Of a stretch of DNA of 64,000 nt, positions 1 through 64,000 are shown in pieces (the first letter of the stretch is position 1; every line of letters starts with the position of its first letter). Made by a program: the position numbers and the translations under genes. The notes under the pieces are model-generated. The model saw nothing but the letters and a program-made list of their open reading frames with translations, was not told the DNA's origin and ran no database searches. This stretch comes from Anaerohalosphaeraceae bacterium. GTDB lineage: Bacteria > Planctomycetota > Phycisphaerae > Sedimentisphaerales > Anaerohalosphaeraceae. The stretch is taken from positions 1-64,000 of the forward strand of contig JBBFLK010000008.1 of assembly GCA_037479115.1 (NCBI GenBank), read 5' to 3'.

Positions 1-89
1 TTAATCTGGCCAAAAACCGGGTGCCGGACCCGCGTCCGTTTGAAAATGAAGACCTTCACTATATGGTCCGCGGCTACCTGCCCCGGTAA
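1..89 (+). CDS. C-terminal fragment of an unidentified protein
   Basis: An open frame enters from the left edge and stops at TAA (87-89). It gives about 28 residues ending in HYMVRGYLPR. The 28-bp gap to the next gene and the shared strand suggest it belongs to the alpha-glucan gene group downstream. The fragment is too short to assign a family. It could also be chance, but it is open to the edge in a frame whose composition resembles the neighbouring genes. Confidence 0.45.
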   Translation, partial: NLAKNRVPDPRPFENEDLHYMVRGYLPR

Positions 90-116
90 GAAAACAAAAA
101 GCAATACAACGAACGG

Positions 117-1973
117 ATGAGGGAAATGAAAAGACTGTACCGAACAGGCCTGTTGTTCTGCGCGGGACTGACTGCTGTGTTTGGGGCCGTTGCTTCGGCC
201 GCTCCTTCCCGCCCATACACTTGTCTGACTGCATTGGAGGGCGATTGGAATCAGGATTGTACAGTCAATCTGGAGGATTTTGCCCTGCTGGCCTCCGAAT
301 GGCTTCAAACACAGCAGAAAGCCCATTTGGAATCGATAGCACCGCAGTGGCTCTCCTCCGTTGTGAAAGTCGGGGCTCAGCTTCCATATCTCGAATACGA
401 AGCGGAAGAGGCCCAGACGAATGCCTCTCTCATCGGTCCCAACCGAACCTACCTGACTCAGGCCGCAGAGGCCTCCGGACGCAAAGCCGTCAGACTCACG
501 AATACAGGCCATTTTGTTGAGTTCACCCTCGCCGAACCGGCCAATGCGATGGTCCTTCGCTTCTGCATCCCGGACTCCGCCGATGGGGCCGGCGCCCAGC
601 ACACCCTCAGTCTTTATCTGAACGACATTCACCACAGCGATTTGCTCCTGACATCCGCCTACAGCTGGGTGTACGGGGCTTATCCCTATACCAACAATCC
701 TTCCGACGGCAGTCCGCACCACTTCTTCGATGAAACCGCGGTGCTTTTTGGACAAGTCCTCCCGTCCGGCACACGGATACGCCTGCAGAAGGACGCCGGC
801 GATACGGCCCCTTATTACCTGATTGACCTGATCGAATTGGAACTGGCGGATGAGCCGCTGCCGAAACCGGCGGATTTCCTTTGTCTGACCGATTTCGGTG
901 CGATTCCCGATGATTCCATCGACGACACACAAGCCCTTCGAAATGCCGTTGCGGAGGCCCAGGCACAAGGCAAAGGGTTGTGGATTCCGCCCGGCCGGTT
1001 CCTCATCACCGACCGAGTCAACCTTGAAAATGTCACGCTGCGAGGAGCGGGGATTTGGCACTCTCTCCTGCAGGGACTTAACGTCCGACTCTACGGCCGC
1101 GGAGGCACCATCATCCTGTCCGATTTCAAAATCGACGGACTGAGCACCTATCGAACGTCCGGCCAGCGCACCGGCATCGAAGGACGATTCGGCCCGGGCT
1201 CACGCATCGAGCGGGTCTGGATTGAGCATACCGAAGCCGGCATCTGGGTCAGCGGACCCAGCGACGGACTGACCATCACCGGCTGCCGCATCCGAAACAC
1301 CTTTGCCGACGGGCTCAACCTGGCCTTCGGCGTGACCAACACCGTCGTGGAGCACTGTTCCGTCCGCAATACGGGCGATGACGGGCTGGCCATGTGGTCT
1401 TATACACAATGGGGCCCCGGACCCAACCAGAATAATCTGTTCCGAAACAACACCATCCAGCTGCCTATGCTGGCCAATGGCATCGGCCTTTACGGCGGCA
1501 CGGCCAACGCCGCTGACGGGAACTGGATTCGCGATACCGTCGTCAACGGCGCCGGCATCCAGATTGCCAACCGCTTCTCCTCCTATCCTTTCGCCGGTAC
1601 AACCCTCATTCAGAACAACCGACTCGAACGCACCGGCAGCCGCAGCATCGACTACAATATCAACATCGGGGCCGTCTGGCTTTTCGCATACGACGGAGAC
1701 ATCACCGCTCCGGTTCGGGCCGCCTCCAATCAGCTCCTGGACAGCACGTATCAGGGCATCCTCCTGAGCGGTTCCTCTTCCGCCAGACAGATTACCCAAA
1801 CCCGTTTCGAAACCGTTCACATCGGAAAAGCCGGAACGTACGGCATTGAAACCGCCGCCGCCGGCAGCGGATATTTCGAATATGTTTCCGTCCAAAATGC
1901 CGCCGCCGGAGGCCTGCTCCAAACGAATCCGAATTTTCAGATTACACGCGGACCCGGAAACACAGGATGGTAG
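117..1973 (+). CDS. Secreted GH87-type alpha-1,3-glucanase / mycodextranase with N-terminal dockerin-like motif
   Basis: Predicted extracellular alpha-glucan hydrolase of 618 aa. Layout: signal peptide (about 1-30), an Asp-rich dockerin-like segment (about 40-65, DCTVNLEDFALLASEWL), a CBM35/CBM6-like beta-sandwich (about 85-245), then a right-handed beta-helix (about 255-600). The helix begins with a pectate-lyase-superfamily signature (DFGAIPDDSIDDTQAL). The block ADGLNLAFG with D398 and the block NTGDDGLAM with D421/D422 have the same 23/24-residue spacing that I recall for the three catalytic Asp of GH87 Agl-KA. Start is ATG 117 or ATG 126 (MKRLYR); neither has a good ribosome binding site. 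GH13 and GH31 genes downstream support alpha-glucan as substrate. A GH28 or pectate lyase is less likely. Confidence 0.75.
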   Translation: MREMKRLYRTGLLFCAGLTAVFGAVASAAPSRPYTCLTALEGDWNQDCTVNLEDFALLASEWLQTQQKAHLESIAPQWLSSVVKVGAQLPYLEYEAEEAQTNASLIGPNRTYLTQAAEASGRKAVRLTNTGHFVEFTLAEPANAMVLRFCIPDSADGAGAQHTLSLYLNDIHHSDLLLTSAYSWVYGAYPYTNNPSDGSPHHFFDETAVLFGQVLPSGTRIRLQKDAGDTAPYYLIDLIELELADEPLPKPADFLCLTDFGAIPDDSIDDTQALRNAVAEAQAQGKGLWIPPGRFLITDRVNLENVTLRGAGIWHSLLQGLNVRLYGRGGTIILSDFKIDGLSTYRTSGQRTGIEGRFGPGSRIERVWIEHTEAGIWVSGPSDGLTITGCRIRNTFADGLNLAFGVTNTVVEHCSVRNTGDDGLAMWSYTQWGPGPNQNNLFRNNTIQLPMLANGIGLYGGTANAADGNWIRDTVVNGAGIQIANRFSSYPFAGTTLIQNNRLERTGSRSIDYNINIGAVWLFAYDGDITAPVRAASNQLLDSTYQGILLSGSSSARQITQTRFETVHIGKAGTYGIETAAAGSGYFEYVSVQNAAAGGLLQTNPNFQITRGPGNTGW

Positions 1974-2024
1974 CCGATTCAAAAAAACGATATAATTAGA
2001 AACCATTAAGGAAAGGGTGAATGT

Positions 2025-4106
2025 ATGAAAAGAATCAATCCAATTTTCCTGCTGACATGTCTTCTCTTACCCGCAGCTCCCCTGAAAGCTCTCACGCCCT
2101 CTTTAGACGGCATCTTAAGTGAATGGACAGGCCCGGAAGCGGTGTTTCTAGGCAGTCAGCCAGGCATCGGAACAGGCAAATACACCCTTCTGGCAACCTG
2201 GGATTCCGTTAATCTGTATCTGGCGGTGGACCGAAAAACCACCGGCCGCTATCTGGGCGATACGGCCAACACAGACGACTCATTTTTTGTGGCGATTGAC
2301 ATCGACGGTCAGCCCAACAGCGGCGGTGCCCAGGACGGCTACGGCATCCTGTACTTTTCCGGTCCGATGCGTCCGGACTTTATCTACTGCTATGCCGGCG
2401 GTTCGGGCTGGTATGAAACCTGCAACTGGACCGGCAGCGGCTGGAATTGGAACGGCTGGACCAATGCCGGCACCTATTACGGCTGGGCCCCATCCAACCC
2501 GGATGACGAACTGATTATTCCGCTGTCCGTCATCGGCGGCTCGCCGAACGTCCGGATTTGGGCCTGGATGACCCGCGAAGGCATTTATGACACCGTCGAC
2601 GCCTCCTGGCCCGCCGGAACAACCGGCTTTCGTCCGACGTTCGGCGATGGAATCATCGTCAGGCTGAACGCCCTTCGCGTCGCCTCCAATCCCAGCCCGG
2701 CTTTGTATTCCCAGGAAATCCCCGTCAGCAATTTGGTTCTTTCCTGGAAAATTCCGACGGACCCGAATGGAATGGCCGATCCCAATCTGATCGGATTTAA
2801 GGTCTATCTCGATACCGACCCCGACCCGAACATGGTCTATCAGGGCACTGTAACCTCCTGGGACAGTCAAACCCTTCGTGCGTCCTTCCCATTCGATTCC
2901 GCTCAAAAAGATACAACCTACTGGTGGCGTGTCGATACCATTCTGAACACGAGCAAGGTTATTGCGGGCAACATCTGGGTCTTTTCCACTGAGCTGAGCT
3001 CTCCAAAAATCACCAGTCAGCCCGCCTATCAGGTCGTTCCTGTCGGCGGAACAGCTTCCTTCTCGATTGCTGTTTCTTCGCCTTCTCCCGAGACCTATCA
3101 ATGGTATAAGGCCGTCGAAGGCGGCCCGGACATCGCCCTCACGGAAGGCGGCAAATATTCCGGCACAAAAACGGCCGTCCTGTCCATCGCAAACGCCCAG
3201 TTGTCCGACGAAGGCGGCTATTACTGTATCGTCAACAACGAATCGAATATTCCGGCCGCTTCCGAAACAGCCCTCCTCGGCATCCGGCGCCGCATCGCTT
3301 ACTGGCCCTTCGAAAACGGAAATCCCAACAGCATCGTCCCCGGCAGTCCGGCCTCCATCCTGTATGGAGACCCCGTCTTCACAACGGGCATTGTCGGAGA
3401 TGCAATGGAATTTGATGCCGATGCCGATGCGCAGGACCTCCTCTATACCAATCCGGAAGAGGCATCCTATTTTGACATCTGCAACCACTCCATGACCGTT
3501 GCCTGCTGGATTAAAGCTCCCTCCGCTGCCACCTGGGGACCGATGGTTGCCCGCAACGGCGAGTTCGGCGAGGGCTGGCAGCTCCGTCACAGCGGCTTTA
3601 CCCTCGACCGGGTCTGCCTGACCACCCGCGGCACCGGCAATGATGAGGGGACGCCCACCAACCGAACCGTCTATGACGGACAGTGGCATTATGTCGTCGG
3701 CACATTCGACGGCACTGTAAAGAAAGTCTATATCGACGGCGTTCTCAGCCGCGTCCACAGTGCTGATGACGGCTCGATCATTCAGGACTTTGATGCCGTA
3801 TCCGGACGAATCAATCCGACCGGCTCGCCCGTTTCTCTGGCCGGACGAGTCCGCGGCGACACCGTCGGAGGCCTGATTATCGAGGGCTTCTCCGTCACAG
3901 CAGGCATTCTCGATGAAGTCGAAATCTACAACTACGCCCTCGATGCCGCAGAAATCGCCCAAAAGTACGCTGACATCACCCGCACATCGGTCTGCCCGGC
4001 ACCGCTGGAGCACGACCTTAACGGCGACTGCCGCATCGATTTGGATGATTTGGCTCTCTTGGCCTCCAAGTGGCTGCTCGATACAAGCATCGCCCCGCAA
4101 AGTTAA
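2025..4106 (+). CDS. Secreted multidomain protein: CBM9-like module, Fn3-like, Ig-like, LamG, dockerin-like tail
   Basis: A 693-aa predicted exported protein with no obvious catalytic site. After a signal peptide (1-22), residues about 25-210 form a Trp/Tyr-rich beta-sandwich opening with LDGILSEW, as in CBM9/DOMON-type modules. Then come a fibronectin-like segment (about 215-320, ending TTYWWRVDT), an Ig-like domain (about 325-425, with QWYK and GGYYC), a LamG/concanavalin-like domain (about 430-655) and a dockerin-like end (664-693, DLNGDCRIDLDDLALLASKW). A strong Shine-Dalgarno (AAGGAAAGGG, 2008-2017) fixes the ATG. The first domain is closely paralogous to the whole of the next gene. A carbohydrate-binding or adhesive role on alpha-glucan is inferred from position only. 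Confidence 0.7.
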   Translation: MKRINPIFLLTCLLLPAAPLKALTPSLDGILSEWTGPEAVFLGSQPGIGTGKYTLLATWDSVNLYLAVDRKTTGRYLGDTANTDDSFFVAIDIDGQPNSGGAQDGYGILYFSGPMRPDFIYCYAGGSGWYETCNWTGSGWNWNGWTNAGTYYGWAPSNPDDELIIPLSVIGGSPNVRIWAWMTREGIYDTVDASWPAGTTGFRPTFGDGIIVRLNALRVASNPSPALYSQEIPVSNLVLSWKIPTDPNGMADPNLIGFKVYLDTDPDPNMVYQGTVTSWDSQTLRASFPFDSAQKDTTYWWRVDTILNTSKVIAGNIWVFSTELSSPKITSQPAYQVVPVGGTASFSIAVSSPSPETYQWYKAVEGGPDIALTEGGKYSGTKTAVLSIANAQLSDEGGYYCIVNNESNIPAASETALLGIRRRIAYWPFENGNPNSIVPGSPASILYGDPVFTTGIVGDAMEFDADADAQDLLYTNPEEASYFDICNHSMTVACWIKAPSAATWGPMVARNGEFGEGWQLRHSGFTLDRVCLTTRGTGNDEGTPTNRTVYDGQWHYVVGTFDGTVKKVYIDGVLSRVHSADDGSIIQDFDAVSGRINPTGSPVSLAGRVRGDTVGGLIIEGFSVTAGILDEVEIYNYALDAAEIAQKYADITRTSVCPAPLEHDLNGDCRIDLDDLALLASKWLLDTSIAPQS

Positions 4107-4125
4107 TGTCTGAGGAAATAGGATG

Positions 4126-4159
4126 GGGCTGTCCGCATCTTTCGAGGGGCGGACAGCCC
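4126..4159 (+). other. Stable hairpin between paralogous genes
   Basis: GGGCTGTCCGC (4126-4136) pairs perfectly with GCGGACAGCCC (4149-4159) around a 12-nt loop. No T-run follows directly; a T8 stretch lies 10 nt further on. It may be a weak terminator, or an mRNA-stabilising or processing hairpin between the two exported-protein genes. Confidence 0.4.
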
Positions 4160-4198
4160 ATGAAAAAATCGTTCAACTTTTTTTGAGAGGATGGGAAA

Positions 4199-4900
4199 AT
4201 GAAAAAAGGAATCTGGATGACAAGTTTGGTATGGTTGCTGACGGCCGTCGTACCTGTTTCGGCCTTCACACCGGTCCTGGACGGAGTTCTGAATGAATGG
4301 TCGGGCCCCGGCATTGTCAACCTGGGCACACAGCCGGGCATTGACATGGGCACCTACACCCTGCTGGCCGGCTGGGACGACAACAACCTGTACATCGCCG
4401 TCGACCGCAATTCAACCAATCGCTACCTCGGCGATGACTACTGGGCTCATGATTCATTCTTCGTGGCCATTGATATTGACGGCATCCCCGGCAGCGGCGC
4501 TTCACAGGACGGCTACGGCATCCTGTCTTTTGCCGGCACCATGCGGCCTGACTTTATCTACTGCTATGCGGGCGGGGCGGGCTGGTATGAAACCTGCAAC
4601 TGGGCCGGCACGTACTGGAACTGGAACGGCTGGACCAATGCCGGCACCTATTACGGCTGGAACGAGGATTATCCCAACGATGAACTGACCATCCCGCTGT
4701 CCGTCATCGGCGGCTCGCACCAGGTCATGATTTGGGCGTGGATGACCCGCGAAGGCATCTATGACACCGTCGATGCCTCCTGGCCCGCCGGCGTCACAGG
4801 ATACCGCCCTGTATTCGGGGACGGGGTGATGATCCCTGAACCGACCGCCCTGACACTGCTCGGCATAGGCGGTCTGCTGGCTGTACGCCGCAAAAAATAA
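4199..4900 (+). CDS. PEP-CTERM protein made of a single CBM9-like beta-sandwich
   Basis: A 233-aa exported protein. It has a signal peptide (1-22), one beta-sandwich domain (about 23-210) very similar to the N-terminal domain of the preceding gene, and a PEP-CTERM tail (PEPTALTLLGIGG, then RRKK). The shared blocks include RPDFIYCYAGG, WYETCNW, WNWNGWTNAGTYYGW and WAWMTREGIYDTVDASWPAG, so duplication is evident. The two proteins differ in their C-terminal ends: dockerin-like there, exosortase-type sorting signal here. No catalytic residues are evident; glycan binding is a reasonable guess. ATG 4199 follows GAGAGGATGGGAAA, a good ribosome binding site. Confidence 0.75.
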   Translation: MKKGIWMTSLVWLLTAVVPVSAFTPVLDGVLNEWSGPGIVNLGTQPGIDMGTYTLLAGWDDNNLYIAVDRNSTNRYLGDDYWAHDSFFVAIDIDGIPGSGASQDGYGILSFAGTMRPDFIYCYAGGAGWYETCNWAGTYWNWNGWTNAGTYYGWNEDYPNDELTIPLSVIGGSHQVMIWAWMTREGIYDTVDASWPAGVTGYRPVFGDGVMIPEPTALTLLGIGGLLAVRRKK

Positions 4901-4916
4901 GTCTGGGCCTGATTCT

Positions 4917-4949
4917 CCCCTTCCCGACTCCGGGTCGGGAAGGGGTTTT
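4917..4949 (+). terminator. Intrinsic terminator
   Basis: CCCCTTCCCGAC (4917-4928) pairs perfectly with GTCGGGAAGGGG (4934-4945) around a 5-nt loop, followed by TTTT and an A-run. It ends the transcript of the PEP-CTERM gene. Confidence 0.85.
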
Positions 4950-4976
4950 AAAAAAAATGCTGAAAGGCATCCAAAA

Positions 4977-6998
4977 ATGCCCAAAAGGGTAGTTTGTTTG
5001 TTTCTTTTGTGGACGTCGGTTTCCTTATTGGCCGCTGTCCCCTCCGCACGCCCGGGCATGGGAGCCGTTCCCTACACCACAGGCACCACCTTCCGGGTCT
5101 GGGCGCCGAACGCCTCTTCCGTAGCCGTCGCCGGCAATTTTAACAACTGGAGCACCACCGCAAATCCCCTGGCTTATGAGGGAAACGGTCTCTGGTCCGC
5201 CGATGTGGAAGGAGCCGCCCTTTATCAGCAATATAAATATGTCATCAACGGCTCTCTCTGGAAAATCGACCCCCGTGCCCGCGACGTCGTCAGCTCCACC
5301 GGCAATGGAATCATTGTCAGCACCAGCCACTCCTGGACCCCCTTTACCATGCCGCCCTGGAATGAACTGGTCATTTATGAGCTGCATGTCGGGACCTTCC
5401 ACGACACAAATCTTTCGGACGGAAAGCCCGGAACCTGGCTTTCGGCTATGGCCAAACTGGACCATCTTGCCGCATTGGGAGTCAATGCCGTCCAGCTGAT
5501 GCCTGTGGCCGAATTTCCCGGCGATTATTCCCTCGGCTATAATCCCTGCAATCTCTTTGCGCCCGAAAGCGCCTACGGCACCCCCGCCCAGATGCGTCAG
5601 TTCATCGACGCCTGCCATCAGCGCGGCATCGCCGTCCTTCTGGACGTTGTGTACAATCACTGGGGGCCGACGGATTTGGAGTATTCTCTCTGGCAGTTCG
5701 ACGGATTCAGCACTTCCCCGGACACGGGCGGCATTTATTTTTACGAAAACCACCTTCGCTATACCCCCTGGGGCGCTACGCGGCCGAATTTTGACAGCGG
5801 ACCGGTTCGCTCCTTCATTCGCGACAACGTGATATACTGGCTGACTGACTACAACCTCGACGGCATCCGGATGGACGGCACCGCCTATATTCGCGAAGTG
5901 GACATCGGCGGCCCCGAAATCCCCGCCGGATGGTCCCTGATGCAGTGGATTAATAACGAAATCGACGCCGCCTTCCCCGCCAAAATCTCCATTGCCGAGG
6001 ATATGCGGGACAATGTATGGCTCACCAAACCGACCGGTGCCGGCGGAGCCGGTTTCGATTCCCAGTGGGACCCCGGCTTCCATCACAAAGTCGTCGCCGC
6101 CCTCGAAACCGCCTACGACGACTACCGCAATATGTGGGACATCCGCGATGCCATCGTGCATCTGTACAACGGCTGGGACACACAGCGGGTCATCTATACC
6201 GAAAGCCACGATGAAGTCGGAGCCGCCAGCGGAAAAGCCCGTGTGCCCTCCCGAATCTGGTGGGAGCAGCCGGCCAGCTACTATTCCAAAAAACGCTCCA
6301 CACTCGGTGCCGGGCTTGTTTTTACCAGTCCGGGAATTCCCATGCTTTTTATGGGGCAGGAATTTCTCGAAAGCGGCTCCTGGCATGACAATACCCCGCT
6401 GGACTGGAGCAAAAACACAACCTTCGCCGGCATCCGGCAGCTTTATACAGACCTGATTGCTCTCCGCCGAAACCGTTCCGGCCTGACCAAAGGCCTGATG
6501 GCCAAAAATGTCAGCGTCTTTCACGTCAATAACTCCGCCAAGGTGATTGCCTTCCACCGCTGGTGGAACGGCGGACCGCGGGATGATGTCGTCATCGCCG
6601 CCAACTTTTCTTATCAGGGCTTTACCAGCTACAACATCGGTTTTCCCCGCCCGGGACGCTGGAGAGTCCGCTTCAACAGCGACTGGAACGGCTATGATTC
6701 CTCCTTCGGAAACTGGAACACGCTGGACGTTTCGGCTGTGCCGGGTCCAAAAGACGGACTCGCTTACAATGCCGACATCAGCATCGCCCCTTACTCGCTT
6801 GTCATCTTCTCCCAGGGTACAACGCCCGACCTCAACCAGTCGGGCTCGGTGGACCTGAACGACTGGGCACTCTTTGCCGACCGGTGGCAGTCCGACTGCG
6901 ATTCGTGGGATGCCTGCGGCGGGGCTGACTTCAATCTCTCCGGACGAGTCGATATGGAGGATTTGGCATTCTTTGTTCAGCATTGGCTCCAGCAGTAA
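4977..6998 (+). CDS. Extracellular GH13 enzyme with CBM48 (branching-enzyme/isoamylase-like), dockerin-like tail
   Basis: A 673-aa secreted alpha-glucan-active enzyme. It has a signal peptide (about 1-20), a CBM48/E-set domain (about 28-115, FRVWAPNASSVAVAGNFNNW) and a GH13 barrel (about 120-530). GH13 regions are readable: DVVYNHWG, GIRMDGT with nucleophile D300, ISIAED with acid/base E341, and ESHDEVG with D412. A C-terminal beta-domain follows, then two dockerin-like Asp motifs (618-673). The CBM48-barrel order is that of glycogen branching enzymes and isoamylases, but export and the dockerin argue for a degradative role. Exact specificity cannot be read. It lies 44 bp upstream of the GH31 gene, probably co-transcribed. 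Confidence 0.8.
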   Translation: MPKRVVCLFLLWTSVSLLAAVPSARPGMGAVPYTTGTTFRVWAPNASSVAVAGNFNNWSTTANPLAYEGNGLWSADVEGAALYQQYKYVINGSLWKIDPRARDVVSSTGNGIIVSTSHSWTPFTMPPWNELVIYELHVGTFHDTNLSDGKPGTWLSAMAKLDHLAALGVNAVQLMPVAEFPGDYSLGYNPCNLFAPESAYGTPAQMRQFIDACHQRGIAVLLDVVYNHWGPTDLEYSLWQFDGFSTSPDTGGIYFYENHLRYTPWGATRPNFDSGPVRSFIRDNVIYWLTDYNLDGIRMDGTAYIREVDIGGPEIPAGWSLMQWINNEIDAAFPAKISIAEDMRDNVWLTKPTGAGGAGFDSQWDPGFHHKVVAALETAYDDYRNMWDIRDAIVHLYNGWDTQRVIYTESHDEVGAASGKARVPSRIWWEQPASYYSKKRSTLGAGLVFTSPGIPMLFMGQEFLESGSWHDNTPLDWSKNTTFAGIRQLYTDLIALRRNRSGLTKGLMAKNVSVFHVNNSAKVIAFHRWWNGGPRDDVVIAANFSYQGFTSYNIGFPRPGRWRVRFNSDWNGYDSSFGNWNTLDVSAVPGPKDGLAYNADISIAPYSLVIFSQGTTPDLNQSGSVDLNDWALFADRWQSDCDSWDACGGADFNLSGRVDMEDLAFFVQHWLQQ

Positions 6999-7042
6999 AA
7001 GATGGCAAAATGGATGGTCTCTGCAGAAAAGGATTGAAACTT

Positions 7043-9838
7043 ATGAGAAAAAAACAATTGTTCCCTCTCATTTTTTTGGCCCTTCTTTCTTCCGCTCCCG
7101 CACGCCTTCTCTGGGAGGAACCGTTCACCAAATCCGATTCCATTACGGCTTCAGAACAAACCCAATGGCTGGACGGCAGTCTGGACTTCCCCTTTCATCA
7201 GGAATCCGGCGGAAGGATTCGGCTGAAAGACTGCAATCAGGGAATCGTATTCCCTGCTGATTTTCTCCCAAATGCCGCGACTGCCCAGACCCTCTATATC
7301 AGCTTTCTGCTCCGCAATCTGGATGATACCAACAAGGAAAAATACGCAGGACTCTTCTTTTATCAGGATGACCGCGAAGTCTTCGGCGTCGGCAACGACT
7401 GGGCTTCTGACCATTTTTCTTACTGGAGTTCTGACGGGCGGGGCGTCCCTATCGGACAGATTCCGACAACCGTGGACAAAAACGTCCACCGGATTGTCCT
7501 GCGAATCCGGCAGAATCCGCAGGGCCCTGAACAAATCCGTATCTGGCTCAACCCGATGGACGCCCGTCCCGAAGACTCCCAGCCCTCCAATCTAATCAGC
7601 GACCTCGAACAGGAATTATCTTTCAACCAAATCCGCCTGCGGACCGGAAATCAATCCAACACATGGGAATTCGATGAACTCCGCATTGGAACCGACTGGA
7701 AGTCCATCACCCGCCCGGACAGCACCCCCGGAGAATACCTTTCAGTCCTTCTGAAATCAGCCGATATTCCGGGCAAGTCCGAAAAGGTCGCTCCGCAAAT
7801 CGCCCGTTTCTGGCCGAAAGGAGCCGACGAATCCAAAGCCCTGCCCTCCTTTGCTCTCGAAAAACCGCGTCCCTCCATCGGTACACTTGCCTCTGATTGG
7901 AAAATCAAGCCGAAGTTTGCACAAATCAATGGACGAAAATGCGTCCTCATCGAGCTGTCCCCCGATATCGACCTGTACGGCACGGGCGAGGTCACCGGAC
8001 GGCTTCTTCGCAACGGCACACAAATTATCCTTTACAACAAAGACAACTACGGCTACGGCAAGCCCGACCAGCTTTACCAGTCTCACCCCTGGGTACTGGC
8101 CGTCCGTCCTGACGGGTCGGCCTTCGGTGCCATCTTTGACACCCCCTGGCAGGCCCAGCTGGATTTAAGAACCGGCATCGTTTTTTCCGTGCCGTCCCAA
8201 GCCCCTGACTTCCCCGTCTATATCCTCGAAGGACAAAACCCGCAGGAAGTTTTGCAGCATCTGGCGGACCTGACCGGACGGATGCCGATGCCCCCCCGCT
8301 GGGCATTAGGCTATCATCAGTGCCGCTACTCCTATTACCCCGACAGCCGCGTCCGCCAAATCGCCGAAACCTTCCGTGCCAAACAAATCCCCTGCGATGT
8401 TATCTGGCTCGATATCGACTACATGGACGGCTTTCGAATCTTTACATTTGATTCTTCCCGTTTCCCAGACCCCAAAGGCCTGAATACTTATCTCCACTCT
8501 CTGGGCTTCAAGACTGTCTGGATGATTGACCCGGGCGTCAAATATGAACCCGGCTATGTCGTCTATGACAGCGGCACCCAAGAAGACATCTGGGGCCTGG
8601 ATGCTGCCGGAAAACCGTTCATCGGACCGGTCTGGCCCGGAAACTGCGTCTTTCCCGATTTCACTATGCCCAAAGCCCGACGCTGGTGGGCCGCCCTGTA
8701 TAAAAACTTCCTCGAAACAGGCATAGACGGCGTCTGGAATGACATGAACGAGCCAGCCGTCTTCAATGACCTCGGAACGATGCCGGACAACTGCTTTCAT
8801 CGCGGCGGAGACGGTCTGCCATGCGGCCCCCATATCCAATATCACAACGTCTATGGAATGCTGATGGTCAAGGCCTCCCGCGAAGGCATCCTGCAGGCAC
8901 GGCCGAACAAACGGCCCTTCATCCTTTCCCGGGCCAACTTTCTCGGCGGCCACCGCTACGCCGCCACCTGGACCGGCGACAACAAAGCCGTGTGGGAACA
9001 CCTGAAATGGTCAATCCCGATGTCCCTGAATCTCGGCCTGTCCGGCCAGCCCTTCAGCGGCCCGGACATCGGCGGTTTTGACGGCAATGCAGCACCGGAG
9101 CTGTGGGCTCACTGGATTGCCGTCGGGGCCTTTTACCCCTTCAGCCGGGCTCACACCGTCAAGGAGTCCAACGACCAGGAACCCTGGTCTTTCGGCCCGG
9201 AAACGGAAAATGCCGCCCGCATTGCCCTGCAGAGACGGTATCGCCTGATGCCTTACCTGTACACCCTCTTTTATGAATCGCACAAAACCGGCCTGCCGGT
9301 CGCCCGTCCTGTCCTCTTTGCCGAACCCGAGAATCCATCCCTTCGAACCGAAGACCAGGCCTTTCTCCTCGGCAGCAACCTGCTGGTGATTCCCCGCTGG
9401 GCTGTGAAGCCCTCGCTGCCTTCGGGCATCTGGCAAACCATTTCCCTGGTGGATGGCGACACCCCCGGCGACCCATACCAGTGTGAACTGAAGATACGCG
9501 GCGGAGCCGTCCTGCCGCTCGGAAAAGTCGTCCAGAATACTGAAGAAAACTTCCTGGAGGAGCTGACGCTTTTGGTTTGTCTCGATGAAAAAGGAACCGC
9601 CAGAGGCGTCCTTTATGAAGACGACGGCGACGGCTGGGAATTCGAAAAAGGACAATACCTGCTCACCGAATACACCGCCCGCCGGGACGGCAACACGGTC
9701 TTGGTTCAAATCAGCCGTCAGGAAGGGCAAAGACCGCGGCCTACGCGAAAGGTCTTTGTGGAACTAATAACGGAAAAGGGAATCAAGAAAGCTGAAGGAG
9801 AAGAGACAAAAACCATCTCCCTCAATCTGGAGGATTAA
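7043..9838 (+). CDS. GH31 family alpha-glucosidase, exported
   Basis: A 931-aa enzyme of the GH31 (alpha-glucosidase/alpha-xylosidase/transglucosidase) family. The start is taken at ATG 7043, which begins a clear signal peptide (MRKKQLFPLIFLALLSS); the upstream ATG at 6983 lies inside the preceding gene. Residues about 25-220 resemble a LamG-type laminin/jelly-roll prefix, unusual for the family. The GH31 N-terminal domain and barrel follow, with WLDIDYMDGFRIFTF, the nucleophile motif GVWNDMNEP (D567), the acid/base motif ATWTGDN (D646) and GPDIGGF. It would release glucose from oligosaccharides made by the GH87/GH13 enzymes upstream. Xylosidase activity cannot be excluded. Confidence 0.88.
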   Translation: MRKKQLFPLIFLALLSSAPARLLWEEPFTKSDSITASEQTQWLDGSLDFPFHQESGGRIRLKDCNQGIVFPADFLPNAATAQTLYISFLLRNLDDTNKEKYAGLFFYQDDREVFGVGNDWASDHFSYWSSDGRGVPIGQIPTTVDKNVHRIVLRIRQNPQGPEQIRIWLNPMDARPEDSQPSNLISDLEQELSFNQIRLRTGNQSNTWEFDELRIGTDWKSITRPDSTPGEYLSVLLKSADIPGKSEKVAPQIARFWPKGADESKALPSFALEKPRPSIGTLASDWKIKPKFAQINGRKCVLIELSPDIDLYGTGEVTGRLLRNGTQIILYNKDNYGYGKPDQLYQSHPWVLAVRPDGSAFGAIFDTPWQAQLDLRTGIVFSVPSQAPDFPVYILEGQNPQEVLQHLADLTGRMPMPPRWALGYHQCRYSYYPDSRVRQIAETFRAKQIPCDVIWLDIDYMDGFRIFTFDSSRFPDPKGLNTYLHSLGFKTVWMIDPGVKYEPGYVVYDSGTQEDIWGLDAAGKPFIGPVWPGNCVFPDFTMPKARRWWAALYKNFLETGIDGVWNDMNEPAVFNDLGTMPDNCFHRGGDGLPCGPHIQYHNVYGMLMVKASREGILQARPNKRPFILSRANFLGGHRYAATWTGDNKAVWEHLKWSIPMSLNLGLSGQPFSGPDIGGFDGNAAPELWAHWIAVGAFYPFSRAHTVKESNDQEPWSFGPETENAARIALQRRYRLMPYLYTLFYESHKTGLPVARPVLFAEPENPSLRTEDQAFLLGSNLLVIPRWAVKPSLPSGIWQTISLVDGDTPGDPYQCELKIRGGAVLPLGKVVQNTEENFLEELTLLVCLDEKGTARGVLYEDDGDGWEFEKGQYLLTEYTARRDGNTVLVQISRQEGQRPRPTRKVFVELITEKGIKKAEGEETKTISLNLED

Positions 9839-9844
9839 TCCCTT

Positions 9845-10345
9845 TCAATAATCTACATACTTCTCTCCCCGGCTGTCTGTTCCGGGCCAGTTCAGACGGA
9901 TGTCTGCTGTGGACCGTTTATACAGCCAGCCCGACTTGCCGTCCGCTTTGGATTCAAATGTTTCGTTATCACCTACGTAGGTAATTGTCCTCAGATTATT
10001 GAAGGGATTTTTGGGAATTGTTTTCAGATAGGGACCATATAAATAAGGGGCTGCGGGCACCGTATCAGAGCGAGCCATTCCGCTCTCATCGGATGTGCCG
10101 ACAAGCTGATTGTCAATAGACACAGCAATATTGACCGGCCCCTTTATGTATCCCGGTGCCAGTCCTCCGTGCTGCATCTTGTACAATTCTATCTGAGTGC
10201 GCCAGATGCGCAGGGTATCTTTGGCCGTGCTCTCTTTGGCCGCCAGCGTCTGCCCATGCATCTGGGGAATCACCATTGCCGCAAGAATGCCTAACACGGC
10301 CACAACAATCAGCACTTCCAATAGGGTAAAACCTTTTGAAGCCAT
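9845..10345 (-). CDS. Type II secretion / type IV pilus-like pseudopilin (GspG-like)
   Basis: A 166-aa protein with a class III prepilin leader: MASK, then cleavage before the conserved hydrophobic helix GFTLLEVLIVVAVLGILAAM, with Glu5 of the mature form. The ATG at 10345 places the leader at a normal length and follows AAGGTA. The remainder (periplasmic, about 130 aa) contains a short GspG-like region: WRTQIELYKMQHGG, then NPFNN and a C-terminal PGTDSRGEKYVDY. That matches major-pseudopilin C-termini. It converges on the GH31 gene with a 6-bp gap. It probably belongs to an export system whose other genes are not in the window. Confidence 0.85.
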   Translation of the reverse strand: MASKGFTLLEVLIVVAVLGILAAMVIPQMHGQTLAAKESTAKDTLRIWRTQIELYKMQHGGLAPGYIKGPVNIAVSIDNQLVGTSDESGMARSDTVPAAPYLYGPYLKTIPKNPFNNLRTITYVGDNETFESKADGKSGWLYKRSTADIRLNWPGTDSRGEKYVDY

Positions 10346-10428
10346 TCTTTTACCTTGAAAAAGATAATACATCTTCCCTGAAAATATCGTCAAACCCGCA
10401 GAAGGGCTTAAGGAAAAGAAGAGGAATT

Positions 10429-10509
10429 ATGCCCGATAATGACAGGGAAAATACCGGAGACAATTGGGGAGGTTTATGGAAATTCGTCAAAGAATGGTTC
10501 GGGGATTAA
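10429..10509 (+). CDS. Candidate 26-aa small protein with amphipathic C-terminal helix
   Basis: A short ORF starts at ATG 10429, behind a purine-rich Shine-Dalgarno (GAGGA, 10421-10425), and stops at TAA 10507-10509. The peptide starts acidic (MPDNDRENTGDN) and ends in an aromatic/basic segment (GLWKFVKEWFGD) that would form an amphipathic helix. It sits alone on + between two - genes, and its last 4 nt overlap the stop of the sugar kinase gene. No family is recognised. The good ribosome binding site is the main evidence, and chance remains possible. Confidence 0.35.
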   Translation: MPDNDRENTGDNWGGLWKFVKEWFGD

Positions 10510-11471
10510 TCCGGCTGCTCCTGAAGAAGAGTAATAATCTCTTCTTTTACCGGCAGGGCATCCTGCAGGCCGAAGCGGCTGCGGGCCAAGGCTTCCGCCG
10601 CCACGGCAAAACGAGCCGCTGATAACGGACTGTCACCGGTCGCATAACAGGCCGCCAGAGCCCCACAGAACGCATCCTCACAGCCGGTATAGTCCACCAT
10701 TTCGGTTGCGATACCCTTTATCCAGTGAGTCCCCTGACGGTCCACCAGCAAAGCCCCGTGTGTGCCCAGACTAATCAGAACATTGCCGGCGCCTTTGGCC
10801 ACCAGTTCAGTCGCGATAAACTTGATATCCTGTTCGCCGCTGGCCCCCAGTTCCGTCCGGCTCCACAGCCCTGCAAACCGCAGAACCAGAATATCCGCAT
10901 TGTAAAAATCGACCGGCCAGTCAATTGCATGCACCACGCCGCGGTCGGGAATCGGAAGATTCACCTCCAGAATCGTCCGCGTCTTGTGTATCTGGGCACA
11001 CCGGACGGCCGCCACAACGGCATCCGGCGAAAAACTGTCGTGAATCAGACACACATTGGCCGAACCGATGGTCTGTTCCGCCGCCGCATATTCTATCTCA
11101 TCCCGGCCAAAGACCTTATTAGCCCCCGCCGAACGGCAGGAACGATTCGCCCCCCGCCCATCGACCAGCGTCAGAATAATCCCCGTGCTGATGGCCGGCG
11201 AGGCATACAGCAAATCCGTCGAGACCCCATACCGGCTGAGGTTTTGCTTAATCATCTCCCCAAAGCAGTCTTCTCCGATCCGTCCGAGGACAAACACATC
11301 GCACCCGCAAAGGGCCGCCTGAATGGCCCGATTGACCCCCGGCCCTGTCGGGACACAGGTAAAGCCCATTCCCTCCTTGGTTTGACCGGGTTCCGGGCAG
11401 GCATCGCACTTGACGGCCATTTCCACATAAGCCGGTCCGATGATAACTACTTTGGGAATCCGTTCTGCCAT
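10506..11471 (-). CDS. PfkB family carbohydrate kinase (ribokinase-like), atypical anion-hole motif
   Basis: A 321-aa cytoplasmic sugar or nucleoside kinase of the ribokinase/PfkB fold. The N-terminal signature TGPGVNRAIQAALCG, followed by VFVLGRIGED, corresponds to the family GGxxxN substrate-binding region. The C-terminal ATP/catalytic signature reads DYTGCEDAFCGAL, where most members have D-x-x-G-A-G-D-x-F. Catalytic base D266 is kept, but the Ala-Gly of the anion hole is Cys264-Glu265. Many Cys residues occur throughout. ATG 11471 follows GGGAAAGGGG. The substrate is not predictable, and no pathway partners are adjacent. Confidence 0.8.
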   Translation of the reverse strand: MAERIPKVVIIGPAYVEMAVKCDACPEPGQTKEGMGFTCVPTGPGVNRAIQAALCGCDVFVLGRIGEDCFGEMIKQNLSRYGVSTDLLYASPAISTGIILTLVDGRGANRSCRSAGANKVFGRDEIEYAAAEQTIGSANVCLIHDSFSPDAVVAAVRCAQIHKTRTILEVNLPIPDRGVVHAIDWPVDFYNADILVLRFAGLWSRTELGASGEQDIKFIATELVAKGAGNVLISLGTHGALLVDRQGTHWIKGIATEMVDYTGCEDAFCGALAACYATGDSPLSAARFAVAAEALARSRFGLQDALPVKEEIITLLQEQPD

Positions 11472-11600
11472 GGTTTATCCCCTTTCCCTTCCAAAAACCT
11501 CAGAGCGTTAGTATATCTTGTCCGCGGCCGAAAGGAAAGTATTTTATAGAACGGCGGCCTGATTTCCGAGATGACACGTCCTGAATAAATCTCTTCCTCG

Positions 11601-13058
11601 TCAATCTATCAGAACCTCCTCCTGAAACGCCGGGACATGGATGTCCCAACCTGTTTTCTCCGTTAAGTACGTTTTGAAGTTTTCCGCACTGTCTTTTTCG
11701 CCGTGAATCAAAAAGACCTTCCGGGGGCTTTTTTGCAGCTTGTTGAGCCATTCGAGAATCTCCCGTCGGTCCGCATGAGCAGAAAATCCATGTACCCTCA
11801 CTACCGCCGCCTTCACCGGCAGCATCTGTCCCAAAATCCGCACCTCCGGCTCCCCGTCTAAAATCTTCCGCCCCAGCGTTCCCTGCGCCTGGTACCCGAC
11901 AAAAAGGATTGTACTCTCCGGACGGCTGATGTTGTTGACCAAATGGTGCTTGATGCGTCCGCCTGTGCACATCCCGGAGCCGGCAATAATCATAACCGTG
12001 CCTTTGATGTGATTAATCGCTTTTGATTCGTGGGGGGATTCGACCAGTTTCAGACCTCGAAAACTGAACGGCGACTCGTGGTTTAAAACCAGTTGAGACA
12101 TTTCACTGTCATACAGGTTGGAGTATTTTTCAAAGACCCGTGTTGCCTGCACGGCCATCGGACTGTCCAGAAACGTCAGAATGTGCGGAATTCGGTCCTC
12201 CAAAAGGAGCTGGTTCATATAATACAGCACTTCCTGGCTGCGTCCGATGGAAAAACTGGGCACAACCAGATTTCCGCCGGCCTGCCAGGTCCGGTTGACC
12301 GCCGCCTCCAGCTGCCGTTTTGTATCCTCCGGAGTCTGGTGCTCCCGGTCGCCGTAGGTGGACTCCACGAGAAGATAATCCGCCTGGTCAAAGGTCTCCG
12401 GGTCGCGCAGAATCGGCCGGCCGATGCGTCCCAAATCCCCCGTATAAACAATCGTCCGGCACCGTCCGTCTCGACAGACAGCAATCCGAATCATCGAAGC
12501 CCCGAGGATATGTCCCGCCTCGTGAAAATCCGCCTCCAGGCCCGGCCCCAGCCGAACCGGCTCATGAAACGGCAGCGGACGAAACTGCTGAAAGCAGGCC
12601 TTTGCTTCCTCCATCGTATAGAGCGGCTCGACCGGACGAGGCGGTGTGTAGCCGGCCTTGCGGTGACGTTTTCGCTTGAACTCAGCATCTTCTTCCTGCA
12701 GCTTGCCGGCATCCAGCAGAACGATTTGGGCCAGCTCCGCCGTTGCCTGGGTACAGTAAACCGGCCCTCGAAATCCCTCTTTGACCAGTTTCGGCAGAAG
12801 TCCGCAGTGGTCCAGATGCGCATGGGTCAGAAGCACCGCCGACAGCGAAGACGGCTCAAACCCGAAATCCTCCCAGTTGCGGCTCTGATACTGGCGTTCC
12901 TGATACAGCCCGCAGTCAATCAGAACCTTCGTGCCGTCAAACTCGAGCAGATGACGGGAGCCGGTCACGTTCCCCGCCGCCCCCAAAAACCGAAGACGAA
13001 TGCGCAGCCCCTCCGCCGATTCCTTTCGTTTCAGTCCCAAAAATGATGCAATGCCCAT
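11601..13058 (-). CDS. Metallo-beta-lactamase/beta-CASP RNA-processing exonuclease
   Basis: A 485-aa zinc-dependent nuclease of the beta-CASP (CPSF73/YSH1-like) group. Visible motifs are the metal-binding HAHLDHCG (H79-x-H81-x-D83-H84), a later metal His in EAGHILGAS, the Asp ligand in YTGDLGR, and beta-CASP motifs ESTYGDREH, GSGMCTGGR and FSAHADRRE. The length and the C-terminal IHGEKDSAENF block fit bacterial and archaeal single-protein RNases of this type. RNase J would be longer, with its own C-terminal domain. Likely role: RNA maturation or decay in the cytoplasm. It is on the same strand as the kinase gene downstream, 129 bp away, so it is probably a separate unit. Confidence 0.88.
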   Translation of the reverse strand: MGIASFLGLKRKESAEGLRIRLRFLGAAGNVTGSRHLLEFDGTKVLIDCGLYQERQYQSRNWEDFGFEPSSLSAVLLTHAHLDHCGLLPKLVKEGFRGPVYCTQATAELAQIVLLDAGKLQEEDAEFKRKRHRKAGYTPPRPVEPLYTMEEAKACFQQFRPLPFHEPVRLGPGLEADFHEAGHILGASMIRIAVCRDGRCRTIVYTGDLGRIGRPILRDPETFDQADYLLVESTYGDREHQTPEDTKRQLEAAVNRTWQAGGNLVVPSFSIGRSQEVLYYMNQLLLEDRIPHILTFLDSPMAVQATRVFEKYSNLYDSEMSQLVLNHESPFSFRGLKLVESPHESKAINHIKGTVMIIAGSGMCTGGRIKHHLVNNISRPESTILFVGYQAQGTLGRKILDGEPEVRILGQMLPVKAAVVRVHGFSAHADRREILEWLNKLQKSPRKVFLIHGEKDSAENFKTYLTEKTGWDIHVPAFQEEVLID

Positions 13059-13212
13059 TCCTGACCGCCGCTCCTGTCCACCGCAAAGGATTCAAAAGAT
13101 GTCCTGATTATACCCTCTGTATCGGCCTTTTCAAACCCCCGATGCAGAAATTCCATAAACAGAAAGGCGGAAACCCAGACCTTTCGGGACAAATTTTTAT
13201 CTGGTTTGAGCC

Positions 13213-13246
13213 GACAAAAAAGGCCGTCTTATCAAAGACGGCCTTT
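13213..13246 (-). terminator. Intrinsic terminator for the PEP-CTERM gene at 13285
   Basis: Read on the - strand, AAAGGCCGTCTT, a 4-nt loop and AAGACGGCCTTT form a 12-bp stem (13219-13246), followed by a run of six T (13213-13218). It lies about 40 bp after the stop at 13285. Confidence 0.85.
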
Positions 13247-13284
13247 GCCAGTTCAATTGCTGGTGAGGAAACGGATGAAAAGGG

Positions 13285-13971
13285 CTATTTTCTTTTCCGC
13301 AGTGCAATCAGACTGCCTAGTCCCAACAGAGCCATCGTCGCCGGCTCCGGAATCACCGTTTCATCGGCAAACAGCCACATGGTTGTATTGATTGTGCTGT
13401 AGGACTGCGTCAGATAACTGTCAAAAGAAGAGCTGACTATAACCTGCGATTTCAGACGCGCATCGCCATTGTCATCATCCCAGCAGTATTGACCCAGCTG
13501 GCTCAGAGCACAGCCGGTTACCTCGACGACACCGCTGCCCCACAGAATCCCGCTGTCAAAAATCCACAGGCCGATTTGCTCGTACTGCTCTTCTTCCAAA
13601 AAGAGTTCGCCGGGCTTATGAGTCCCCCAAATCACCGGGATATTCAGAACAGAAACAGACCAGTTAATCTGACTGAAGGTCGCCCGGGCTACAGAGCCGG
13701 AAGACAGATCATTGAGCCCTGTAAAGCTGCCCTGAATGTTCACACTTCCCACAAACGTTGCTACAGGAGTTCCTGTACCCGAAGTGCTTGAATACAGCGA
13801 AACACTGGCCCCGCCCGTCCAGGTCAGAATTTGCTGAGTATGGTCATATGTCGCCGTGAAACCATCACCCTGCAGAGAATCAACTCGAATACACTGAACC
13901 GTCAAAGCGCTCCAAGACGTCATAGACAGCAGCAATATCCCCGCCACCCCAAAAACCATTCCCTTTTTCAT
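13285..13971 (-). CDS. PEP-CTERM sorted secreted protein, unknown function
   Basis: A 228-aa exported protein starting at ATG 13971, 5 nt after AGGAGGAA, rather than at the GTG/ATG further upstream. It has a signal peptide (MKKGMVFGVAGILLLSMTSW) and a beta-rich body without recognisable catalytic residues. It ends in a textbook PEP-CTERM tail: IPEPATMALLGLGSLIAL, then RKRK. Such tails are cut by an exosortase, and the protein is delivered to the cell surface or extracellular matrix. The middle has acidic patches and two Cys. It is the first of a run of similar - strand genes. No enzymatic role can be proposed. Confidence 0.75.
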   Translation of the reverse strand: MKKGMVFGVAGILLLSMTSWSALTVQCIRVDSLQGDGFTATYDHTQQILTWTGGASVSLYSSTSGTGTPVATFVGSVNIQGSFTGLNDLSSGSVARATFSQINWSVSVLNIPVIWGTHKPGELFLEEEQYEQIGLWIFDSGILWGSGVVEVTGCALSQLGQYCWDDDNGDARLKSQVIVSSSFDSYLTQSYSTINTTMWLFADETVIPEPATMALLGLGSLIALRKRK

Positions 13972-14034
13972 CACTTTCCTCCTCATATCAACAAATCATT
14001 AAGGTTTCCGCTCGATCCACGTTATAAAAGCGGT

Positions 14035-14778
14035 CTATTTTCTCTTCAAGGTCAGCAAAGCTCCGACAGCCAGCAGTCCGAGCGACATGGGCTCGGGAAT
14101 TCCAAACGGGATAAGTTCCAGCGAAGGAAGCAGGCTGTACAAATTCTGGTTAAATACAGAGATATTCGCCGGTCCGCACTGCCCCAGCGCCCAGACCGCC
14201 CGAAAATCCAGCATCCTCAGCAGCGAACCGTTTTTCAATTCGCCGCCGGTGATGGCATACTGAGTATCCCCGACAAATGCATCGGTGTAATTTCCTGTTT
14301 CCGAGACAAGCCACATGTTGTCGCTGTCATTCATCTGAGCCGTCAAAAGAACAACACCGCCGGGATGACTGGAAGAATTGAAAAGAACCGTTCCGCTGGT
14401 CATGTCCGTCAGCTCTGTGGCAATAATTGTCATCGTGGCCGGACCGAGGGAGGAGCCGTTGGTAAAAATTGCCTGGGCCTTGGCACCGCTGGTGTTTTTC
14501 CAGAACAAATCGCTGGCCGTTACAATGATTTTCCCGACAAAGGAATAATCCCATCCGCCGCCGGCAATATGGATATTGCCCACATCAATCGGAACCTCGC
14601 TTCCGCCCAGAGATGTAAACAAAACGAACTGCTGCGTGGAATGATTGTAAAAATAAAACTCGCCGAGATCCAAATCGATGGCATCAACGTATTTGAGCCC
14701 CCCGGATGCAGCCGCAACAAACGCAATAAACAGATACAAAACGGCCCACCCTTTTCCTACACCTCTTCCGTTTGTCAT
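14035..14778 (-). CDS. PEP-CTERM sorted secreted protein, unknown function
   Basis: A 247-aa protein. ATG 14778 follows GGAGGATGGAAAG and begins MTNGRGVGKGWAVLYLFIAF, a long n-region signal peptide; an upstream in-frame start at 14832 lacks such a site. The body is beta-rich with N-glycosylation-like NxS/T sequons of unknown relevance. The end is IPEPMSLGLLAVGALLTLKRK, a PEP-CTERM sorting tail. An 8-bp inverted repeat with 3-nt loop (14802-14820) lies in the predicted leader. The downstream PEP-CTERM gene starts 64 bp away, so the two may be co-transcribed. Confidence 0.72.
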   Translation of the reverse strand: MTNGRGVGKGWAVLYLFIAFVAAASGGLKYVDAIDLDLGEFYFYNHSTQQFVLFTSLGGSEVPIDVGNIHIAGGGWDYSFVGKIIVTASDLFWKNTSGAKAQAIFTNGSSLGPATMTIIATELTDMTSGTVLFNSSSHPGGVVLLTAQMNDSDNMWLVSETGNYTDAFVGDTQYAITGGELKNGSLLRMLDFRAVWALGQCGPANISVFNQNLYSLLPSLELIPFGIPEPMSLGLLAVGALLTLKRK

Positions 14779-14909
14779 CTTTCCATCCTCCGGATTGTTT
14801 CGTCTTCTCTTGGAGAAGACCGTTCCTTTCACTCCATCCGATAATTGTCAATAAATAACAAAAAAAGTCAAGATAAATATCGAAATTTTATAGTTTTTTA
14901 AACAAGACA

Positions 14910-16739
14910 TTATTCATAGATTGTGCCGAATAAATACCTCACAATATACACATCAACAAAATTGATGACACCGTTTTGGTCGAAATCCGACAAATCATAA
15001 TACAATTCAAACCATTCCTGCTCAGTTGAATTGAGGATTCCCCCATAAAAATACCGAACATTATAGACATCTATAAAATTAACTATTTTATCCAGATTTG
15101 TATCGGCCATTAAGTACGTCCAAGACTTGGGCTCGCCGGGGCCGTATGCGATCCGCATTAATGGGTCGCCAATCACCACTTCCGACCAGCTTAAATAGGG
15201 AATCGCCGACCAGGCGGCCTCTGCAAATGTCAAATCCGCCCGCCCATCCCCATCCCGGTCCGCCAGCAGATTGCTGTACAAAAACTGATTGTCAATCGCT
15301 GCATCGGACTGCGGCTCAAAACTGTGCCCGATTGCCGCCGTTCCGCCCGCCCGGATAAAATCCACAATCTTCGCCTGGGTCGTTGAAACATCCGAAAACA
15401 TTGTGACGGCGTTAAAACTTTCCAGCGACGTAAAGACGGCTCCATTGAGAAAGGTAAACAGCGGCCCCCCGCCCGCACCGCCGTTAAGCAAATAGGTTTT
15501 CGCCCTTCCTTCGTCCCCATTCATCCCAAAACAGCTGAACCCGATTACACCCTGCGGTTCTATCCGCCCCGGGAAATAAGCCGGCAAAAGGGCCAAATCC
15601 GCCGTCGATGTACTGATTCGTTCCCGGTAATCGAGCATCACCGGCAGCCCATAGGTCTCCGGTGAAGAGCCAAAATACAGAGCCCCCTGAGCAAAGTATC
15701 CCACAGACAGGCTGTTAAAGGCTTCCACATAATCATTTTTCACGCAAGTCCCATACGCATCCGGCGGCCAGGGAACCCCCTGATATTCCCAGAAATTCAT
15801 GCTGCTGTCGTGCAGATTGAACACCCGATTGTAGTCAATATCTCCGGCCGGCGCCTTGGGCGCATCATCCAGCACCACCACGGCCTGCTTCGGATTGACT
15901 CCAAACTTTGTGGAGCTTGCCCGCCTGGCCCGCTCGAGCATAGTCCGAACGGAAAAAACCGCACTCTGTCCCTGATTTTTGGGCCCATCCAGGCGGCAGA
16001 CCAGATACATTCGTCCCGGCCCAAACCGCCGATTGATGGTTCCGTATCCGTAGGCCCTCCCCTCCATATAAGGGGAATCCACTCCCGGTTTGCGTGAAAT
16101 GGCAAAGGACCAGGTCAAATCGTCCGCATAGGGCATCTGCCGTTCAAACAAATCGAAACGGCTTCGGCAGCCCTGATACGGATTGACGATTCGATTCTCG
16201 ATAGGACAGGGGCGCGTTCCATAATCCAGATACCATAAGCAGGTCAGTTCCGATTCCACCGAGGCCGCATTCACCTGGCATTCGGCATTCATCACAATCG
16301 CCCAGTTGGAGCCGCCCGGATAAACCACATCGGCAAAGTTTGGTTTGGTATCCTGAATGCGGTACGGCAGCCCCGCTGTTGTGATGAGGACTTTAATCTG
16401 TTTTTCGATTCCGTTGGCCAGCAGATAGGAACGAAGCGGTCCGGCAATCCGATTGTTGTATTGTTCCCGGGTGATGATTTCATCGGCGGCTGTCGAATGG
16501 GGACCGCTGCAGTCCGCCAGCCCCTGCAGCTCCAGCACCTGCCAGTCCTGAATCGCCGGGTAATACCAGCGGTACATCCGGGCAATATACCGGCTGGTTG
16601 GACTCTGGGCATTGACCAGAATCAGTACATCAGACGGCCCCAGGTCCGCACATACGGAACAGGACAAAATCAGAAAAACAAACAAACAGACCCAATAGAA
16701 TGCACCATCCCCCCCCCTTCTTCCTCCTCGTTTCGCCAT
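14910..16739 (-). CDS. TIGR03790-type secreted protein with C-terminal dockerin-like pair
   Basis: A 609-aa exported protein. Residues about 33-540 match my recollection of family TIGR03790, of unknown function and common in Planctomycetota and other exosortase-bearing lineages: SDVLILVNAQSPTSRYIA, then KVLITTAGLPYRIQD. Two Asp-rich dockerin-like motifs close the protein: DTNLDKIVNFIDVYNVRYF and DFDQNGVINFVDVYIVRYLF (546-609). The start is ATG 16739 behind AAGGAT. Codons 8-11 contain a G9 homopolymer directly before the signal-peptide core. Mainly hydrophobic core residues precede Cys at about 27-31. No catalytic assignment is possible. Confidence 0.75.
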   Translation of the reverse strand: MAKRGGRRGGDGAFYWVCLFVFLILSCSVCADLGPSDVLILVNAQSPTSRYIARMYRWYYPAIQDWQVLELQGLADCSGPHSTAADEIITREQYNNRIAGPLRSYLLANGIEKQIKVLITTAGLPYRIQDTKPNFADVVYPGGSNWAIVMNAECQVNAASVESELTCLWYLDYGTRPCPIENRIVNPYQGCRSRFDLFERQMPYADDLTWSFAISRKPGVDSPYMEGRAYGYGTINRRFGPGRMYLVCRLDGPKNQGQSAVFSVRTMLERARRASSTKFGVNPKQAVVVLDDAPKAPAGDIDYNRVFNLHDSSMNFWEYQGVPWPPDAYGTCVKNDYVEAFNSLSVGYFAQGALYFGSSPETYGLPVMLDYRERISTSTADLALLPAYFPGRIEPQGVIGFSCFGMNGDEGRAKTYLLNGGAGGGPLFTFLNGAVFTSLESFNAVTMFSDVSTTQAKIVDFIRAGGTAAIGHSFEPQSDAAIDNQFLYSNLLADRDGDGRADLTFAEAAWSAIPYLSWSEVVIGDPLMRIAYGPGEPKSWTYLMADTNLDKIVNFIDVYNVRYFYGGILNSTEQEWFELYYDLSDFDQNGVINFVDVYIVRYLFGTIYE

Positions 16740-16830
16740 CGGTCATCCTTACCAAAAAGGGGGTTTCCTCTCTCCCTGAACGGACTGCACCGGCACTCCT
16801 TGCACCCCTGACGAGACATTACCGTTCAGC

Positions 16831-17454
16831 TTATTTTCTGCAGCGGGCCCTGAAAACCATCAGCCCCATCGAACCGAGCAGCAGCAGGGACCCCGGTTCC
16901 GGGACAATTGTAAAGACCCGCTGTGACTCCGCTGCGTTAAACACCCCCCCCAGCATGTTGTTCCAGCTCATCGGATTGACCGGACTGTAGTCGCGAAGAA
17001 GCCCGCCGTATCCCGCCCCGCCGTCCCCCAGCGAAAACACCACCTGCCCCACTTCGACGGCTTCTACGGCAAACTCGGCAATTTTATGATACCCGCCGAC
17101 ACCCAATGCAGAATCCACACCCGCTGCGATTGAAGTCATCGACAAGTTCCGAATCGTTCCCATCGGAGCATTGATGCTCGTCCAGAGCACATCCGCGGCA
17201 AAAGGCCTGACCACATTTACACTTCCCGCCACAACTTTCAGCGTGCCTGTTCCGGAAGCAAAAGCGCTTAACTGCCAGCTGTTCAGCCCATTCAAACCGG
17301 AGGCCTCTTCCGCATAGGCAAACAGCGTCACCAAGGTTGTCTCACCAATTGTCAAAGTCGTTTTCTCTGCAGTCATCTTGAAAGAAAGGGCGCCGAAGGA
17401 AGATGCGGAAATGAGAATAAACAGGAAGCCTGCTCTCAGAAAGAGATTTTTCAT
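16831..17454 (-). CDS. PEP-CTERM protein with a cohesin-like domain
   Basis: A 207-aa exported protein with a signal peptide (1-22), one beta-sandwich domain (about 24-170) and a PEP-CTERM tail (VPEPGSLLLLGSMGL, then RARCRK). The domain begins KTTLTIGETTLVTLFAYAEE and has a later KIAEFAVEAVEVGQVVFSL. That arrangement (vkvGdtvtv... then a late strand ending the jelly roll) is like cohesin domains, which bind dockerins. The start is ATG 17454, 7 nt after GAGGAGAG; a GTG lies one codon upstream. Neighbouring genes carry dockerin-like motifs, which makes a binding role attractive but unproven. Confidence 0.65.
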   Translation of the reverse strand: MKNLFLRAGFLFILISASSFGALSFKMTAEKTTLTIGETTLVTLFAYAEEASGLNGLNSWQLSAFASGTGTLKVVAGSVNVVRPFAADVLWTSINAPMGTIRNLSMTSIAAGVDSALGVGGYHKIAEFAVEAVEVGQVVFSLGDGGAGYGGLLRDYSPVNPMSWNNMLGGVFNAAESQRVFTIVPEPGSLLLLGSMGLMVFRARCRK

Positions 17455-17503
17455 CACCCAGCTCTCCTCAACAACAAGAGTTACTCTTCTCTTTCCCCCT
17501 CGG

Positions 17504-17529
17504 TATCTATATACTTCGGTATATAGATA
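17504..17529. repeat. Perfect 11-bp inverted repeat with TTCG loop upstream of the cohesin-like gene
   Basis: TATCTATATAC (17504-17514), TTCG and GTATATAGATA (17519-17529) form a perfect stem with a C(UUCG)G tetraloop if transcribed on +. It sits 50 bp upstream of the - strand start at 17454 and about 200 bp upstream of pilT. It could be an operator or a leader hairpin. Confidence 0.55.
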
Positions 17530-17725
17530 TCCTCATCCAAGGTCCCAATATATAAATTATTGTGAAAAAAAGCAAGAAAAAAATAATTAAAATAATTCCG
17601 GATATCATTAGTTCTTTTTTTCTGTACTTCTTTTTTCCTATAATCTTATTTTTTTCAGAAAATTTGTAAGTATAATTACCTTTCGATTAGAAAGAATGAT
17701 TATATAAAGACTTACTGGATATTGT

Positions 17726-18886
17726 ATGAAGACAAACGGACAATCCTACTCCCCCGATGCCAAAGTTTATCCGGCCGGCGAAGGCAGTTTTTTAAGCATC
17801 AATGACATGCTTGCCTATTTTGAAAAAATGGGGGCTATGCGGGTCTCCGACCTCCATATTAAAGTCGGCACGCAGCCCTGCTACCGCATCGATGGAGACC
17901 TCGTCCGCATCAAAGGCGGCATTGTCACACAGGAAATCGTTGAACAGTTGGCCTTTCCGCTTCTCGGGTCCAAAAATATTGAAGCCCTTCAGCGTGATAC
18001 AGCCGTGGACTGCTCCTACCGCTACGGCACGCTCCAGTTTCGGCTGAATGCCTTTATGGACAACGACGGGATGGCCATCGCCATCCGGGCTCTCGGAACG
18101 GAAATCCCCAAACCCGAGCATATCGGTTTCCCCAACAATGTCTGGAAAGACATCGTCCGAAAGACGCAGGGGCTGGTTCTCTTTACGGGCATCACAGGTG
18201 CCGGCAAAAGCACCACCATCGCCTCCCTGATTGAACGCATCAACGAGGACCGCGCCTGCCGCATCATCACGCTCGAAGACCCCATCGAATATGTCTTCAG
18301 CCAGAAAAACTCGATGATTTCCCAGCGGGAGGTCGGCCGAGATGTAGACACATTCGCACACGGCCTCCGTTCGATGATGCGGGAAGACCCGGACATCATC
18401 TTTGTCGGTGAAATGCGCGATGCCGAAACCGTTGCCCTGACGCTCACCGCTGCGGAAACCGGTCACCTGGTCTTTTCCACCCTCCACACCCGGGACGTCG
18501 TCGGCACCGTTACCCGCATTCTCGACTTTTTCCCGGAGGGCCGCCAGGAAGAGGTCCGCAACCAGCTGTCCCTGGGCCTGCGCTACATCATCAGCCAGAA
18601 ACTCATCCCCCGCAAAGACGGCAAGGGACGCGTGGCCGTTATGGAGATTCTTAATAACAATTACGCCGTCGCCAACCTCATCCGAAAAAACAAAATTGAG
18701 CAGATTTACTCCCAGATGCAGGTCAAAACCAAAGACATCGCCGAAGAAAAAATGATCACCTTTGAAAGCCACCTGGCTATCCTGGTCAAACAGGGGGTAA
18801 TCACCCTTGCCGAAGCCCAGAAATGGGCCAACGACCTCAAAAGCTTCCATGATGCGATGAAAAGCGAAGCCACGATGGCCGATTAA
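17726..18886 (+). CDS. pilT: Type IV pilus retraction ATPase PilT
   Basis: A 386-aa cytoplasmic hexameric ATPase powering pilus retraction. Sequence marks: Walker A GITGAGKST (155-163), Asp box (RIITLEDPIEYVF), Walker B (DPDIIFVGEMRD) and His box (TAAETGHLVFSTLHT). The PilT-type C-terminus has the LIPRKDGKGR, VAVMEILNNN and VANLIRKNK blocks. The AIRALG-containing N-terminal PAS-like domain is present, and the length is close to the usual 340-390. PilU is the main alternative. No pilus structural genes adjoin it. The AT-rich 270-bp leader has only a poor ribosome binding site at ATG 17726. Confidence 0.88.
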   Translation: MKTNGQSYSPDAKVYPAGEGSFLSINDMLAYFEKMGAMRVSDLHIKVGTQPCYRIDGDLVRIKGGIVTQEIVEQLAFPLLGSKNIEALQRDTAVDCSYRYGTLQFRLNAFMDNDGMAIAIRALGTEIPKPEHIGFPNNVWKDIVRKTQGLVLFTGITGAGKSTTIASLIERINEDRACRIITLEDPIEYVFSQKNSMISQREVGRDVDTFAHGLRSMMREDPDIIFVGEMRDAETVALTLTAAETGHLVFSTLHTRDVVGTVTRILDFFPEGRQEEVRNQLSLGLRYIISQKLIPRKDGKGRVAVMEILNNNYAVANLIRKNKIEQIYSQMQVKTKDIAEEKMITFESHLAILVKQGVITLAEAQKWANDLKSFHDAMKSEATMAD

Positions 18887-18955
18887 CCTGCTGCATTTTC
18901 GGCCTCTCCGGAAACATTCCGGAAAACTGCGGGCCGACAGAGAGATTCCTGAAAG

Positions 18956-18987
18956 AAAAAAGCCGTCCTTAAAAAAGACGGCTTTTT
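18956..18987. terminator. Bidirectional intrinsic terminator
   Basis: AAAAAGCCGTC (18956-18966) pairs with GACGGCTTTTT (18977-18987). T-runs are read in both directions, so it can end pilT (+) and the convergent PEP-CTERM gene (-). Confidence 0.85.
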
Positions 18988-19020
18988 CCGTTTTGAGTTT
19001 TTCGGGAGTTCTGCGTTTGT

Positions 19021-19695
19021 TTACCGGCGGCGCAGCGTCAGAAGCCCTCCCAAAGACAGCAGAATCATCGAGGCGGGTTCAGGAATCCCAACCAAAACAA
19101 TGTCATCGACAAAAAGAGCTCCGGGGCCATAGTAGGTCTTATCATATCCAACCGTGATATACATCACGTTCTCCAGATTCATACCCGGAACCGTATAGTC
19201 GGCAAAATTCATCTCCCAGACTATTCCATTCGGCCACCCTGTGCCGCTGGGGGTCACATCACCGGGATAGCTGGCCCCAAACACCTTCTGTCCCCAGCAG
19301 TCAAACATGCTCAGGAACACATCGCCGCCGGAACCGCCCAGTGTCCCCCACGGTGCAACCCCATCGTTTTTGGGGACCGCAAAGGTCATTTTGATCATAT
19401 AATATCCCGGATAGGTCAGATTAACCCCATGAACCTGCCATACAGCCCCCGGCAAAGCATACTTGGTCTGTGCATAATAGGGAGAGCTCTGATTGTTTTG
19501 AATCAGCATACACTTACCATTTAGCATCGATTCAAGTGTTTCGCTTGTCACATTAGAATTCGGATTGACCACCCAGGCCGCCTGCAAAGCTGCACTGTCG
19601 GCATATCCTTCAAAGTCATCCACAACCGTGACAAACGCCGCCTGAACAAGACCAATACAGCCCAAAACCATCAAAATCGCCAAACACTTTTTCAT
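19021..19695 (-). CDS. PEP-CTERM sorted secreted protein, jelly-roll-like
   Basis: A 224-aa exported protein whose ATG 19695 follows GGAGGAAAGAAAG. It has a signal peptide (MKKCLAILMVLGCIGLVQA), then a beta-rich domain opening VVDDFEGYADSAALQAAWV and closing ALFVDDIVLVG. That pattern is common to carbohydrate-binding jelly rolls and to PEP-CTERM proteins of this phylum. The tail is IPEPASMILLSLGGLLTL plus RRR. It lies 21 bp downstream of the clan GH-A glycosidase on the same strand, so it may be an accessory binding protein of that operon. No catalytic residues are evident. Confidence 0.7.
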   Translation of the reverse strand: MKKCLAILMVLGCIGLVQAAFVTVVDDFEGYADSAALQAAWVVNPNSNVTSETLESMLNGKCMLIQNNQSSPYYAQTKYALPGAVWQVHGVNLTYPGYYMIKMTFAVPKNDGVAPWGTLGGSGGDVFLSMFDCWGQKVFGASYPGDVTPSGTGWPNGIVWEMNFADYTVPGMNLENVMYITVGYDKTYYGPGALFVDDIVLVGIPEPASMILLSLGGLLTLRRR

Positions 19696-19716
19696 CTTTC
19701 TTTCCTCCAAAAAAGG

Positions 19717-21993
19717 TTAAAAGGTTTCCGGATTATTTCTCCACACACTCCACACACGAAAATCTTCCCAATTCACAATTCCGTCATCATTCAAGTCTGC
19801 CGCATAGTCGAAACCCTCCTCAAGCCAGTAGGTACACAGCACTTCCAAATCATTCAGATCAACTTCCCCATCCCCTGATAAATCCGCCGCCGGCATCTGC
19901 CGCACTGCCATCCCGAGAATCTGCGTCGGCGACAAGACCCCTTTCCAGATTGAAAATTCATCCAGTTTCCCCGCAAACCGCCTCGGCGCCTGGTCCGGGA
20001 TTGTCGGCAGAATCGAAACACGGTTATCCGCCGTGCGAAATCCCCCCGTGTAATACCGCCCCTGCGGATTAAACGAAGCAATGAGATTTCCGTTTTTATA
20101 AATCTTCAGGGCCTGGCCCGTCGTATTCGTCCCCTGCTGCTGCCAGAGAGCATGCTCATAAGTAATCGTAATCATCTGCCAGACGCCGGCATCATACGGA
20201 ACATTCGCGTACGTCGGCACCATTGTCGTGCTGTAAAAACTGATTCCTTTCCCCCAGCCCCAGTTGCCGATGCTGCGGGCATTGCCGTTCTTGGACCAGC
20301 TGTTCGTTCCGAAGGCCGCCAGCGCCAGCGCATGATAATCGCCCCCGATTGAAATGGCCGCATCCGGACGCACCCACAGATTCATCGACCAGTCATCATC
20401 CGCATTCAGCGGCAGATTCACACCGTTCACCAATTCTATCAGAACCTCCGTGCCGTCCAGCGACAGGGCTTGTCCGATTCGTCCTTTTCCAAACCGAAAT
20501 CCGCCCTGCGCCGTTGTCGCGTTATTGCCCCAGCCGCTGGTATCCGCCAGATTCCCCTCAAATTTCCACTCCAGCACCTTTTGCGGCTGATTCGGCGAAA
20601 ATTCAAACGCCGCTGTAAGGGCCGTATCAGACGGCAGATTCAGCTCAACCACATTCGGCTCTGTCAAACGCAGAAAACGGCTCCCGTCGGCGATTCCTTC
20701 GGCGGAATAACTCAGCGCACAAACCCATTCTTTGGGCTGGGAGCCGTTCAGGCGGACGGTTCGGGTTTGTGTGGTTTCCGTGCCGTTCACCGCCGCCACA
20801 ACAACCCCTTTGTCATATCGAAATGCCGCACAGTAAATCCCCGGTTCCTGCGGCCCTGCCGACAGAACCTGAGCACCGGGCGGAACCAAATCCGTCAAAA
20901 TCCTCAACGCATAATAAACAGGACGCTTAGCGCTTCCGTCCGACGCCCGGCGCTGAAGCCCCCAGCTTGAGTCCGACCAGCTCTGGTCCGCCGCCTCCCA
21001 GACAAACGGAACCGATGCCCCGCCGTTCAGCAGCGAAAGCGTATTTTCAAAGACCCGGACGGCAAACGGAACCGTGTCCGACGCTGAATAGGCATAGGCG
21101 GAACCGGGAGAAGGATACTCAACCCCGTGGAAAATGCGATTGCCGGTCATATACTCCGTCACAAAGATGGGCTTCTGCCCCAGCGGGTCTTTGGCCCGGA
21201 CCGCCGCATAAAACGGCTGCCACCGCTGCCGCAGAAATTCAGGCCCGCATCCCTGCAGGAACGACTCATCCCAGGCATGAGTTGCAAACGCCCCCAGGGA
21301 GGCGACGGCCGTTTCATCCAGCGCCCCCACCCAGAGAGCCCCGCCGCCGTTATGGTCCAGATAGGCCAGCCCCGGCCCAACAATCTGAACCGATTCAAAC
21401 CCCCGTTCGTTCAGTTCCTGACGAACCCTCTTGAGCACATCGTTATACTGTTCCGGCGGCACCCGGCAGTTCCACGTCCCTTCCGGCTCGTTGAACAAAT
21501 CCACATACTCCGGCACAATTCCATTCTGGCGCAGATACGCCAGCTGCGCCCCCCATAAGAGGGCGACATCCTGATGATGTTCCGGTTTCAAAGCCCCCCA
21601 GATGTTCCTCCACGCAGAAGGATAATGAAACTGATTGAACACCGCGGCAATTCCGAGCTGGCGAAGGAGCTGGCAGGTGCTTTGCATGGCAGTGAGCCGC
21701 GAGGAGCCGTAATTGGCGGCTACGTATTGGTCAAAAGAAGAGCGAAGCCCGTCGGTCGGCGGCGTTTGAGAAACAGACGCCCAATTCGGCGTGGCCTCCA
21801 ACCGCACATAGCGAATCCTCAGAGAAGTCAGAAGCGGCGCGATGGAATTGTCACCGGCCCAAATCTGTGCCCCCAGGCCGCCGAACGGATGCGAAACCGT
21901 ATCGGCATCGAACGTCACCTCCGCTCCGCTTGCGGCTGCAGCCGGCAGGCAAAGCATCAGCAGACGAACCAGGATGACTCTGGGGCAAAACAC
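19717..21993 (-). CDS. Secreted clan GH-A glycoside hydrolase (GH30/GH39-like) with LamG and dockerin-like domains
   Basis: A 758-aa exported glycosidase. GTG 21993 lies 8 nt after GGAGGA and starts the signal peptide (MFCPRVILVRLLMLCLPAAA). A TIM barrel (about 25-365) carries the clan GH-A pair: acid/base E169 in DLFNEPEG and nucleophile E280 in IFVTEYMTG. A C-terminal beta-sandwich, as in GH30/GH39, spans about 370-465. A LamG domain (about 470-690) follows, then two dockerin-like motifs (704-758). The subfamily cannot be decided by eye; a GH5 or GH39-type xylosidase or mannosidase is also possible. The following PEP-CTERM gene (21 bp) is probably co-transcribed. Confidence 0.72.
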   Translation of the reverse strand: MFCPRVILVRLLMLCLPAAAASGAEVTFDADTVSHPFGGLGAQIWAGDNSIAPLLTSLRIRYVRLEATPNWASVSQTPPTDGLRSSFDQYVAANYGSSRLTAMQSTCQLLRQLGIAAVFNQFHYPSAWRNIWGALKPEHHQDVALLWGAQLAYLRQNGIVPEYVDLFNEPEGTWNCRVPPEQYNDVLKRVRQELNERGFESVQIVGPGLAYLDHNGGGALWVGALDETAVASLGAFATHAWDESFLQGCGPEFLRQRWQPFYAAVRAKDPLGQKPIFVTEYMTGNRIFHGVEYPSPGSAYAYSASDTVPFAVRVFENTLSLLNGGASVPFVWEAADQSWSDSSWGLQRRASDGSAKRPVYYALRILTDLVPPGAQVLSAGPQEPGIYCAAFRYDKGVVVAAVNGTETTQTRTVRLNGSQPKEWVCALSYSAEGIADGSRFLRLTEPNVVELNLPSDTALTAAFEFSPNQPQKVLEWKFEGNLADTSGWGNNATTAQGGFRFGKGRIGQALSLDGTEVLIELVNGVNLPLNADDDWSMNLWVRPDAAISIGGDYHALALAAFGTNSWSKNGNARSIGNWGWGKGISFYSTTMVPTYANVPYDAGVWQMITITYEHALWQQQGTNTTGQALKIYKNGNLIASFNPQGRYYTGGFRTADNRVSILPTIPDQAPRRFAGKLDEFSIWKGVLSPTQILGMAVRQMPAADLSGDGEVDLNDLEVLCTYWLEEGFDYAADLNDDGIVNWEDFRVWSVWRNNPETF

Positions 21994-22025
21994 CTTTCCA
22001 CTCCTCCGAATCGCTCCAAAAGCCG

Positions 22026-22865
22026 CTACTGGCCGTAGAAGTACATGGTCCAGCGGCGTCCGGACTCACTGTTCGGCACAACCTCTGGAAAGTCTTTCGG
22101 CTCACGGCCGACATGCCCGTCCACCCATCCGATCATTCCAATTCCATAAATATCGACGGGGCGTTTCTGATGCCACCGGGTCTGAAACCAGAACCGCTGA
22201 TCGCTCTGAATCTCTTCCGGCTTCCGAGTCGGGTCAAAAAACCAGCGGGCGATGAAATAATATTCATGGTCCATAAAATAGGTCGTCCGTGCCGGATTGC
22301 GAATCGTGGACAACTTGGTGGACCCCCTCTCATCCCAATACAGATAACCGCCTTTGGCCGTACGCGGACCATATTCGCGTCCGCTGCCCACTTCATCATA
22401 ACGCGGTCCGTCAATAACCCCGGGCGTTCGGTGATTGTAGTTGAGAACCATATACCCGTTTACGGCATACGTAAAAGTCTGCTCATGTCCCTCGGTCCGG
22501 TAATCCTCACTCAATGCATAAAATTTGACATTCGCAGCACTGGGACAAACCAGCGAATCGCCTTTGTTCTTGGTCGAAGCGGCCAGATAAGGCATCAGCG
22601 AAACCTTGGAATTGTCCTCCACCTGACCGTTGGGATGTGTATGCATCGGATCCCGCCACCACTTCATCGCTACGGCATATCCGTTGTTGTCATCCGCCCA
22701 TAACTTGGCCGCCATCACCAAAGACTTCAGATTCGTCCCGCACACAGCCATCCGGGCCAGTTCGCGTCCCTTGTAAAGGGATGGGACGATAATTGAAAGC
22801 AGCAGGGCGATAATGGCTATCACGACCAGCAGCTCAATTAATGTAAAGGCCTTTCGAATTCGCAT
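22026..22865 (-). CDS. Pseudopilin-like protein with prepilin N-terminal methylation motif
   Basis: A 279-aa protein. ATG 22865 follows AGGAGA and begins MRIRK, cut before AFTLIELLVVIAIIALLLSII, the class III signal of type II secretion or type IV pilin-like proteins. The large periplasmic part (CGTNLKSLVMAAKLWADDN near the start; YFMDHEYYF later; WVDGHVG near the end) resembles the H-X9-DG/DUF1559-type proteins that are abundant in Planctomycetota. These are usually encoded next to secreted polysaccharide-degrading or LamG proteins, as here on both sides. The molecular role is not established. Confidence 0.82.
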   Translation of the reverse strand: MRIRKAFTLIELLVVIAIIALLLSIIVPSLYKGRELARMAVCGTNLKSLVMAAKLWADDNNGYAVAMKWWRDPMHTHPNGQVEDNSKVSLMPYLAASTKNKGDSLVCPSAANVKFYALSEDYRTEGHEQTFTYAVNGYMVLNYNHRTPGVIDGPRYDEVGSGREYGPRTAKGGYLYWDERGSTKLSTIRNPARTTYFMDHEYYFIARWFFDPTRKPEEIQSDQRFWFQTRWHQKRPVDIYGIGMIGWVDGHVGREPKDFPEVVPNSESGRRWTMYFYGQ

Positions 22866-22939
22866 AATTATCTCTCCTGATTTTGTCTTTTCGGAAAGCG
22901 GAGCGGAATCCTTTTCCGCCCCGCCTTCAGATAATTTTT

Positions 22940-25075
22940 TTATTGAATCCCCAGCAGCCATTCCTCGACGAGGATAAACAAATCATCCAAATCCACCCTG
23001 CAGTCCTTGTTCAAATCCGCCAGAGGGATCGCCGAACAAACCGGCTCACGGATAATAAACTTGAACTCATCGATGTCAATTCGGCCCGAACGGGCTTGCG
23101 TCTGATCGCTGCTGCCGACACCAATCAGAATATAGCGGATATCCGTCAAATGCTTCTCATAGGCCGTGCCGACGCCGTTAGGACCGCGGAGCGAATTCGG
23201 GTCAATCGCCCATTCAGTCCAATGATTGATCGGCTGGACGGTCGCTCCGATTCCTTGAATCCACTGCTCCGCTTTGACCTGCATAGCTTCATTGAGAAAC
23301 TTCAGGAAAAGAATATCCTCTTCGCTGTTATTCTTATGCCGATACATCCGCAGAGACACTTTTGTACAGCCGGACAAATCTTTCACCTGTCCGAAATCAT
23401 AAAGAATGCTCGTATAGTTGTTCGGGTCTGCCGGAGTTGTCGCCGGCAGCACATAATCCCACTGCAGGGCGGAATTACCCGCATACGCATTGCTCGTCTG
23501 GCTGATTGTACCGGTGCCGCTGTAGCGGGGGCTGGCATAAACACTCCAGCGGTCCAGTGTTCCTTCCATATCCTCGGCCGCCAGCAAATCTCCCGGAACC
23601 AGAACGGTATCTTCCATCCAGTCTTCGCTGACCGCAGCCGCATCCACCATACCAACCACCTGATCGCTGTTCAGATTCGAACGAGCTGCCAGCGCCTGGA
23701 TCTGCGCCGGAGTAAGGGCCCCATTCCAAATCGTCACTTCATCGATATAGGGCTCTCCCCATTCCCCCAGAAATCCGTCATCCGCCCAACTGTAGCCGAT
23801 AGCCGCAGACAGCGTCCGGGTTTTGTGGGAGCTGCGGAAATAATCTGCTGAAGCAAATTCCTGCCCGTCCAGGTATAAGGTTGCCTTCGCCGCCTCACCG
23901 TCCGCTACCACAGCCAGATGATGCCACGTTTTACCGTCCAGATACCCCGCGGCGTTTGCTTTTATCAAAAATAACGTATTATAATCTCTTTCTTTGCTGA
24001 TGACCTGAAGTTCTCCATTGTTGGCGCGAATCAGAAATTGAGTCCCTTTGGCCAGTCCGCCCCCGGGGTCTGACATCTGTTTTTCCGAGTAAAACGCCGT
24101 CCAATAGGGCTGTTCGCCGGATTTGAACCAAAAACTGACTGTATAGTTGACCGGCTGGGAAACCGAGAACGGCAAATCTATTTTTTGTCCCCCGTCAAAC
24201 AACAAAGCATCCCCTCTAAACCCATCTGCCAGCCACTCCGAAATGGGGTCCGTATATCCCCACAATTGTCCGTTATTGCCCAGCCCGGAATAATCCGGCA
24301 TCACAAAGCCGGACGGATTCTCCATCTTGTAATACGCCACCTGACGGGTGGTCGGAACTTCCGCCAGAATCCCCGGAATAATCAGATTCCGGATTTCCTC
24401 CGCCGTCAGAACGCCCCGCCAGACCGTAAACTCATCAAACCGGCCGATGAAGAAATCATAGGAATTCCATGGATTGGAAGGAATCCGGACCTCTCCCGGT
24501 GCATCCAGAAATGTCTGATTCCGCATGGCAATCAGAACGCCGTTTTTATAAATGCGAACAATCTGCCCGTCATAGGTCGTTGTAATCATCTGCCACTGGT
24601 TAATATCCCAGGGAATCATCGTAGAAATATAGGTGGTTGCTGTGGTTGTCCTTCCGACGAACGCAATCAGCCCGCCAAAATCGGCAAAGCCGGACGCATA
24701 AACAGCCCGCGAGTTTTTGCTCGCATCCGGCTTCTCCCCCAAACACCAGAGAACCCGCCAGTCTCGAGGGTTTTCGGTCGGATACACCCAGACATTGACG
24801 CTCCAGGTATCCGCGGCCAGGACCGGCAGCAGCGCCGTGCTGATGCCCGTTCGATAGACGCAATTTGTCCCGTCTGATACAAACGCCTGCCCGCTCACGC
24901 CGGACGTATAAGCGGGCGTTCCAAATGCAATCCCATCCAGTCCGTTCCCGCTGGTGTCGGCCAAATCGCCGTCAAACTTCCATTCAATCACCTTTTGCGC
25001 CCCCATCGCCGCCCCGCAGAAAAGTATCGCCAAACAGACGCTCACAATCCCCTGCACCCTCAAACTCTTCTTCAT
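22940..25075 (-). CDS. Secreted protein with two LamG domains, a jelly-roll module and dockerin-like tail
   Basis: A 711-aa exported protein. The best start is ATG 25075, the third of three tandem ATGs, because AAGGAGA lies 7 nt upstream of it. Layout: signal peptide; LamG 1 (about 27-230, EWKFDGDLADTSGNGLDG); LamG 2 (about 245-465, VAYYKMENPSG, then HHLAVVADG); a carbohydrate-binding-like sandwich (about 485-670, closing RIDIDEFKFI); and a C-terminal dockerin-like motif (DLNKDCRVDLDDLFILVEEW). The first LamG is paralogous to the LamG of the glycosidase encoded at 19717. No catalytic site is seen; a binding or scaffolding role is likely. Confidence 0.75.
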   Translation of the reverse strand: MKKSLRVQGIVSVCLAILFCGAAMGAQKVIEWKFDGDLADTSGNGLDGIAFGTPAYTSGVSGQAFVSDGTNCVYRTGISTALLPVLAADTWSVNVWVYPTENPRDWRVLWCLGEKPDASKNSRAVYASGFADFGGLIAFVGRTTTATTYISTMIPWDINQWQMITTTYDGQIVRIYKNGVLIAMRNQTFLDAPGEVRIPSNPWNSYDFFIGRFDEFTVWRGVLTAEEIRNLIIPGILAEVPTTRQVAYYKMENPSGFVMPDYSGLGNNGQLWGYTDPISEWLADGFRGDALLFDGGQKIDLPFSVSQPVNYTVSFWFKSGEQPYWTAFYSEKQMSDPGGGLAKGTQFLIRANNGELQVISKERDYNTLFLIKANAAGYLDGKTWHHLAVVADGEAAKATLYLDGQEFASADYFRSSHKTRTLSAAIGYSWADDGFLGEWGEPYIDEVTIWNGALTPAQIQALAARSNLNSDQVVGMVDAAAVSEDWMEDTVLVPGDLLAAEDMEGTLDRWSVYASPRYSGTGTISQTSNAYAGNSALQWDYVLPATTPADPNNYTSILYDFGQVKDLSGCTKVSLRMYRHKNNSEEDILFLKFLNEAMQVKAEQWIQGIGATVQPINHWTEWAIDPNSLRGPNGVGTAYEKHLTDIRYILIGVGSSDQTQARSGRIDIDEFKFIIREPVCSAIPLADLNKDCRVDLDDLFILVEEWLLGIQ

Positions 25076-25119
25076 CATCATTCTCCTTTCCTGCCGATCA
25101 ATAAAAAGCATTTTTTCAC

Positions 25120-26169
25120 CTAACAAGAAGGTTTTGCCGTGGAATTCCGAACGATTAGTTCGCAGCTGACCCGAATGGTCGCCGCCGGACCTGTGACCTC
25201 CTTTTCAATCCGCTGAACGATGGCTCGGCCGGCGCACTTGCCGACTTCAATGCCGTTCTGACGCACCGTAGTCAGCGGCGGACGCATCTGACGGGAAAAG
25301 TCCAAATCGGAAAAGCCGACCACCGACAGGTCTTCGGGAATGCGAACCCCCAAATCCGCCGCCGCCAGATACAAATCATATGCCAAATGGTCCGTCTCAG
25401 CAAAAATGGCCGTCGGACGGTCTTTCATCTGCAGGATTTCCTTAGCCAGCTGTATCGCATTGCCTCCTTCTTCTTTCAGATGCCATACCCGATACCGCAC
25501 ATCCGGAGCCAGCGTCCGCAGCGCAAATTCAAAATACCGCTGCCGGCGGAGCTGCCAGCTTCGGGCATCCTTCTCAAATTCCGTAAGACAGCCGATATTC
25601 CTGTGTCCCAGATTCAGCAGATGCTCGGCCACCAATCGGCCGCCGAGTTCCTCGTCCGTCTGCACCGAATCAGCCAGCCGGCAGTCCTCCAATGCATGGT
25701 CCACCACGACCAGCGGAATGCCCCGCTCAATCAGTTCACGGAAATAATCCTTATATGAGGCCGCAAAGTCCGGCCAGACCAGCATCCCCTCGACACGCCG
25801 GTCCACCAGTTTGTGAATCTGCTCAAGCCCCTGCCCATCATCGGCAAACCGTTCTCCATCTCCAACCCACAGGGTAATCGGCATATAATCCGCTTCGGTC
25901 AGCACCTGATGGATTCCGGTCAGAACGTTTGTCCAGTACGAGTCAAAGGGCGGGATCAAGACACCAATCGTGCGGGTCTTGCCGGTCTGAATGCTTTGCA
26001 CCAGCAGGTTCTGCCGCCAGCCGAGCCGCTTGGCCACCTCCAGAACCCGCCGTCGAGTCTCTTCCGCAAAACGCCCGTTTCCGTTTCGAAGGATGATGGA
26101 TGCAGTCGCCATAGATACGCCGGCGGCAGAAGCGATGTCTTTCAGTTGCGGCATGGATGGTTTCTTCAT
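25120..26169 (-). CDS. LacI family transcriptional regulator
   Basis: A 349-aa sugar-responsive repressor. The N-terminal LacI-type helix-turn-helix (about 5-50) reads LKDIASAAGVSMATASIILR, with the hinge helix region after RRRVLEVAKRLGW. The periplasmic-binding-protein-like effector domain (about 60-345) shows TIGVLIPPFDSYW, HRNIGCLTEF, VVGFSDLDFSRQMRPPLTTV and a C-terminal SCELIVRNST. The ATG at 26169 gives a normal family length; the longer frame upstream lacks a plausible start. It is divergent from the glycoside operon, and matching palindromes lie upstream of both starts, suggesting autoregulation and control of that operon. Confidence 0.9.
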   Translation of the reverse strand: MKKPSMPQLKDIASAAGVSMATASIILRNGNGRFAEETRRRVLEVAKRLGWRQNLLVQSIQTGKTRTIGVLIPPFDSYWTNVLTGIHQVLTEADYMPITLWVGDGERFADDGQGLEQIHKLVDRRVEGMLVWPDFAASYKDYFRELIERGIPLVVVDHALEDCRLADSVQTDEELGGRLVAEHLLNLGHRNIGCLTEFEKDARSWQLRRQRYFEFALRTLAPDVRYRVWHLKEEGGNAIQLAKEILQMKDRPTAIFAETDHLAYDLYLAAADLGVRIPEDLSVVGFSDLDFSRQMRPPLTTVRQNGIEVGKCAGRAIVQRIEKEVTGPAATIRVSCELIVRNSTAKPSC

Positions 26170-26198
26170 TCCTTTTCCCTTCAAAAACTGAATTCTAC

Positions 26199-26210
26199 TA
26201 AAGTACTTTA
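26199..26210. promoter_or_regulatory. Operator-like palindrome, left copy
   Basis: TAAAGTACTTTA is a perfect 12-bp palindrome whose nearest base is 29 bp upstream of the regulator's ATG (26169). Identity with the right copy and placement suggest LacI-type autoregulation. Confidence 0.7.
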
Positions 26211-26505
26211 TCACCACAATAAGCTTTTTGTCAATAATTTTTTGTTTTTTTTCATAATTTTTCAAAAAAAGAAGCACATCTTCTTTTGCAAAAAGAAGTT
26301 ACGGGCTGTTTTTTTCTTCCGCATCCGATAAAAGACTTTAACAAAGCCAAAAACAAAACGCTTATAACTTATTATATTATAAACATTTATAAGCTTTTTT
26401 AAAAATTTTCTGCTTCTTGCCGATTCTTCGGTTTTTTTCAAAAAGTTCTTGCTAATTCGCCAAAAAACCCTTTTCTTTTTCAAAAAAACGGCTAAAATAG
26501 CCTGA

Positions 26506-26517
26506 TAAAGTACTTTA
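26506..26517. promoter_or_regulatory. Operator-like palindrome, right copy
   Basis: TAAAGTACTTTA is identical to the left copy and likewise ends 29 bp before the ATG at 26547. The shared sequence and mirror-image spacing point to a single regulator binding both sides. Confidence 0.7.
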
Positions 26518-26546
26518 ATTTTTCAGAAAAATAGAAAGGGTTCAGC

Positions 26547-28358
26547 ATGACGAAATCTTCAAGGCTTGCTCTTATCAAAACAGCCGAAATTTCTATATAC
26601 ATAACCCTTTTCATAACAAACAGTTATACTTCTTTCGCTCAAGAGGGGGCTCGCAGGGCATCTGCCGAACCTGCAATCCGGACTCAAAACAGCTCTATAC
26701 TCGATTCCAATACACTCCGCTCTGTTCAGAATCTTTCTTTGGTTCCGCAAAGCAAATGGGGCTATCTTTTTGAAGCCGGCGGCTCATTCCCAGCCCTTGC
26801 GTGGTCTGACGGCCGATTGGTTCTGGAGTTGACCGGCACGGAAAAACCTTCTGTCCGCTGGTTTGACAGTGCCTTGAATGAAACAGTTTCCTGTCAAAAA
26901 TCCGGCCGTTATCTGGCCTATGCCGAACTGAAACTGCCGGACGGACGCCTCGTCCGACGTTCAGCCACGTTTTATGCAATCCCGCCCAATTCTCATCCAT
27001 GGAGAAACGATACCCGTTTTGTCCTTTATAATCGAACCCGTCCCTGGTGGCATCCCTGGCACGGCAAACCCCATGCTCAGGTCGATTTTCTGGACAATTT
27101 GGGCTTGTCCCGCTCCGCTTGGCAGAACAACCAGACTCTTATCGCCGCCTGGGCCGGAAAGGCCTTTGTGGAGTTCCTCGAATCCGACCCCTACGGTCCT
27201 GTTCTTTTGAGTTTTCTCTCTGAACCGGAGCGATTTGATTATCTGCCCCCCAAAGCCCGCACACCGGAAATCGCCAACGACGAAATACATCTTCAATTAA
27301 AGCGAAAAATCCTCAACCTCTCCGAGCCGGTGCGGAAACTGCTGCCCCCGCAGCGGACTCAAGAAGCGGCTATCGAACTTCGGCCCGGCTCTCCGCAGGA
27401 AGCCGGTTTCAGCCCGGACGCCCCCCAGCAGATTCGCCAGCTCTGTCAAAAATGGTACGAAGAAAGCCGCGAGCCCTTTGCCGTCCTGCTTGCCCGTAAC
27501 GGAGTCATCTTCTTCCACGAGGCCTTCGGCACCCTGCCGGACGGTACCCCCATGACCGCAGATACTCCGATGTTCATGGCCTCCATCACAAAACTGATGA
27601 GCGGAATGCTTTTCGCCCAGTTTGTCGAGCAGGGTCTGGCCGACATCGACCAGCCCGTAGGGGATTTCCTGCCGGACTGGCCGACACAAGGCCCCAAAGC
27701 CGTCACCTTCCGGCACTGTTTTACCCATACAACCGGTCTGAGCGGCCATTATGAATTCGGCGGAATGCATAATCCCTGGCTCGAAAATGCGCTGGCCTTG
27801 GCCGCACCGCAGCTGCCCGTTGGAGAGGTGCACGAATACAACGGGATGGGCTATGACCTGGCCGGCAAAGCCATGGAGATGATTGCCGGCAAAAGCGCGT
27901 TTCGCCTGATGCACGAACAGCTTTTTGAGCCCCTCGGGATGAGCCATACCGTCCTTGATGATATGGCCACCTGCTCTGCCAGCACCCCGATGGACATCGC
28001 CCGCATCGGCCAGCTTATCCTCAACGGCGGCGTCTATAACGGCAAACGCTTTTTCTCCGAAAAAACCCTCCAGCGGTTTCTGCCCTGTCCTTTAAATATG
28101 TATTATCCCGCCGTCCAGAAAGACTGGGGGATTGGAATGACCTGGATGCCCGCAGAAAATCCTGATGCCGACAAAACCGGCCGGCCCTATCTGTTCAGCT
28201 CCCGTGTTGTCGGCCATGGAGCCGCCTCCTCCGCTGTTTTTCGCGTGGACCTTGAAAACCGTTTGATAATCGTGCAGACGCGAAACCAGGCCGGCCCGAA
28301 TTACGACAAGTATCTGACGGAGTTTCTCAAGACAATCGATCAAACCATGAATCGATAA
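26547..28358 (+). CDS. Exported serine hydrolase of the class C beta-lactamase/esterase fold
   Basis: A 603-aa protein with an N-terminal hydrophobic export segment (about 10-31), an unassigned N-terminal domain (about 50-280) and a beta-lactamase-family C-terminal domain (about 285-600). Catalytic motifs: S-I-T-K with nucleophile S346 and K349, Y431-N in HEYNGMGYDLAG, and a third motif HGA in place of the KTG of true beta-lactamases. HGA/HGG is typical of EstB-like esterases and peptidases. As first gene of a probable mannan operon, it could be a polysaccharide deacetylase-type esterase; that is inference. GAAAGGG (26533-26539) supports the start. The next gene begins 39 bp later. Confidence 0.8.
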   Translation: MTKSSRLALIKTAEISIYITLFITNSYTSFAQEGARRASAEPAIRTQNSSILDSNTLRSVQNLSLVPQSKWGYLFEAGGSFPALAWSDGRLVLELTGTEKPSVRWFDSALNETVSCQKSGRYLAYAELKLPDGRLVRRSATFYAIPPNSHPWRNDTRFVLYNRTRPWWHPWHGKPHAQVDFLDNLGLSRSAWQNNQTLIAAWAGKAFVEFLESDPYGPVLLSFLSEPERFDYLPPKARTPEIANDEIHLQLKRKILNLSEPVRKLLPPQRTQEAAIELRPGSPQEAGFSPDAPQQIRQLCQKWYEESREPFAVLLARNGVIFFHEAFGTLPDGTPMTADTPMFMASITKLMSGMLFAQFVEQGLADIDQPVGDFLPDWPTQGPKAVTFRHCFTHTTGLSGHYEFGGMHNPWLENALALAAPQLPVGEVHEYNGMGYDLAGKAMEMIAGKSAFRLMHEQLFEPLGMSHTVLDDMATCSASTPMDIARIGQLILNGGVYNGKRFFSEKTLQRFLPCPLNMYYPAVQKDWGIGMTWMPAENPDADKTGRPYLFSSRVVGHGAASSAVFRVDLENRLIIVQTRNQAGPNYDKYLTEFLKTIDQTMNR

Positions 28359-28397
28359 GCCTTTAAGCACAGCCCCAAAACGGATGAGGAGCATCTT

Positions 28398-30374
28398 ATG
28401 CAGTACCTGACAACCCTCGACTATGTCCTGATTGTTCTGTATTTTCTGGCCCTGATTGGCCTGGGCTTCTTCCTGCAGAAACGTGCCTCCGGTTCGATGG
28501 AAGATTACTTTCTGGCCGGAAAATCCCTGCCCTGGTGGGCCATCGGCATCTCCGGCATGGGTTGGTCGCTGGATATGACCGGCACGATGCTGATTACCTC
28601 TCTTCTGTTTCTTTTCGGGCCGCGGGGGCTCTTCCTTGAATTCCGGGGCGGCGTGCCGCTCGGGCTTGTCTTTGTGATGGCCTGGACCGGCAAATGGCAT
28701 CGGCGGAGCGGCTGTATGACCGGAGCCGAATGGCAGGCCTACCGCTTCGGAACAGACTGGGGCGGGCATGCCGCCCGAATCCTCTCCGCCGTCGCCGGCA
28801 TCGTCTTTACCATCGGGATGCTCGCCTACCTGGTCAAGGGGTCCGGCCTCTTCGTCTCCACATTCATCCCTCAGCTGTCGCCCGCCGCTGCCTCGCTGAT
28901 TCTGGTTGCCGTTACCACCCTGTACACCATCACGTCCGGCTTTTATGGTGTGGTGTACAGCGATATCCTTCAGGCACTCCTCATTCTGTTAGGGGCTGTT
29001 CTGGTGATTGCCGCCGCCGTCGGGAAAATCGGCAGCCCGGAGGAATTATCCCGTCTGGCCCAGGAAGTCACCGGCAGCGCGGACTGGATGACATCTTTCC
29101 CGCAATTGAGGACTTATATGCCCCCCGGCTACGAAATGTATGAATGTCTGATGATGTTCACAATCTTCCTGATTTTGCGCAACATCATTGTCGGCCTGGG
29201 CACGGGCAACACCCCCCAGTACTTCGCCGCCCGCAGCGACAAAGAATGCGGGAAAATCGCCTGCCTCTGGTCCACCCTCCTGACCTTCCGCTGGCCGATG
29301 ATGATGGGCTACGCCGTCCTCGGGATTTATCTGATTAAAGAAATGTTCCCGTCCCCCGACCTGTTCGCCGCCGCCGCAGAGCAGATTCATCAGGCCCTGC
29401 CCAACCTTCCCAAAGCCCAGTGGTCGGACATGCTTTCGACGATTGCCAACTCCCCGGCGGCCTACCCCGAACTGGCCAAAACCCTCGAATCCATCCTCGG
29501 CAAAGACTGGGCGGTTCACCTGCCTTATGTCAGTTATGAAGGCACCGTGCTGGCCGAAAAAATCCTGCCCGCCGCCCTGCTCTATATGATTCCCGCCGGT
29601 CTGAAGGGATTGATTCTGGTCAGTCTTCTGGCCGCCACGATGTCCACCTTTGACTCCACGGTCAACATGGCCGCCGCTCTCTTTACCCGCGATATTTACC
29701 AGGCCTACCTGCGTCCCAAAGCCCAAACCCGGGAGCTGCTCTGGTCCAGCTATGTCTTTACGGTTCTGATGGTGGCCGTCGGCTTCCTGATGGGCTACTA
29801 CGCCAAGAGCATCAACGACATCTGGGGCTGGATTACCATGGGCCTGCTGTCCGGCCTGGCCGTTCCGAGTGTGCTGCGGCTCTATTGGTGGCGCTTCAAT
29901 GGAGCCGGCTTTGCCATCGGCACCTTCGGCGGAATGGCCGCCGCCGTCATCCAGCGCATCTATTGGCCCGACTGGACGGAACAAACCCAATTTGTTGTTT
30001 TGACACTGGCTTCTTTGGTCTTTACCGTTTGGGGGACCTATGTCGCCGGTCCCGCCGACAAAAAAACGCTCGAGCACTTTTACTGCACAACCAAACCCTT
30101 CGGACTTTGGGGGCCCTTTGTCAAACGCCTCGACCCGGAAACCCGCAGGCGGCTTTGGCAGGAACACAAAAACGACCTGCTGTCGCTGCCCTTCATCTTC
30201 ATCTGGATGGTCTGTATGTATCTGATGCCGATGCAGCTGATGCTCGGCACCTACAAGGCCTTCACCATCACAACACTTTTGTTTCTAATCGGAATCGCAG
30301 GAATCATCAAGTTCTGGTATAAAAACGACAGCAATTTACCGGACCGGCTCACCCTGCTGGAGGAAAAGATATGA
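28398..30374 (+). CDS. Sodium:solute symporter (SSS family)
   Basis: A 658-aa inner-membrane transporter with about 13-14 hydrophobic helices. SSS features include the first helix after TLDYVLIVLYFLALIGLGFF, the GSMEDYFLAGKSLPWWAIGIS block, ITSGFYGVVYSDILQ (Na-binding helix region) and AATMSTFDSTVNMAAALFTRDIY. The family imports sugars, glucosides or amino acids with Na+. A mid-protein insert (about 320-375) between helices is longer than usual. It lies between the serine hydrolase and glycosidase genes and overlaps the latter by 4 nt (ATGA), so it most likely imports the oligosaccharide processed by this operon. GGATGAGGAG provides the ribosome binding site. Confidence 0.9.
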   Translation: MQYLTTLDYVLIVLYFLALIGLGFFLQKRASGSMEDYFLAGKSLPWWAIGISGMGWSLDMTGTMLITSLLFLFGPRGLFLEFRGGVPLGLVFVMAWTGKWHRRSGCMTGAEWQAYRFGTDWGGHAARILSAVAGIVFTIGMLAYLVKGSGLFVSTFIPQLSPAAASLILVAVTTLYTITSGFYGVVYSDILQALLILLGAVLVIAAAVGKIGSPEELSRLAQEVTGSADWMTSFPQLRTYMPPGYEMYECLMMFTIFLILRNIIVGLGTGNTPQYFAARSDKECGKIACLWSTLLTFRWPMMMGYAVLGIYLIKEMFPSPDLFAAAAEQIHQALPNLPKAQWSDMLSTIANSPAAYPELAKTLESILGKDWAVHLPYVSYEGTVLAEKILPAALLYMIPAGLKGLILVSLLAATMSTFDSTVNMAAALFTRDIYQAYLRPKAQTRELLWSSYVFTVLMVAVGFLMGYYAKSINDIWGWITMGLLSGLAVPSVLRLYWWRFNGAGFAIGTFGGMAAAVIQRIYWPDWTEQTQFVVLTLASLVFTVWGTYVAGPADKKTLEHFYCTTKPFGLWGPFVKRLDPETRRRLWQEHKNDLLSLPFIFIWMVCMYLMPMQLMLGTYKAFTITTLLFLIGIAGIIKFWYKNDSNLPDRLTLLEEKI

Positions 30375-33322
30375 AATCATTTGCCTACGTTGTACTTCCG
30401 GTACTCTTGGCCGTCGGTTTTTGCAAAGGGGACAATGAACAGTCCTATTCCATCGGCATCATCGGGAAAAGTCCTGCTGCGGAGCAGGCCCTTCGCGAAG
30501 CCGGCTATCCGCTCACAGCCCTGACCTGGGATGATTTTCTCGAGGGCAAAGTCACCGCGGAGCGTTTCTCCTGCCTGCTGTTTGCTCAGCCCCGCCGGTT
30601 CCCCTGTCAGGCCCGCCAAGCCCTTCAGCGATATATGAAAGACGGCGGTGACCTTATCCTTCTGAATGGACCGGCCTTTGAAGTTCCCGTCTTTCTGCAT
30701 CGCGGCCGATGGTACTCCCCAGAGGAACTCCTGCCGCGGCTGGCCGCCGATGCCGCAGACCGAAATCTTTCTATCGATTTTGCCAAGGAAGACCCCGCCC
30801 GCTGGATTCGGGACTGCGACAATCCAGGCTCCCCCAGCACCCTGCAGAAAAAGGAGGACGGCGGTCTGACCTGTTTTGAGGCGAACATCCGCCAATTTTC
30901 CCGCTGGGACACTTTCCGCGGCCCCTTCCAAAGCAAAGCGGGCCACAACGCCCTCTGGCTGAAGGTCAGGGGCTCTGACAACCTTCGTCAACTTGTCGTC
31001 GAAATCCGGGAGCAGGACGGCAGCCGCTGGGTGGCCGTCGCCGACTGCCCCCATCAATGGCAGGAAATTGTCCTCCTGCCGTCCGGCTTTCAGTTCCTGC
31101 CGGACGGCTCACCGTCCGGACGAGGCGGAAGCGGAGACGGACTTTGCCTCGAAAAAGCCGCCTGGCTTCAGTTCGGCATGTCCTACGATTATTCTCCGCA
31201 TCCGCCCGCCGATTATCAAATCTGTCTGGCCCAGGCCGGAACAGCGAAAATCGACCTGCCCGACGGTTTCGGCAAACCCCTCTTCGAAAAGATTCTGCCG
31301 ATTTTTTCCGCTCAGCCGTTTCACCAATACAACGATGCCGTTTCTGTTCGACCCGCTCCCAATCAGTCCTTTTTCGAAGGTCCCGCCCAAACCAAATTGG
31401 CCTTAAAAGGCACCTCCGCCATCGGCTTTCCGTACATCAACGAATCCAAATATACCGGAATCCTGCAGGTCTTTGATTCCTGGGACCGATTCCGAGGATT
31501 CGCCGCCGGCGTCCTCGAACATTATGAAGGCCCCTACAAAGGCGGCCAATGGCTCCTGTTCGGCGTTCAGGCGGAGCATTTCTATCAATCCGACCTGTTC
31601 AAAAACTGCCTGCTCCAAACCCTGCAAAATATCCGGAAGCCGAATCGCCTCCGCCAGCTGGCCGAGGCGGAAAAGCAGGCCAAAGAAAAGCGTATGCCTC
31701 GGCCGAAAAGCCGCCTGAAACCCATCCGCCTCAGTTCAGACGGAAAACACTTCATCGATGCGGATGGCAAACCGTTCTTTATGCTCGGCGTCAACTATAT
31801 CGGTTCATTCGACTGCAAGACCTCCCACGCCTCCGACAACTTCTTTTACGACAAATGGGAAGCCGATTTTCGCAAGGCTCGCAACGCCGGCATTAACTGC
31901 CTGCGGCTCTGGATTGAAGGCCTCAACGCCGACAAAAACAAAATGGACAGCATCCTGCATCTGGCCGACCAATACGGTCTCTATCTGCTTCTGCATCCGA
32001 CCGCTCACCCCAAAGAAAAGGGCGAAGACCTCACACAGCTGTTTACAGACCTGGCCCGCCTTGTCTCGGACGAACCGGCCGTCATCGGCTACGACCTGCA
32101 GAATGAACCCTACATTACCACCGTCGGCGCCGTCCGCATTGCAGGACGTCCCAGCGCCGTCATCCAGCACGACCCGTACAACCGGTACGCCGGCAAAAAC
32201 CTTTATGAGAAAGAATGGGTCGATGTCCGCGCCCTGCACGGCAGCGACTGGCCGCCTGTGAGCGAATGGGCGTCCCGGGAGGAACGCAAGGCCCTTCTGG
32301 CCGCCTACAACATCCTGGCTCGATGGAGCACCCGGTATATCCATCCGCTGGATTACTCATCTCTGTACGGCTGGAACACAACACTGCCCCTGACCGGAGA
32401 TCTTGGCCCCTTCTTTGAGGCCGTCAATCAGACCTTTGCCGACTGGCTGAACCTTCACATCCCCGCCCTCCGCTCCATTCATCCGTCGGCTTTTATCACT
32501 GTCGGCTACAACAGTCTCCTGACCGCCCTGCCCGCCAACAGCCGGCTGGATTTTGTCAACCATCACCTCTACCAGCCGCCGACCTCTTTCGAAAACCTCC
32601 GGAAAGCCGTCACGACCTTTGACCGCCTCCGGGAAATCTGGCCCGACAAACCCATCACGCTGGGTGAATTCGGATACAGCTGCGGCACCCGCCTGCCGGA
32701 CGGTTCCACCCTCGATATCTACAATGCGGCGGTCGGAGAATTGATGATTTACCTCTATGCATGGACCAACGGCTTTGACGGAGCCATGTCCTGGATGGTG
32801 TCCGACTGGCCGATTGCCCTGATTGATTACTCCGCCCCCTGGGTCAGCAAGACCAAACAGGCCTATGAAGCGGGCTTTGGGATGTACTACTACGACGGAA
32901 CGGAAACCGGATATCCCAAACCCATTGTCGGCGCTCTGCGGACTTTCCGGGATTATCTGGACCTTTATCCGTCTGAAAAAGGAAAGCTGGAACTGCGGCC
33001 CGATTCCGCCCTTCAGACCGGCTGCGGCTGGCTGTATCAGGCCCCGCATGCCCTCTTTGCCGGTGCCAAAACCTTCCAAAACGAGCAAATCCTGTTCCGT
33101 GCTTCGCAGGCCGCCAATCTGATGCTCTATTGGACGGACAAAGAGCTTTACATCCTGTCCACGGCGGATGCCCAGCTGACTTTGAAAAAATCGTTTCTGC
33201 AGAGCATCTTCGGTACAGACAACTGTTCCCTCGAAGGCCGCCTGAAAACCTCCTCCAAAGCCGAAGAAATCTGGACCCTCGAATTGTTGGAAAGTCAGCC
33301 CTGTCGGCTGAGAAGTCTTTAA
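30371..33322 (+). CDS. Multidomain GH5-like glycoside hydrolase (possible beta-mannanase/mannosidase)
   Basis: A 983-aa exported enzyme that starts in a 4-nt overlap with the transporter gene. Layout: signal peptide (about 1-20); a class I glutamine-amidotransferase-like alpha/beta region without an obvious nucleophile Cys (about 25-115); a beta-sandwich (about 150-310); and a (beta/alpha)8 barrel from about 455 (KHFIDADGKPFFMLGVNYIG). The clan GH-A pair is acid/base E579 in DLQNEP and nucleophile E766 in TLGEFGYS. The GH130 gene downstream favours a beta-mannoside substrate, though GH5 subfamily assignment needs profile searches. The last 110 residues form a beta-rich tail. Confidence 0.75.
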   Translation: MKSFAYVVLPVLLAVGFCKGDNEQSYSIGIIGKSPAAEQALREAGYPLTALTWDDFLEGKVTAERFSCLLFAQPRRFPCQARQALQRYMKDGGDLILLNGPAFEVPVFLHRGRWYSPEELLPRLAADAADRNLSIDFAKEDPARWIRDCDNPGSPSTLQKKEDGGLTCFEANIRQFSRWDTFRGPFQSKAGHNALWLKVRGSDNLRQLVVEIREQDGSRWVAVADCPHQWQEIVLLPSGFQFLPDGSPSGRGGSGDGLCLEKAAWLQFGMSYDYSPHPPADYQICLAQAGTAKIDLPDGFGKPLFEKILPIFSAQPFHQYNDAVSVRPAPNQSFFEGPAQTKLALKGTSAIGFPYINESKYTGILQVFDSWDRFRGFAAGVLEHYEGPYKGGQWLLFGVQAEHFYQSDLFKNCLLQTLQNIRKPNRLRQLAEAEKQAKEKRMPRPKSRLKPIRLSSDGKHFIDADGKPFFMLGVNYIGSFDCKTSHASDNFFYDKWEADFRKARNAGINCLRLWIEGLNADKNKMDSILHLADQYGLYLLLHPTAHPKEKGEDLTQLFTDLARLVSDEPAVIGYDLQNEPYITTVGAVRIAGRPSAVIQHDPYNRYAGKNLYEKEWVDVRALHGSDWPPVSEWASREERKALLAAYNILARWSTRYIHPLDYSSLYGWNTTLPLTGDLGPFFEAVNQTFADWLNLHIPALRSIHPSAFITVGYNSLLTALPANSRLDFVNHHLYQPPTSFENLRKAVTTFDRLREIWPDKPITLGEFGYSCGTRLPDGSTLDIYNAAVGELMIYLYAWTNGFDGAMSWMVSDWPIALIDYSAPWVSKTKQAYEAGFGMYYYDGTETGYPKPIVGALRTFRDYLDLYPSEKGKLELRPDSALQTGCGWLYQAPHALFAGAKTFQNEQILFRASQAANLMLYWTDKELYILSTADAQLTLKKSFLQSIFGTDNCSLEGRLKTSSKAEEIWTLELLESQPCRLRSL

Positions 33323-33347
33323 TCGCTGCATTTATGGAGACTCATCA

Positions 33348-34373
33348 ATGAAACTGGTTCGTTATTCAAAGAATCCGATTCTGAAACCCAACCCGAAGAA
33401 TCCCTGGGAAAACTTCGTCACAACCAACCCCGGTGCCTGGTATGATGAAAAAACCGGCCGTGTGATGCTGCTGTATCGGGCCGCCGGCGATGACGAAGCC
33501 CATGTCATCCGTTTCGGTCTGGCCGTCAGCTCCAACGGCTATGACTTCCAGCGCGTCAGCGACCAGCCCGTTTTCGGCCCCAGTGCCGACGGATTTGACG
33601 CCGGCTGCGTCGAAGACCCCCGCATTATCAAAATCGGCGAGTACTACTACATCACCTACGCCGCCCGCTTTTACCCCCCGGGCCGATACTGGCTGGCTGC
33701 CGGAAAGCCCCAGGTCTGGAAGCAGAGCCCGCCGGAGTTTCCCTATCTGATTCGGGAAAACGCCACCGTTACCGGCCTGGCCCTGACCAAAGATTTCAAA
33801 ACATGGATTCGGGCCGGACGCATCACCAACCCGTTGGTCGATGACCGCGATGTGATTCTCTTTCCCGAAAAGGTAAACGGAAAATTCGTGATGCTGCACA
33901 GACCGATGAGCTGGGTCGGCCCCCAATACGGAACGGAACATCCGGCTATGTGGATTTCCTTCTCGGAGGACCTGCTCCACTGGCCCCAAAGCACCCTGCT
34001 GGCCGCCGCAAAAGAGGATTGGGAATGCAAAATCGGCGGCAATACCCCGCCCATCCGCACTCCGCACGGCTGGCTGACCCTTTACCACGCCGTCGGCCCG
34101 GACCGGCACTACCGCCTCGGAGCAATGCTTTTAGACCTGAACAATCCGGCCAGGGTTACCCATCGAACCAAAGACTGGATTTTCCAGCCCGAGGAATGGT
34201 ATGAAACGCAGGGATGCTATGACGGCGGCGGGGTTGTCTTCCCCTGCGGAAAAGTCGTCATCAACGATACGCTGTTTGTCTATTACGGAGCTGCAGACAA
34301 ATATGTCGGATTGGCCACCTGCAAACTCAACGAGCTGCTGGAGTACCTGCTGTCCTGTCCGACCCACTCATAA
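33348..34373 (+). CDS. GH130 beta-mannoside phosphorylase
   Basis: A 341-aa cytoplasmic enzyme with the five-bladed propeller pattern of GH130: MKLVRYSKNPILKPNP, MLLYRAAGDD, GFDAGCVEDPRI (the VEDPR block with the predicted catalytic D90), YITYAARF and a late GGGVVFPCGK. Such enzymes phosphorolyse beta-1,4- or beta-1,2-linked mannosides to mannose 1-phosphate; the exact linkage cannot be told from the sequence. No export signal is present, so it would act on oligosaccharide imported by the symporter two genes upstream. It is the last gene of the operon, ending before an intrinsic terminator. Confidence 0.88.
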   Translation: MKLVRYSKNPILKPNPKNPWENFVTTNPGAWYDEKTGRVMLLYRAAGDDEAHVIRFGLAVSSNGYDFQRVSDQPVFGPSADGFDAGCVEDPRIIKIGEYYYITYAARFYPPGRYWLAAGKPQVWKQSPPEFPYLIRENATVTGLALTKDFKTWIRAGRITNPLVDDRDVILFPEKVNGKFVMLHRPMSWVGPQYGTEHPAMWISFSEDLLHWPQSTLLAAAKEDWECKIGGNTPPIRTPHGWLTLYHAVGPDRHYRLGAMLLDLNNPARVTHRTKDWIFQPEEWYETQGCYDGGGVVFPCGKVVINDTLFVYYGAADKYVGLATCKLNELLEYLLSCPTHS

Positions 34374-34433
34374 AGCGAGTATTTGAAATTCCATTCAACG
34401 CCTGCCTGCATGGCTCCCTGCAAAAAGAATTTC

Positions 34434-34468
34434 GGCACTCCCCCCTTCTCGAGGGGGAGTGCCCTTTT
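34434..34468 (+). terminator. Intrinsic terminator of the LacI-controlled operon
   Basis: GGCACTCCCCC (34434-34444) pairs with GGGGGAGTGCC (34453-34463), followed by CTTTT. It lies 60 bp after the GH130 stop. Confidence 0.85.
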
Positions 34469-34557
34469 AGCAGCAATAAGGCCGTTTCTTATTTTTTTCT
34501 GATATCTGTTGGAAATCCCCCTCCGGGCTGAGTCCTCAAGCAGCGGGGCGGACCTGC

Positions 34558-35118
34558 TTATTTAATCAGCGCGGCCAGTTCCTTAAACCGCTCATGGCGG
34601 GCATCCCTGAGCAATTCAAACAGCAGCATCTCCGTCGAGCTGATAACCGCCCCCGCCGCCGAAATCCGCCCGAGTCCAACGGCTTTATTTTCCTCAGTTC
34701 TGGAAGAAACTGCATCGGCAATCACATGAACATCGAATCCCCGATGGAGCAGGTCTGCAGCGGTTTGAAAGACACATACATGCGCTTCTATTCCGCACAA
34801 AACAGCCGCACGGCGGCCGCTCGCCTCCAGACGCGAAAGGAACCCCTCCGCTCCGCAGCAGCTGAAAGCCGTTTTCTCAAAGGGTTTCTGCCCATCCAGC
34901 AGTTCCCGCAATTCCCGAACCGTCGGTCCCAGGGCACGCGGTGCCTGCTCACACCACAACACCGGCATCTCCAGAGCCCGCGCCGTTCGCAAAAGCACTG
35001 CACATCGTGCAATCAGCTCTTCCCGACGACTCATCACAGCCGCCAGTTTTTCCTGGACATCCACCAGGACCAGACAGCTCTGCGAGGGAGTCAAAAGATT
35101 CGAAGCGGCGTTTCTCAT
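34558..35118 (-). CDS. Isochorismatase/nicotinamidase-family cysteine hydrolase
   Basis: A 186-aa cytoplasmic hydrolase with the family catalytic triad: D20 in LVLVDVQEKL, K82 in FEKTAFS and C115 in GIEAHVCVFQTA. The length fits YcaC/isochorismatase-like members. ATG 35118 is chosen because it lies 4 nt after the anti-sigma gene's stop, giving translational coupling; a start at 35154 would overlap that gene. The substrate is unknown (nicotinamide, isochorismate or another amide). Its location as third gene of a sigma/anti-sigma operon is unusual. Confidence 0.85.
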   Translation of the reverse strand: MRNAASNLLTPSQSCLVLVDVQEKLAAVMSRREELIARCAVLLRTARALEMPVLWCEQAPRALGPTVRELRELLDGQKPFEKTAFSCCGAEGFLSRLEASGRRAAVLCGIEAHVCVFQTAADLLHRGFDVHVIADAVSSRTEENKAVGLGRISAAGAVISSTEMLLFELLRDARHERFKELAALIK

Positions 35119-35122
35119 TTGT

Positions 35123-36136
35123 CTATTTCTTCTCCGCCGAATTTCTGACTTCAATCACAAGCACAACCGCCGGCCCATCCGCCGTCATCGCACTTTGCGG
35201 TTCCGACATCTCCTTTTCCCAGGCCAGTCTGGGCTCGGCCGGCAGAAGAATCCGCTCCCCTTCTCCCGTTTCTTCCGCAGGCACCCGAATCGCCACATCC
35301 GAAAGCCCCCGGCGATTCAACCGCTCCAGATGCGAAGCCGTTATCTGCAGACGGGACGGGCTGCTCTGGCGGACCAGTTCCTCCATCTGCTCCGGACGAA
35401 TCCCCTCTACGACAACCGCCCGAGCAGAGGATTCACCCGCCGCCAAAACAAACTGCGGCTTCGAAGACAATTCCCAGACCGGTTCCAGCATCTTCATCAG
35501 CGACAGCATCTGTTTCTGAGAGCACTGAATTCGATACACGGCACGGTCCTCAAAACGCTCTGAGGAGGCGGAAGAAAGAAGCTTATGAGCAACAACCGCT
35601 TTTTTGATGGACTCATTCACTGGAATCGGCTGCTCCGTAAGAAAGGTCAGAGTTCCCAACACCAGCACCGGCCCTTCTCCTGAAGCCGTCCCCTCCGCTG
35701 TCTGCAGCGGTTCGGGCGTCTGTCCCGGTGCAGTCAGAGCCACAGGAACAGTTTTCGGTTCAGGCGGTTTGACAATTTGAAGGACCAGGAGCCCCAGAAT
35801 CGCCAGCGGCAGCATCACCATCGCCGCCGCGGCCGAGACCCAGCGAACAAGCAAAACAAACCGTCCTGCTCGAACGGATGGACGAGGGGACTCCGTATTC
35901 AGAATCAGCCGACGCTCCAGACGGGCGAGCACCTCTTCCTTCAGGCCATCCGGGGCTTTCTCTATCGGCAGAAATCCCAGCAGCTCCTTCTGACGGAATA
36001 ACGCGTGCAAATCCTTGCGGATAACCGGATTATGCTGAGCCAGACGCTTCAGTTCCGTCTGCTGCCGTTCATTCAGCTCCCCGTCCAGAAAGCCGTGAAT
36101 GAGCGAATCAACATGTTCGCGTTCTTGTTCGTTCAT
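35123..36136 (-). CDS. Putative transmembrane anti-sigma factor without zinc-finger motif
   Basis: A 337-aa predicted single-pass membrane protein. The cytoplasmic N-terminal part (1-90; MNEQEREHVDSLIHGFLDGELNERQ) resembles anti-sigma N-domains (a short acidic FLDGEL helix) but has no H-x3-C-x2-C motif. A transmembrane helix lies at about 97-122 (WVSAAAAMVMLPLAILGLLVLQIV). A Pro-rich linker and an extracytoplasmic domain (about 150-330) follow. Its ATG overlaps the sigma gene's stop by 4 nt, the usual arrangement for a sigma/anti-sigma pair, which is the main ground for the call. Confidence 0.7.
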   Translation of the reverse strand: MNEQEREHVDSLIHGFLDGELNERQQTELKRLAQHNPVIRKDLHALFRQKELLGFLPIEKAPDGLKEEVLARLERRLILNTESPRPSVRAGRFVLLVRWVSAAAAMVMLPLAILGLLVLQIVKPPEPKTVPVALTAPGQTPEPLQTAEGTASGEGPVLVLGTLTFLTEQPIPVNESIKKAVVAHKLLSSASSERFEDRAVYRIQCSQKQMLSLMKMLEPVWELSSKPQFVLAAGESSARAVVVEGIRPEQMEELVRQSSPSRLQITASHLERLNRRGLSDVAIRVPAEETGEGERILLPAEPRLAWEKEMSEPQSAMTADGPAVVLVIEVRNSAEKK

Positions 36137-36750
36137 GCCAACACCGCTTCCAGCAAATCCCTCAGTCCGGCTCGAGCCCGACTGATTCGGCTTTTGACAG
36201 TCCCCAGTTCGATATCCAGAATCTCCGCAATTTCCTGATAACTCAGACCTTCAATATCCCGCAAAACCAGCACGACACGCTGTTCCTCCTCCAAACGTCT
36301 CAAGGCTTTCAGAACAATCTCACGGGCCTCTTTGTCCTGAGCCAACCCGGCAGGGTCCGCTTTCTCTCGACACATCAGGTACCCGGCCAGCCGCGTCGAG
36401 GCACGCTCCGTTTCTTCCGTGCCTATCGATGCATCGATAGAATGCATGGAAAGGCGGCCTCTTCGTTTGCAAAAATTCAGCGTCAGATTTACCCCAATTC
36501 GAAAGAGCCACGTGTAAAAACTGCTTTTGCCCTTAAAGTCGGTTATCTTCTCTAATGCTTTGACAAATGTTTCCTGGGTAAGTTCCGCGGCATCGTCAGG
36601 ATTTGAACAAATTTTGAGGATTGTGTTATATAACCTGTCTTGATACCGGACAATCAGAAGCCCAGCGGCCTCCAAATCGCCGCGCTGAGACTGCTTAATC
36701 AGCAGCTCTTCTTCGAGGGTCTTGTTTTGGAAAGCCGAGCCGTCTTTCAC
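36133..36750 (-). CDS. ECF-type RNA polymerase sigma factor
   Basis: A 205-aa group IV sigma-70. Region 2 is about residues 25-95 (YQDRLYNTILKICSNPDDA, ELTQETFVKALEKI, FYTWLFRIGVNL), which includes core binding and -10 recognition. Region 4 is about 145-200 (LRRLEEEQRVVLVLRDIEGL, SYQEIAEILDIELGTVKSRI), the helix-turn-helix for -35 recognition. The start is a GTG at 36750; no better ATG gives a full region 2. It is translationally coupled to a probable anti-sigma gene. A linker of about 30 residues between the regions is long for this class. Confidence 0.88.
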   Translation of the reverse strand: MKDGSAFQNKTLEEELLIKQSQRGDLEAAGLLIVRYQDRLYNTILKICSNPDDAAELTQETFVKALEKITDFKGKSSFYTWLFRIGVNLTLNFCKRRGRLSMHSIDASIGTEETERASTRLAGYLMCREKADPAGLAQDKEAREIVLKALRRLEEEQRVVLVLRDIEGLSYQEIAEILDIELGTVKSRISRARAGLRDLLEAVLA

Positions 36751-36847
36751 ACTTTTGTCTGCCGAAACCTGGTCTCTGTTTAACGCGAAAAATTCGAATA
36801 GTGCCCAAAAGGTCCGATAAAATCAATTCTTTTTCGCGACTTTCTTT

Positions 36848-37366
36848 TCAGTTCGTCGGTAAAACATAAACGGTTTCAAGACTCATCCCTTCCGCCGTCC
36901 GGCAGGTTGCCGAAAGCAGCAGCGGCTCCTCGGCGACTGCCCCCTCCAAATCCAGCAGAAACTCATACGCCCTCAGATAATCTCTCCAATAGAGATTATT
37001 GGTGCCCGCTTCGGTCAAGACCTGCTCCGGCCAGCTCTTTAAATGAGCCCCTTTGGGATTGGAACCCGACACCTGGTACCGATACAATTCAAAACGAACA
37101 CGGAAAGGAACCTTCAGTCTGGAATCAAATCGGTCCCGCAGCTCCAGAAAAACCCGAAGGGCGGTCGGTTTTTTGGTCTCCTTGTCTCGGAGAATTTCCG
37201 TCAACCCCCCGAATCGAATCAGAACCGGCTGGAACCCGGCACTTGTACAGGAAACCTCCGGAACTAAAGCGGGAGGCGTTTCACAGCCTCCAAACAGCAG
37301 AACGCCCCCCAAAATCAAAACAATGGTTTTCAAAAACAAGCTGAACAGACCATTCGGATTATTCAT
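36848..37366 (-). CDS. Small predicted lipoprotein of unknown function
   Basis: A 172-aa protein. The start is set at ATG 37366, which begins a signal sequence ending in the lipobox-like GVLLFGGCETPP (Cys about 28), so the mature protein is probably lipid-anchored. The remaining 140 residues mention no known family; there is a charged LRDKETKKPTALRVFLELRD segment and a beta-rich end (ETVYVLPTN). The ATG overlaps the last 8 nt of ribBA, suggesting co-transcription. No promoter was recognised between it and the sigma gene. Confidence 0.65.
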   Translation of the reverse strand: MNNPNGLFSLFLKTIVLILGGVLLFGGCETPPALVPEVSCTSAGFQPVLIRFGGLTEILRDKETKKPTALRVFLELRDRFDSRLKVPFRVRFELYRYQVSGSNPKGAHLKSWPEQVLTEAGTNNLYWRDYLRAYEFLLDLEGAVAEEPLLLSATCRTAEGMSLETVYVLPTN

Positions 37367-38603
37367 GAATATCTTCACGAAGAAGATGTCCGAGACGGAT
37401 TTTTTTCGTTTGGAGATATTTTCGATTATGTTCACCCGGCTTGGCCTGAAGAGGAATCTGCTCCACAATATGAATTCCATACACCTCCAGCCGGCTGATT
37501 TTCTTGGGATTGTTGGTCAGAATCCGAACGTTTCGAAGCCCCAAATCACGGCAGATTTGAGCTCCAATCCCATAATCCCGCTTATCCGGCAGAAAGCCCA
37601 GTTTCAGATTGGCTTCCACCGTATCCAATCCCTGCTCCTGAAGCTTATACGCATGAAGTTTGTTGGCCAGGCCGATTCCCCGCCCTTCCTGACGCAAATA
37701 AATCAAGGCCCCTTTCCCTTCAGCCTGAATCCGCTTCATCGCCTCCACCAGCTGATAGCCGCACTCGCATCGCTGTGAATGAAACAAATCCCCCGTCATG
37801 CACTCCGAATGCACCCGAATCAGAACCGGCTCCGGATGCTCAATGACCCTTCCCTGTTCATCCAAATCCCCCACGCCCCCTTTGCAGAGGGCCAGATGCG
37901 GTTCCGTAGAACCGGGACTTTCATACCCGATAAGGGTAAATTCGCCGTAATCCGTCGGCAGTCGAACCTGCTGAATGCGGCGGACCTGCTGTTCCCGCTG
38001 AAGACGGTACTCAATCACTTTGGCCACTGTTGTCATCTTCAGAGAATGCTTCCTGCAGTACTCCTCCAAATCGGGCACGCGAGCCATGGTCCCGTCATCA
38101 TTCAAAATCTCACAGATAACGCCCGCCGGCCTCAAGCCCGCCAAACGCATCAGGTCCACCGCTCCTTCGGTCTGACCGGCCCGCACAAGCACCCCCCCCT
38201 TTCGGGCGCGAAGAGGAAACACATGCCCCGGACGCGCCAAATCAGCCGCCTTGGCGTTAGGGGATACGGCAACCTGGATCGTCCTGGCACGATCCGCCGC
38301 ACTGATGCCCGTTGTGATGCCCTCCCGAGCATCAATGCTGACGGTAAAAGCCGTCCCCAGACGAGCCGTGTTTTCCGTACACTGCGGATGAAGTCCCAGC
38401 CGATCACAGTATTCTTCATCCATCGGCAGACAAATCAGTCCCCGTCCGTGTGTGGCCATAAAATTAATAATTTCCGGAGTCACCAATTCGGCAGCACACA
38501 CCAAATCCCCCTCATTCTCCCGGTCTTCATCATCTACCAGGACAATCATTCGTCCCTGCCGAAGCTCATCCAGAATTTCCGGTATTTCACTGAAAATCGC
38601 CAT
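37359..38603 (-). CDS. ribBA: Bifunctional DHBP synthase / GTP cyclohydrolase II (RibBA)
   Basis: A 414-aa cytoplasmic riboflavin-pathway enzyme. The N-terminal half (1-205), 3,4-dihydroxy-2-butanone 4-phosphate synthase, shows [31 protein letters not shown] and the [13 protein letters not shown] loop. The C-terminal half (206-400), GTP cyclohydrolase II, shows [20 protein letters not shown] with zinc Cys residues, then [15 protein letters not shown]. Both halves look complete, unlike DHBPS-only or degenerate fusions. No FMN riboswitch is visible in the 100-bp leader; a sigma-70-like promoter is. It probably heads an operon with the lipoprotein gene. Confidence 0.95.
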
Positions 38604-38640
38604 TCAGACCTCGTCGTCCAATCATGATAAAGATACAAAA

Positions 38641-38669
38641 AGTATAGCCCCTTGCTCAAAAAAAGTAAA
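38641..38669 (-). promoter_or_regulatory. Sigma-70-like promoter for ribBA
   Basis: On the - strand, TTTACT (38664-38669), a 17-bp spacer and TATACT (38641-38646) precede the ribBA ATG by about 38 bp. The -35 matches consensus in 4 of 6 positions and the -10 in 5 of 6. Confidence 0.5.
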
Positions 38670-38707
38670 GGATTGTTCAGACACGTAAACGTTTTGGGCA
38701 AAGAGAC

Positions 38708-39451
38708 TTAAAGCACAGCCCCGCCGTCAGCCGTCAAAATCTCGCCGGTGATCGAGTCGGTTTTGAGAAGAAACAAGACCGCCTCCATCAAATCGTTCAT
38801 CGGAACAAACCGTCCCAAAGGAATTCTCTTCTTTCGTTCGGCTGCTTCTTGGCGATTGCGGATTGTCCCCTCGACAATCCCCGGCGCAATTGCATTGACC
38901 GCAATGCCGGGAGCCAGCTCTTTGGCCAGGGACTGGGTCGCAGCAATCAAACCGGCCTTCGCTGCACAGTATGCGGAATAGTCCCGCCAGGGGCGAAGGG
39001 CCCCAATATCTGCAAAAAAAAGAACCTTGGCAAAAGGCTTTTTGGCACCGGAGGAAAACCGGGACTTCACAAACAAACGAGTGATTAACAGGGGAACCGT
39101 CAGATTCAGATGAATCAGGTCTTCTATCTGCTGTTCCGTGCAGTTTTTCAGCGGAGTTTTCTCAAAAAGACCCGCCGAATGAATCAAAATATCGGTTGGA
39201 CCGTATCTGCCAGCCTCCTGAAACAGCCGGCGGATTTGCTCGGCATCCCGAAAGTCCGATTGAAAGGCGAAGGCCCGTCCGCCGTGTCGGCGGATGCCCT
39301 GAACAAGCTTGTTTGCCAACCGGTCTTGACGATGATACTGGCAGAGGCACTGGACCCCCTCCCGGGCCAGCGATTCCGCCAGAAATCGCCCGATTTTTCC
39401 GGTCGAACCGGTAATCAGCGCCGTTTTTCCTCGCAAATCCATTTTGGTCAT
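38708..39451 (-). CDS. Short-chain dehydrogenase/reductase (pteridine-reductase-like)
   Basis: A 247-aa NAD(P)-dependent oxidoreductase with a Rossmann signature (ALITGSTGKIGRFLAESL), the NAG-equivalent HSAG (91-94) and the catalytic Y161-x3-K165 in YSAYCAAKAG. The ending (ITGEILTADGGAVL) is the classical SDR C-terminus. The TGxxxKIG variant, rather than TGxxxGIG, resembles pteridine reductases (TGxxxRIG), so FolM-like dihydropteridine reduction is possible; general SDR is the safe call. It is divergent from pdxJ. The start is either ATG 39451 or ATG 39442. Confidence 0.82.
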   Translation of the reverse strand: MTKMDLRGKTALITGSTGKIGRFLAESLAREGVQCLCQYHRQDRLANKLVQGIRRHGGRAFAFQSDFRDAEQIRRLFQEAGRYGPTDILIHSAGLFEKTPLKNCTEQQIEDLIHLNLTVPLLITRLFVKSRFSSGAKKPFAKVLFFADIGALRPWRDYSAYCAAKAGLIAATQSLAKELAPGIAVNAIAPGIVEGTIRNRQEAAERKKRIPLGRFVPMNDLMEAVLFLLKTDSITGEILTADGGAVL

Positions 39452-39522
39452 AGTAATTTATCCGGATTCACACATCAAGAAATTTGACGAGAAGATTCTG
39501 AAAAGGGTTTTCGGATACAGAC

Positions 39523-39550
39523 TTGATGAACCGTCGGATTGCAGTATAAT
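39523..39550 (+). promoter_or_regulatory. Sigma-70-like promoter for pdxJ-dapA
   Basis: TTGATG (39523-39528), a 16-bp spacer and TATAAT (39545-39550) sit 24 bp upstream of the pdxJ ATG. The -10 is a perfect consensus. Confidence 0.7.
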
Positions 39551-39574
39551 AGCCACCCTAAAAGGTTCTGAAAA

Positions 39575-40294
39575 ATGGCTTTATTAAACGTAAATATCGA
39601 CCACGTCGCCACGATTCGTCAGGCCCGAAGAACCGACGAGCCGGACCCTGTTTGGGCAGCCGTCCAATGCGAGCTGGCTGGTGCCAACGGCATTACGGTT
39701 CACCTTCGTCAGGACCGCAGACACATCAACGACCGGGACGTCCGACTGCTGAAGGAAACCGTCGCCTGCAAGTTTAATCTCGAGATGTCCATCGCAGAGC
39801 CGATTGTCCGGATTGCCGAACAGGTCGTTCCGGACCAGGTCACTCTCGTGCCGGAGAATCGGGCCGAGCTGACGACGGAAGGGGGGCTCGACTGCATACG
39901 CTGGCAAAAACAGATTCAAAAAGTCGTAAAAAGAATGCATAAAAAAGGCATTCTTGTCAGCGCTTTTATTCTGCCGGAAGAAAACCAGATAACGGCCGCC
40001 GCCGAAGCCGGCTGTGACGCCGTGGAACTGCATACGGGCCTCTACGCCAATGCCAAAACCGATCCAGCCATTGAGCAAACCCTCAATCAGCTGCGGGACG
40101 GACGGGATATTGCCTTTGCCGCCGGACTGGTTGTCCACGCCGGACACGGGTTAACCTACCGCAACATTCGGCCCATTGCCCGGATTGAAGGCCTCTGTGA
40201 ACTGAATATCGGACACAGCATTATCTCGCGGGCGGTGCTGGTCGGCCTGCGGCAGGCAACAGAAGAAATGATTCGACTTATCCAGAACAAATAA
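39575..40294 (+). CDS. pdxJ: Pyridoxine 5'-phosphate synthase PdxJ
   Basis: A 239-aa TIM-barrel enzyme of the DXP-dependent vitamin B6 pathway. It condenses 1-deoxyxylulose 5-phosphate with 3-amino-2-oxopropyl phosphate. Diagnostic blocks are LNVNIDHVATIRQARRTDEPDP at the N-terminus, GITVHLRQDRRHINDRD, FNLEMSIAE, GCDAVELHTG and VVHAGHGL near the end, plus ELNIGHSIISRAV. Full length for the family. dapA follows 11 bp later and is clearly co-transcribed, although the two pathways are unrelated. Confidence 0.96.
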   Translation: MALLNVNIDHVATIRQARRTDEPDPVWAAVQCELAGANGITVHLRQDRRHINDRDVRLLKETVACKFNLEMSIAEPIVRIAEQVVPDQVTLVPENRAELTTEGGLDCIRWQKQIQKVVKRMHKKGILVSAFILPEENQITAAAEAGCDAVELHTGLYANAKTDPAIEQTLNQLRDGRDIAFAAGLVVHAGHGLTYRNIRPIARIEGLCELNIGHSIISRAVLVGLRQATEEMIRLIQNK

Positions 40295-40305
40295 GGAAGC
40301 AAAAA

Positions 40306-41181
40306 ATGTTCAGCGGAAGCATGGTAGCGCTTATTACCCCCTTTCAGGACGGGCAGGTCGATTTTGAAACCCTCGAAGAACTGGTGGAGTTTCATCTGGA
40401 AAACGGCACAGACGGCATCGTGCCGGTCGGGACAACGGGAGAGTCCCCCACCCTCAGCTATGATGAACACAAAAAAGTCATCGAATGGGTTGTCAAAACC
40501 GTCGGCGGACGAGTCCCTGTGATTGCCGGCACGGGCTCCAACAGCACGGCAGAGGCCATTGAACTGACCGCTTTTGCCCGGAAAGTCGGCGCCGATGCCT
40601 CGCTTCAGGTCTGCCCCTATTACAACAAACCCACGCAAGAGGGGTTCTATCAGCACTTCAAGGCCATCGCAGAAGAAGTGGATATCCCGCTGGTTCTGTA
40701 CAATATTCCCGGCCGATGCGGCGGGACAGGTCTGACGCCTCAAACCGTCGCCCGTCTGGCTGAAATCGAAAACATCGTCGCCATCAAGGAAGCCACCGGC
40801 TCTCTGGATATGACCAGCGAGATTCTCTCCCTGTGCAATATCACCGTGCTGTCCGGAGATGACTCCCTGACCCTTCCCATCTGCTCGGTCGGCGGCAAAG
40901 GCGTTATCAGTGTGATAGCCAATATTGTTCCGGCCGATGTGAAAGCCATGACCGACCTGATTCTGGAAGGCGACTTTGTTTCCGCCCGCAAATGGCACCG
41001 AAAACTCTTCCCGCTGGCAAAGGCCATGCTCGGACTGGCCTCGAATCCGATTCCCATCAAAGCAGCAATGGCCATGCTGAACCTGGCACCGGAAGAGCTG
41101 CGTCTGCCGCTGACGCCGCTGAACGACGCTCAGAAAGCGCAGCTCCGCGAAGTCCTCGTCCAATACGGCATCCTCTCCTGA
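40306..41181 (+). CDS. dapA: 4-hydroxy-tetrahydrodipicolinate synthase DapA
   Basis: A 291-aa aldolase joining pyruvate and aspartate semialdehyde in lysine/diaminopimelate synthesis. The Schiff-base K161 is in AIKEATGS. Other marks are VGTTGESPTL (T44-T45), YYNKPTQEGFYQHF and the Tyr in VLYNIPGR (Y132). AAGGAAG precedes the ATG. Length and motifs are typical. No lysine riboswitch is present because the gene follows pdxJ directly. An intrinsic terminator follows the stop. Confidence 0.95.
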   Translation: MFSGSMVALITPFQDGQVDFETLEELVEFHLENGTDGIVPVGTTGESPTLSYDEHKKVIEWVVKTVGGRVPVIAGTGSNSTAEAIELTAFARKVGADASLQVCPYYNKPTQEGFYQHFKAIAEEVDIPLVLYNIPGRCGGTGLTPQTVARLAEIENIVAIKEATGSLDMTSEILSLCNITVLSGDDSLTLPICSVGGKGVISVIANIVPADVKAMTDLILEGDFVSARKWHRKLFPLAKAMLGLASNPIPIKAAMAMLNLAPEELRLPLTPLNDAQKAQLREVLVQYGILS

Positions 41182-41217
41182 GGCGCTTTTCGGTCCGTTT
41201 TTATCCTCTGAGAATCC

Positions 41218-41257
41218 AACGCAGATATCTCTTGAAAAGAGCGGTCTGCGTTTTTTT
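41218..41257 (+). terminator. Intrinsic terminator of pdxJ-dapA
   Basis: AACGCAGA (41218-41225) pairs with TCTGCGTT (41245-41252), with an inner CTCTT-GAAA-AGAG hairpin. A T-run extends to 41257. Confidence 0.8.
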
Positions 41258-41274
41258 GTTTCCACTCCTTACAA

Positions 41275-41348
41275 GGACGCATCTATCCGCTCTCGTTCCG
41301 GCAGCTATGCGTCCATTTTGGTCACCCCCGGCCAAAATGGACTTTTTT
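41275..41348 (+). promoter_or_regulatory. Terminator with overlapping alternative stem (attenuator-like)
   Basis: A second intrinsic terminator stands alone 60 bp after the first: GTCCATTTTGG (41311-41321) pairs with CCAAAATGGAC (41332-41342), followed by six T. Its 5' arm overlaps a competing 8-bp stem, GGACGCAT (41275-41282) with ATGCGTCC (41307-41314), so the two are mutually exclusive. The rest of the 399-bp gap before 41581 holds an AT-rich palindrome (41487-41507, CAGATTTTTT/AAAAAAATCTG) and nothing coding. Confidence 0.55.
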
Positions 41349-41580
41349 CCGTATCGGTCTTTCCACACACAGGTTTTAACGTTTGTTCGAAAAACGAAAC
41401 GGCCGAGCCGGTCAGTTCGCCTTCTTCAGCGATTCATTTTCCCTCCGACACAGAGATGTCGCATCCCCTTATATCACAGGCATTTGCAGATTTTTTAAAA
41501 AAATCTGTTCTGTCGGCACGGCCTTTGTATTTACTCCTGTCAGTTAAGTTCTCGAACGAAAAAAAGTAAAGACCTTACAA

Positions 41581-41985
41581 ATGTACATTGTCGCCAAAGC
41601 AAATGTTTTAGCAATTGGAGTGCACAAGCGAATCGAATCCTTAAAAGAATTGCCGATTCGATTGATTTGTCTGAATCGCGGAAACGATGCAGTTCGCTCT
41701 TTGAAAAATGAAACGATTCACAGTGTAATCAGTCATTGGCACCTGAAGGATATGCCGGACGGGGCCTTTCTGAAAGGCCTCAAAAGCATCCGTCCCGACA
41801 TGCCCACCATCGCCGTGATTGAATCCAACAATCCTCAGCAGGAGATTCAGGCCCGTTCGCTGGGCGTCTCGGCCGTGGTTACCGAGGATTGTTCGGAAGA
41901 CCATTTCCGGCAGATCGTCTGCGGCGTGCTCGGACTGCGGGATGCCGCGGTGCTCGAGGATCTGTACGCTGTGAAAGAACTGTAG
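41581..41985 (+). CDS. Degenerate receiver-domain (pseudo-receiver) protein
   Basis: A 134-aa stand-alone protein whose second half follows the CheY-like fold: HSVISHWHLKDMPDGAFLKG in place of the phospho-Asp strand, then MPTIAVIESNN, then LGVSAVVTEDCSEDHFRQIV. The acidic pair, the phospho-acceptor Asp, the Thr/Ser and the Lys of true receivers all appear replaced (Ser-His-Trp at the acceptor strand), so phosphorylation is unlikely. No output domain is attached. The structured repeat region lies directly downstream on the same strand before the next terminator, so the gene and that RNA may share a transcript. The role is unknown; the call rests on fold pattern only. Confidence 0.6.
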   Translation: MYIVAKANVLAIGVHKRIESLKELPIRLICLNRGNDAVRSLKNETIHSVISHWHLKDMPDGAFLKGLKSIRPDMPTIAVIESNNPQQEIQARSLGVSAVVTEDCSEDHFRQIVCGVLGLRDAAVLEDLYAVKEL

Positions 41986-42060
41986 GAGAAAGAGCTGCTC
42001 CGCAAAACAACGGAGCAGAACGGCAGGAGTAAGCAAACGTCCGGTTTTCCGGACGAAGAG

Positions 42061-42325
42061 AATATCTTTCCTCCTCCTCCAAATGTCGGGCTTGCATGCC
42101 AACGAACGGTGGTCTAAGCCCGACACAAAAACAGCCGCGGGGCCCTGAGCCCCGCGAAACAATATCTTTCCTCCTCCTCCAAATGTCGGGCTTAGAGGCC
42201 AACGAACGGTGGTTTAAGCCCGACACGAAAACAGCCGCGGGGCCCTGAGCCCCGCGAAACAATATCTTTTCCTCCTCCTCCAGTTGGGTTCGCCAGCCGC
42301 CAACCCTGACGACTGCGAACCCGAC
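42061..42325 (+). repeat. Tandem repeat: two 100-bp units plus a diverged third
   Basis: Units 42061-42160 and 42161-42260 differ at 5 positions. Each reads AATATCTTTCCTCCTCCTCC, then hairpin A (42084-42093 with 42116-42125, and the same +100), then hairpin B (CGCGGGGC/GCCCCGCG, 42136-42156 and +100). The third copy keeps the pyrimidine tract (42261-42281) and a hairpin A of the same length (42283-42292 with 42316-42325) but lacks hairpin B. Differences between units 1 and 2 lie outside the stems. Confidence 0.9.
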
Positions 42326-42435
42326 ATTATCAGCAAAGCAGACCCTCCGTCTTCTGAATATAGCAAAGGGCGCAAGTCCGTCGTTGTGAAGTGTGTGTTG
42401 CGTATGGAAGAGGCGGGACCGAGTTTTTCCCGCTA

Positions 42436-42479
42436 ATCGGGCCTCAGACAGTCGCCGCTGTCTGAGGCCCGATTTTTTT
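42436..42479 (+). terminator. Strong intrinsic terminator ending the repeat-bearing transcript
   Basis: ATCGGGCCTCAGACAG (42436-42451) pairs perfectly with CTGTCTGAGGCCCGAT (42458-42473) around TCGCCG, followed by six further T. It is the longest perfect terminator stem I found in the window. Confidence 0.92.
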
Positions 42480-42550
42480 CCGGCTTGCTATTCTCCCTGC
42501 TTCCTGCTACTCTTATTCGAAAGAAAACAGCGGTTCAAAAGGAAAATCCT

Positions 42551-42982
42551 ATGAAACGTCCGATTTATTCAAACTTATGCAGGGGGGGAGTGCTCGCTGC
42601 GGTCCTCTTGGGTCTGAACGGCTGTGTCGAACGGCGTCTGACGATTCTGACGGACCCGCCGGATGCACTGGTGTGGCTCAATGATGAAGAAATCGGCCGA
42701 ACTCCGGTCACCGTCGGCTTTAACTGGTACGGAGACTACAAAGTCCGCATTGAAAAAGAAGGATATGAAATCATCCGCACCAACAAGGCCCTGAAGCGTC
42801 CGCCGGAAGATTATTTCCCCCTCGATTTTCTGGCGGAAGTGCTCTGGCCCGGCACCATTCGGCGGGACTTTGCGTGGAGTTTTGCCCTTGAGCCCGCTGT
42901 CAACCCGACGGCCGAGCAGCTGCTTGAACAGGCGGATGCCTTTCGCCAGAGAGCCGGCCGCGACCTTCCCGCCGCCCCCTGA
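42551..42982 (+). CDS. PEGA-domain lipoprotein
   Basis: A 143-aa predicted lipoprotein. ATG 42551 follows AAAAGGA and starts a signal peptide ending LGLNGCVERR (lipobox Cys about 26). A PEGA-type beta-domain follows: LTILTDPPDALVWLNDEEIGRTPVTV, split here by sense only, then YKVRIEKEGYE. Such domains are surface-exposed accessory modules; no catalysis is expected. A C-terminal EQLLEQADAFRQRAGRD helix is typical of planctomycete members of this lipoprotein group. It stands immediately after the terminator at 42479, so it probably has its own promoter, which I could not identify. Confidence 0.8.
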   Translation: MKRPIYSNLCRGGVLAAVLLGLNGCVERRLTILTDPPDALVWLNDEEIGRTPVTVGFNWYGDYKVRIEKEGYEIIRTNKALKRPPEDYFPLDFLAEVLWPGTIRRDFAWSFALEPAVNPTAEQLLEQADAFRQRAGRDLPAAP

Positions 42983-42993
42983 AACACCGGCCG

Positions 42994-43677
42994 TCAGAAA
43001 GAAATCCGATAGCCCTGGCCGTGAACGGTCTTGATCAGATTGCGGGCGGGCCCCAGTTTTTTGCGAAGAGCGGCCACGTGGACGTCCACAATCCGTTCGT
43101 TTTCCCCGGAGGAAGACGGGCCTGCCGCCTTCAAAAGTTCTTCCCGGCTTCGAACGGCCCCTTCCGCCCGGATAAGTTCTGTGAGGATGGCAAACTCGGC
43201 CGGCGTCAGGTCCACGGGCTTGCCTTCCACAAACACCTGCCGTCCCGACGGGAACACGCGGACCGACCCGACGGCAAGAATTTCCTGGACACTCGACGGA
43301 ATCGGCCGGCTTCGGCGCAGAACAGCCTCCATCCGCGCCAGCAGCACCGGCATGCTGAACGGCTTGGTGATGTAGTCATCCGCCCCGACACTCAGCCCGA
43401 CAATGATATCCGTCTCCGTATCCTTAGCGGTCAGCAGGATAATCGGGATGGAGGCGGTCTTTTCGCTGTTCTTCAGCCGGGCCGTCAGCTGAATGCCCGA
43501 AATATCCCCCAGCAGAATATCCAGCAGAATCAAATCCGGCGGTTCTTTTTCAATTTCACGGAGGGCTTCCTGTCCGCACAGTGCCGTGCGAACCTGATAG
43601 CCGTGCTGCTCCAGACTCATCTGCAGCAGGTCCAGCAGGTCCTGCTGATCATCCACAATCAAGATTCTTCGATTCAT
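42994..43677 (-). CDS. OmpR/PhoB-family response regulator (orphan)
   Basis: A 227-aa two-component regulator. The receiver domain (1-120) has acidic pair D9-D10, phospho-acceptor D53 (LILLDILLGDISG), switch Thr in IILLTAKD and Lys in DDYITKPFS. The winged-helix DNA-binding domain (about 130-225) has VDLTPAEFAILTELIRAEG and RIVDVHVAALRKKLG, ending VHGQGYRISF. No histidine kinase is encoded next to it. It lies downstream of fliS and flagellin on the same strand, but a terminator separates them, so a link to motility is only positional. Confidence 0.93.
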   Translation of the reverse strand: MNRRILIVDDQQDLLDLLQMSLEQHGYQVRTALCGQEALREIEKEPPDLILLDILLGDISGIQLTARLKNSEKTASIPIILLTAKDTETDIIVGLSVGADDYITKPFSMPVLLARMEAVLRRSRPIPSSVQEILAVGSVRVFPSGRQVFVEGKPVDLTPAEFAILTELIRAEGAVRSREELLKAAGPSSSGENERIVDVHVAALRKKLGPARNLIKTVHGQGYRISF

Positions 43678-43712
43678 AGCGATTTATTGTAGGCGGATGT
43701 TTTGCGCTGTCT

Positions 43713-43743
43713 ATAAAAAAAGCCGTTTCCTGTGAAACGGCTT
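43713..43743 (-). terminator. Intrinsic terminator of the flagellin-fliS unit
   Basis: On the - strand, AAGCCGTTTC, a 4-nt loop and GAAACGGCTT form a 10-bp stem (43720-43743) followed by a T-run (43714-43720). It lies 25 bp after the fliS stop. Confidence 0.85.
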
Positions 43744-43768
43744 GTATTCTTCTGACCCAACGGCCCTG

Positions 43769-44125
43769 TCAGCAGATAGCCCGCCAACTCTGATTGAGCT
43801 CCTCCAGAAGTGAAATCACTTCTTCGATCATTTTCGCGTCTTTTCGGATGTTGGCCTGCGTCAGATGACGCTGCATAAAATTGTAAAGGGCTCGAAGATT
43901 CTGAGCAATTTGACCGCCCTTTTCCATATCCAGCACGGTGTTCAGCTCAAACAGAATATCCTGGGCTTTGCCGATGTGCCTTCCTTTGGCTGCCATATCT
44001 CCCCGCCGCAAGTCCTCCAGGGCCTGACGGAGAAACTTAATTGCTCCGTCGTAAAGCATCACAATCAAACGCCCGCGGCTTTGGGTGCTGATGGCGGTTT
44101 CCTGATAGACATTGAATCCGTTCAT
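43769..44125 (-). CDS. fliS: Flagellar secretion chaperone FliS
   Basis: A 118-aa cytoplasmic helical-bundle chaperone that binds the C-terminus of flagellin before export. Diagnostic features are the N-terminal YQETAISTQSRGRLIVMLYDGAI segment, with LIVMLYDGAIKFL as its core, and the helix NLRALYNFMQRHLTQANIRKD. ATG 44125, 8 nt after GGAG, is preferred to the GTG two codons upstream. It lies about 140 bp downstream of its expected client, the flagellin gene. Length is normal. Confidence 0.92.
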   Translation of the reverse strand: MNGFNVYQETAISTQSRGRLIVMLYDGAIKFLRQALEDLRRGDMAAKGRHIGKAQDILFELNTVLDMEKGGQIAQNLRALYNFMQRHLTQANIRKDAKMIEEVISLLEELNQSWRAIC

Positions 44126-44204
44126 AACCACACTCCGGACAATTTTCTTCCGGCCGCAACACCGGAGACTTCCCTTCCCTGACCGCCTTGTTAAAGATTC
44201 GGAA

Positions 44205-44231
44205 GACGGCCGCCGTTTCTCAGCGGCCGTC
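44205..44231. other. GC-rich hairpin between flagellin and fliS
   Basis: GACGGCCGC (44205-44213) pairs with GCGGCCGTC (44223-44231) around a 9-nt loop. No proper T-run follows on -, so it may attenuate fliS expression or stabilise flagellin mRNA instead of fully terminating. Confidence 0.45.
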
Positions 44232-44264
44232 CTCCGGTTTTATCCTGAATCCTGTCAGAGGCGT

Positions 44265-45080
44265 TTACCGAAGCAGATTCAGCGCCATCTGAGGCATAGA
44301 ATTGGCCTGAGCCAGCATCGCCACGCCGGCCTGCGCCAGCACCTGCTTGCGAGTCAGGGCCGCCATCTCCGTCGCCACATCGACATCCGAAATACGGGAC
44401 TCGGACGCCATCATGTTTTCGGCCTGAATGTTGAGCACTTCGTTCGTGCTTTCCAGGCGGTTGATCATATAGCCCAGATAAGCGCGGGCACTGTCTTTCA
44501 TCTCAATCGCCGCGGTGACCAGACTCAACGCTGCTTCTGCACTGCTTCCGGTTGTTCCGGCAATCGACACAGCGGAACTTCCGAACAGAGCGGACGTCTG
44601 CACATCCACTGAATTGACATCAATGTAGGAATTTTCACCGAAATGAATCCGAATAGCGGCGGAATTGTTCAGCATGTTGATGCTGTTGAAATTGGCCGTT
44701 TGGGCAATTCGGTCAATTTCCCGCATCATCTGCTGGAACTCGTTGTTCATAATGTTCCGCTGCTGTTCTGAATACGAGCCCGTAGCCGCCTGTTCGGCCA
44801 GCTCTTTCATTCGAATCAGCGCATTGTCAATGGTCGCCATCGCACCTTCCATCACCTGGAGCATACTGATGGCGTCCTGCGCATTTCGAGAGCCCTGCTT
44901 GATCACCGCAATGTCGGCCCGCATCAACTCACGGACCGCCAAACCTGCCGCATCATCCTTGGCACTGTTAATGCGCTGGCCGGACGACAACCGCTCAATC
45001 GACCGCGCCAACGAATCATAGCTCATGCCAAGCTGGCGGGCGGCATTTTCCGCCATAATGTTACTTTTGATTGACAGCAT
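44265..45080 (-). CDS. fliC: Flagellin
   Basis: A 271-aa flagellar filament protein consisting almost only of the conserved D0/D1 helices. The N-terminal part shows SYDSLARSIERLSSGQRINS, AKDDAAGLAVRELMRADI and AISMLQVMEGAM. The C-terminal part shows RISDVDVATEMAALTRKQVL and ends with ANSMPQMALNLLR. The variable D2/D3 region is reduced to about 60 residues. AAGGAG precedes the ATG. A sigma-28-type promoter lies about 130 bp upstream. With the neighbouring fliS it shows the organism is, or has a stage that is, flagellated. Confidence 0.95.
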   Translation of the reverse strand: MLSIKSNIMAENAARQLGMSYDSLARSIERLSSGQRINSAKDDAAGLAVRELMRADIAVIKQGSRNAQDAISMLQVMEGAMATIDNALIRMKELAEQAATGSYSEQQRNIMNNEFQQMMREIDRIAQTANFNSINMLNNSAAIRIHFGENSYIDVNSVDVQTSALFGSSAVSIAGTTGSSAEAALSLVTAAIEMKDSARAYLGYMINRLESTNEVLNIQAENMMASESRISDVDVATEMAALTRKQVLAQAGVAMLAQANSMPQMALNLLR

Positions 45081-45212
45081 AGTCTGACTCCTTACAAAAA
45101 GAAGGTTTGCCTTTGCCCCTGTCAGGACATTTCCAAGGGACGTTTCCGCTTCGACTTTTCAAACATCAATTGCAGAGCCGCCGACTTCGAACAGCTCTGA
45201 AATCCATTACCA

Positions 45213-45239
45213 TTATCGAACAGCAAAAACCCCACTTTA
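45213..45239 (-). promoter_or_regulatory. Sigma-28 (FliA) type flagellin promoter
   Basis: On the - strand, TAAAGTGG (45232-45239), exactly 11 bp and TTCGATAA (45213-45220) match TAAAGTTT-N11-GCCGATAA at 12 of 16 positions. The predicted leader is about 125 nt. In the remainder of the 437-bp gap to 45517 I see only AT-rich sequence and no gene. Confidence 0.7.
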
Positions 45240-45517
45240 GAGGCCTAAACCCCCTATTTTGACACATTCCTGCGAAGGACCGATAGTGCTTTGGATGGCG
45301 AAGGTGAAAACCCAAATCAACGGAAGAAAAAAAATCTTCTCAAATGAATTTTTTTTGAAAAGAAATGTTTTCCTGTTCTGACTTTCGTTTATAGGACGTG
45401 GAAACTCCATTCAGGGTTTGAATCCAAACAGAGGATTGTCCGAAGAATTATCGGACGAACAAAAGGGGGCGTCAAAACGAAAATGATATTGCGTCTGAAC
45501 CTGTTTTTCTTTCCGGC

Positions 45518-46021
45518 TCAGCTGAGTTTGGCAGTAAGGTCCCGAATCAGCCCCTGCAGCACACTGGGAGGAAGGTCGCTCAGTTCCGGTTCCGGGCGCT
45601 CCGCTCGGGCCATCGCCGCCAGAATCCGCAGCGTCATTTTCTTCATCGGTTTGAGGGCCAGAAATGTTTTGTCCGCAGAAGCCAGCTCTCCGTCCGCCAT
45701 CTGCCGCAGATAAAGAATGACCTTCTTAATCACCTCGGTCTCATCCAGCTCCGCTGTCGAAACGGCCGTTTCCTCACTCGGCAGCCGGCTTTCATGCAGA
45801 ATATGCTGTGTCAGGTTATGCGTCTCCCGCATCATTTCCTGGATGCGGCTTTCCTCCGCTTCATCAATCGGAGCCAGACGAAGCTCCTCCTCATCCTCCG
45901 ACTTGGGCAGCGGAATATAGCACCGATGTCCGCAGTACGGACAGCTGCCCCACTTGCCTCCTGCCTGGTCCGGTGCTTTGATTTTTTTCTTGCACGATTC
46001 ACAGTGAAAACTGATCGGCAT
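45518..46021 (-). CDS. Zinc-ribbon protein of unknown function
   Basis: A 167-aa cytoplasmic protein. The N-terminus has two CxxC knuckles (C7/C10 and C27/C30) forming a zinc ribbon of the kind common in planctomycete hypothetical proteins (FHCESCKKKIKAPDQAGG, then CPYCGH). It is followed by a long charged helical region (about 45-165) without recognisable domains. No signal peptide. It lies 27 bp downstream of queF, so possibly in one operon, but nothing links it functionally to queuosine synthesis. DNA or RNA binding is conceivable. Confidence 0.7.
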   Translation of the reverse strand: MPISFHCESCKKKIKAPDQAGGKWGSCPYCGHRCYIPLPKSEDEEELRLAPIDEAEESRIQEMMRETHNLTQHILHESRLPSEETAVSTAELDETEVIKKVILYLRQMADGELASADKTFLALKPMKKMTLRILAAMARAERPEPELSDLPPSVLQGLIRDLTAKLS

Positions 46022-46048
46022 ACCAAACTCCCTTAGACATCCCTCTCG

Positions 46049-46417
46049 TTAAGCCCGTTTGCGGGTTCTTTTCCGAAATTCTGCCCGAACGTCCGTCGTA
46101 ATCCCGCCCCGCGGAGTAAAGGAAGAAGTAATCCGCATCCATCGAGGAGCCGCCGCACCGGACAGGTCATCCAGAATCTCATTAGTCAAATGCTCATAAA
46201 AGACGCCCCGGCTGCGATAGCTCTGCAGATAGTACTTCAGACTTTTCAGTTCTATGCACTTGCGGTCAGGGATATATTCAATGAGGATCTGCCCAAAATC
46301 GGGCTGTCCGGTCTTCGGACATACACTCGTAAATTCCGGACAGCGGATGGTAATCACATAATCGCGTCGAGGATAGGGATTATCGAACAGTTCAATCGCA
46401 GGTTTTTCAACACTCAT
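46049..46417 (-). CDS. queF: NADPH-dependent 7-cyano-7-deazaguanine reductase QueF
   Basis: A 122-aa (type I, short) nitrile reductase converting preQ0 to preQ1 for queuosine tRNA modification. The catalytic Cys33 and Asp40 are in [16 protein letters not shown]. The NADPH/QueF motif region is [17 protein letters not shown], with later [12 protein letters not shown] and [14 protein letters not shown]. The start at ATG 46417, after GGGAG, gives normal length; a longer frame to 46468 overlaps the divergent promoter. It is divergent from queC with a 71-bp gap. Confidence 0.94.
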
Positions 46418-46447
46418 TTGGACTCCCGGCTGACAATCTGTTATACT
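46418..46447 (+). promoter_or_regulatory. Sigma-70-like promoter for queC
   Basis: TTGGAC (46418-46423), an 18-bp spacer and TATACT (46442-46447) end about 41 bp before the queC ATG. The element abuts the queF start codon. No preQ1 riboswitch fold is apparent. Confidence 0.5.
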
Positions 46448-46488
46448 GGGTATCTTAACAAAAACCATCTGGATTTCAAGATAAGACT

Positions 46489-47178
46489 ATGAACCTGCAA
46501 AAAAAAGCCGTCGTTCTGCTCAGCGGAGGATTGGACTCGGCCACCACTCTGGCCATCGCCCGGCATCAGGGTTTCTGCTGTTATGCACTCAGTTTTCGCT
46601 ACGGCCAACGGCATACGGTTGAAATCGAAGCCGCCGGCGCAATAGCCAAGGCCTTAGGGGCTCTCGAACATCGAATTATAACGATTGATTTGGCCTCGTT
46701 TGGCGGGTCCGCCTTAACAGACCCTGCTGTAGAGGTCCCGAAAACAGGACTAAATCTATCCTCAATCCCTGTCACGTATGTCCCAGTCCGAAATCTGATT
46801 TTTTTGTCGTACGCCCTTGCCTGGGCCGAAGTACTCAAGGCATTCCATATCTTTATTGGCGCCAATGCCGTCGATTACAGCGGCTATCCGGACTGTCGGC
46901 CGGAATTCTTCGAGGCATTCCAAAAAACAGCCAACCTTGCCGCCGCGGCCGCCGTCGAAGGCAAAGGAATCTTTCAAATCCATACCCCGATTATCCAGAT
47001 GAGCAAAGCCGAAATCATCAAAACGGGACTCCAACTCGGCGTGGACTATTCCCTCACACACAGCTGCTATGACCCTTCGCCTGAGGGACTGGCCTGCGGT
47101 CTGTGCGATTCCTGTCGTCTGCGAAAAAAAGGATTTCAGGAAGCAGGCGTTCCGGACCCTACCAAATATGTTTCGTGA
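46489..47178 (+). CDS. queC: 7-cyano-7-deazaguanine synthase QueC
   Basis: A 229-aa ATP-dependent enzyme making preQ0 from 7-carboxy-7-deazaguanine. It has the PP-loop [13 protein letters not shown] (about 8-20) and the [14 protein letters not shown] substrate region. The C-terminal zinc Cys cluster is [18 protein letters not shown]. It pairs functionally with QueF, encoded divergently; queD and queE are not in the window. Full family length. Confidence 0.95.
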
Positions 47179-47184
47179 GAAATT

Positions 47185-47631
47185 ATGGTAATCACCAAAC
47201 ATCTATCCATCAAAACAAACGGAAATACCCAGATTCTGGATACTACAGACCAGGTGCAGCAGGCCGTAAATGATTCCGGGCTCCTGTCCGGAATTGCCGT
47301 TCTGTTTGCCGTCGGTTCGACGGCGGGGCTTACCACGCTCGAGTATGAACCGGGTCTGGTTCAGACCGACATCAAAGCGGCCTTCGAACGAATCGCCCCC
47401 AAAAACGACATCTATGCCCACGAAGACACCTGGAATGACGACAACGGCCATTCCCATGTCCGCGCAGCGCTTCTGGGGCCTTCTCTGACTGTTCCCTTCA
47501 CGGACGGGCGACTGACCCTCGGTACCTGGCAGCAGCTCGTCCTGATTGATTTTGATACACGGCCGAGAAACCGAACGATTGTCTGCCAGATTCTCGGGGA
47601 AAACGATTCAAAAAAAACGCCGGAATTGTAA
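47185..47631 (+). CDS. yjbQ: YjbQ/UPF0047 family protein
   Basis: A 148-aa cytoplasmic protein of the YjbQ (UPF0047) family, some members of which show weak thiamine-phosphate synthase activity. The diagnostic C-terminal half contains YAHEDTWNDDNGHSHVRAAL (metal-binding His/Glu), GPSLTVPFTDGRLTLGTWQQ and LIDFDTRPRNRTI. It starts 6 bp after queC and is presumably co-transcribed. Its biological role is unsettled. Confidence 0.9.
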   Translation: MVITKHLSIKTNGNTQILDTTDQVQQAVNDSGLLSGIAVLFAVGSTAGLTTLEYEPGLVQTDIKAAFERIAPKNDIYAHEDTWNDDNGHSHVRAALLGPSLTVPFTDGRLTLGTWQQLVLIDFDTRPRNRTIVCQILGENDSKKTPEL

Positions 47632-47697
47632 CGTTTGGGGCTCCGGAACGTATTACTGGGGGAAACAACAACCCAAACTCTTTGAAAGGAACCGCTT

Positions 47698-48657
47698 ATG
47701 AAACGCTTGACTTTTCTTGTGTGTCTGAGTGCATCGGTTTTCAGTGCCGCGGCCGCCCCGCTGAACAGGAATTCCATCGGTGCCGATGCACGCTGGGTCC
47801 TGCACCTGGACCTGGATGCATTCCGGCAATCCAAACTGGGTTCCCTCATTCTGACCGACATCCAAACTCAATTCGGCGAAAAAATCCAGGCCCTCCAGGA
47901 GCTGATCGGCTCAAACGCCTTGACGGATTTCAGTCATTTCACAATCTATGGGCCGGACAATCAGGAGCAAAACGCCGTCCTGCTGGCGGAAGGCCGCTTC
48001 AGTCAGCAGAAACTGCTCGCCCTGCTGATGCTCAGTCCCCAGTACCAAAAAAGCACCTACGGCAATTACGTCCTGCATGAGTGGTTTGCCCAGCACCACG
48101 GAAAATACCAAATCGGCACCTTCGCCCGGGACAATCTGATTGCAATTTCTCAAAACCCGCAAGCCCTTCAGCAGGCCCTGGATGTTCTGGACGGCAAGCG
48201 CCCTCCGCTGACCCAGGCGCCCTGGCTGAGCGGGAATGGACGAGCCCCCGCGGCCCCGATTCTCCTCGGAGCCGCCTGCGGAGTCAGAGAGCTCACCGCC
48301 AACCAGCCCCAGGCAGCCCTGCTGGCCAACACCCAAACTCTCTTCCTGTCTGTCAGTGAAAACAGCGGCTCCTTCCAGATTCACGTTCTTCTCCAGACAG
48401 ACAACCCTCAAACCGCTCTGCGGCTGGAACAGGCCGTTTTGGGAATGAAGGCGTTCCTTGCCTTAAGTCAGGCCCCCTCCGCATCCGCCGCCGGCAGTTC
48501 GAATCCCTCTCCTCTGGCTGCCCTGCTCGACAACTGCCGACTCATCCGAGAGGAGAATGCCGTCCTGCTTCAGATGGAAATGCCCTCGGAGTCTGTCTAT
48601 CAGGTTCTGCAGCAATGGCATCAGGGCCGCGGCGGTGCCGCTCAGCCGAATCCGTAA
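47698..48657 (+). CDS. Secreted protein of unknown function preceding an ECF sigma gene
   Basis: A 319-aa exported protein with a signal peptide (MKRLTFLVCLSASVFSAAAA) and GAAAGGA before the ATG. The body starts with ADARWVLHLDLDAFRQSKLG, a segment I associate with planctomycete proteins of unknown function often found beside ECF sigma operons. Beta/alpha alternation is visible (VLLAEGRF, YVLHEW, LLGAACGVREL), but no catalytic motif. A low-complexity Ala/Ser stretch is near 262-275. The sigma gene begins 28 bp after its stop, so it probably belongs to the sigma/anti-sigma unit. Confidence 0.65.
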   Translation: MKRLTFLVCLSASVFSAAAAPLNRNSIGADARWVLHLDLDAFRQSKLGSLILTDIQTQFGEKIQALQELIGSNALTDFSHFTIYGPDNQEQNAVLLAEGRFSQQKLLALLMLSPQYQKSTYGNYVLHEWFAQHHGKYQIGTFARDNLIAISQNPQALQQALDVLDGKRPPLTQAPWLSGNGRAPAAPILLGAACGVRELTANQPQAALLANTQTLFLSVSENSGSFQIHVLLQTDNPQTALRLEQAVLGMKAFLALSQAPSASAAGSSNPSPLAALLDNCRLIREENAVLLQMEMPSESVYQVLQQWHQGRGGAAQPNP

Positions 48658-48685
48658 TTTTGTTCATCCGACAAAGAACTTCGGA

Positions 48686-49324
48686 ATGCAGAAACGCCGA
48701 GACACTAATCCGACACAGGACAACGCCCGCCGAGAGGACCGTTTCCAAACTGCCGAAACGGCCTTCTCGGCCTTTGAACAGATTGTCCGGGATTACACTG
48801 CCCCGCTGATGCGGTTTATTTACAGCCGCGTGCGGTGTCCGGCCGATGCAGAAGACATTTGTCAGGAAACATTTCTGAAGGCCTATCGTTCGCGGAATTC
48901 TTTCGATGGGCAAAGTTCGCTGAAAACCTGGCTGTTTTCCATCGCCTATCACGAAACCGTCTCGTTTCTTCGAAAAAAGAAACTCCCGACCACCGGCACT
49001 TTCGGTCTGCTGTCTGCGAAAATCCCCCTTTCGGAACCCGAAAACCGGGACGAAGAAAACATCTGGCACTGGGCCCGGGAACTGCCCGCCGAACAGTACA
49101 CCCTCCTGTGGCTGAAGTACAAAGAAGAACTCTCCACAGAGCAAATCGCTCGAATCCTCCGCAAAAGCCGGCTGAATACCCGCGTCATGCTGCATCGGGC
49201 CAGACGCCGACTGGCCGAACTCCTGCAGCGAAAACTCCACAGCCGTATGGAACCCTTCCCTGGTTCCGTTCCCAAACGTCTTGCCTGCAAATCAGGAGCA
49301 AGCCATGTTCTGCCGCATCATTAA
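48686..49324 (+). CDS. ECF-type RNA polymerase sigma factor
   Basis: A 212-aa group IV sigma factor. Region 2 shows YTAPLMRFIYSRVRCPADAE, DICQETFLKAYRSRNSF and LKTWLFSIAYHETVSFLRKK. Region 4 shows LPAEQYTLLWLKYKEELSTE and IARILRKSRLNTRVMLHRAR. The start is taken at ATG 48686, which begins right after the upstream stop; a frame open further upstream would overlap the secreted-protein gene by 100 bp. The C-terminus (after about 185) is an unusual tail overlapping the anti-sigma gene by 20 nt. Confidence 0.87.
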   Translation: MQKRRDTNPTQDNARREDRFQTAETAFSAFEQIVRDYTAPLMRFIYSRVRCPADAEDICQETFLKAYRSRNSFDGQSSLKTWLFSIAYHETVSFLRKKKLPTTGTFGLLSAKIPLSEPENRDEENIWHWARELPAEQYTLLWLKYKEELSTEQIARILRKSRLNTRVMLHRARRRLAELLQRKLHSRMEPFPGSVPKRLACKSGASHVLPHH

Positions 49325-49856
49325 AAAACAGATAAATCGTTTTCTGGATGAGCAAGTCCCTCTCTCCGCCGGGGTCCGCAAACATCTGGAACACTGCCCG
49401 TCTTGTCGGCTCTATTATGAAAATCTTCTTCGAGTTGAAACAAAACTCCGACGGGAAATGCCGGAGCAGCCCGATGTGGATATGTCCGCTCTTGAGCAAA
49501 GAATTCTCTCCAGAATCCGCGGCGAACCCGAGACGGTTCTTGTCCGGCCGCAAATACACCAGCGGCTGCGTGCGTTGACCCGCATCGCCGCCGTCGTACT
49601 GATTTCGGCCGCCCTCTTCGGTCTGTTCCGCAGTTTCAAAAGCCCTTCCGCCCGTCCGAATGTGCCGGCGGAAATCAATCCGCTCGGACGCGCCATTGCC
49701 TCCGATTTCTATGCCGTCCAGAACCGCCTGCTGGCCGACTCGCTTCAGCAGCCGTTCGAAACAGAAATGGACAACCTTGCCCGAGACATGCAGACGGCGG
49801 TTCGGTTTGTCGCCGCCTGCCTGCCGCAGCCCCCGTGGGGGCTGGAACTGCCCTGA
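49305..49856 (+). CDS. Zinc-finger (zf-HC2-like) transmembrane anti-sigma factor
   Basis: A 183-aa protein starting at ATG 49305, 6 nt after AGGAG, inside the end of the sigma gene. The N-terminal cytoplasmic domain has the anti-sigma zinc motif H-x3-C-x2-C (HLEHCPSC). One transmembrane helix spans about 90-110 (ALTRIAAVVLISAALFGLF). A short extracytoplasmic region ends in QPPWGLELP. Contrast the other anti-sigma gene in this window, which lacks the zinc motif. Coupled translation with its sigma factor is likely. Confidence 0.85.
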   Translation: MFCRIIKKQINRFLDEQVPLSAGVRKHLEHCPSCRLYYENLLRVETKLRREMPEQPDVDMSALEQRILSRIRGEPETVLVRPQIHQRLRALTRIAAVVLISAALFGLFRSFKSPSARPNVPAEINPLGRAIASDFYAVQNRLLADSLQQPFETEMDNLARDMQTAVRFVAACLPQPPWGLELP

Positions 49857-49859
49857 TTG

Positions 49860-51263
49860 CTACAGCAGCGGCGTCAGCGTCCGAACGATGCTCTCGCACA
49901 AATGACGCCCCAGGCCGGCCTTGGCGATTCCTTGCTGACAGCCCCCGAACAGCATCCGAATCCAGGTTTCAACCGCCTCAATCTCCGCCGGACTGTACAC
50001 ACACATCGCAATCTCATAATTAATCAGCAGACTTCGGTAGTCGATATTTGCCGACCCGAGGATGGCCATCTGACGGTCCATCAGCACCACCTTAGCGTGC
50101 AGCATCCCCGGCGTAAAGAAAAGGACCTTTCCCCCCGCCTGCTGAATCTCCCGAAGCGGAATCCCGCGTCCCCAGTCCGCCAGGAGATGATTGGAGCGGC
50201 GAGGCAGAATAATCCGCACATCAATGCCCCGCCGTGCGGCCAGCACCAAGGCCTGCGTGAGGGAGTCATCCGGCACGAAATACGGCGTGACCACCCAAAA
50301 CCGCTCCTGCGCCGCATAAACCGCCGTCAGAATCGCATCATACAGCGCATCATTCGGCACATCCGGCCCGCTCGGAACCACTTGCACGACCGCCTGTCCA
50401 GTTCCCTTATCGGCCAATCGCTCCGGGCGGATTTCCGGGAGCTGCTGACCGCTGGCAAAATACCAGTCGTATCGGAAAACCTGCGTATAATGCCGCACGG
50501 CCGGTCCTTCGAGGGTAAACGCCAAATCCCGCCACCGCCCCTCATACGGCACCGGCCCCATATATTCCCGGCCGATATTCGTCCCCCCCGACAAAACCTT
50601 CTTTTCGTCCACGACAACGATTTTTCGGTGATTGCGGAGGTTCGCCCGTCCGCGAAACGGACGATGAAAGACCGGCATGAAATGAGCATACTGACCGCCC
50701 GATTCAACAAGAGGGCGGAGAAATCGTCCCCGCGTATGAAGACATCCCACCCCGTCCAGAAGCAGACACACCCGCACACCCGCTCGGGCCTTTTCGGAAA
50801 GAACCTCCAGCACCTCAATTCCGCGCTTGTCCTTTCGGAAAATAAAGGTGGCCAAATAGATGGATTCCTGGGCGGAATGCAGCATCTTCATCAATTCCAG
50901 ATAGGTCTCTTCTCCCGTTCGGCACAGCACCAGATTATGCCCACCTTCGGCGGGCGGATGCCCATAGGAACGGAGCAGCCGCTCAATCGGCCCCAAATCC
51001 CGCTCTTCGCCCTTCTGCTGAATCAGCCCCAGCTCGCCCTTCTTGTCGGCCTCCCTGCGGATTTTTCGGCCTCCGAATATCAGATAAAGCGGAACACCAA
51101 TATACGGAATCAGAATCACCGCCAAAAGCCACGCTATCGTTCCGGAAAAAGACCGCTTCTGCAGAAGGATATACGCCACCAGCAATACGCCCAGCAGAAA
51201 GCCGGCGATGGCAACGATATTGGTCAGAAGCCAGGCCCAAAAGGCATGCAGGATGTCTGTCAT
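49860..51263 (-). CDS. cls: Cardiolipin synthase (phospholipase D family)
   Basis: A 467-aa membrane enzyme condensing phosphatidylglycerol to cardiolipin. Two N-terminal transmembrane helices (about 5-60) are followed by the PLDc_N block (IPYIGVPLYLIFGGRKIRR). Two HKD catalytic motifs follow: H212-x-K214-x4-D219 (NHRKIVVVD) and H389-x-K391-x4-D396 (HAKVVLMD), each with a GGTN or GSAN follow-up. ATG 51263 has AAGGAG upstream; a GTG at 51317 would overlap the gene upstream. It converges on the anti-sigma gene with a 3-bp gap. Confidence 0.93.
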   Translation of the reverse strand: MTDILHAFWAWLLTNIVAIAGFLLGVLLVAYILLQKRSFSGTIAWLLAVILIPYIGVPLYLIFGGRKIRREADKKGELGLIQQKGEERDLGPIERLLRSYGHPPAEGGHNLVLCRTGEETYLELMKMLHSAQESIYLATFIFRKDKRGIEVLEVLSEKARAGVRVCLLLDGVGCLHTRGRFLRPLVESGGQYAHFMPVFHRPFRGRANLRNHRKIVVVDEKKVLSGGTNIGREYMGPVPYEGRWRDLAFTLEGPAVRHYTQVFRYDWYFASGQQLPEIRPERLADKGTGQAVVQVVPSGPDVPNDALYDAILTAVYAAQERFWVVTPYFVPDDSLTQALVLAARRGIDVRIILPRRSNHLLADWGRGIPLREIQQAGGKVLFFTPGMLHAKVVLMDRQMAILGSANIDYRSLLINYEIAMCVYSPAEIEAVETWIRMLFGGCQQGIAKAGLGRHLCESIVRTLTPLL

Positions 51264-51313
51264 AATCTCCGCAGCTCCTTTCTCGATCCTTCCGAGAACA
51301 ATAGACAGACCGC

Positions 51314-53176
51314 TCACTGAATATCAAAGGTGATGCTGTAGGCCTCTCCGTCAAACTTTGTATGAATCTTATAACCGGAATTGTAAAAAATCGTCAGCAT
51401 CGCCTTGTTCATCGGCAGCACGGTTGCATAAAAACTCTTAACGCCGCGTTTGCGGGCAATTTGAACCAGATATTCCAGAAGCAGAGAGCCCATCCCCTTG
51501 TCCTGCCATTCATCCTGAACAATAAAGGCCACTTCCGCCGTCATTGTCTTGGGGTCCAGAAAATACTGGGCGATCGCCACAATCTCCTCCTGCCCCTCCG
51601 GCCCCGGCACCACCCCCACAATCGCCAGATTCTGCTCATAATCCACATTGGTCAGTTTCTGAACATCCTTATGAGGGAACGTCTTCGTATGGGTAAAGTA
51701 CCGCTTCTTCACCGAATCCGGACTGAGCGAATACAGCATCTCCGACAAGGCACTCTCGTCGGTCGGCTTGACCGGACGCAGAAAGATTTCCGTTCCGTCT
51801 TTGAGCGTCTCATACTTTTCCAGCTCCTGCGGATACCGAACCTTGTCCCATTCAATCTCAATCTGGTCCGGAGAAATGTATTTGCGGGCCTTGGCCGCCT
51901 GAATCAGCTCTTTGCGGAATTTCGGATGGGCGATATTAATCAAAGCCAGCGCCCGCTCCCGGATGCTTTTGCCGTGCAGGTAGGCAATTCCGTATTCGGT
52001 CACCACATAATGCACATCTCCCCGCGTGGTCACAACTCCCGCCCCCTCCGTCAGCGCCGGCACGATACGGGAAACGGTGTCGTCTTTGGCCGTGGAGGGC
52101 ATCGCAATAATCGGCTTGCCGCCCCGGCTGCGGGCGCAGCCCCGAATAAAATCCACCTGCCCGCCGATGCCGCTGTAAAACCGGTATCCCAGCGAATCCG
52201 CACAAACCTGACCGGTCAAATCAATCTCCAGCCCCACATTAATCCCGACCATCTTGTCATGCTGGGCAATCACAAACGGGTCGTTGACGTACTCCGTCGG
52301 ATGAAACTCAAAAAACGGATTGTTGTTGATATAGTCGTAAAGCCGCTGAGAGCCCATACAGAAACTGGCCACCACCCGGCCGTTGTTGATGGTCTTTTTC
52401 GAACAGGTCACCGCACCGCATTCGATCAGCTCAATAATCCAGTCCCCGAACATCTCCGTATGAACGCCCAGCTCCTTCTTGTCGTGGAGAAATTCCGCCA
52501 TCGCCTGAGGGATTCGACCGATGCCGCATTCAATCGTGCTGCCGTCTTCAATCAGCCGGCTCAGATTCTGCCCGATTTTCCGCAGCACCTCGTTGCTTGT
52601 CGGCGGCTCGACCGTGATAATCGGCTCATCATACGGCACCATCGCATCAATCGAGTTGACATGAATAAAACTGTTTCCCAGGGTGCGAGGCATATACCGA
52701 TTGACCTGCGCAATCACATATTTGGCATTGGCCGCCGCCGACTTGACAATATCCACCGACACCCCCAGACTGCACAGCCCGTTGACATCCGGCTCCGTCA
52801 CGGAAATCAGCGCCACATCCAGCGGGATTCCCCCGCTTTCAAACTGGCGGGGAATATCCGAAAGGAATATCGGCGTGTAATCTCCCACTCCTTCCTCCAT
52901 CGCCCCGCGCACATTTTCCGCAATGAAAAAGGAATTCATCTTGAACTTCTCGCGGAATTTCGGCTCCACATAAGGTGCCGCGCCCATCGTTAGCAGGTGA
53001 ATGATGTGCGCATCAAAAATATGGTCACCGTATTCCACCAGGGCCTGCACAAGATGCTGCGGCTGCCCGCAGCCGGTCCCGATAAAAATCCGGTCTCCCG
53101 GCTTAATCAGCTTCATTGCCTCGCGGGCCGTGCAGACCCGATTCGCATATTTCTGCTTCCAGTCAAAGGACGACAT
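51314..53176 (-). CDS. CoA-transferase / acetyl-CoA hydrolase fused to a GNAT acetyltransferase domain
   Basis: A 620-aa cytoplasmic protein. Residues about 1-440 are a family I CoA-transferase/acetyl-CoA hydrolase (4-hydroxybutyrate/butyrate:acetate type): GTGCGQPQHLVQALVEYG, the probable catalytic E317 in INVGLEIDLTGQV, GIGGQVDFIRG, and GVVTTRGDVHYVVTEYGIAY. Residues about 455-620 are a GNAT N-acetyltransferase domain: LRPVKPTDE, SPDSVKKRYF, DEWQDKGMGSLLLEYLVQIA, MLTIFYNSGY. ATG 53176 follows GGGAGG. It is encoded 30 bp downstream of the ADP-forming acyl-CoA synthetase, so it probably acts with it in acetate/acyl-CoA interconversion and its regulation by acetylation. Confidence 0.85.
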   Translation of the reverse strand: MSSFDWKQKYANRVCTAREAMKLIKPGDRIFIGTGCGQPQHLVQALVEYGDHIFDAHIIHLLTMGAAPYVEPKFREKFKMNSFFIAENVRGAMEEGVGDYTPIFLSDIPRQFESGGIPLDVALISVTEPDVNGLCSLGVSVDIVKSAAANAKYVIAQVNRYMPRTLGNSFIHVNSIDAMVPYDEPIITVEPPTSNEVLRKIGQNLSRLIEDGSTIECGIGRIPQAMAEFLHDKKELGVHTEMFGDWIIELIECGAVTCSKKTINNGRVVASFCMGSQRLYDYINNNPFFEFHPTEYVNDPFVIAQHDKMVGINVGLEIDLTGQVCADSLGYRFYSGIGGQVDFIRGCARSRGGKPIIAMPSTAKDDTVSRIVPALTEGAGVVTTRGDVHYVVTEYGIAYLHGKSIRERALALINIAHPKFRKELIQAAKARKYISPDQIEIEWDKVRYPQELEKYETLKDGTEIFLRPVKPTDESALSEMLYSLSPDSVKKRYFTHTKTFPHKDVQKLTNVDYEQNLAIVGVVPGPEGQEEIVAIAQYFLDPKTMTAEVAFIVQDEWQDKGMGSLLLEYLVQIARKRGVKSFYATVLPMNKAMLTIFYNSGYKIHTKFDGEAYSITFDIQ

Positions 53177-53206
53177 CGGAAGACCTCCCAAAAACTCAGG
53201 CGGATT

Positions 53207-55318
53207 TCAGCGTTTTTCAAGGGTCATCATTGCATCCACCGCAATCGGCGTGACCCCCTCTTTGCCGACCACGAACGGGTTGATGTCCATTTCCTTAATT
53301 TGGGGAAACTCCGTCACCAGCTGGCTCAGACGCTGCAGGGCCTCTGCAATGGCATCAATATCCACGCCCTCCTCGCCCCGAGCGCCTCGGAGGATATCGT
53401 ACGTCTTGGTGCGGACCAGCATCTCCTTGGCCTCCTCGGCCGTCAGCGGCGCCGGATAAAACGCCACATCCTCCAGTACCTCCACCAGTTTGCCGCCCAT
53501 CCCGAACATCATCAGCGGACCAAAACGAGGGTCCCGCGTCATCCCCAGAATCACCTCCTTGCCCGTGTTGCACATCTGCTCGACGCTGATGCCGAGAATA
53601 TGGGCATGCGGGACCTTTTTGGGGATGCGGTACATCATCAAATCAAAAACATCCATCACCTCCTGCTCGCTGGTGATGTTGGTTTTTACCCCGCCGACTT
53701 CTGTTTTGTGAATGATATCCGGCGACCAGACCTTCAGAACCACCGGAAAACCGATTTGCCTGGCTATGCTCGCGGCCTGCTCCGGCGTCGTGGCGATTCC
53801 GCCGGCCGGTGTGACAAATCCGTACGCCTCCAGCACCTCCTTGGTTTCCATCTCCCCCACTTCCATCTGGCCCAGACGCAGATGCCGCTCAATAATCCGC
53901 TCCACCTTGCGGCGGTTTACATTAAACAGTTTTACCACCCGTTTCGGCCGATTCCGCCAGGCATGATACTGTGTCATGACTTTGAGCGTGCGAACGGCAC
54001 TTTCCGGACAGTCGTACTGGGGAATATGCCCGTCCCGGAGAACCTTCAGCGCTTCGGCAACCCGGCTGGCCCCCAAAAAGCAGGCCAGCACCGGCTTATC
54101 CGGCTTCTCTCTGGCCACACGGACAATCGCTTCCGCCGTCGCCACACAGGCCGTCATCGCATGCGGACTGAGCAGCACCAGCGCACTGTCCACATTGGGG
54201 TCATCCAACACCGTCCGCAAAGCAAATTCGTACCGGTCCTCCAGCGCATCACCCAACAGGTCAATCGGATTGCGGATATTGGCCGCCCGGGCCATCTGCT
54301 GCGACTGCTCCAGAATCCGCATCGTCTGCTCTGTAAAAACCGCCAGCTGGAGTTCTTCCCGTTCTATGGCATCCGTGGCCATAATCCCCGCCCCGCCTGC
54401 ATTGGCTATCACCGCCACCCGCGGTCCGGCCGGACAGGGTTCATACGCAAAGGCCTGCGCATAATAAAACTGATGTTTAATGGACTCACAGCGAATCACG
54501 CCCGCCCGCTCAAAGACACACTCATACGCCGTTTCCGCCTCCGCCAGACGTCCCGTATGCGACGAAGCCGCCCGAGCCCCGGCCTCTGTAAAGCCGGCTT
54601 TCAAAAGCAGAATCGGCTTGCGCCGGCTGATTCGCTCGGCCTGCTTGATGAATGCATCCCCATCCGATATCGTCTCCAGATATCCGGCAATCACCGCCGT
54701 CTCCGGGTCATCCCCCAGCGCCCGAATCAGCGTCAATTCATCCACATCCGCCTTGTTGCCGATGCTCACCAGTTTGCTGAAGCCCATCCCCCAGTTTCGA
54801 GCCATATCCACAAATGCGGCCATCAGCGAACCGGACTGGGAAAAATAGGCCACATTGCCCGGCTCCGGAAGCTCCCCGCCGAAACTGGCATTGATTTTCC
54901 GGGACGGCACCATAATCCCGATGCAGTTGGGACCAATGATGCGGATGCCGGCAGCCCGCGCCATTTGCAGAATCTCCTGCTCCAGACGGGCTCCCTCCGG
55001 TCCGGTTTCTTTAAAACCGGATGAAATGATGATAACTGCCTGAACCCCGATTTCCGCACACTCCTTGATGACCTGCGGAACCAGTTTGGCCGCCACCGCC
55101 ACCACCACCAAATCCGGAACAGAACCGATGGCCTTCAAACTCGGATAACACGGCACTCCCCCGATTTCCGAAGCGTTCGGATTGACCGGATAAAGAGCCC
55201 CGGGATACCCCGCTTTCTGCATTGCGGCAAACAGTTCATAGCCCACCTTGCCCGGTTCCCTCGATGCCCCCACGATGGCTATAGAACGGGGCTCAAAAAA
55301 ACGCTCCAAACCCGTCAT
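53207..55318 (-). CDS. ADP-forming acetyl-/acyl-CoA synthetase (fused alpha-beta subunits)
   Basis: A 703-aa cytoplasmic enzyme making ATP from acyl-CoA, ADP and phosphate. The alpha part (1-460) has a CoA-binding Rossmann domain (SIAIVGASREPGKVGYE), then NCIGIMVPS and the phospho-His H254 in SSHTGRLAEAE. The beta part (470-703, ATP-grasp) has FPVVLKVWSPDIIHKTEVGG with H537, then RDPRFGPLMMFGMGG and MDINPFVVG. The alpha-before-beta order is that of bacterial and archaeal Acd fusions. Protein acetyltransferase Pat is often the same scaffold with an added GNAT domain; here that domain sits on the neighbouring CoA-transferase. Confidence 0.9.
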   Translation of the reverse strand: MTGLERFFEPRSIAIVGASREPGKVGYELFAAMQKAGYPGALYPVNPNASEIGGVPCYPSLKAIGSVPDLVVVAVAAKLVPQVIKECAEIGVQAVIIISSGFKETGPEGARLEQEILQMARAAGIRIIGPNCIGIMVPSRKINASFGGELPEPGNVAYFSQSGSLMAAFVDMARNWGMGFSKLVSIGNKADVDELTLIRALGDDPETAVIAGYLETISDGDAFIKQAERISRRKPILLLKAGFTEAGARAASSHTGRLAEAETAYECVFERAGVIRCESIKHQFYYAQAFAYEPCPAGPRVAVIANAGGAGIMATDAIEREELQLAVFTEQTMRILEQSQQMARAANIRNPIDLLGDALEDRYEFALRTVLDDPNVDSALVLLSPHAMTACVATAEAIVRVAREKPDKPVLACFLGASRVAEALKVLRDGHIPQYDCPESAVRTLKVMTQYHAWRNRPKRVVKLFNVNRRKVERIIERHLRLGQMEVGEMETKEVLEAYGFVTPAGGIATTPEQAASIARQIGFPVVLKVWSPDIIHKTEVGGVKTNITSEQEVMDVFDLMMYRIPKKVPHAHILGISVEQMCNTGKEVILGMTRDPRFGPLMMFGMGGKLVEVLEDVAFYPAPLTAEEAKEMLVRTKTYDILRGARGEEGVDIDAIAEALQRLSQLVTEFPQIKEMDINPFVVGKEGVTPIAVDAMMTLEKR

Positions 55319-55518
55319 GAACGATTACCCTTCAAAAGGGGACTTGTTCAAACCCGTTTCGGCCCTTTCTCCGCCTCCGCTCCGGCCGCAGAACCAACCG
55401 GAGCAGAAATTCGCTTGAATTTTGCTCCGTAGTTATAATCGGACTTGCCGAATCTGTAAAGGGATTTCCCCCGTTTCGGTCGGGAATCCTACTCATCCGG
55501 AAATCTTGATTGAAATGC

Positions 55519-55547
55519 TTGCTTTTTTCTTCGCAAACGGCTATAAG
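55519..55547 (+). promoter_or_regulatory. Sigma-70-like promoter of tRNA-Thr
   Basis: TTGCTT (55519-55524), a 17-bp spacer and TATAAG (55542-55547) place the start point about 6 nt before the tRNA 5' end. The rest of the 241-bp gap after the synthetase gene shows nothing else. Confidence 0.5.
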
Positions 55548-55559
55548 AGAGTCCTTGTC

Positions 55560-55631
55560 GCCGAAGTAGCTCAACGGTAGAGCACGGCTTTCGTAAAGCC
55601 GGGGTTGTGGGTTCAAATCCCATCTTCGGCT
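55560..55631 (+). tRNA. tRNA-Thr (anticodon CGT)
   Basis: A 72-nt cloverleaf. The acceptor stem GCCGAAG pairs with CTTCGGC, and the D stem GCTC with GAGC. The anticodon stem CGGCT/AGCCG holds loop TTCGTAA, so the anticodon is CGT, reading ACG. The T arm has GTTCAAATC. Discriminator T; the 3' CCA is not encoded. Confidence 0.95.
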
Positions 55632-55748
55632 TGAAATAAGAGCACCGAGCGCAGGCCGAACATCTCCGGAAATATTTTCCTGCGGTCAGCGGCAAATTGG
55701 GCTTGCTGAAACTCTGTTCCTTTGATACAGTGCGAACCTTCCGACAAA

Positions 55749-55821
<73 letters not shown>

Positions 55822-55830
55822 TTAACACAT

Positions 55831-55867
55831 AAGGCCTTGCAAGATAAACACTTGCAAGGCCTTTTTT
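55831..55867 (+). terminator. Intrinsic terminator after the tRNA genes
   Basis: AAGGCCTTGCAAG (55831-55843) pairs with CTTGCAAGGCCTT (55851-55863), followed by a T-run through 55867. It ends the tRNA transcript 10 bp after tRNA-Lys. Confidence 0.9.
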
Positions 55868-55876
55868 GTTGTGCTT

Positions 55877-57286
55877 TTACACAAGATAGCGGCTGTCCGT
55901 CTCCTGGAACGGCCGAATCTTTTTGGCCATCTCTTCGTATCCCGATCGTCCCATCAGCGCAAAGGTGGCCTCTTTGCCCAATTCCACGGCGGGCTGGTCA
56001 TAAGCGTTAATATGGAAAAGCATACCGGCCAGCGAAGTTGTCACCTCATAGAGATAGAAAAACTGCCCAACTGTTTCAGGACATACTGAATCGAAAAACA
56101 CTGTTAAGCATGGCCTCTTGTCCTGAATCAGTGCATATTCCGTCGCCAATTTTTCGCTGTTCAGCAGTTTGGCCATACTGGCCCGTGCCAGATATCCCAG
56201 CTCCGGGGCCTCCGGCGGGCAGTCCCCCATCACCACATCCCGCTGAAACTGCTTGACCTGCAGGAAAGTGAACACCTTATCATTCGGCCCTTCCCGGTAC
56301 AGCTGCACCTGACTGTGCTGGTCCGTCGTCCCCAGAGCATTGACCGGAGTCGGCCCGACAAAAACCGCCCGGCCGTCCAAATCCGTCTTCTTGCCCAGAC
56401 TTTCCGCCCAAAGCTGACGATACCAGTCCGAAAGGTCCTTGAGGGCATGGCAGTACGGCATCATCACCGAAATCCGCTTGCCTCGTTGGTAATAATGCCA
56501 CTGAATTGCCGCATTCAGGGCCGCCGGATTCGCGAAAAAGTCCGTGCGGCTGACTCGCTCATCCATCTGACGGGCCCCCTCCAGCAGTGCCTCGATATCA
56601 ATTCCGCAAACCGCCGCACTCAAAAGGCCGACCGGGCTGAGCACGCTGAACCGCCCGCCCACCCCGTCCGGCACCTCCAGCGCCCGGAAGCCGGCCTTGT
56701 CTGTAATGGCCCGCAGCGTTCCCTTCTTCGGGTCGGTCGTGGCAACGATTTGCTTTTTGTACCCTTCCGGCCCCAGACGCTCCAAAAGCATCTGCCGAAT
56801 CACGAGAAACTGCGCCGCCGTCTCCGCTGTCTGACCGGATTTGCTGATGACGTTAAAGACGGTCTTATTCAGCTGGTCTCCAATCCAGTCCAGAAAGCTG
56901 CCGAACTGAACCGGGTCCACATTATCAAATACGAACAGACGCGGCCCTTTGCGCTGTTTAGGGTCCAAATTGTACAGATACGGATTCAGCGCCGTCTGGA
57001 GGGCAATATTGCCCAGCGCCGAGCCGCCGATTCCCAGCACGACAAAATTTTCGCATTCCTGCTGAAGCCGGGCCGCCAGCTCCCTGACCTCTTTGGGATA
57101 CCGGGGATGATACGGCAGGTCCCGATAGGGCGTCTTGCCGCTTTTGCGCTCCTGATTGAGCCGCTCAATCAGCGGCGTCGTCTTTTTCTCCAGCTCCGCA
57201 AACTGACCGGAGGTAATTCCGTGCTCCGGCCCCAAAATGTCCTCACAAACATTCTTGTAGTAAAAATGGATATTCTTCGCACTCAC
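55877..57286 (-). CDS. pgi: Glucose-6-phosphate isomerase
   Basis: A 469-aa glycolytic enzyme interconverting glucose 6-phosphate and fructose 6-phosphate. Family signatures are VVLGIGGSALGNIALQ, VISKSGQTAETAAQFL (phosphate-binding SIS domain), VGPTPVNALGTTDQHSQVQLY and the C-terminal YDQPAVELGK. The start is a GTG at 57286 behind GGGATGA; an ATG alternative would lose the N-terminal helix. The 469-aa length is in the bacterial short-form range. The helicase gene is 26 bp upstream on the same strand, so the pair may be co-transcribed. Confidence 0.95.
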   Translation of the reverse strand: MSAKNIHFYYKNVCEDILGPEHGITSGQFAELEKKTTPLIERLNQERKSGKTPYRDLPYHPRYPKEVRELAARLQQECENFVVLGIGGSALGNIALQTALNPYLYNLDPKQRKGPRLFVFDNVDPVQFGSFLDWIGDQLNKTVFNVISKSGQTAETAAQFLVIRQMLLERLGPEGYKKQIVATTDPKKGTLRAITDKAGFRALEVPDGVGGRFSVLSPVGLLSAAVCGIDIEALLEGARQMDERVSRTDFFANPAALNAAIQWHYYQRGKRISVMMPYCHALKDLSDWYRQLWAESLGKKTDLDGRAVFVGPTPVNALGTTDQHSQVQLYREGPNDKVFTFLQVKQFQRDVVMGDCPPEAPELGYLARASMAKLLNSEKLATEYALIQDKRPCLTVFFDSVCPETVGQFFYLYEVTTSLAGMLFHINAYDQPAVELGKEATFALMGRSGYEEMAKKIRPFQETDSRYLV

Positions 57287-57312
57287 AGTTCATCCCTTTA
57301 AAAACAGACCGT

Positions 57313-59460
57313 TTATCGAACTTTCACAAGCGACGCGTATTTGAGCATCAGAGACTTGGTCGCCCCCGAATCAAAACGCACCACAACGATGCTGTCCTCG
57401 CCCAGGTCCAGAAATTCCTTCACGCTGCCCCGACCGAACTTGGAATGCTCCACCCGTTCATTAACGGCAAATTTCGGCGCCGTTTTTTCCGGTCGGCTCT
57501 TCGGCGCTTTGGAGAGGCCGAAAGTTCCTTCCCAGTCCTCCGAGCGGTCCCGAACCTCTGTTTCCCCGGCAAAACCGATTTCATACAGAAACGGCGAAGG
57601 AACCGACCGCAGAAACTGCCCTCGCAAAAGCCGATGGCGGGCGTAACTGATGGTCAGCCGGTCCTTGGCCCGCGTCATCCCGACAAAAAACAGCCGCCGC
57701 TCCTCCTCCATCTCATCCGGCCCGCCTTCCAGCGAACGCTCATGCGGCAGCATCCCTTCCTCCAGACCGATGATAAACACACAGGAAAACTCCAGTCCTT
57801 TGGCGGCATGCAGCGTCATCAGGGACACCCGTCCGGCATTCGGGTCAAACGCATCGGTATCGCTGTACAGGGCGATGCTCTGGAGAAAATCGGCCAGCGA
57901 CGGATTTTCCGCCGTGCGGTCATACTCGGCCGCCGCATTAATCAGCTCGTCGATATTCTCAATCGCCTCCTCATCCCCCGCCTCCTCATACGCCTCCGAC
58001 AGACCGCTTTCCGTGAACACAAGGTTCATAATTTCCGACGCCTCCTGGTCCAGCTCTTTCCGAAACCGTTCAAAAAGAGCGGCAAACTCCATAAGCCGTT
58101 TGCGCGTGCCGGAGGCAATCGTCTCAATGCGTCCGGCCTGTCCGGCCGCCGCCAAAAGCGGCAGACGATTCCGGGAGGCATATTCCTGCAGACGCTCAAT
58201 CGTCTTGTCCCCGATTCCGCGGCTGTGCGTGGAGACCGCCCGCACAAACGCCACATCATCCGACGGATTGACAATCAGCTTCAGATAACTGAGAAAATCC
58301 TTCACTTCCTTTCGGGCATAAAACTCCACCCCCCGCACCACCTGATAGGGAATCCGCCGGCGGATAAACGCCTCCTCTACGGAGCGGCTCATCGCATTCA
58401 CCCGGTAAAAGACCGCAATTTCCTGCGGATTAACCCCCTGATTGAGCAGACCGGAAACATCCGCGGCCACCTGCTCCGCCTCATCCTGTTCATCCTCGCA
58501 GACCCGAATCACCACGTCCTCCCCTTCCGGACGAGTCGGAATCAGCGTTTTGGCCTTCCGTTTCTTGTTGCCCGCAATCAGCCGGTCCGCTCGGCGCAGA
58601 ATATTCGGCGTCGAACGGAAGTTTTCCTCCAGCTTAATCACCGCCGCATTCGGCCAGTCCCGCTCAAACGCCAGAATGTTGCCGATATCCGCCCCCCGCC
58701 AGCGGTAAATCGACTGGTCCGGGTCCCCTGTCACGCAGATATTTCCGTGTCCGGCGGCCAGCCCGCGGGCTATCTGATACTGGGCATGGTTGGTATCCTG
58801 ATACTCGTCAATCAGCAGATAGCGAAACCGGTCCGACAGCTCCCGGCGAATCTCGGGAAAGTTCCGCATCAGCAGGGCCGTCTGCACGAGCAAATCATCA
58901 AAATCGAGGGCCTGGTTGCGGCGCAGAATCTCCTGATATTTTCGATAAATCGAGGCGACCGTCTGCCCGAAAAAGTCGTTCACGCGGGCCGCAAACGCCT
59001 CCTCATCCTCCAGGTCGTTCTTCAGCCGGGAAATGATGGACAGCATCCGCGACGGGGAGAAATTCGACGAGGAAATCTGACAGGCCGCCACCGCCTCTTT
59101 CATACAGCGAAGCTGGTCGGATTCATCATAAATACTGAAGGTCGGCTCAATCCCCGCCGCCTGCCCGTACCGCCGAAGAATCCGCACACACAGCGAATGA
59201 AAGGTGCTCAGATGGCTGCCCGCCGGCACGCCCATCGACAGCACACGCTGCCGCATCTCCTGGGCCGCTTTGTTGGTAAACGTAATCGCACAAATCTGCG
59301 ACGGACGCACGCCGCCGTGAATCAGCATCGCTATCCGGCAGGTAATCACCCGCGTCTTGCCGCTGCCCGGCCCCGCCAAAACCAGCAAAGGCCCTTCCCG
59401 ATGCAGCACCGCCCGCCGCTGCGATTCCGTCAACCCTTCCAGTATCTGTTCCGAATTCAT
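57313..59460 (-). CDS. pcrA: UvrD/PcrA-family superfamily 1 DNA helicase
   Basis: A 715-aa ATP-dependent 3'-5' helicase for DNA repair or replication. The motifs run in order: Q-motif (LTESQRRAV), Walker A (LAGPGSGKTRVI), motif Ia (ITFTNKAAQEM), Walker B (YLLIDEYQDTNHAQY), motif III (GDPDQSIYRWRGA), motif IV (LEENFRS), motif V (MTLHAAKGLEF) and motif VI (RRLFFVGMTRAKDRL). The C-terminal tail (VEHSKFGRGSV) is the Tudor-like end of UvrD/PcrA. Rep is the main alternative. ATG 59460 is preceded by AGGGA. Confidence 0.93.
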   Translation of the reverse strand: MNSEQILEGLTESQRRAVLHREGPLLVLAGPGSGKTRVITCRIAMLIHGGVRPSQICAITFTNKAAQEMRQRVLSMGVPAGSHLSTFHSLCVRILRRYGQAAGIEPTFSIYDESDQLRCMKEAVAACQISSSNFSPSRMLSIISRLKNDLEDEEAFAARVNDFFGQTVASIYRKYQEILRRNQALDFDDLLVQTALLMRNFPEIRRELSDRFRYLLIDEYQDTNHAQYQIARGLAAGHGNICVTGDPDQSIYRWRGADIGNILAFERDWPNAAVIKLEENFRSTPNILRRADRLIAGNKKRKAKTLIPTRPEGEDVVIRVCEDEQDEAEQVAADVSGLLNQGVNPQEIAVFYRVNAMSRSVEEAFIRRRIPYQVVRGVEFYARKEVKDFLSYLKLIVNPSDDVAFVRAVSTHSRGIGDKTIERLQEYASRNRLPLLAAAGQAGRIETIASGTRKRLMEFAALFERFRKELDQEASEIMNLVFTESGLSEAYEEAGDEEAIENIDELINAAAEYDRTAENPSLADFLQSIALYSDTDAFDPNAGRVSLMTLHAAKGLEFSCVFIIGLEEGMLPHERSLEGGPDEMEEERRLFFVGMTRAKDRLTISYARHRLLRGQFLRSVPSPFLYEIGFAGETEVRDRSEDWEGTFGLSKAPKSRPEKTAPKFAVNERVEHSKFGRGSVKEFLDLGEDSIVVVRFDSGATKSLMLKYASLVKVR

Positions 59461-59559
59461 TCCCTACCCGCAGACTCAGACCGCATTCAAGGTTCAAAAT
59501 GCGCAGTGTACGTCAAAAGGCCGGTTCAGGCAAGACCTGTGTTGCAAAATCTCCCCCGG

Positions 59560-61338
59560 TCAGGGAACAGAGGGTTGCTGCTGCTGAAACCGCCGGATCT
59601 GTTCCAGAAGCCACTGCTCCTGCTGCTGAAGTTTCTCAAACAGTTCCGGACGCTCAATCTGGATTCGGCCCAGCAGACTCATCTTGAAAGACGGCGGGTA
59701 TTCCGGGTCCTCCATAAATCCGCGAAACGCCGTGTATCGAATCAAATCCATCGGCGGCAGCCCCAGCCGCTGAAGGGCCTCGTTTCCGAGCTCCTGCATA
59801 TAATAATCATAAACCTGCTGGGCCAGTCTTTCGCGGGCATAGGCCTCGTTATCCTCCCGAATCGCATAATAGAAATAGGCCTCCTGCAGACGGAACAGAA
59901 TCGCCTCCGTGGCATCGTCAAATCCCAGCCCCTCCATCTCCTGCTGGAATTTCCACTGGACAAACTCCTCAAACGGCTTGAGATACTCCTCTCGAATAAT
60001 GCCGGCGTCATCTCTCGGATACAGCTGCCGAAGTTCCTGATAAATCTGCCGGGCCCTCCGTTCATGCCCCGCCTGATACATCGACATCAGCGCATTTTCA
60101 AGAAAGTTCTTATGCCCGCCCCGAACCGCTTTCGGATTGCCCTTTTCCAGCTTCTCATATTTTTCAATCACCGTCCGCCAAATCTGGTCGCAGGCAGTAA
60201 ACATTCGCGGGTCCGGCCGAATAAAGAGCGCCGTCTCTCGGTCCGGTCCCGTATAAAGAATCAGATTGCCGGTGCGATAGAGCTGCTGAAGACTGTGAAA
60301 GACAATCCGGTCCGTATTTTTCTCATCAATCCGATACTGTTCCGGACGAGAGGCCTTTTCCAGCCCAAGAACCGCCCAGTAAATCGCATGCGCCGCAGGA
60401 TGTTCCCAGTTCATCGGCAGCCGCTCGTTCGGGTCATCCACCGATGTCCGTCCGTACTGCCTGTTAATCTGGACCATCAAAGCCGGGTCCATCTTCCAGG
60501 TATTTCGAAGCACCCATGCACGGGCAAACGTGTCGAACTTGGCCAACCCCGGTTTGTCCCGGAACGAATCAATTACCTCAAACGCCGCTCGCGGAAACTG
60601 CCCGGGCTGACGGCGCAGGGCCAGAAAATTATCGACCAGCGCATCTGTCTTCTGAAACTTCGAATCGGCTCTGGACAGCGCCTCAATCAACTCGGACACA
60701 TCCGGGTCCGACAAAATCTCCGAAAGGGTCTGCGGTGCCGCCGCCAGATGTTCATACTCTTCGTTCGTCTGCTCCCCCAGAAGCGCCCGCATCTCCAGCA
60801 GCAGCTGCATCTTGTAGTAGCGATGGCAGTCGTCCAGATTGTCTCCTATCTTATGCCAGAAAATCCACCCCAGAGACCGATAGAGCGAGATATCCTGCGG
60901 ATTCAGCGGAATCCCGCGGTCCCGAAGCAGCTCGTAGCCGTTGCGAACCCAGCGCCACCGCTGGGCACACTGCGTATTGGGAATCGCCACCGAAATGTTG
61001 TAGGCCATATTCCAGGCGTGAAAATCCCAGACCTTTGCAAAACGCGGCTGCAGAATGGTAATCCACTCCGCCAGCTGTTTGGCGTCAAAAAACTTGCCCT
61101 CCTGCTTGAGCCGGTCCGCCCGAATCCAAAGCACATCCACCACCAGGCCGCGAAACGCCCCCATTGCCACCGTGGCAAAGGCCAGCGACGGCGGAGCATT
61201 CTCCAGCGGGTCATTCAGCACCAAACCCATTTCGGTGCGCTTCTGGTGAATCCCCGGCTGCAGCCGCCAGGCCGCTGTCAAAAATCCGGCCGCCGCAAGG
61301 ACACAAACCAGAATAATGAGTCTGTTTTTCCAGCGCAT
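59560..61338 (-). CDS. Membrane-anchored protein of unknown function linked to an ABC exporter
   Basis: A 592-aa protein with one N-terminal membrane segment (about 8-28) and a large, mostly helical extracytoplasmic part. A TPR-like region is around 60-180 (GKFFDAKQLAEWITILQPRF, YRSLGWIFWHKIGDN). The C-terminal 150 residues are rich in Glu/Gln and end LEQIRRFQQQQPSVP. No known catalytic domain. The gene starts at the permease stop (TTG 61353, or ATG 61338 as used here) and so is the third gene of the ABC operon. It could be an accessory to the exported substrate. Confidence 0.6.
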   Translation of the reverse strand: MRWKNRLIILVCVLAAAGFLTAAWRLQPGIHQKRTEMGLVLNDPLENAPPSLAFATVAMGAFRGLVVDVLWIRADRLKQEGKFFDAKQLAEWITILQPRFAKVWDFHAWNMAYNISVAIPNTQCAQRWRWVRNGYELLRDRGIPLNPQDISLYRSLGWIFWHKIGDNLDDCHRYYKMQLLLEMRALLGEQTNEEYEHLAAAPQTLSEILSDPDVSELIEALSRADSKFQKTDALVDNFLALRRQPGQFPRAAFEVIDSFRDKPGLAKFDTFARAWVLRNTWKMDPALMVQINRQYGRTSVDDPNERLPMNWEHPAAHAIYWAVLGLEKASRPEQYRIDEKNTDRIVFHSLQQLYRTGNLILYTGPDRETALFIRPDPRMFTACDQIWRTVIEKYEKLEKGNPKAVRGGHKNFLENALMSMYQAGHERRARQIYQELRQLYPRDDAGIIREEYLKPFEEFVQWKFQQEMEGLGFDDATEAILFRLQEAYFYYAIREDNEAYARERLAQQVYDYYMQELGNEALQRLGLPPMDLIRYTAFRGFMEDPEYPPSFKMSLLGRIQIERPELFEKLQQQEQWLLEQIRRFQQQQPSVP

Positions 61339-61349
61339 TTGAAAAACTG

Positions 61350-62720
61350 TCAAACCGTCACTTTGGCGATTTCACGCCTCGAGAAAATCCAGATTCCAAT
61401 CGCCAGCAGAAGCACCATCTGCACGGCCAGCGTCACCAGAACCGCCTTGCCCAAAAACGCCCAGGAAAGCACCTCCCCGGACACCAGGTAATCCGTCGGA
61501 CTGTACGGCCCGTCAAAACGGGGAATCGCATAAAGAAACCAGCGAATCGTCAGTCGATAAACCAGCCCCAGGACAGCCCCCAGGCTTTCTATCGATTCAA
61601 GAATAAACCCGTTAATCAGCCCCGCAAAAAACACCATCAGGCTGAACAGCGTCGCCACCGGAAACGACAGCCACGTGCTCAGGGAAACCCCCAGTGCCGC
61701 CAGAAAGATCAGGCGAATCGCCATCAGCAGCACAACCCGGAAAAAGTTGACCCCGAATCCGCCGACCGGATAGAGCACCTCCATCTGGTCAAAAATCACC
61801 GTAGAAAAATTCATCTCCGGCGAATTAAAAAAGCCCACCGTAACCTGTCCGTCCGCCGCGGCCGCATTTCCGGGCACGGTAAAACTGTGCAGCGTACGCG
61901 TGGCCTCGGAGCGTTCCACTCCGTAAATGGGCGTCTTGTACTCCCGAAGCCCCGTCCGAAACTGCCGAAAATCCCCCACCCGCCACTGTCCGAAAATCTC
62001 CTGATTCGGCGGTTCCGGAGCCGCCTGAAACTTGTAGCGAACAAACAAAACGGAATCGGGGTCTTTCGGAGGGAAAACCGTCTGAAAATCCCACTCCTTG
62101 ACCGCCGCCGGCTCCACCGATTTTTGAGCAATTCGTTCCTGCTCCAGCAGCGTCTGCCGAATCTGCTGCATCGGCAGGTCCGGCAGCTGACGATTTTTCC
62201 GCAATGTCTCAATCCGCTCCTCAACCCGCTTGACAATCTCCTCCTCCGATGTCTGAGGAGCCACTACCCGCCGAGCCGTAAAGAACTCCGCCTGGGACCG
62301 GACAATCTGGTCCTCCGGTGCCTTGGAAAAACGCGGAATCGCCGTCGTCAATCCGTAAATCATGCATGAAAACCCGGCCAGCAGAAACAGATTCAGCCCG
62401 GCCGCTCCCAAAAACTTTCCCAGGACAATCTGATAGCGGGCAACCGGTTTGGTAATCACCAAATCAATCGTCCGCACCCGAAAATCGCTGTGGAGAGAAT
62501 AACACGACACGGCTATGGTCAGCAGAGACAGCAAAAACCCGACCAGACTGATGCTGTAGCTGGAGAAACTCTGGAGTCTGCCCAACAGAGTTCCGTCCCC
62601 GGTGAGCGTCCAGGCCATCGTCGGCAGAAAGACCACCAGCAGCAGCAGAACAGCCGCTGCAATCTTCATTCGAACGGCCTGTGCGATGGTATTTTTGGCA
62701 ATCGCCCAGCTATTGCGCAT
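61350..62720 (-). CDS. ABC-2 type transporter permease
   Basis: A 456-aa integral membrane protein. ATG 62720, 8 nt after GGAGGAG, overlaps the ATPase gene by 11 nt. Six or so transmembrane helices group at the two ends: about 25-45, 60-85, 110-130, and four after about 310. Between them lies a large extracytoplasmic insert (about 130-300) that includes charged helices (EEEIVKRVEERIETLRKNR). The FRVRTIDLVITKPVARYQIVLGK segment is typical of ABC-2/NatB-like permeases. It forms an exporter with the ATPase encoded just upstream; the substrate is unknown. Confidence 0.82.
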   Translation of the reverse strand: MRNSWAIAKNTIAQAVRMKIAAAVLLLLVVFLPTMAWTLTGDGTLLGRLQSFSSYSISLVGFLLSLLTIAVSCYSLHSDFRVRTIDLVITKPVARYQIVLGKFLGAAGLNLFLLAGFSCMIYGLTTAIPRFSKAPEDQIVRSQAEFFTARRVVAPQTSEEEIVKRVEERIETLRKNRQLPDLPMQQIRQTLLEQERIAQKSVEPAAVKEWDFQTVFPPKDPDSVLFVRYKFQAAPEPPNQEIFGQWRVGDFRQFRTGLREYKTPIYGVERSEATRTLHSFTVPGNAAAADGQVTVGFFNSPEMNFSTVIFDQMEVLYPVGGFGVNFFRVVLLMAIRLIFLAALGVSLSTWLSFPVATLFSLMVFFAGLINGFILESIESLGAVLGLVYRLTIRWFLYAIPRFDGPYSPTDYLVSGEVLSWAFLGKAVLVTLAVQMVLLLAIGIWIFSRREIAKVTV

Positions 62721-63972
62721 TCCGGGGCTCCTCCGATTCCGGAAGACGAGTCTGTTCCGTCGAACCATCCGGTCCTTTGCGTCCGCCCATCAGTTTTTGC
62801 AGAACATCCTGCCGGACGGACGGTTTCGGCGCCGCCGGCGGCTCCGACGGTTTTTCCGTGGGACTCTCGGTAGGGGCAACCGTCGGTTCAGCCGGCTTTC
62901 CCGTCAGCTGCTCCAGCAGGTCCTTCTTCGGTGTCGGCACCGGCCTGGACTGGGTCGGCTCCGTTTTGGCGGTTTCCGCCGGACCGGTTTCCACTGCCGG
63001 CTGAGGTTTCTTGGAAACCAGCTGCTCCAGAACCGCCCTCGAGGGCGACGCCGGCGGGGCCGCCAGAAATCCCTGTATGCCCGTGCCGGGTTTGGCCCCG
63101 CTGGTCGGCTGAGACGCCTGCGCCTTGGTAATAATATTGACAAAAAAGGTTTCCAGTTTATCGACCGGAGTCGTCATTTTGCACCACGACCCTTCCCGTC
63201 GAATAACGGATTCTATCTCCTCCCTGGCCTTCGGAGTCAGCGGACCGGTCAAAATCTGCAGCTCATCCCGATGCTGCAGAAGCTCCCGAACCGGCCCTTC
63301 TACCTGCATTCGGCCGCCGTACATTATCCCAATCCGATCGCAGACATCCTCCACATCCGCCAGCAAATGACTGCACAGCAGAATTGTCTTGCCCCGACGC
63401 GCCAGCTCCAGCAGCAGGTCTTTAATCTGACGGGTCCCAATCGGGTCCATTCCGGAGGTCGGCTCGTCCAGAATCAGCAAATCGGGGTCGTTAATCAACG
63501 CCTGCGCCAGTCCAATCCGCCGCATCATTCCTTTCGAATATGTTCCAATGCGCCGACTGCCCAGCCCCGCCAGCCCCACCATCTCCAAAAGCGTATCAAT
63601 CCGGCTTTTGCGAACCGGAGCCGGCAGGCCGAATATCCGCCCGTAAAAATCCAGCGTCTCCCGCGCCGTCAGATACCGATACAAATACGATTCCTCCGGC
63701 AAATACCCGATTCGGGCGGCTATCGCCGGGTCGGTGCTGCGGCCCCCCAGGACAAAGGCATGCCCCTTCGTCGGATGCAGCAGGTTCAGCAGCATCTTGA
63801 TGGTCGTTGTCTTTCCCGAACCGTTGGGCCCCAGAAACCCGTAAATCTCGTTGTAGCGAACCTTCAGATTTAAATCGACAACGGCCTTGACCTTCGGACG
63901 CCCCCACCAATCCGGAAAGATTTTCGTCAGATTGATTGTTTCAATCGCATAGGAAGAACCGGAAGAATCCAT
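62710..63972 (-). CDS. ABC transporter ATP-binding protein with repeat-bearing C-terminal tail
   Basis: A 420-aa cytoplasmic ATPase. The nucleotide-binding domain (1-235) has Walker A GPNGSGKTTT (49-58), signature YSKGMMRRIGLAQAL, Walker B LLILDEPTSGMDP and switch His in LLCSHLLADVED, as in CcmA/NatA-type drug or lipid exporters. Residues about 236-290 form the usual C-terminal extension. After it comes a Pro/Thr/Glu-rich tail of about 130 residues with three copies of a (K/R/Q)-x-(L/V)-L-(E/Q)-x-L motif at exact 38-residue spacing (312, 350, 388). Such a tail is not usual in the family. Confidence 0.88.
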   Translation of the reverse strand: MDSSGSSYAIETINLTKIFPDWWGRPKVKAVVDLNLKVRYNEIYGFLGPNGSGKTTTIKMLLNLLHPTKGHAFVLGGRSTDPAIAARIGYLPEESYLYRYLTARETLDFYGRIFGLPAPVRKSRIDTLLEMVGLAGLGSRRIGTYSKGMMRRIGLAQALINDPDLLILDEPTSGMDPIGTRQIKDLLLELARRGKTILLCSHLLADVEDVCDRIGIMYGGRMQVEGPVRELLQHRDELQILTGPLTPKAREEIESVIRREGSWCKMTTPVDKLETFFVNIITKAQASQPTSGAKPGTGIQGFLAAPPASPSRAVLEQLVSKKPQPAVETGPAETAKTEPTQSRPVPTPKKDLLEQLTGKPAEPTVAPTESPTEKPSEPPAAPKPSVRQDVLQKLMGGRKGPDGSTEQTRLPESEEPRNAQ

Positions 63973-64000
63973 GAGTCCATTGCACCTGAAAAAAATTTTG

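Follow-up and report, generated by a model that had tools for sequence, protein, structure and literature searches.

Related RNAs and circuits in other bacteria

The Qrr sRNAs of Vibrio (LuxO, sigma-54) are regulatory RNAs driven by sigma-54, and one of them adjoins its activator gene. They are Hfq-dependent and encoded by separate genes, without tandem modules in a single transcript, whereas the planctomycete relatives considered here lack Hfq. The cuckoo RNAs of the Alphaproteobacteria, CcsR1-4 (RF02791) and ar14/NfeR1 (RF02344), are composed of tandem hairpin modules with CCUCC anti-Shine-Dalgarno (anti-SD) motifs, are co-transcribed with a small protein gene and finish at a terminator; their partner is the DUF1127 protein CcaF1 and their promoter is recognized by RpoH (PMC10253847, PMC10746234). 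The multicopy sRNAs LhrC1-5 of Listeria, under the control of LisR, pair with SD sequences through CU-rich sites (PMC4132741, PMC5880928). Compared by description, LhrC1-5 differ from the RNA reported here in being separate sRNA genes with neither a co-transcribed receiver nor sigma-54. In Proteobacteria the PrsK/PrsR/RpoN system links sigma-54 and an NtrC-type activator to the genes of PEP-CTERM surface proteins (PMC1569441, PMC9850573), and no RNA layer is described in those two papers.

The window, a 64,000-nt stretch of planctomycete DNA, encodes an array that can be compared with these systems. Our main reading, to which we give a probability of about 0.5, is that it specifies a sigma-54-driven, multi-site antisense RNA that would mask SD sequences, chiefly those of PEP-CTERM mRNAs. 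In what follows, L denotes fetched loci, G genomes (G000 being that of the window), and g and f genera and families, with g1 the genus of the window.

Structure of the array in the window

The array and its flanking elements are arranged as follows; R2 is the order-wide covariance model introduced below.

41995..42018, + strand: leader hairpin ahead of the array, 9-bp stem
42038..42055, + strand: second leader hairpin, 7-bp stem
42061..42160, + strand: module 1, with tract UCUUUCCUCCUCCUCC at 42065-42080, hairpin A at 42084-42125 and hairpin B at 42135-42157; R2 match 42065-42127 (+ strand), 62.8 bits
42161..42260, + strand: module 2, with tract at 42165-42180, hairpin A at 42184-42225 and hairpin B at 42235-42257; R2 match 42165-42227 (+ strand), 65.6 bits
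42261..42354, + strand: module 3, diverged, with tract at 42265-42281, hairpin A with two compensatory changes at 42283-42325 and mini-hairpin at 42336-42354; R2 match 42266-42328 (+ strand), 53.1 bits
42385..42397, + strand: GU-rich motif UGUGAAGUGUGUG, conserved in the arrays of L009 and L013
42435..42480, + strand: intrinsic terminator, 18-bp stem and T run, the strongest in the window

A preliminary description of this DNA, made from its letters, had recognized two 100-bp units and a diverged third, and this layout is correct: modules 1 and 2 (42061-42160 and 42161-42260) are 100 nt each and 95% identical, with 5 differences, and the third copy of the pyrimidine tract lies in the diverged unit at 42265-42281. 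Hairpin A of unit 3 departs from units 1 and 2 by C-G to U-A, U-A to C-G and C-G to U-G, exactly the two compensatory changes and one C-G to U-G change that had been claimed. The terminator, with 18 pairs, does rank first in the 64-kb window on a stem/T-tail scan, and its hairpin and T run are kept, with changes, in L009-L012. Folding free energy of the array region stands at z = -10 against shuffles. The open reading frames that cross the arrays arise mechanically and lack conservation, and the unit spacings of 88 to 138 nt ignore the frame, in agreement with the earlier view that the region contains no credible ORF. A sigma-70 promoter scan found no site.

Other claims of the preliminary description held in part. 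Differences between units 1 and 2 were said to avoid stems, and they do fall either apically in hairpin A or in a linker, five differences being few. The tracts were said to be exposed; in predicted ensembles the exposure is partial and moderate in the window array (P(unpaired) = 0.55, vs 0.37 for the remainder). Eleven of 13 loci show the tract above the remainder, whereas family f2 does not. The mini-hairpin at 42336-42354 does have CCUCC in its loop, but this feature is not generally conserved across the genus.

The statement that no described family has this layout is contradicted by the cuckoo RNAs, which have tandem hairpin modules with CCUCCUCCC motifs and which were also recovered when bacterial genomes were scanned with a pattern for paired tracts. 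Both kinds of RNA consist of tandem modules closed by a Rho-independent terminator, and with the same tract core and a co-transcribed small ORF (PMC10253847) they could suggest that the planctomycete array is a true cuckoo/CcsR RNA gained from Alphaproteobacteria. We consider such an origin extremely improbable. The Rfam models CcsR1 and ar14 match Rhodobacteraceae loci and 0/5 planctomycete array loci in the same run (RF02791 and RF02344 miss L001, L036, L047, L052 and L054), R2 gives only short, weak matches on the Rhodobacteraceae cuckoo loci, and the CCUCCUCCC motif sits in hairpin loops in cuckoo RNAs (L079, L125), whereas the planctomycete tract sits in the linker before hairpin A. The partner also differs, a DUF1127 protein there and a receiver-like upstream ORF here, as does the promoter, RpoH there and sigma-54 here. 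By these sequence comparisons the planctomycete array shares the plan of the cuckoo RNAs but is not a member of that class. If the main reading is true, comparison of the array with the cuckoo RNAs would be a natural test case for convergent evolution.

A structured RNA family with a covarying stem

The array is present in all six genomes of the genus, the other five having been found by DNA search (E <= 6e-56), with weaker matches in other genera of the window's family and in the order. The shared plan is a pyrimidine tract, a long hairpin A and a short hairpin B, repeated 2-5 times; within the window's family the repeat spacing is about 90-105 nt, and a terminator hairpin often closes the array. 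A covariance model built from 28 units (R1) matched 33/161 genomes of the order, in families f1, f2, f6 and f7. R2, run against 397 genomes of the class, gave strong and repeated matches inside the order only; outside it there were single matches (E >= 5e-5), which we read as background. Named array carriers are MAGs labelled Phycisphaerae and Planctomycetes.

Hairpin A covaries across four families. Among 34 units, 94.7% of its pairs are standard vs 84.3% in shuffled controls, and because the units were partly selected for having a stem the percentage paired is inflated, the compensatory pattern not. Changes on both sides affect nine of the ten pairs (0/500 shuffles), and when the partners are displaced by one to three columns pairing falls to 23-46%. 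The preliminary claims that pairing is under selection and that the product is a structured RNA are supported, and since homologous covarying structures exist in relatives, as its covariance-model check had asked, its main test was passed. An Rfam search of the window and five array loci (L001, L036, L047, L052, L054) matched no family, which agrees with the earlier expectation. The available sequences strongly support an uncatalogued structured RNA family with a covarying stem. We found no description of this RNA in a literature whose coverage took in few subscription journals.

Conservation of the stem base G-Y-Y-G-G-G and of the loop motif CGAACRGUGAU exceeds what pairing needs, and the loop contains CGAACRGUGAU or CCAAUCUCCGGU in most lineages; it is possible that this motif is a protein or tertiary contact site. 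The form CGRACRGUGAU is kept in g5, f2 and f6 (e.g., L022, L047, L054), and in g13 GCCAAUCUCCGGU takes its place. In family f7 some tracts are less SD-like (CUCUCUCUCCUCUUCUUC), yet all-pyrimidine throughout.

A stem base and loop conserved in this way, and an f7 tract made wholly of pyrimidines even in its poor anti-SD versions, are what might be expected of a protein-binding array that titrates Rho, a cold-shock protein, S1 or the pseudo-receiver described below, as CsrB titrates CsrA. The multi-copy layout suits titration, and a small protein gene is presumably co-transcribed. We nevertheless regard this explanation as unlikely: CsrA occurs in most relatives, but the arrays display no conserved GGA motif, and titration does not predict either the PEP-CTERM preference or the co-variation of tract and target between lineages that are presented below. 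A CsrB/RsmY-type CsrA decoy in particular was rejected; CsrA is present in most relatives, but the repeated GGA loops are missing.

A sigma-54 promoter motif and a pseudo-receiver precede the array

The preliminary description spoke of a non-coding transcript; it had passed over two upstream elements, as well as the link to PEP-CTERM genes.

41514..41529, + strand: sigma-54 type promoter CGGCAC-GGCCT-TTGTA, 9/12 to TGGCAC-N5-TTGCW
41581..41985, + strand: pseudo-receiver ORF, 134 aa, CheY-like fold without the phospho-acceptor Asp, acidic pair and Lys

The -24/-12 sequence TGGCAC-N5-TTGCW of a sigma-54-dependent operon is found at a conserved position, and the window site, at 9/12, is among the weaker matches; the sister genomes have 10/12 at the same position, and most relatives 10-11/12 at the equivalent one. 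In a scan limited to sites of at least 10/12 within 700 nt 5' of the pseudo-receiver, for which the background P(>=10/12) is about 8e-6 per base, the motif TGGCAC-N5-T[TC]GYW occurred at 10-11/12 in 39/51 loci and on the other strand in 0/51, comprising 16/19 discovery loci and 23/32 loci from the protein search. Its usual distance from the start codon is 50-170 nt, rising to about 670 nt at loci where modules precede the ORF; arrays that follow another gene and have no pseudo-receiver ORF upstream mostly have the motif about 230-370 nt before the first tract. The promoter motif at array loci is strongly supported by these alignments, and we propose that the transcript would start about 12 nt downstream of 41514-41529. 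The array in this genus is probably not a free-standing gene but part of a sigma-54 operon.

The pseudo-receiver scores below the cut-off against Pfam Response_reg (E 8.5e-4), and its AF2 model (pLDDT 85) matches the receivers of NtrC1, Spo0F and DctD in Foldseek. The positions of the phospho-acceptor, acidic pair and Lys are those we take to be equivalent from strand position and CheY. W53 is invariant, and Asp is at neither 52 nor 53 in any member. The idea that W53 is the replaced phospho-acceptor was dropped, residue 52 being the acceptor site by strand position and W53 its neighbour.

In the genus the array begins directly after the stop codon of the 134-aa ORF, and the two are presumably co-transcribed. 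The ORF adjoins arrays in all four families, the array following it or, in some lineages, flanking it. Homologues were found by protein search in 62/159 genomes of the order, most loci fetched by protein similarity alone contain R2 modules, and 31/33 R1-positive genomes have the ORF, the exceptions (G027, G029) both being incomplete genomes. Paralogous pseudo-receiver loci with modules of their own also occur (L284-L287, L290, L291); these lie in the window's genus, g13 and f2, together with PEP-CTERM genes, and those of g1 include a receiver-less activator.

That activator is a sigma-54 activator with AAA+ and HTH domains only and no receiver, encoded beside the array or pseudo-receiver in L014-L017, L036, L057, L077 and the g1 paralogue loci. 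PrsR has its own receiver, whereas the planctomycete activator has none and the pseudo-receiver is encoded as a separate protein. The closest homologue of the activator in the window's genome is on contig 3 (G000:C3:62920-63975; L335), directly 5' of genes resembling those of ribosomal proteins L13 and S9.

Linkage of arrays to PEP-CTERM genes

In 9/42 loci the array is followed on its own strand by PEP-CTERM genes, against an expectation of at most about 1.5% each; with 8 to 77 such genes per genome, chance would place one beside the array in roughly 1% of loci. Several arrays are directly 5' of PEP-CTERM genes, and in the window's genome these genes lie elsewhere. In L430 the order is sigma-54 site, modules, pseudo-receiver, module and seven consecutive PEP-CTERM genes, in L431 five PEP-CTERM genes follow the array, and in G086 three consecutive PEP-CTERM genes are each preceded by a single module 95-98 nt before the ATG. 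Linkage of the array to PEP-CTERM genes is strongly supported by this gene order. The PEP-CTERM genes scattered over the window's genome showed no sigma-54 sites, and control of these genes by sigma-54 was rejected.

The three modules of G086, each 95-98 nt from an ATG, and the layout of L430, L431 and L433, where modules or arrays separate the sigma-54 site from PEP-CTERM operons, would also suit an element that acts in cis, in the leader or between the cistrons of PEP-CTERM operons, as a stabiliser, processing site or translational switch; the window array would then be a terminated variant that has no downstream cistrons. We think this somewhat unlikely as a general explanation, because in 53 of 72 cases no ORF begins within 260 nt of the last module, and because in g1 the arrays end at a conserved terminator with the PEP-CTERM genes elsewhere and the module copy number is held at 3-5.

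Complementarity of the tract to PEP-CTERM translation starts

For the antisense reading the relevant evidence is the fit of the tract to mRNA start regions, which was analysed in 1.66 Mb of the window's genome; PEP-CTERM starts there rank with the closest fits to the tract. Among strong-SD genes the tract-to-start energy is -18.2 kcal/mol for PEP-CTERM genes vs -11.2 kcal/mol for others (p 5.6e-5, in 1.19 Mb not used in forming the hypothesis), gene calls and start choices being crude and SD energy being used for both classes; the first 464 kb gave the same preference (p 8.6e-4). In 6/6 genomes the tract of the genome's own lineage, or of a close sister, is the best fit to its own PEP-CTERM starts; lineages with several tract types have more chances to match, and for the g1 genomes, with a single tract, that of g1 is still best. 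Tract and start match, for example, as CUUUCCUCC with GGAGGAAAG in g1 and as GUUUUCUCC with GGAGAAAAC in f2. The g1-f2 interaction of tract and target has p 0.0036 by match length and 1.9e-4 by energy, and p 0.05 and 0.003, respectively, when four array-linked f2 genes are left out.

No mRNA start in the genus was found with a full 12-nt complement of the tract, so pairing would use seeds of 7-10 nt. The full complement GGAGGAGGAGGA was rejected as a unique target, since outside the arrays it lies within apparent coding sequence only. Sites of the type GGAGGAAA-N-ATG number 64 vs 7 in the control, and strong SDs followed by A's are common; the PEP-CTERM selectivity could therefore be a by-product of the strong SDs of these genes. 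Hfq is absent from 40/40 relatives examined, and pairing would thus be Hfq-independent. Of the earlier proposal of a multi-site regulatory RNA or sponge, the multiple anti-SD-like tracts are supported, but a sponge for other sRNAs found no support, and pairing with mRNA start regions would be the better reading of these sequences.

A model for the operon

In the antisense model, the sigma-54 promoter at 41514-41529 would drive an RNA of about 940 nt, which codes for a phosphorylation-dead receiver and, past its stop codon, continues into the three-module non-coding array and the strong terminator. Each module would offer its pyrimidine tract UCUUUCCUCCUCCUCC in the linker ahead of the conserved hairpin, and the tracts, as repeated antisense sites, would keep ribosomes off by pairing with GGAGGAAAG-type SDs, with the mRNAs of PEP-CTERM (exosortase-sorted) surface proteins as preferred targets. 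In the window's genus the RNA would act in trans. In other families of the order the modules stand within PEP-CTERM leaders or between the cistrons, so that a cis action could apply there. A sigma-54 activator would be needed, for which the receiver-less protein linked to several loci is the candidate, and the pseudo-receiver may control either that activator or the array RNA. We infer transcription and its start, pairing in the cell, a repressive effect and the function of the pseudo-receiver from the sequences and their arrangement.

A broader and more tentative form of the model, possible rather than probable, is a planctomycete-specific circuit in which receiver-less activator, pseudo-receiver and tandem antisense RNA together govern the exported PEP-CTERM proteome, the RNA having moved between cis leader and trans regulator while its tract co-evolved with the SD regions of the family. 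If the main reading is true, the RNA would apparently be, within the literature searched, the first class of conserved regulatory RNA with a link to PEP-CTERM/exosortase surface proteins, and an Hfq-free multi-target RNA in the Planctomycetota, where sRNA biology is little known. The array would also offer a natural case for testing the co-evolution of an antisense tract with the start regions of an entire target family, and the combination of pseudo-receiver and receiver-less activator poses the question by what means a phosphorylation-dead receiver would work in trans.

Additional motifs at array and PEP-CTERM loci

The GU-rich motif TGTGAAGTGTGT occurs in 12 places in the 1.66 Mb, 8 of them ahead of PEP-CTERM genes, where it lies 47-87 nt before the start codon, and once in the array transcript. 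Leaders with the motif are in G000 loci L211, L346, L354, L355, L369 and L383 and on the minus strand of the window; copies not associated with PEP-CTERM genes exist as well, some of them in genomes of the family that lack the array.

In L046 and L047 (g5) several GGAGGAGG repeats lie between the sigma-54 site and the start of the pseudo-receiver, and these leader repeats are complementary to the tract of the array in their own transcript. A PEGA-domain lipoprotein gene (42551-42982 in the window) is 3' of the array in the genus and is found near the array in L019, L027 and L047.
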